Positions 1 to 10,001 of a stretch of DNA of 10,001 bases are shown here, in pieces. A program made the translations under genes and the position numbers. The DNA lies in contig JAGBQP010000013.1 of the NCBI GenBank assembly GCA_017632825.1, positions 1 through 10,001 on the forward strand, in the 5' to 3' direction. Numbering within the stretch: the stretch's first letter is position 1; each line of letters begins with the position of its first letter. The notes beneath the pieces are model-generated. The model did no database searches. It worked only from the letters and a program-made list of their open reading frames with translations, and was not told the DNA's origin. This DNA is from Prevotella sp. (GTDB taxonomy: Bacteria > Bacteroidota > Bacteroidia > Bacteroidales > Bacteroidaceae).

Positions 1-117
1 CTGGAGAACACCCGTCGCCGCCTGGAACTGATGTATGCTAACCGCTATACCTGGGAACAGTCGATTGATGGCAACATCATCCATACACGCATTACCATAA
101 TAAATAATGAGCAATGA
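1..117 (+). CDS. LytS/YehU-type sensor histidine kinase, C-terminal end only
   Basis: Only the last 38 codons are inside the window; the gene begins upstream. Frame 1 opens with the residues LENTRRRLELMY, matching the conserved end of the ATP-binding domain of LytS/YehU-type kinases (typically GxGLxNxRxRLxxxY). The rest runs to a TGA at 115-117. The product would be the membrane sensor that phosphorylates the response regulator encoded next. The two genes overlap by ATGA, the stop sharing bases with the regulator's ATG at 114, which indicates translational coupling and a cognate pair. The signal sensed cannot be deduced because the sensor part lies outside the window. The family call rests on one short motif plus the context. 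Confidence 0.8.
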   Translation: MENTRRRLELMYANRYTWEQSIDGNIIHTRITIINNEQ

Positions 118-872
118 ATAAAAATCTCACCTGTATCATCGTTGACGACGAGCCCCTGGCCGTAAAGCTGATGGACTCGTTTGTAGCCAAGACACCCGAT
201 CTGGTGCTGCTGGACAGCTTTACCGACTCGGTAGAGGCGATCAATGCCGTGAAAGAGCAGAAACCCGACTTGCTCTTTCTCGATATCCAGATGCCCGACT
301 TGAACGGCATGGAGCTGGCACACATGATTCCTGTCGAGACACGCGTGATATTCACCACAGCCTTCAAAGAGTACGCCTTCGAAAGCTACGAAGTGAAAGC
401 CCTCGACTTCTTGCTCAAGCCCATACGCTACAACAAGTTTCTGGTGGCAGTAGAGAAAGCAAAGGAGTGGTTTTCCATGAGGAATGAGGAGTGTGGAAAG
501 CAGAATGCGGAGTGCGGAGCGAAAACTGAGGACGGCCCACAGAGCCTGTTTGTTCGGGTTGACGGCGAACTGCGCAATATCAACATCAAAGATATCATCT
601 ACGTGAATGGCATGAAAGACTATGTGATGTTCTATCTGGAAGGAGAGACCAAGCCACTGATAACCCACATGACGATGAAGGCCGTAGAAGAGATGCTCCC
701 CCCAGAGCGATTCCTGCGCGTACACCGATCATATATTATAGCAGTAGATAAAATCATAAAGATAGACCGCAACGACTGTATCTACATCCACAACGAGATT
801 ATTCACGTACCCGATGGCTACCAAGATGCCTTCCATAAATTCCTGGGAACGCGCACAATTAACAAAATGTAA
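114..872 (+). CDS. LytTR-family two-component response regulator
   Basis: A 252-residue DNA-binding response regulator. The receiver domain spans about residues 5-118: acidic pair D11/D12, probable phospho-acceptor D57 in FLDIQMPDLNG, T81 and the conserved K102 in LLKPIR. The LytTR DNA-binding domain spans about 144-246 and carries the signature FLRVHRSYIIA near 200-210. Length is normal for the family. The start overlaps the kinase stop by ATGA, so the two genes form an operon, and phosphotransfer from that kinase is the likely input. The target promoters are unknown. The interdomain linker (about 120-143) is odd: it contains two copies of an N-x-E-C-G motif that come from a DNA-level repeat described separately. 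A long hairpin begins 8 bp after the stop. Confidence 0.93.
   Translation: MNKNLTCIIVDDEPLAVKLMDSFVAKTPDLVLLDSFTDSVEAINAVKEQKPDLLFLDIQMPDLNGMELAHMIPVETRVIFTTAFKEYAFESYEVKALDFLLKPIRYNKFLVAVEKAKEWFSMRNEECGKQNAECGAKTEDGPQSLFVRVDGELRNINIKDIIYVNGMKDYVMFYLEGETKPLITHMTMKAVEEMLPPERFLRVHRSYIIAVDKIIKIDRNDCIYIHNEIIHVPDGYQDAFHKFLGTRTINKM
482..519 (+). repeat. Two-copy 17-nt imperfect direct repeat in the response-regulator linker
   Basis: Bases 482-498 and 503-519 match at 14 of 17 positions and are offset by 21 nt, so the repeat keeps the reading frame. They encode NEECG and NAECG between the receiver and LytTR domains. The repeat is purine-rich and unlike the surrounding codons. It resembles a short repeat inserted into a tolerant linker rather than a conserved protein element. 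Confidence 0.65.
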
Positions 873-880
873 CCTTAATC

Positions 881-930
881 GAAAATATTCGGCAATTTCC
901 TTGGAAGTTACTGAATATTTTCTTATTTTT
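881..930 (+). terminator. Long hairpin with T-rich tail after the kinase/regulator operon
   Basis: Bases 881-890 (GAAAATATTC) and 913-922 (GAATATTTTC) are perfect reverse complements. The 22 nt between them continue the dyad about the same axis (901/902) with one clear mismatch (893/910) and two wobble pairs. The result is a near-complete 42-nt palindrome, followed by the T-rich stretch 923-930. It starts 8 bp after the regulator stop, as expected for an intrinsic terminator. The same bases contain the gdhA promoter boxes, so an operator role is also possible. Confidence 0.65.
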
Positions 931-931
931 G
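901..931 (+). promoter_or_regulatory. Bacteroidetes-type promoter of gdhA
   Basis: TATTTTTG at 924-931 fits the -7 consensus TAnnTTTG. TTGG at 901-904 is a plausible -33 box at 19-nt spacing. Transcription would start near 936-940, leaving an A-rich leader of about 55-60 nt before the gdhA ATG at 995, with no Shine-Dalgarno site. The -33 box sits on the axis of the upstream palindrome. Confidence 0.7.
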
Positions 932-994
932 CAGTATCAATAATATCATATTGTCATTTAACTAACAAAATAACAACCTTTAAAATACTACGCT

Positions 995-2332
995 ATGGAA
1001 GTTAATAAAATCATGCAAGACCTGGAGCGCAAGCATCCGGGTGAATTAGAGTATCTGCAGGCCGTTCGTGAAGTTCTTGAGTCTATCAAGGACGTTTACA
1101 ACCAGCATCCTGAGTTTGAGAAAGCCAAAATCATAGAGCGTATTGTGGAGCCCGAACGTATCGTCACCTTCCGCGTGCCCTGGGTCGACGACAAGGGTGA
1201 GGTACAGGTGAACCTCGGCTACCGCGTACAGTTCAACAGCGCCATCGGCCCCTACAAAGGCGGACTGCGCTTCCACCCCAGTGTCAACCTCTCTATTCTG
1301 AAGTTCCTGGGGTTCGAGCAGACGTTCAAGAACGCGCTTACCACACTGCCTATGGGTGGTGGCAAGGGCGGCTCCGACTTCTCCATTCGCGGCAAGAGCG
1401 ACAACGAAGTCATGCACTTCTGTCAAGCCTTTATGACTGAGCTCTATCGTCACATCGGTCCCGATGAGGACGTGCCCGCCGGCGACATCGGCGTAGGAGC
1501 CCGTGAGATTGGCTACCTCTTCGGTCAGTATAAGAAGCTCACCCATCAGTTCCAGGGTGTGCTAACAGGTAAGGGTCGTGAGTGGGGCGGCAGCATCCTG
1601 CGTCCCGAAGCAACAGGTTATGGTGCCTTGTACTTCGTTCACCAGATGCTCACCGAGCACGGCCTCGACATCAAGGGCAAGACTGTAGCCATCAGCGGCT
1701 TCGGCAATGTGGCTTGGGGTGCCGCCAAGAAGGCTACCGAACTTGGTGCCAAGGTCATCACCATCAGCGGTCCCGACGGTTACATCTACGATCCCGCCGG
1801 TCTCGACGCCGAGAAGATCGAGTACATGCTGGAGCTGCGTGCTTCAGGCAACGACGTCTGCCAGCCTTATGCTGACGAGTTTGAAGGCTCTGAGTTCTTC
1901 GCAGGCAAGAAGCCGTGGGAGCGCAAAGCCGACATCTACCTGCCCTGCGCCACTCAGAACGAGCTCAACGGCGCCGATGCCGACCAGATTTTGGCTCACA
2001 AGCCGCTCTGCGTCGCCGAGGTATCCAACATGGGCTGCACAGCCGAAGCTGCAGAGAAATTCATTGCCGCCGGTCAGCTCTTTGCTCCTGGCAAAGCCGT
2101 CAACGCCGGTGGCGTTGCCACCAGTGGACTCGAAATGACACAGAACTCTATGCGTCTGTCGTGGACAGCCGACGAGGTTGACCAGCGTCTCCATCAGATT
2201 ATGGCCGGTATTCACGAGCAGTGCGTCAAGTACGGCAAGGAGCCCAATGGCTACATCAACTATGTCAAAGGTGCCAACGTCGCCGGCTTCATGAAGGTTG
2301 CCAAAGCTATGATGGCTCAAGGAATAGTATAG
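995..2332 (+). CDS. gdhA: NADP-type glutamate dehydrogenase
   Basis: A 445-residue cytoplasmic enzyme interconverting 2-oxoglutarate plus ammonium and glutamate, probably with NADPH; it is a main ammonium-assimilation route in Bacteroidales. The N-terminal substrate domain contains GPYKGGLRF (K88), Q109 and K112, PMGGGKGGSDF with the catalytic lysine K124, and PAGDIGVG with D164. These sit at a constant offset of four from the E. coli GdhA residues as I recall them. The Rossmann domain has the dinucleotide loop SGFGNVAWGAA at 234-244. Length is normal for the hexameric enzymes. NADP preference is inferred from the family and from the absence of an acidic residue at the end of the second Rossmann strand (ITISGPDG); dual cofactor use is possible. 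The gene has its own promoter and is flanked by hairpins, so it is probably monocistronic. Its last codons are duplicated just downstream. Confidence 0.96.
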   Translation: MEVNKIMQDLERKHPGELEYLQAVREVLESIKDVYNQHPEFEKAKIIERIVEPERIVTFRVPWVDDKGEVQVNLGYRVQFNSAIGPYKGGLRFHPSVNLSILKFLGFEQTFKNALTTLPMGGGKGGSDFSIRGKSDNEVMHFCQAFMTELYRHIGPDEDVPAGDIGVGAREIGYLFGQYKKLTHQFQGVLTGKGREWGGSILRPEATGYGALYFVHQMLTEHGLDIKGKTVAISGFGNVAWGAAKKATELGAKVITISGPDGYIYDPAGLDAEKIEYMLELRASGNDVCQPYADEFEGSEFFAGKKPWERKADIYLPCATQNELNGADADQILAHKPLCVAEVSNMGCTAEAAEKFIAAGQLFAPGKAVNAGGVATSGLEMTQNSMRLSWTADEVDQRLHQIMAGIHEQCVKYGKEPNGYINYVKGANVAGFMKVAKAMMAQGIV

Positions 2333-2392
2333 CCTGAGACATCAAAGGTTACCTTTTGAATGGCTCAAGGAATAGTATAACCTGAGACATCA
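2294..2392 (+). repeat. Adjacent tandem duplication of the gdhA 3' end
   Basis: Unit 1 is 2294-2344 (51 bp: last gdhA codons, TAG stop and 12 bp beyond). Unit 2 is 2345-2392 (48 bp) and begins at the next base. The distal 33 nt (2312-2344 versus 2360-2392) differ at one base, g2332 versus a2380, turning TAG into TAA. The proximal part shares AAGGTTRCC and then diverges with a 3-nt length difference. Unit 2 carries a relic mini-ORF, MAQGIV-stop, at 2360-2380. It appears non-functional as coding sequence and lies in the 3' UTR. Confidence 0.9.
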
Positions 2393-2402
2393 CTATTAAC
2401 AG

Positions 2403-2438
2403 TCGCCGCTGAGACTCCTGCAGGAATCTCAGCGGCGA
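2403..2438 (+). terminator. Strong GC hairpin ending the gdhA transcript
   Basis: TCGCCGCTGAGA at 2403-2414 is the exact reverse complement of 2427-2438, giving a 12-bp stem. The 12-nt loop contains TCCTGCAGGA, so the stem can extend past one mismatch. It lies 70 nt after the gdhA stop. The downstream stretch (TATTGATTATT) is only moderately T-rich, so this may be a terminator or a 3'-end stabilising structure. Confidence 0.7.
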
Positions 2439-2475
2439 TATTGATTATTAGACCAATTAGAAAATGAACAATTAA

Positions 2476-2507
2476 TTTGGAGAATAAGATATTTTTACCT
2501 ATCTTTG
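2476..2507 (+). promoter_or_regulatory. Bacteroidetes-type promoter of the RlpA-like gene
   Basis: TTTG at 2476-2479 (-33) and TATCTTTG at 2500-2507 (-7, TAnnTTTG) are separated by 20 nt. The match is near ideal. The -7 box ends only 13 nt before the ATG at 2521, so the mRNA leader would be under about 10 nt. Confidence 0.8.
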
Positions 2508-2520
2508 CAGCAGAAAGAAT

Positions 2521-3006
2521 ATGTTTAACGAAAAGACCATCAACAAACACCTGTTACGCATAGTCATGCTGTGCGCCGTTTTATTGATGTCTGTAACGGT
2601 TACCGCACAGATGCAGACCGGCAAGGCTTCGTTCTATGCCAAGAACCTCTCTGGCCGTAAGACGGCAAGCGGCGAACGGCTGCACAAAGACTCTCTGACG
2701 TGTGCCCACCGCAGCTACCCCTTCGGCACACTGCTGCGTGTCACCAACGTACTCAACGGTCGAAAGGTCATCGTGCGCGTCAACGACCGCGGTCCCTTTC
2801 ACAAAGGCCGTATCATCGACCTCTCGTGGGGAGCTGCTAAGGAGCTGGGCATGATTGCCCAGGGCATTGCCTCCGTGACGGTCGAGAAAATGGACGAACT
2901 GAATATTCCATTCAAGCCTCAAGAGGATATCTTACCGAAACTCGAACTCGACGTTGCCGACATCGTGGAAGATACCGTCACCACTATTCCCAAGTGGAGA
3001 CGATAA
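2521..3006 (+). CDS. RlpA-like secreted double-psi beta-barrel protein
   Basis: A 161-residue protein with a signal peptide (basic n-region, hydrophobic residues 12-28, likely cleavage after TVTAQ or nearby). It has no lipobox cysteine, so it should be soluble in the periplasm or secreted. Residues about 34-124 are an RlpA-type double-psi beta-barrel: GKASFYA, SGRKTASGE, LTCAHRSYPFGTLLRVTN, and VRVNDRGPFHKGRIIDLS with D89. RlpA proteins bind septal peptidoglycan; some, such as the Pseudomonas enzyme, are lytic transglycosylases acting on denuded glycan. There is no C-terminal SPOR domain, only a short acidic tail, so septal targeting by SPOR is absent and enzymatic activity is inferred. The chosen start gives a proper signal-peptide n-region. 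An internal ATG at residue 16 would lose the positive charges, although it would lengthen the leader. Confidence 0.88.
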   Translation: MFNEKTINKHLLRIVMLCAVLLMSVTVTAQMQTGKASFYAKNLSGRKTASGERLHKDSLTCAHRSYPFGTLLRVTNVLNGRKVIVRVNDRGPFHKGRIIDLSWGAAKELGMIAQGIASVTVEKMDELNIPFKPQEDILPKLELDVADIVEDTVTTIPKWRR

Positions 3007-3046
3007 TGGTTGCTGAATGGTTTTTGAAAGCATTTCAAATTTTGAT

Positions 3047-4369
3047 ATGAACGAAATAAAGTGTCCCAACTGCGGGAAAGTGTTTTCTGTGGATGAAGCA
3101 AGCTATGCTTCGGTGGTTAATCAGGTAAGAACGCTGGAGTTCCAGACGGATGTGGAACGTCGTGTGAAGGAGATTGAGAAGCAGCAGGAACTGCTGCGGC
3201 AATCGGACAAGCTACAGGCAGAGCAGGGTTTCCAGAAGCGAATCAACGAGATAGAACATCAAATAGCCGAACGCGACGCCGAGATAGCCAGCCTGAAAGA
3301 ACAGGTGAAAAATGCGGGTATAGCCAGACAGGCGGAGTTCGACAAGCAGATGGCCGTCAAAGAGAGCGAGATAGCGAAACTGAAAGGCGAGGTCACACTG
3401 AATCAGGACAAGATAGAGGTCGCCGTGCTGAAGGAGCAGAACAAGGCTAACGAGATCATACAACAGAAAAACGGCGAAATTCTATCGTGGAAGGAAAGAC
3501 TGGAGACGGAGAAGATGGACTCGCTGCGCCGCGAGCAGGGACTTCGTCAGGGGTACGAGCAGCAGCTGAAACAGCAGCAAGAACTGATAGACTACTACAA
3601 GGACATGAAAACGCGTTTGTCCACCAAGATGATTGGCGAGACCTTGGAGATTCACTGTTCGACACAGTTCAACCAAATGATGCGTTCGATGCTGCCAAAT
3701 GCCTACTTCGAGAAAGATAACGACGCATCGGGAGGCAGTAAGGGCGACTTTATCTTCCGTGACTTTGCGCCTGACGGTACGGAGTATGTATCCATCATGT
3801 TTGAAATGAAAAATGAGGCCGACGAAACGGCAACCAAGCATAAGAACGAGGACTTCTTCAAGAAGCTCGATGCTGACAGGACTGCCAAGGGCTGCGAATT
3901 TGCCGTTTTAGTATCACTGCTTGAGCCCGACAACGACCTCTATAACGGTGGTATCGTAGATGTGTCGTACAAGTACGACAAGATGTATGTCATCCGACCA
4001 CAGTTCTTCTTGCCCATCATTTCGCTGCTCGTACAGACATCGAAGAAAAGTCTGGCGTACAAGCAGCAGTTAACTATAGCACAAAGTCAGTCCGTAGATG
4101 TGACGAACTTCGAGAACCAACTGCTGGACTTCCAGGAGAAATTCGGGAAGAACTACCGTCTGGCCAGCGAGAAGTTCAAAACGGCCATCGACGAGATAGA
4201 CAAATCGATTCTGCATCTTCAGAAGATTAAAGACGCTCTGATTGGCAGTGAGAACAACCTGCGTCTGGCCAACGACAAGGCTGAGGCGCTGACCATTAAA
4301 AAGCTGACTCGCAACAATCCGACCATGAAAGCGAAGTTTGATGAAGCCAGAAACATAGCGACTGACTGA
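3047..4369 (+). CDS. DUF2130 protein: coiled coil with a PD-(D/E)XK-like core
   Basis: A 440-residue protein of unknown role. The ATG at 3047 is chosen over the in-frame 3017 because [18 protein letters not shown] is the usual DUF2130 N-terminus. That end has a single CPNC pair (C6, C9) like half a zinc ribbon. Residues about 30-190 form a long, charged, Gln/Glu-rich coiled coil. The DUF2130 core, about 190-335, contains GETLE (E198), SKGDF (D234) and FEMKNE (E253, K255). This spacing of D then E-x-K is the catalytic pattern of PD-(D/E)XK phosphodiesterases, and I recall the family being placed in that fold class. A shorter helical region ends the protein. There is no signal peptide, so it is cytoplasmic. 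It lies 40 bp after the RlpA-like gene with no visible promoter and may be co-transcribed. Family is firm; nuclease activity is inferred. Confidence 0.85.
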
Positions 4370-4401
4370 AACGAGCCGTCAGCAACTCAGCGTCATTAAA
4401 A

Positions 4402-4482
4402 GTAAACAAGTTGTTTTACGTTATCGTGTGGCACCCGCAACATCGTGGGAACGCCTCAGTAACCGTAAAACAACTTGTTTGT
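4402..4482. repeat. Long inverted repeat in the convergent intergenic gap
   Basis: Bases 4404-4420 and 4464-4480 are perfect 17-bp reverse complements (AAACAAGTTGTTTTACG on the left). Two outer G-T pairs extend them, as do three inner pairs across a one-base bulge. Each arm contains its own 13-nt dyad (AAACAA-N-TTGTTT), so the arms are also near direct repeats. The 43-nt loop can fold further (GGC/GCC, CCC/GGG). The repeat lies between genes converging on it, so a bidirectional terminator is the simplest reading. A REP-like dispersed element is the alternative. Confidence 0.85.
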
Positions 4483-4493
4483 ATGTGATAAGA

Positions 4494-4511
4494 CCGTCGG
4501 ACAAGCGACGG
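4494..4511 (-). terminator. Small GC hairpin after aqpZ
   Basis: CCGTCG at 4494-4499 and CGACGG at 4506-4511 form a 6-bp stem with a 6-nt loop. Reading the minus strand, it begins 6 nt after the aqpZ stop. The following bases (TCTTATC) are only partly T-rich, so the call is moderate. It may act together with the larger inverted repeat at 4402-4482. Confidence 0.45.
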
Positions 4512-4517
4512 GACGAT

Positions 4518-5195
4518 TTATTTCTCGTTCGTATCAATCAGCTTCCAACAGCAGGCAGCCAGTGCGCCGCCCACCAACGGGCCTACAATGAACACCCAGA
4601 GCTGCTCCAGAGCTGCGCCTTGCTCGAACAGGGCGGGACCAATAGAACGGGCGGGGTTGACACTCGTACCAGTGAAGTTGATGCCCACCAGATGAATCAG
4701 TATCAGCGACAGGCCGATGGCCAGACCGGCAAAGTTGTTAGTTGCGCCGTTGGTCTTAGCCGTAGCACCGAGGACAACCATCACAAAGATGAACGTCAGG
4801 ATGATCTCGGCCAGCAGACCGTTCACGATATTTTCAGAAGCACAGGCATTGGCTCCTGTAGCCGTACCGCGTGCCAGTCCTGGATCAGTCGATACTAGCA
4901 AAGCCAGCAAAGCTGCAGCAACAATACCGCCGATAACCTGGAAGAGCATATACATACTGGCTTCCTTGCCGTTCATGCGTCCGCTGAGGAATACGCCCAG
5001 TGTAATAGCAGGATTGATGTGACAGCCAGAAATACCGCCGATGGTGTAGGCCATAGCAATAACAGCCAAGCCAAAGGCAAAAGCAGTTCCCACAACAGAA
5101 GCGGTGTCAACACCACAATTCAGGCTGACGGCAGCACCGCAGCCAAGAAACGTCAGCACAAACGTGCCAAACAGTTCAGCAAAGTACTTTTTCAT
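4518..5195 (-). CDS. aqpZ: Aquaporin Z water channel
   Basis: A 225-residue inner-membrane channel of the MIP family with six hydrophobic segments. Both NPA boxes are intact: SGCHINPAITLG (N61-A63) and TSVNPARSIGPA (N180-A182). The aromatic/arginine selectivity filter reads F41, H168, T177 and R183, the combination of orthodox water channels such as E. coli AqpZ (F43, H174, T183, R189) and not of glycerol facilitators. Water transport is therefore the expected role. Length is normal. The start gives MKKYFAELFGTF, typical of AqpZ. It lies 53 bp behind the glycine-zipper lipoprotein on the same strand. I see no TAnnTTTG box in that gap, so read-through from the lipoprotein promoter is likely. 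Confidence 0.96.
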   Translation of the reverse strand: MKKYFAELFGTFVLTFLGCGAAVSLNCGVDTASVVGTAFAFGLAVIAMAYTIGGISGCHINPAITLGVFLSGRMNGKEASMYMLFQVIGGIVAAALLALLVSTDPGLARGTATGANACASENIVNGLLAEIILTFIFVMVVLGATAKTNGATNNFAGLAIGLSLILIHLVGINFTGTSVNPARSIGPALFEQGAALEQLWVFIVGPLVGGALAACCWKLIDTNEK

Positions 5196-5251
5196 AAGCG
5201 TTAGTGTTTAGTTGATTGATAGTTAAAGGTTTTGCATGCAAAAAACGCTTA
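5195..5251 (-). repeat. Inverted repeats in the lipoprotein-aqpZ gap
   Basis: TAAGCGTT at 5195-5202 and AACGCTTA at 5244-5251 are 8-bp reverse complements. In the transcript they place the lipoprotein stop codon in one arm and the base just before aqpZ's start in the other, overlapping the A of the ATG. Inside lies a perfect 14-bp palindrome at 5230-5243 (TTTTGCATGCAAAA). This could be an attenuating hairpin, a start-codon mask or chance. Confidence 0.4.
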
Positions 5252-5617
5252 CCAGGGCAACGTGTCATCACCCCCGTTGTTAGGGTCGTAGCCACTACCG
5301 TCGTCCTGCTGTTTCGACTGTGTACGCTGTCTGACAGTTGTCTGGCGCTGCTGCTGACGCTGATAGGCACGTTCTTCAGCCTCACGCTCGGCCTTCTTGT
5401 CGGCAGCCTTACCGACGGCGGCGCCAATGGCGGCACCTCCAGCCATACCAACAATCTGACCAACGTTACTGCCCCGCCAGCCGCCAGCAATACCGCCGAT
5501 GGCAGAACCGAGAACAGAACCAAGCTGGGCACCGGTGTAAGCGCCGGCTCCTTCGTAGCTTCCACAACTGCTGAGTAGCAGTGCAGCGGCAAACGTACAG
5601 GTCATCAATTTCTTCAT
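5249..5617 (-). CDS. Small glycine-zipper lipoprotein
   Basis: A 122-residue envelope lipoprotein of unknown function. The signal peptide MKKLMTCTFAAALLLSSC ends in a lipobox with the lipidated cysteine at C18. Residues about 23-70 are Gly/Ala-rich with repeated GxxxG spacing, resembling glycine-zipper domains that form membrane-inserting helical hairpins in SlyB/OmpA-associated lipoproteins. A charged Gln/Arg/Glu-rich helix follows (about 71-105), then a flexible acidic Gly/Asn/Asp tail ending DTLPW. The ATG at 5617 is preferred to an in-frame ATG at 5650 because the signal peptide starts there and the upstream codons fall within the promoter. Localisation to the outer or inner membrane is not resolved. 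It is transcribed toward aqpZ, possibly as a two-gene unit. Confidence 0.85.
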   Translation of the reverse strand: MKKLMTCTFAAALLLSSCGSYEGAGAYTGAQLGSVLGSAIGGIAGGWRGSNVGQIVGMAGGAAIGAAVGKAADKKAEREAEERAYQRQQQRQTTVRQRTQSKQQDDGSGYDPNNGGDDTLPW

Positions 5618-5647
5618 ATCGCGTAACGGTTTGATTGTTTCTCGGTG

Positions 5648-5678
5648 CAAAGATAATCATTTATCTCGAACGACCAAA
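5648..5678 (-). promoter_or_regulatory. Bacteroidetes-type promoter of the lipoprotein gene
   Basis: On the minus strand, TTTG (5675-5678) and TATCTTTG (5648-5655) are spaced by 19 nt and match the -33 and -7 boxes. Transcription would start near 5641, giving a leader of about 24 nt to the ATG at 5617. It separates the lipoprotein from the large upstream gene whose stop lies at 5711-5713, and it may also drive aqpZ. Confidence 0.8.
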
Positions 5679-5710
5679 CGGATTTTCCCTAAATTGATGT
5701 AGGCAATTCC

Positions 5711-8700
5711 CTATTTCGGGAAACAGAAACTGCGACGGCCTGTTGCAAGGAAGCCAAAGCGGTCGGTAGCCTCAACCTCGACGGTGTGGGCACCGCTACT
5801 GGCAGCCACAGGCAGCTGGAGTGTCCAAAGCTGGCCGGAGGCACGGTGACGCAGAGGGTTCAAGCGGTTATATTTAGTAGGATATATGTGCTGAAGATTT
5901 TGCTCACGGGCACGGGCAACATTAGGATCGACAAGGGCCTGCTTCTGGCACACCTGCCACTCGCCGCCATCAATGCGGCAACGCACCTGTGTGCTGTCGC
6001 AACCGCCCCAGACGGTCATCATGAGAAGTCCTTCGGGCAGCTCCTTCATATCGCGCAGGTGCTGGTCAAGACTGTCGATACCAGTGACGTGGATATTCAT
6101 CTGACGGTCGGCATCGAGACCCACAGCCTTACAGCGAACGGTATAGCGGGTGTCGTCGAAGTCGAGTACAAAATAGTTACGTGGAGTACCTTCCTGTTGC
6201 AAGGCCGAAGGAACACCGTCGGACTCTTTCTCACCTACCCACCAGAAACCACAGGCGGCACCGGCACCAAGTTCATGAATACGGACTCCACGCCCCTCGT
6301 GAAAGAAGCGGGCAACGGAGTGCATGTGACCGCTGAGCACAAGAACATCTCCCCTACCCTCAACAAGACTGATAAGTTCGGCTGCATTGGCCGTATGAGC
6401 CAAAGGAACATGCATACTGAGGACGATGAGACGGTCGGCAGGCACATGCTGCAGGTCCTGACGTACAAAACGGAGCTGACGCTCGGAGAAACGGCCTTTA
6501 TAGCCACGGGCACCATCGGGATAGACGTTGTTAAGCACCACGAAATGGCAGCGTCCCTCATTGAATGCATACATATCGGCACCGAAGACCGTGTTATAGC
6601 TACGCGTCTGTCGCCAGGCCACCGTATCGACATCGCGGTCATGATTGCCAAGAACGGTCCATGACTGCTGCGGCAACTGCTCCATGAGGCGGCGCATGTC
6701 GGGATAGAGCGAAAGATTATTATTGACAAGGTCACCAAGGAATATATTAAGCGTGGTAGTCGCTGATGCATGGCGGGTGGCGGGCGACGGAAGGAGTTCG
6801 GGCCACAGCGTACGGGTTGCGTAGTCGAGCTCCTGATAATTGCTGACCTGCACGTCACCTATCGCATTGAGGCGGAAGCGACGATTGACGGATTTACGCG
6901 TCAAGGGGAAATTGACAACCGACTGCTGATCGGCATAGTGGAATCCAGCGTTGACAACACGGCTCGCTGCCAGCGTATAGTCGGGCGGCAGAATGGGAAA
7001 GACGGAGCTGCCTTCGACTACGGGCAGACTGTAACGGCCCTGCCTGTCTGTGACGACAATGGTGTCGCCGTTGCTGACGGGAATGCCACGCAGTCCTTTC
7101 TCGCCCTTATCCTGCAGGCCGTTACCATTGCGGTCATCAAAAAGACTGCCGCTAACTGTAGTAGATTGTGTATGAAGACTGGCATGAGAAGGCGGCAAAA
7201 GAACGGCCTTGACCTCATAAGCATCGCGGATGACGTGATGGGCATAAGCAACGAGCGTGTCGATTGACATCTGACGGACCACATCGGCGTATCGTCTGAA
7301 CCAGGTCCAGTCTTCCTGATTGTTATAGACAGCATTGCGCACCCACGAAGTCCAATAGCTGGTCTGCTGAAGCTGGAGAGTATGGTCTTTCAGCAGGTTC
7401 TCCTTGACATCGTCAAGATAGGAGGCATATCGCTGAGGTTGTGTATAGAATTGCTGCAACTCATCGTGGGTAGCTTGTATAAGAACATCGACATCGGCTG
7501 GCTGGCAAACGAAAGCGATGGTGGCACGACTCAAATAGGTGGGATAACGGCCTGAAGCAACGGAGGCACTGACACTATAGACCTTACCCATATCCTCGCG
7601 CAACCGTTTAAGCAGGGCTGAACGGAGAATGGACTTCAAGGCCGAGGCATAGATTTCCTGACGTTGCAGATTGCCCTGGGGACGATCCTGCTGAAAAGTC
7701 AGCGTGACGGTAGCCTTCTGCTGGTCGTAGGTGGGGCCGATAAACTCTGTGTAGCGGTGGGGAATCTGACGGGCAGGCACAACCCATGTGGTGTCGGGTT
7801 GCCCGGCAGGCAGACCACCTATATAAGTACTGATGTAAGAACGCACGTCGTCAAGGTCGCAATCGCCCATGATGACAAACGTGAAGCCCGTGGCAGGGCC
7901 ATAGAAACGATGGTGAAGTGCCAACATGTCGGCGGGCCTCACCTCGCGATCGATGATTTTATCGGTCATCACGCTGTTGGTATAGTTACGACCGCCAATG
8001 AGCCAGCCGAGTTCGCGATTGAAGATATCGGAGGGTGTCTCGGTCTTCGTGAGATAGTTTTCCTTGAGTTTGTCGATGGTGAGGCGGCAGACGGCTGTGT
8101 CGAGGCGAGGCTGTGTCCACCGTAGCCACAGAAGTTGGAACATGGTCTCCATATCCTGCAGATGGGCAGAGCCGGCGACACCGGTGCGCAGCTTATCGAC
8201 CAGTAGACGAACAGAAGCGGTATTGCCCGTGAGATAGTGGCTCAGGGCCTCGCGCGAGAAATCGCCGGCGCCGCTCAGGCTGATAATGCCTGGAGCTACT
8301 ACACCCGTGAAATAGTGAAGACTGTCAACACCATACTGTCCACCCTTGCGGAAAGCAGAGAGCGTCAGACGGTCGTGTTCGGTATCGCTACGACGGAAAA
8401 TGACACGAGCACCATTGTCGAGACGCAGGTCAACGGCTCCTATCTCGGGAATGGGCTGCTCGCTGACAATATGGTCGGCAGGCTCGAGCGTCGTCAACTG
8501 TTCAGGCACGTCGGTATAGTGCCAATAGCGGGCAACAGGCTGGTGGCGATAGGTCGTGATGAGCAGCCGCAAATCGTCCTCATCGGACACCTCCTGAGCT
8601 ACCTCTTCGCCACCACGCAGCAGGATATGCTGGGGACGGGACACGAACGTGGTCTGAATGAGCTGCAGTAACGACAGCGAGTCGATAGTGGGCAGATAGC

Positions 8701-9988
8701 GCTCCATGAGTGCCAGTTCGGTCTCACGCGAAATAAAGCGATTGCCTTCATAATAGTCGGCATAGATCTCATCCATCAGACTGACTGAGCGAACATTCCG
8801 ACCGGCACTGGTCACTTTGTTGCGCATGGAGCTGAGTACGGCTTTCTTGGCACGGGCTATCTCAGACTGGGTGAAACCATAGCGGAAAATCTGCTGCTGA
8901 TGGGTGATAAAGTCGGCAATACCTTTACGCAAACGTCCCTTGACAAGCTCGACGGAAGCATCGGTAACGCCGGTAGCGCCGAGAAAACGGGAGTACTGGA
9001 TACTGCCTTTGGCATAGGCTGGATTGTCGAATGACAAAGCGGCAAAACGCGCCTTCATCAGACGGTTGACGAGACTACGCTCCAAATACTGGCGGTAGTC
9101 GTCGGCGGTCTGAACGGCTGGCGGCTGCGGCAGCAACATCAGCATATCGAGTTCGGTAGTCTTGACACCGGGAGCCGTAGCAATGGTGAAGGCCTCTGCC
9201 GTGTATTCGGGAATCGTAGGAACAACAGAAGGAACCGGCTTGTCAGATTTCCCCGTCATACCGGAGAACTTCTCACGAATGTGGCGCTCCATCTGGGTAG
9301 CATCGACATCGCCAACGACTGCAAGGGCCATAAGCTCTGGCCGGTACCATTGTTCGTAATACTGCCGGATGGTCTCTGGCGAAGCATGACGAATAATGGC
9401 GGTGTCGCCAATGGTGATGCGGCGATCGTAGATGGAACCATTCAGAATCTCGCGGACAAGGCGCATGGAATTATCAGTCTGCGTGCCGCCACGCGACAGC
9501 CACTCTGACAGAATGACGCCACGTTCCTTCTCGACCTCGGCAGGGTCAATGGTCAGCCCACAGGCCCAGTCGGCGAGGATGGTTAGCGTCGAATCGACCA
9601 TCAATGGGTCTGTGCAAGGTAGCTGCAGCTTATAGACGGTCTCGTTGAATGATGTATGGGCGTTCAGATCCTTGCCGAACTTAGCTCCTTTAGACTCCAG
9701 GAAACGGACAATGCCGTCGCCAGGGAAATGTTTAGTTCCGTTGAAAGCCAGATGCTCGAGGAAATGGGCCAGTCCCTGCTGGTCATCGCGCTCGTTAACG
9801 GAGCCCGACTTGACAAACAGACGATAGACGGCCTCACCCCGAGGTGTCTGGTTGGGATATATATAATAGGTCAGTCCATTCTTCAAACGCCCCATGCGCA
9901 ACTGAGGGTCACGGGACAAAAGCTGTGCTGATGCCAGTAATGGCATCAGCAACAGCAAAATGTTAATGATAACTCTGTTTCTCATCAT
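5711..9988 (-). CDS. Secreted M16 zinc peptidase fused to a calcineurin-like phosphoesterase
   Basis: A 1425-residue periplasmic or exported protein. A signal peptide ends near residue 21 (LLASAQ). Residues about 25-932 are a complete two-half M16 (pitrilysin/PqqL-like) peptidase. The active half has HFLEH (H75, E78, H79) with third zinc ligand E155 in KERG. The second half (from about 515) lacks the zinc motif but keeps R797 and Y804, which complete the site in this family. After a short Ser/Thr/His linker, residues about 945-1425 form a complete phosphoesterase: an N-terminal beta domain with a DxNGNGxxDxGE loop (951-963), then GDVQ (D1045), GDLVNN (D1086), GNHD (1114-1117), MH (H1193) and GHMH (H1221, H1223), and a C-terminal beta domain. 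Each half matches the normal length of a free-standing protein. A peptidase cutting short periplasmic peptides and a phosphoesterase of unknown substrate are inferred. ATG 9985 is an alternative start. Confidence 0.93.
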   Translation of the reverse strand: MMRNRVIINILLLLMPLLASAQLLSRDPQLRMGRLKNGLTYYIYPNQTPRGEAVYRLFVKSGSVNERDDQQGLAHFLEHLAFNGTKHFPGDGIVRFLESKGAKFGKDLNAHTSFNETVYKLQLPCTDPLMVDSTLTILADWACGLTIDPAEVEKERGVILSEWLSRGGTQTDNSMRLVREILNGSIYDRRITIGDTAIIRHASPETIRQYYEQWYRPELMALAVVGDVDATQMERHIREKFSGMTGKSDKPVPSVVPTIPEYTAEAFTIATAPGVKTTELDMLMLLPQPPAVQTADDYRQYLERSLVNRLMKARFAALSFDNPAYAKGSIQYSRFLGATGVTDASVELVKGRLRKGIADFITHQQQIFRYGFTQSEIARAKKAVLSSMRNKVTSAGRNVRSVSLMDEIYADYYEGNRFISRETELALMERYLPTIDSLSLLQLIQTTFVSRPQHILLRGGEEVAQEVSDEDDLRLLITTYRHQPVARYWHYTDVPEQLTTLEPADHIVSEQPIPEIGAVDLRLDNGARVIFRRSDTEHDRLTLSAFRKGGQYGVDSLHYFTGVVAPGIISLSGAGDFSREALSHYLTGNTASVRLLVDKLRTGVAGSAHLQDMETMFQLLWLRWTQPRLDTAVCRLTIDKLKENYLTKTETPSDIFNRELGWLIGGRNYTNSVMTDKIIDREVRPADMLALHHRFYGPATGFTFVIMGDCDLDDVRSYISTYIGGLPAGQPDTTWVVPARQIPHRYTEFIGPTYDQQKATVTLTFQQDRPQGNLQRQEIYASALKSILRSALLKRLREDMGKVYSVSASVASGRYPTYLSRATIAFVCQPADVDVLIQATHDELQQFYTQPQRYASYLDDVKENLLKDHTLQLQQTSYWTSWVRNAVYNNQEDWTWFRRYADVVRQMSIDTLVAYAHHVIRDAYEVKAVLLPPSHASLHTQSTTVSGSLFDDRNGNGLQDKGEKGLRGIPVSNGDTIVVTDRQGRYSLPVVEGSSVFPILPPDYTLAASRVVNAGFHYADQQSVVNFPLTRKSVNRRFRLNAIGDVQVSNYQELDYATRTLWPELLPSPATRHASATTTLNIFLGDLVNNNLSLYPDMRRLMEQLPQQSWTVLGNHDRDVDTVAWRQTRSYNTVFGADMYAFNEGRCHFVVLNNVYPDGARGYKGRFSERQLRFVRQDLQHVPADRLIVLSMHVPLAHTANAAELISLVEGRGDVLVLSGHMHSVARFFHEGRGVRIHELGAGAACGFWWVGEKESDGVPSALQQEGTPRNYFVLDFDDTRYTVRCKAVGLDADRQMNIHVTGIDSLDQHLRDMKELPEGLLMMTVWGGCDSTQVRCRIDGGEWQVCQKQALVDPNVARAREQNLQHIYPTKYNRLNPLRHRASGQLWTLQLPVAASSGAHTVEVEATDRFGFLATGRRSFCFPK

Positions 9989-10001
9989 AGGGTGTCAAAG
10001 C

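Follow-up and report, generated by a model that had tools for sequence, protein, structure and literature searches.

A Prevotella gene that fuses an M16 peptidase with a calcineurin-like phosphoesterase, and its predicted place in a SusCD-type import operon

Do two whole enzymes encoded in one reading frame form a genuine protein, and if so, for which task would they be joined? This question is raised by a gene in the stretch of Prevotella sp. DNA that we analyzed (10,001 nucleotides; hereafter the window), which a sequence-only reading had described as the one-frame fusion of a full M16 peptidase and a full calcineurin-like phosphoesterase of the MetallophosN/MetallophosC type (MPE). The gene is a single open reading frame on the minus strand that starts with ATG and contains no internal stop. 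Its parts are as follows:

5711..9988 (-): fused M16 peptidase-MPE gene, 1425 aa (open reading frame, Pfam, fused relatives)
9926..9988 (-): predicted signal peptide, residues 1-21 (sequence and a hydropathy of 2.70; cleavage site judged by eye)
9503..9856 (-): Peptidase_M16, PF00675, residues 45-162 (Pfam)
9752..9766 (-): HFLEH zinc motif, residues 75-79 (invariant in 91 of 91 M16 rows)
9524-9526 (-): third zinc ligand, E155
8840..9382 (-): Peptidase_M16_C, PF05193, first copy, residues 203-383 (Pfam)
7193..8491 (-): second M16 half, about residues 500-932, with R797 and Y804 (two PF05193 stretches, alignment, model, residues)
7157..7192 (-): linker, residues 933-944, without a signal peptide (sequence, hydropathy, model)
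6929..7108 (-): MetallophosN, PF16371, residues 961-1020 (Pfam)
6272..6883 (-): MPE catalytic core, about residues 1036-1239 (invariant residues, model, fold matches)
5753..6271 (-): MetallophosC, PF16370, residues 1240-1412 (Pfam)

The M16 part carries what characterizes a two-half M16 peptidase, namely the HxxEH motif with a downstream Glu, PF00675, and copies of PF05193; the latter family was matched in two stretches of the protein, the best of which spans residues 203-383, and a solved M16 chain aligns across residues 21-932. The closest solved chain is 9ldy (E 4.5e-98), for which we know of no role, and a full-length match to PqqL covers residues 24-933 (E 1.7e-65). The MPE part contains PF16371, barely above its curated cut-off (36.2 vs. 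35.6 bits), and PF16370, far above it (121.7 vs. 29.7 bits), and thus belongs to the MetallophosN/MetallophosC family. Among the Pfam families that the sequence-only reading had named, PF00675, PF05193, PF16371 and PF16370 were recovered, but PF00149 found no match in the window protein at E<=0.01; it does occur in the unfused MPE relative of locus L014 and, according to precomputed domain assignments, in some of the fused relatives. Calcineurin-like metallophosphoesterases bind their two metals through the set D-x-H, GD, GNH[DE], H and GHxH. As had been anticipated, most of these residues are present in the window protein: D1045, D1086, N1115, H1193, H1221 and H1223 are the predicted ligands and H1116 also lies in the core, with Q1047 replacing the first His of the signature, a position occupied by Gln in 120 of 120 MPE rows. 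The catalytic residues are invariant across 91 M16 rows and 120 MPE rows, and the zinc site proposed earlier, HFLEH together with E155, is intact.

The fusion is genuine. Among 120 matches listed of 1635, at least 31 full-length fused clusters share 66-99% identity, and these represent up to 139 member sequences each, from several sources. Nine of the 27 loci taken from genome contigs are likewise fused, so the window gene is no lone exception among consistently split relatives, and both halves evolve under purifying selection (dN/dS 0.08-0.20 in six pairs). We therefore reject the idea that two genes were joined by an assembly or sequencing error, in favor of which no point was found and whose probability these clusters, loci and selection data render negligible. 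Plasmids yielded 208 matching records; among the 20 of these that were listed, each showed less than 60% identity, and none covered 80% of the query in one place.

The junction was said to be short and devoid of a second signal peptide, and this holds as well. With the end of the M16 part at P932 and the beginning of the MPE part near residue 945, a linker of 12-14 residues is left, and hydropathy averaged over 11 residues peaks at 1.02 around the junction vs. 2.70 at the N-terminus, whose predicted signal peptide lacks a lipobox Cys. None of the 32 fused rows examined has a signal peptide in the linker, which varies in length from 12 to 33 residues. The top linker hydropathy among these rows, 1.97 in the alanine-rich linker of P0027, overlaps the lowest value among 17 unfused MPEs from the loci (1.95 in L015); 67 of 72 unfused database MPEs exceed 1.6. 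In Prevotellaceae operons, the unfused MPE has its own gene and its own signal peptide. The fusion point corresponds to the position of the M16 stop, and the signal peptide of the MPE has been lost.

In eight of the nine fused loci, the gene is the last of a SusC-SusD-lip4-c1 operon, in which lip4, a small lipoprotein, and c1 are accessory exported proteins of the SusCD operon; in the ninth, L003, the operon does not lie alongside the fused gene. This gene set occurs together with an MPE in 23 of the 27 loci. The transporter is a SusC with its SusD, and its PDB matches are SusC/RagA chains. In relatives, M16 and MPE also occur as separate genes within the SusCD operon, and they overlap by ATGA in the four Prevotellaceae loci L010-L013 and in the distant genome L045; the unfused MPEs (P0122 and others, L010-L014) carry the same ligand residues and are as much as ~70% identical to the MPE part. 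The operon setting, the split versions found there and the occurrence of the fusion in many genomes go beyond the sequence-only reading. Since some operons are without M16 (L016, L017, L020, L021, L023, L026) and one is without MPE (L046), neither enzyme is required in every operon. The window gene presumably belongs to such an operon as well; we infer this from its relatives because the window ends 13 bp upstream of the gene.

No carbohydrate-active enzyme was matched among the operon's own gene families. A designed protein matched c1 weakly, twice (E ~0.02), and was its only hit; lip4 gave no match, and neither protein scored above the cut-off in NCBIfam. Two extra lipoproteins are reportedly part of a solved SusCD complex from B. 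thetaiotaomicron (BT2261-2264); given the weak matches of c1 and the lack of any for lip4, we do not claim kinship with these. Boxes resembling the Bacteroides -7 element precede SusC in many of 20 loci, with start codons partly guessed.

How did the fusion arise? Adjacent genes would have merged once the M16 gene lost its stop codon and the MPE its signal peptide. The M16 tree places the fusion once (one change), whereas the MPE tree of 120 rows calls for four changes, at least three of them imposed by branches with good support, and a 65-row subset of it for three. On the MPE data, the AU test does not reject a single fused clade (p 0.546; the constrained tree is better by 2.12 log units). 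A single origin is given by the M16 tree, and the MPE tree disagrees without rejecting it. The M16 tree comprised 31 fused rows (the window and P0002-P0031), 50 of the 87 listed unfused P0034-P0120 and 10 loci, leaving out P0001 (99% like the window), P0032, P0033 and the 28% paralogue of L019; the MPE tree comprised 31 fused rows, 72 of P0122-P0199 (six were dropped as outside 470-545 aa) and 17 loci, leaving out P0121, P0200-P0240 and the cut L024. Both trees omit the nine fused loci, which in the M16 tree were treated, by assumption, as repeats of P rows. Very distant independent fusions could lie outside the matches listed, since these comprise 120 of 1635 for the whole protein and 120 of 184 for MPE relatives.

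An unfused group with L016 is nested inside the fused rows of the MPE tree (branch 97), and a gene split after the fusion is therefore possible in this group. The gap of L016 revealed no M16 remnant. In L017, tblastn detected none (best E 8.1), but a comparison via reading frames did, with a score of 43 (best of three frames) that was never reached in 1000 residue shuffles of the best frame. A gene-order history leading from M16-c1-MPE via c1-M16-MPE to the fusion was dropped, as the distant L045 already has an overlapping c1-M16-MPE arrangement.

With moderate confidence, we regard the fused protein as an exported enzyme with two functions, probably located in the periplasm, that belongs to a SusCD-type TonB-dependent import operon and processes an imported peptide or protein bearing a phosphate ester. 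We infer its location, activity and substrate, as we do the advantage of coupling and the presence of the operon in the window genome. SusC/SusD, lip4 and c1 would capture and import the peptide- or protein-containing substrate, the M16 clamshell would cleave the polypeptide, and the two-metal phosphoesterase tethered to it would strip off a phosphate mono- or diester; the fusion would ensure that both activities are made in equal amounts and leave the cytoplasm as one chain. The hypothesis put forward earlier, in which a phosphorylated peptide or an envelope substrate undergoes coupled processing, is plausible, and the operon points to a probably imported substrate rather than to the cell's own envelope.

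The strongest competing explanation, possible yet clearly less favored, holds that the fusion serves co-production and co-export only, with the two enzymes working uncoupled on independent substrates of the same importer, e.g., peptides and glycerophosphodiesters. The predicted structure is compatible with this, as the variable linker is disordered (pLDDT <50 for residues 936-940) and, together with a pTM of 0.65, speaks against a fixed complex, so that the two enzymes probably have no fixed mutual arrangement; operons with just one enzyme fit as well. However, both enzymes recur in the operon across divergent genomes, and the fused form has been retained in all those clusters. Improbable is a chain cleaved in its linker after export, the fusion being the neutral result of stop loss between overlapping genes. 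Such a loss is easy where genes overlap by ATGA, and the linker is exposed and variable, but in the 32 fused rows examined it is short, free of a signal peptide, and not lengthened towards two clean domains. Even less probable is that M16 converts proteins of the importer or the envelope into their mature form and that the MPE acts on envelope phospho-groups, with no imported cargo being processed: the M16 family includes processing peptidases, and chains of the mitochondrial processing peptidase are matched (E ~1e-18), but the importer-linked protease PqqL matches more closely, and the linkage to SusCD likewise speaks against this reading.

Bacteroidota encode SusCD pairs in very large numbers, many of them without a known substrate. 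A gene fusion is direct evidence of two activities belonging together, and since it ties both activities, it predicts for the whole operon family a cargo in which peptide bonds and phosphate esters occur together. If true, the fused enzyme reveals the chemistry of the imported cargo. In living relatives, the gene pair can be seen separate, overlapping and fused. We tentatively suggest a SusCD importer for phosphorylated peptides or proteins, or for phosphodiester-modified peptides, served by a single bifunctional protease-phosphoesterase, a hitherto undescribed combined system for protein import and phosphate release. The sequence-only reading knew of no described enzyme built in this way, and paper searches of an open-licence library likewise yielded no description of the fused architecture.

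In its fold, the MPE model comes nearest to GpdQ, Rv0805 and purple acid phosphatases, with which the MPE part shares 14-20% identity; unlike these, it has extra N- and C-terminal domains and Gln at their first His ligand. Protease-associated import is represented by Fus of Pectobacterium and YddB/PqqL of E. coli, PqqL being a periplasmic protease linked to a TonB-dependent importer (PMC6793856). The likeness consists in a two-half M16 with a signal peptide whose gene lies, here in relatives, beside a TonB-dependent outer-membrane transporter, but the operon has SusC and SusD instead of a FusA/YddB-type transporter, and a phosphoesterase is fused onto the protease. The protease-plus-importer concept of Fus and PqqL would, if our reading is true, extend to SusCD systems. 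PusCD of Flavobacterium comprises SusCD loci that co-encode predicted periplasmic phosphatases/phosphodiesterases (PMC8115612); at the level of the gene set, this resembles the SusCD and phosphoesterase genes in relatives of the window gene, whereas the excerpt of that source mentions no protease for PusCD. Our best reading is a hybrid-like system that stands between Fus/PqqL and Pus and belongs to neither.

The fused gene joins an M16 peptidase to a calcineurin-like phosphoesterase of the MetallophosN/C type (MPE). Together with the gene that follows it, it is placed as follows:

5711-9988, minus strand: fused M16 peptidase-MPE gene, open frame from ATG to stop, 1425 aa
5249-5623, minus strand: Gly-zipper lipoprotein-like gene, 124 aa, beyond the 3' end of the fused gene

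Our Pfam search finds PF00675, PF05193 (two stretches), MetallophosN and MetallophosC, in this order, within the one open frame; together with the existence of fused relatives, this upholds the one-frame fusion proposed by the sequence-only reading. The M16 part is a two-half peptidase whose last residue is P932, and the MPE part starts near residue 945. In a structural model of residues 500-1425, the parts are well folded (pLDDT 93.4). Since the pTM is only 0.65 and the linker residues 936-940 fall under a pLDDT of 50, the two enzymes look in this model like beads on a string, an arrangement that would favour co-delivery over channelling. Only 13 bases of the window precede the start codon, and the genes upstream in this genome consequently cannot be read from it. 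Counterparts of the Gly-zipper gene in L002, L004, L005, L008, L009 and L016, all genome loci of relatives, encode 245-259 aa, so the copy in the window lacks the C-terminal half. The remainder of the window (114-5195) looks ordinary, with Pfam matches to a LytTR response regulator, a glutamate dehydrogenase, a DPBB-domain protein, a DUF2130 protein and an aquaporin-type channel.

The fusion is real and common to relatives. Among the matches listed from a search of 5.8 billion proteins, there are at least 31 full-length fused clusters (P0001-P0031; 66-99% identity), and three shorter proteins (P0032, P0033, P0121) hold parts of both halves. Six pairwise comparisons of fused genes gave a dN/dS of 0.08-0.20 for each half, with dS near saturation (1.1-1.9) in the three pairs that include the window gene.

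Split relatives are informative for the origin of the junction. In L010-L013, the M16 protein ends in KAVLLP, the M16 stop codon (TGA) and the MPE start codon (ATG) overlap, and the separate MPE begins with a hydrophobic signal of its own. The fused chains carry KAVLLP or a close variant, followed by 12-33 variable residues and then by the MPE. Across 32 fused rows, the highest mean hydropathy over 11 residues lies at 0.74-1.97 around the junction; at the N-terminus it is 2.18-3.32 in 29 of them, the other three having short or odd N-termini. No N-terminus-like peak is thus present around the junction, in agreement with the earlier proposal that a second signal peptide is missing there. The continuity of KAVLLP and the low hydropathy of the junction indicate that the fusion point is the position of the M16 stop in the split relatives, and that the fused MPE now depends on the M16 signal for export. 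The linkers of P0005-P0009 are rich in His, Pro, Ser, Thr and Leu and resemble a translated short DNA repeat.

A single origin of the fusion is likely, as the M16 rows of fused proteins group together in one clade (SH-aLRT 100, one change) and, for the MPE, one fused clade is not rejected by an AU test (p 0.546; constrained tree 2.12 log units better). The MPE tree itself has four fusion-state changes, at least three of them forced by well-supported branches, and a 65-row subset has three; in some lineages, the two genes may have separated again afterwards, or the MPE part may have been swapped.

Patterns derived from the MPE part, scanned against one genome per species, yielded 27 loci. Nine are fused (L001-L009), under record titles of Prevotellaceae or Prevotella, and in eight of these the fused gene follows SusC, SusD and the accessory genes lip4 and c1 on the same strand. 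The sole exception is L003 (3-7299), whose fused gene lacks this upstream operon; a SusC piece nearby, upstream and on the opposite strand, is 75% identical to the SusC of L002 and hints at a rearrangement. M16 and MPE are adjacent genes in four loci (L010-L013), are separated by c1 in six (L014, L015, L018, L022, L025, L027), and in six others c1 and MPE occur without M16 (L016, L017, L020, L021, L023, L026). L019 has an MPE without the operon, its M16 match being a 28% paralogue, and the MPE of L024 is cut by the locus end. SusC-SusD-lip4-c1 accompanies MPE in 23 of the 27 loci (in two of them, SusC runs off the end of the locus), and some operons hold only one of the two enzymes. In L017, M16 was probably lost, since between c1 and MPE (7817-7948) there remains an apparent M16 tail ending in an ATGA stop-start overlap at the MPE start; tblastn did not detect this remnant. 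In L016, the roughly 600 bases that separate c1 from MPE (7320-7925) show no trace of M16. A TAnnTTTG-like box lies close to where this MPE starts, and its signal may include a lipobox; the MPE of L016 may be separately transcribed and anchored, from a promoter of its own. L025 is titled Lachnospiraceae bacterium (MAG) yet bears a Bacteroidales-type SusCD operon, probably through a binning error.

The SusCD/M16/MPE module is kept in distant genomes. L048 has the order M16-c1-MPE; L045, far from Prevotellaceae, has overlapping c1-M16-MPE genes at about 44% identity; and L046 has SusCD-lip4-M16-c1, with MPE on another contig of that genome. The fusion itself is sparse and accessory, as few surveyed genomes match or are fused. 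In the genus of G001, 7 of 150 genomes match at E<=1e-140: four fused (G001, G005, G006, G119), one split and two with MPE only. Matches number 3 of 399 in the family (1e-130) and 31 of 393 in the order (1e-115), the one fused genome each time being G001 itself; of the other order-level matches, four have a close M16 or MPE and the remaining 26 are M16 paralogues only (27-30% identity). A separate M16 paralogue (25-31% identity, E<=1e-60) occurs in 21 of the 22 genomes searched through the loci, G009 showing none at this threshold.

Lip4 is a small putative lipoprotein of about 155 aa for which the Pfam search found no family. C1 measures about 510-570 aa, and its Pfam matches (Kelch, BNR, DUF6242) all lie below the cut-off. 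On inspection by eye, the c1 of some loci (for instance L001 and L014) carries a lipoprotein-like signal, and that of others (for instance L002, L005 and L011) a plain signal peptide together with a C-terminal tail of another type, possibly one for type 9 secretion; this looks like a swap of surface anchoring. Upstream of the fused gene in L007 (3905-7876), c1 appears to be tandemly duplicated in one open frame of 1323 aa.

Among solved structures, 9ldy, which bears no title beyond 'Peptidase, M16 family', matches the M16 part best in a sequence search (E 4.5e-98); it is followed by PqqL (E 1.7e-65) and, at E about 1e-30, by 'putative zinc protease' chains that we take to be FusC. PqqL and FusC are described as periplasmic proteases working with a TonB-dependent importer (PMC6793856), and SusCD loci that also encode phosphatases and phosphodiesterases predicted to be periplasmic are described under the name of Pus systems (PMC8115612). 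A table in PMC10434189 places a 'calcineurin-like phosphoesterase C-terminal domain-containing protein' near a SusCD pair of B. thetaiotaomicron. In the open-licence literature, we found no description of the M16-MPE architecture or of its SusCD operon, in line with the novelty suggested earlier; neither the enzyme families nor the operon themes are new, and their union in one chain is undescribed as far as we searched. A substrate would be brought in by SusCD, the M16 part would cut a polypeptide, and the MPE part would remove a phosphate ester. The fused protein would thereby unite the protease-plus-importer theme of PqqL and FusC with the SusCD-plus-phosphatase theme of the Pus systems.
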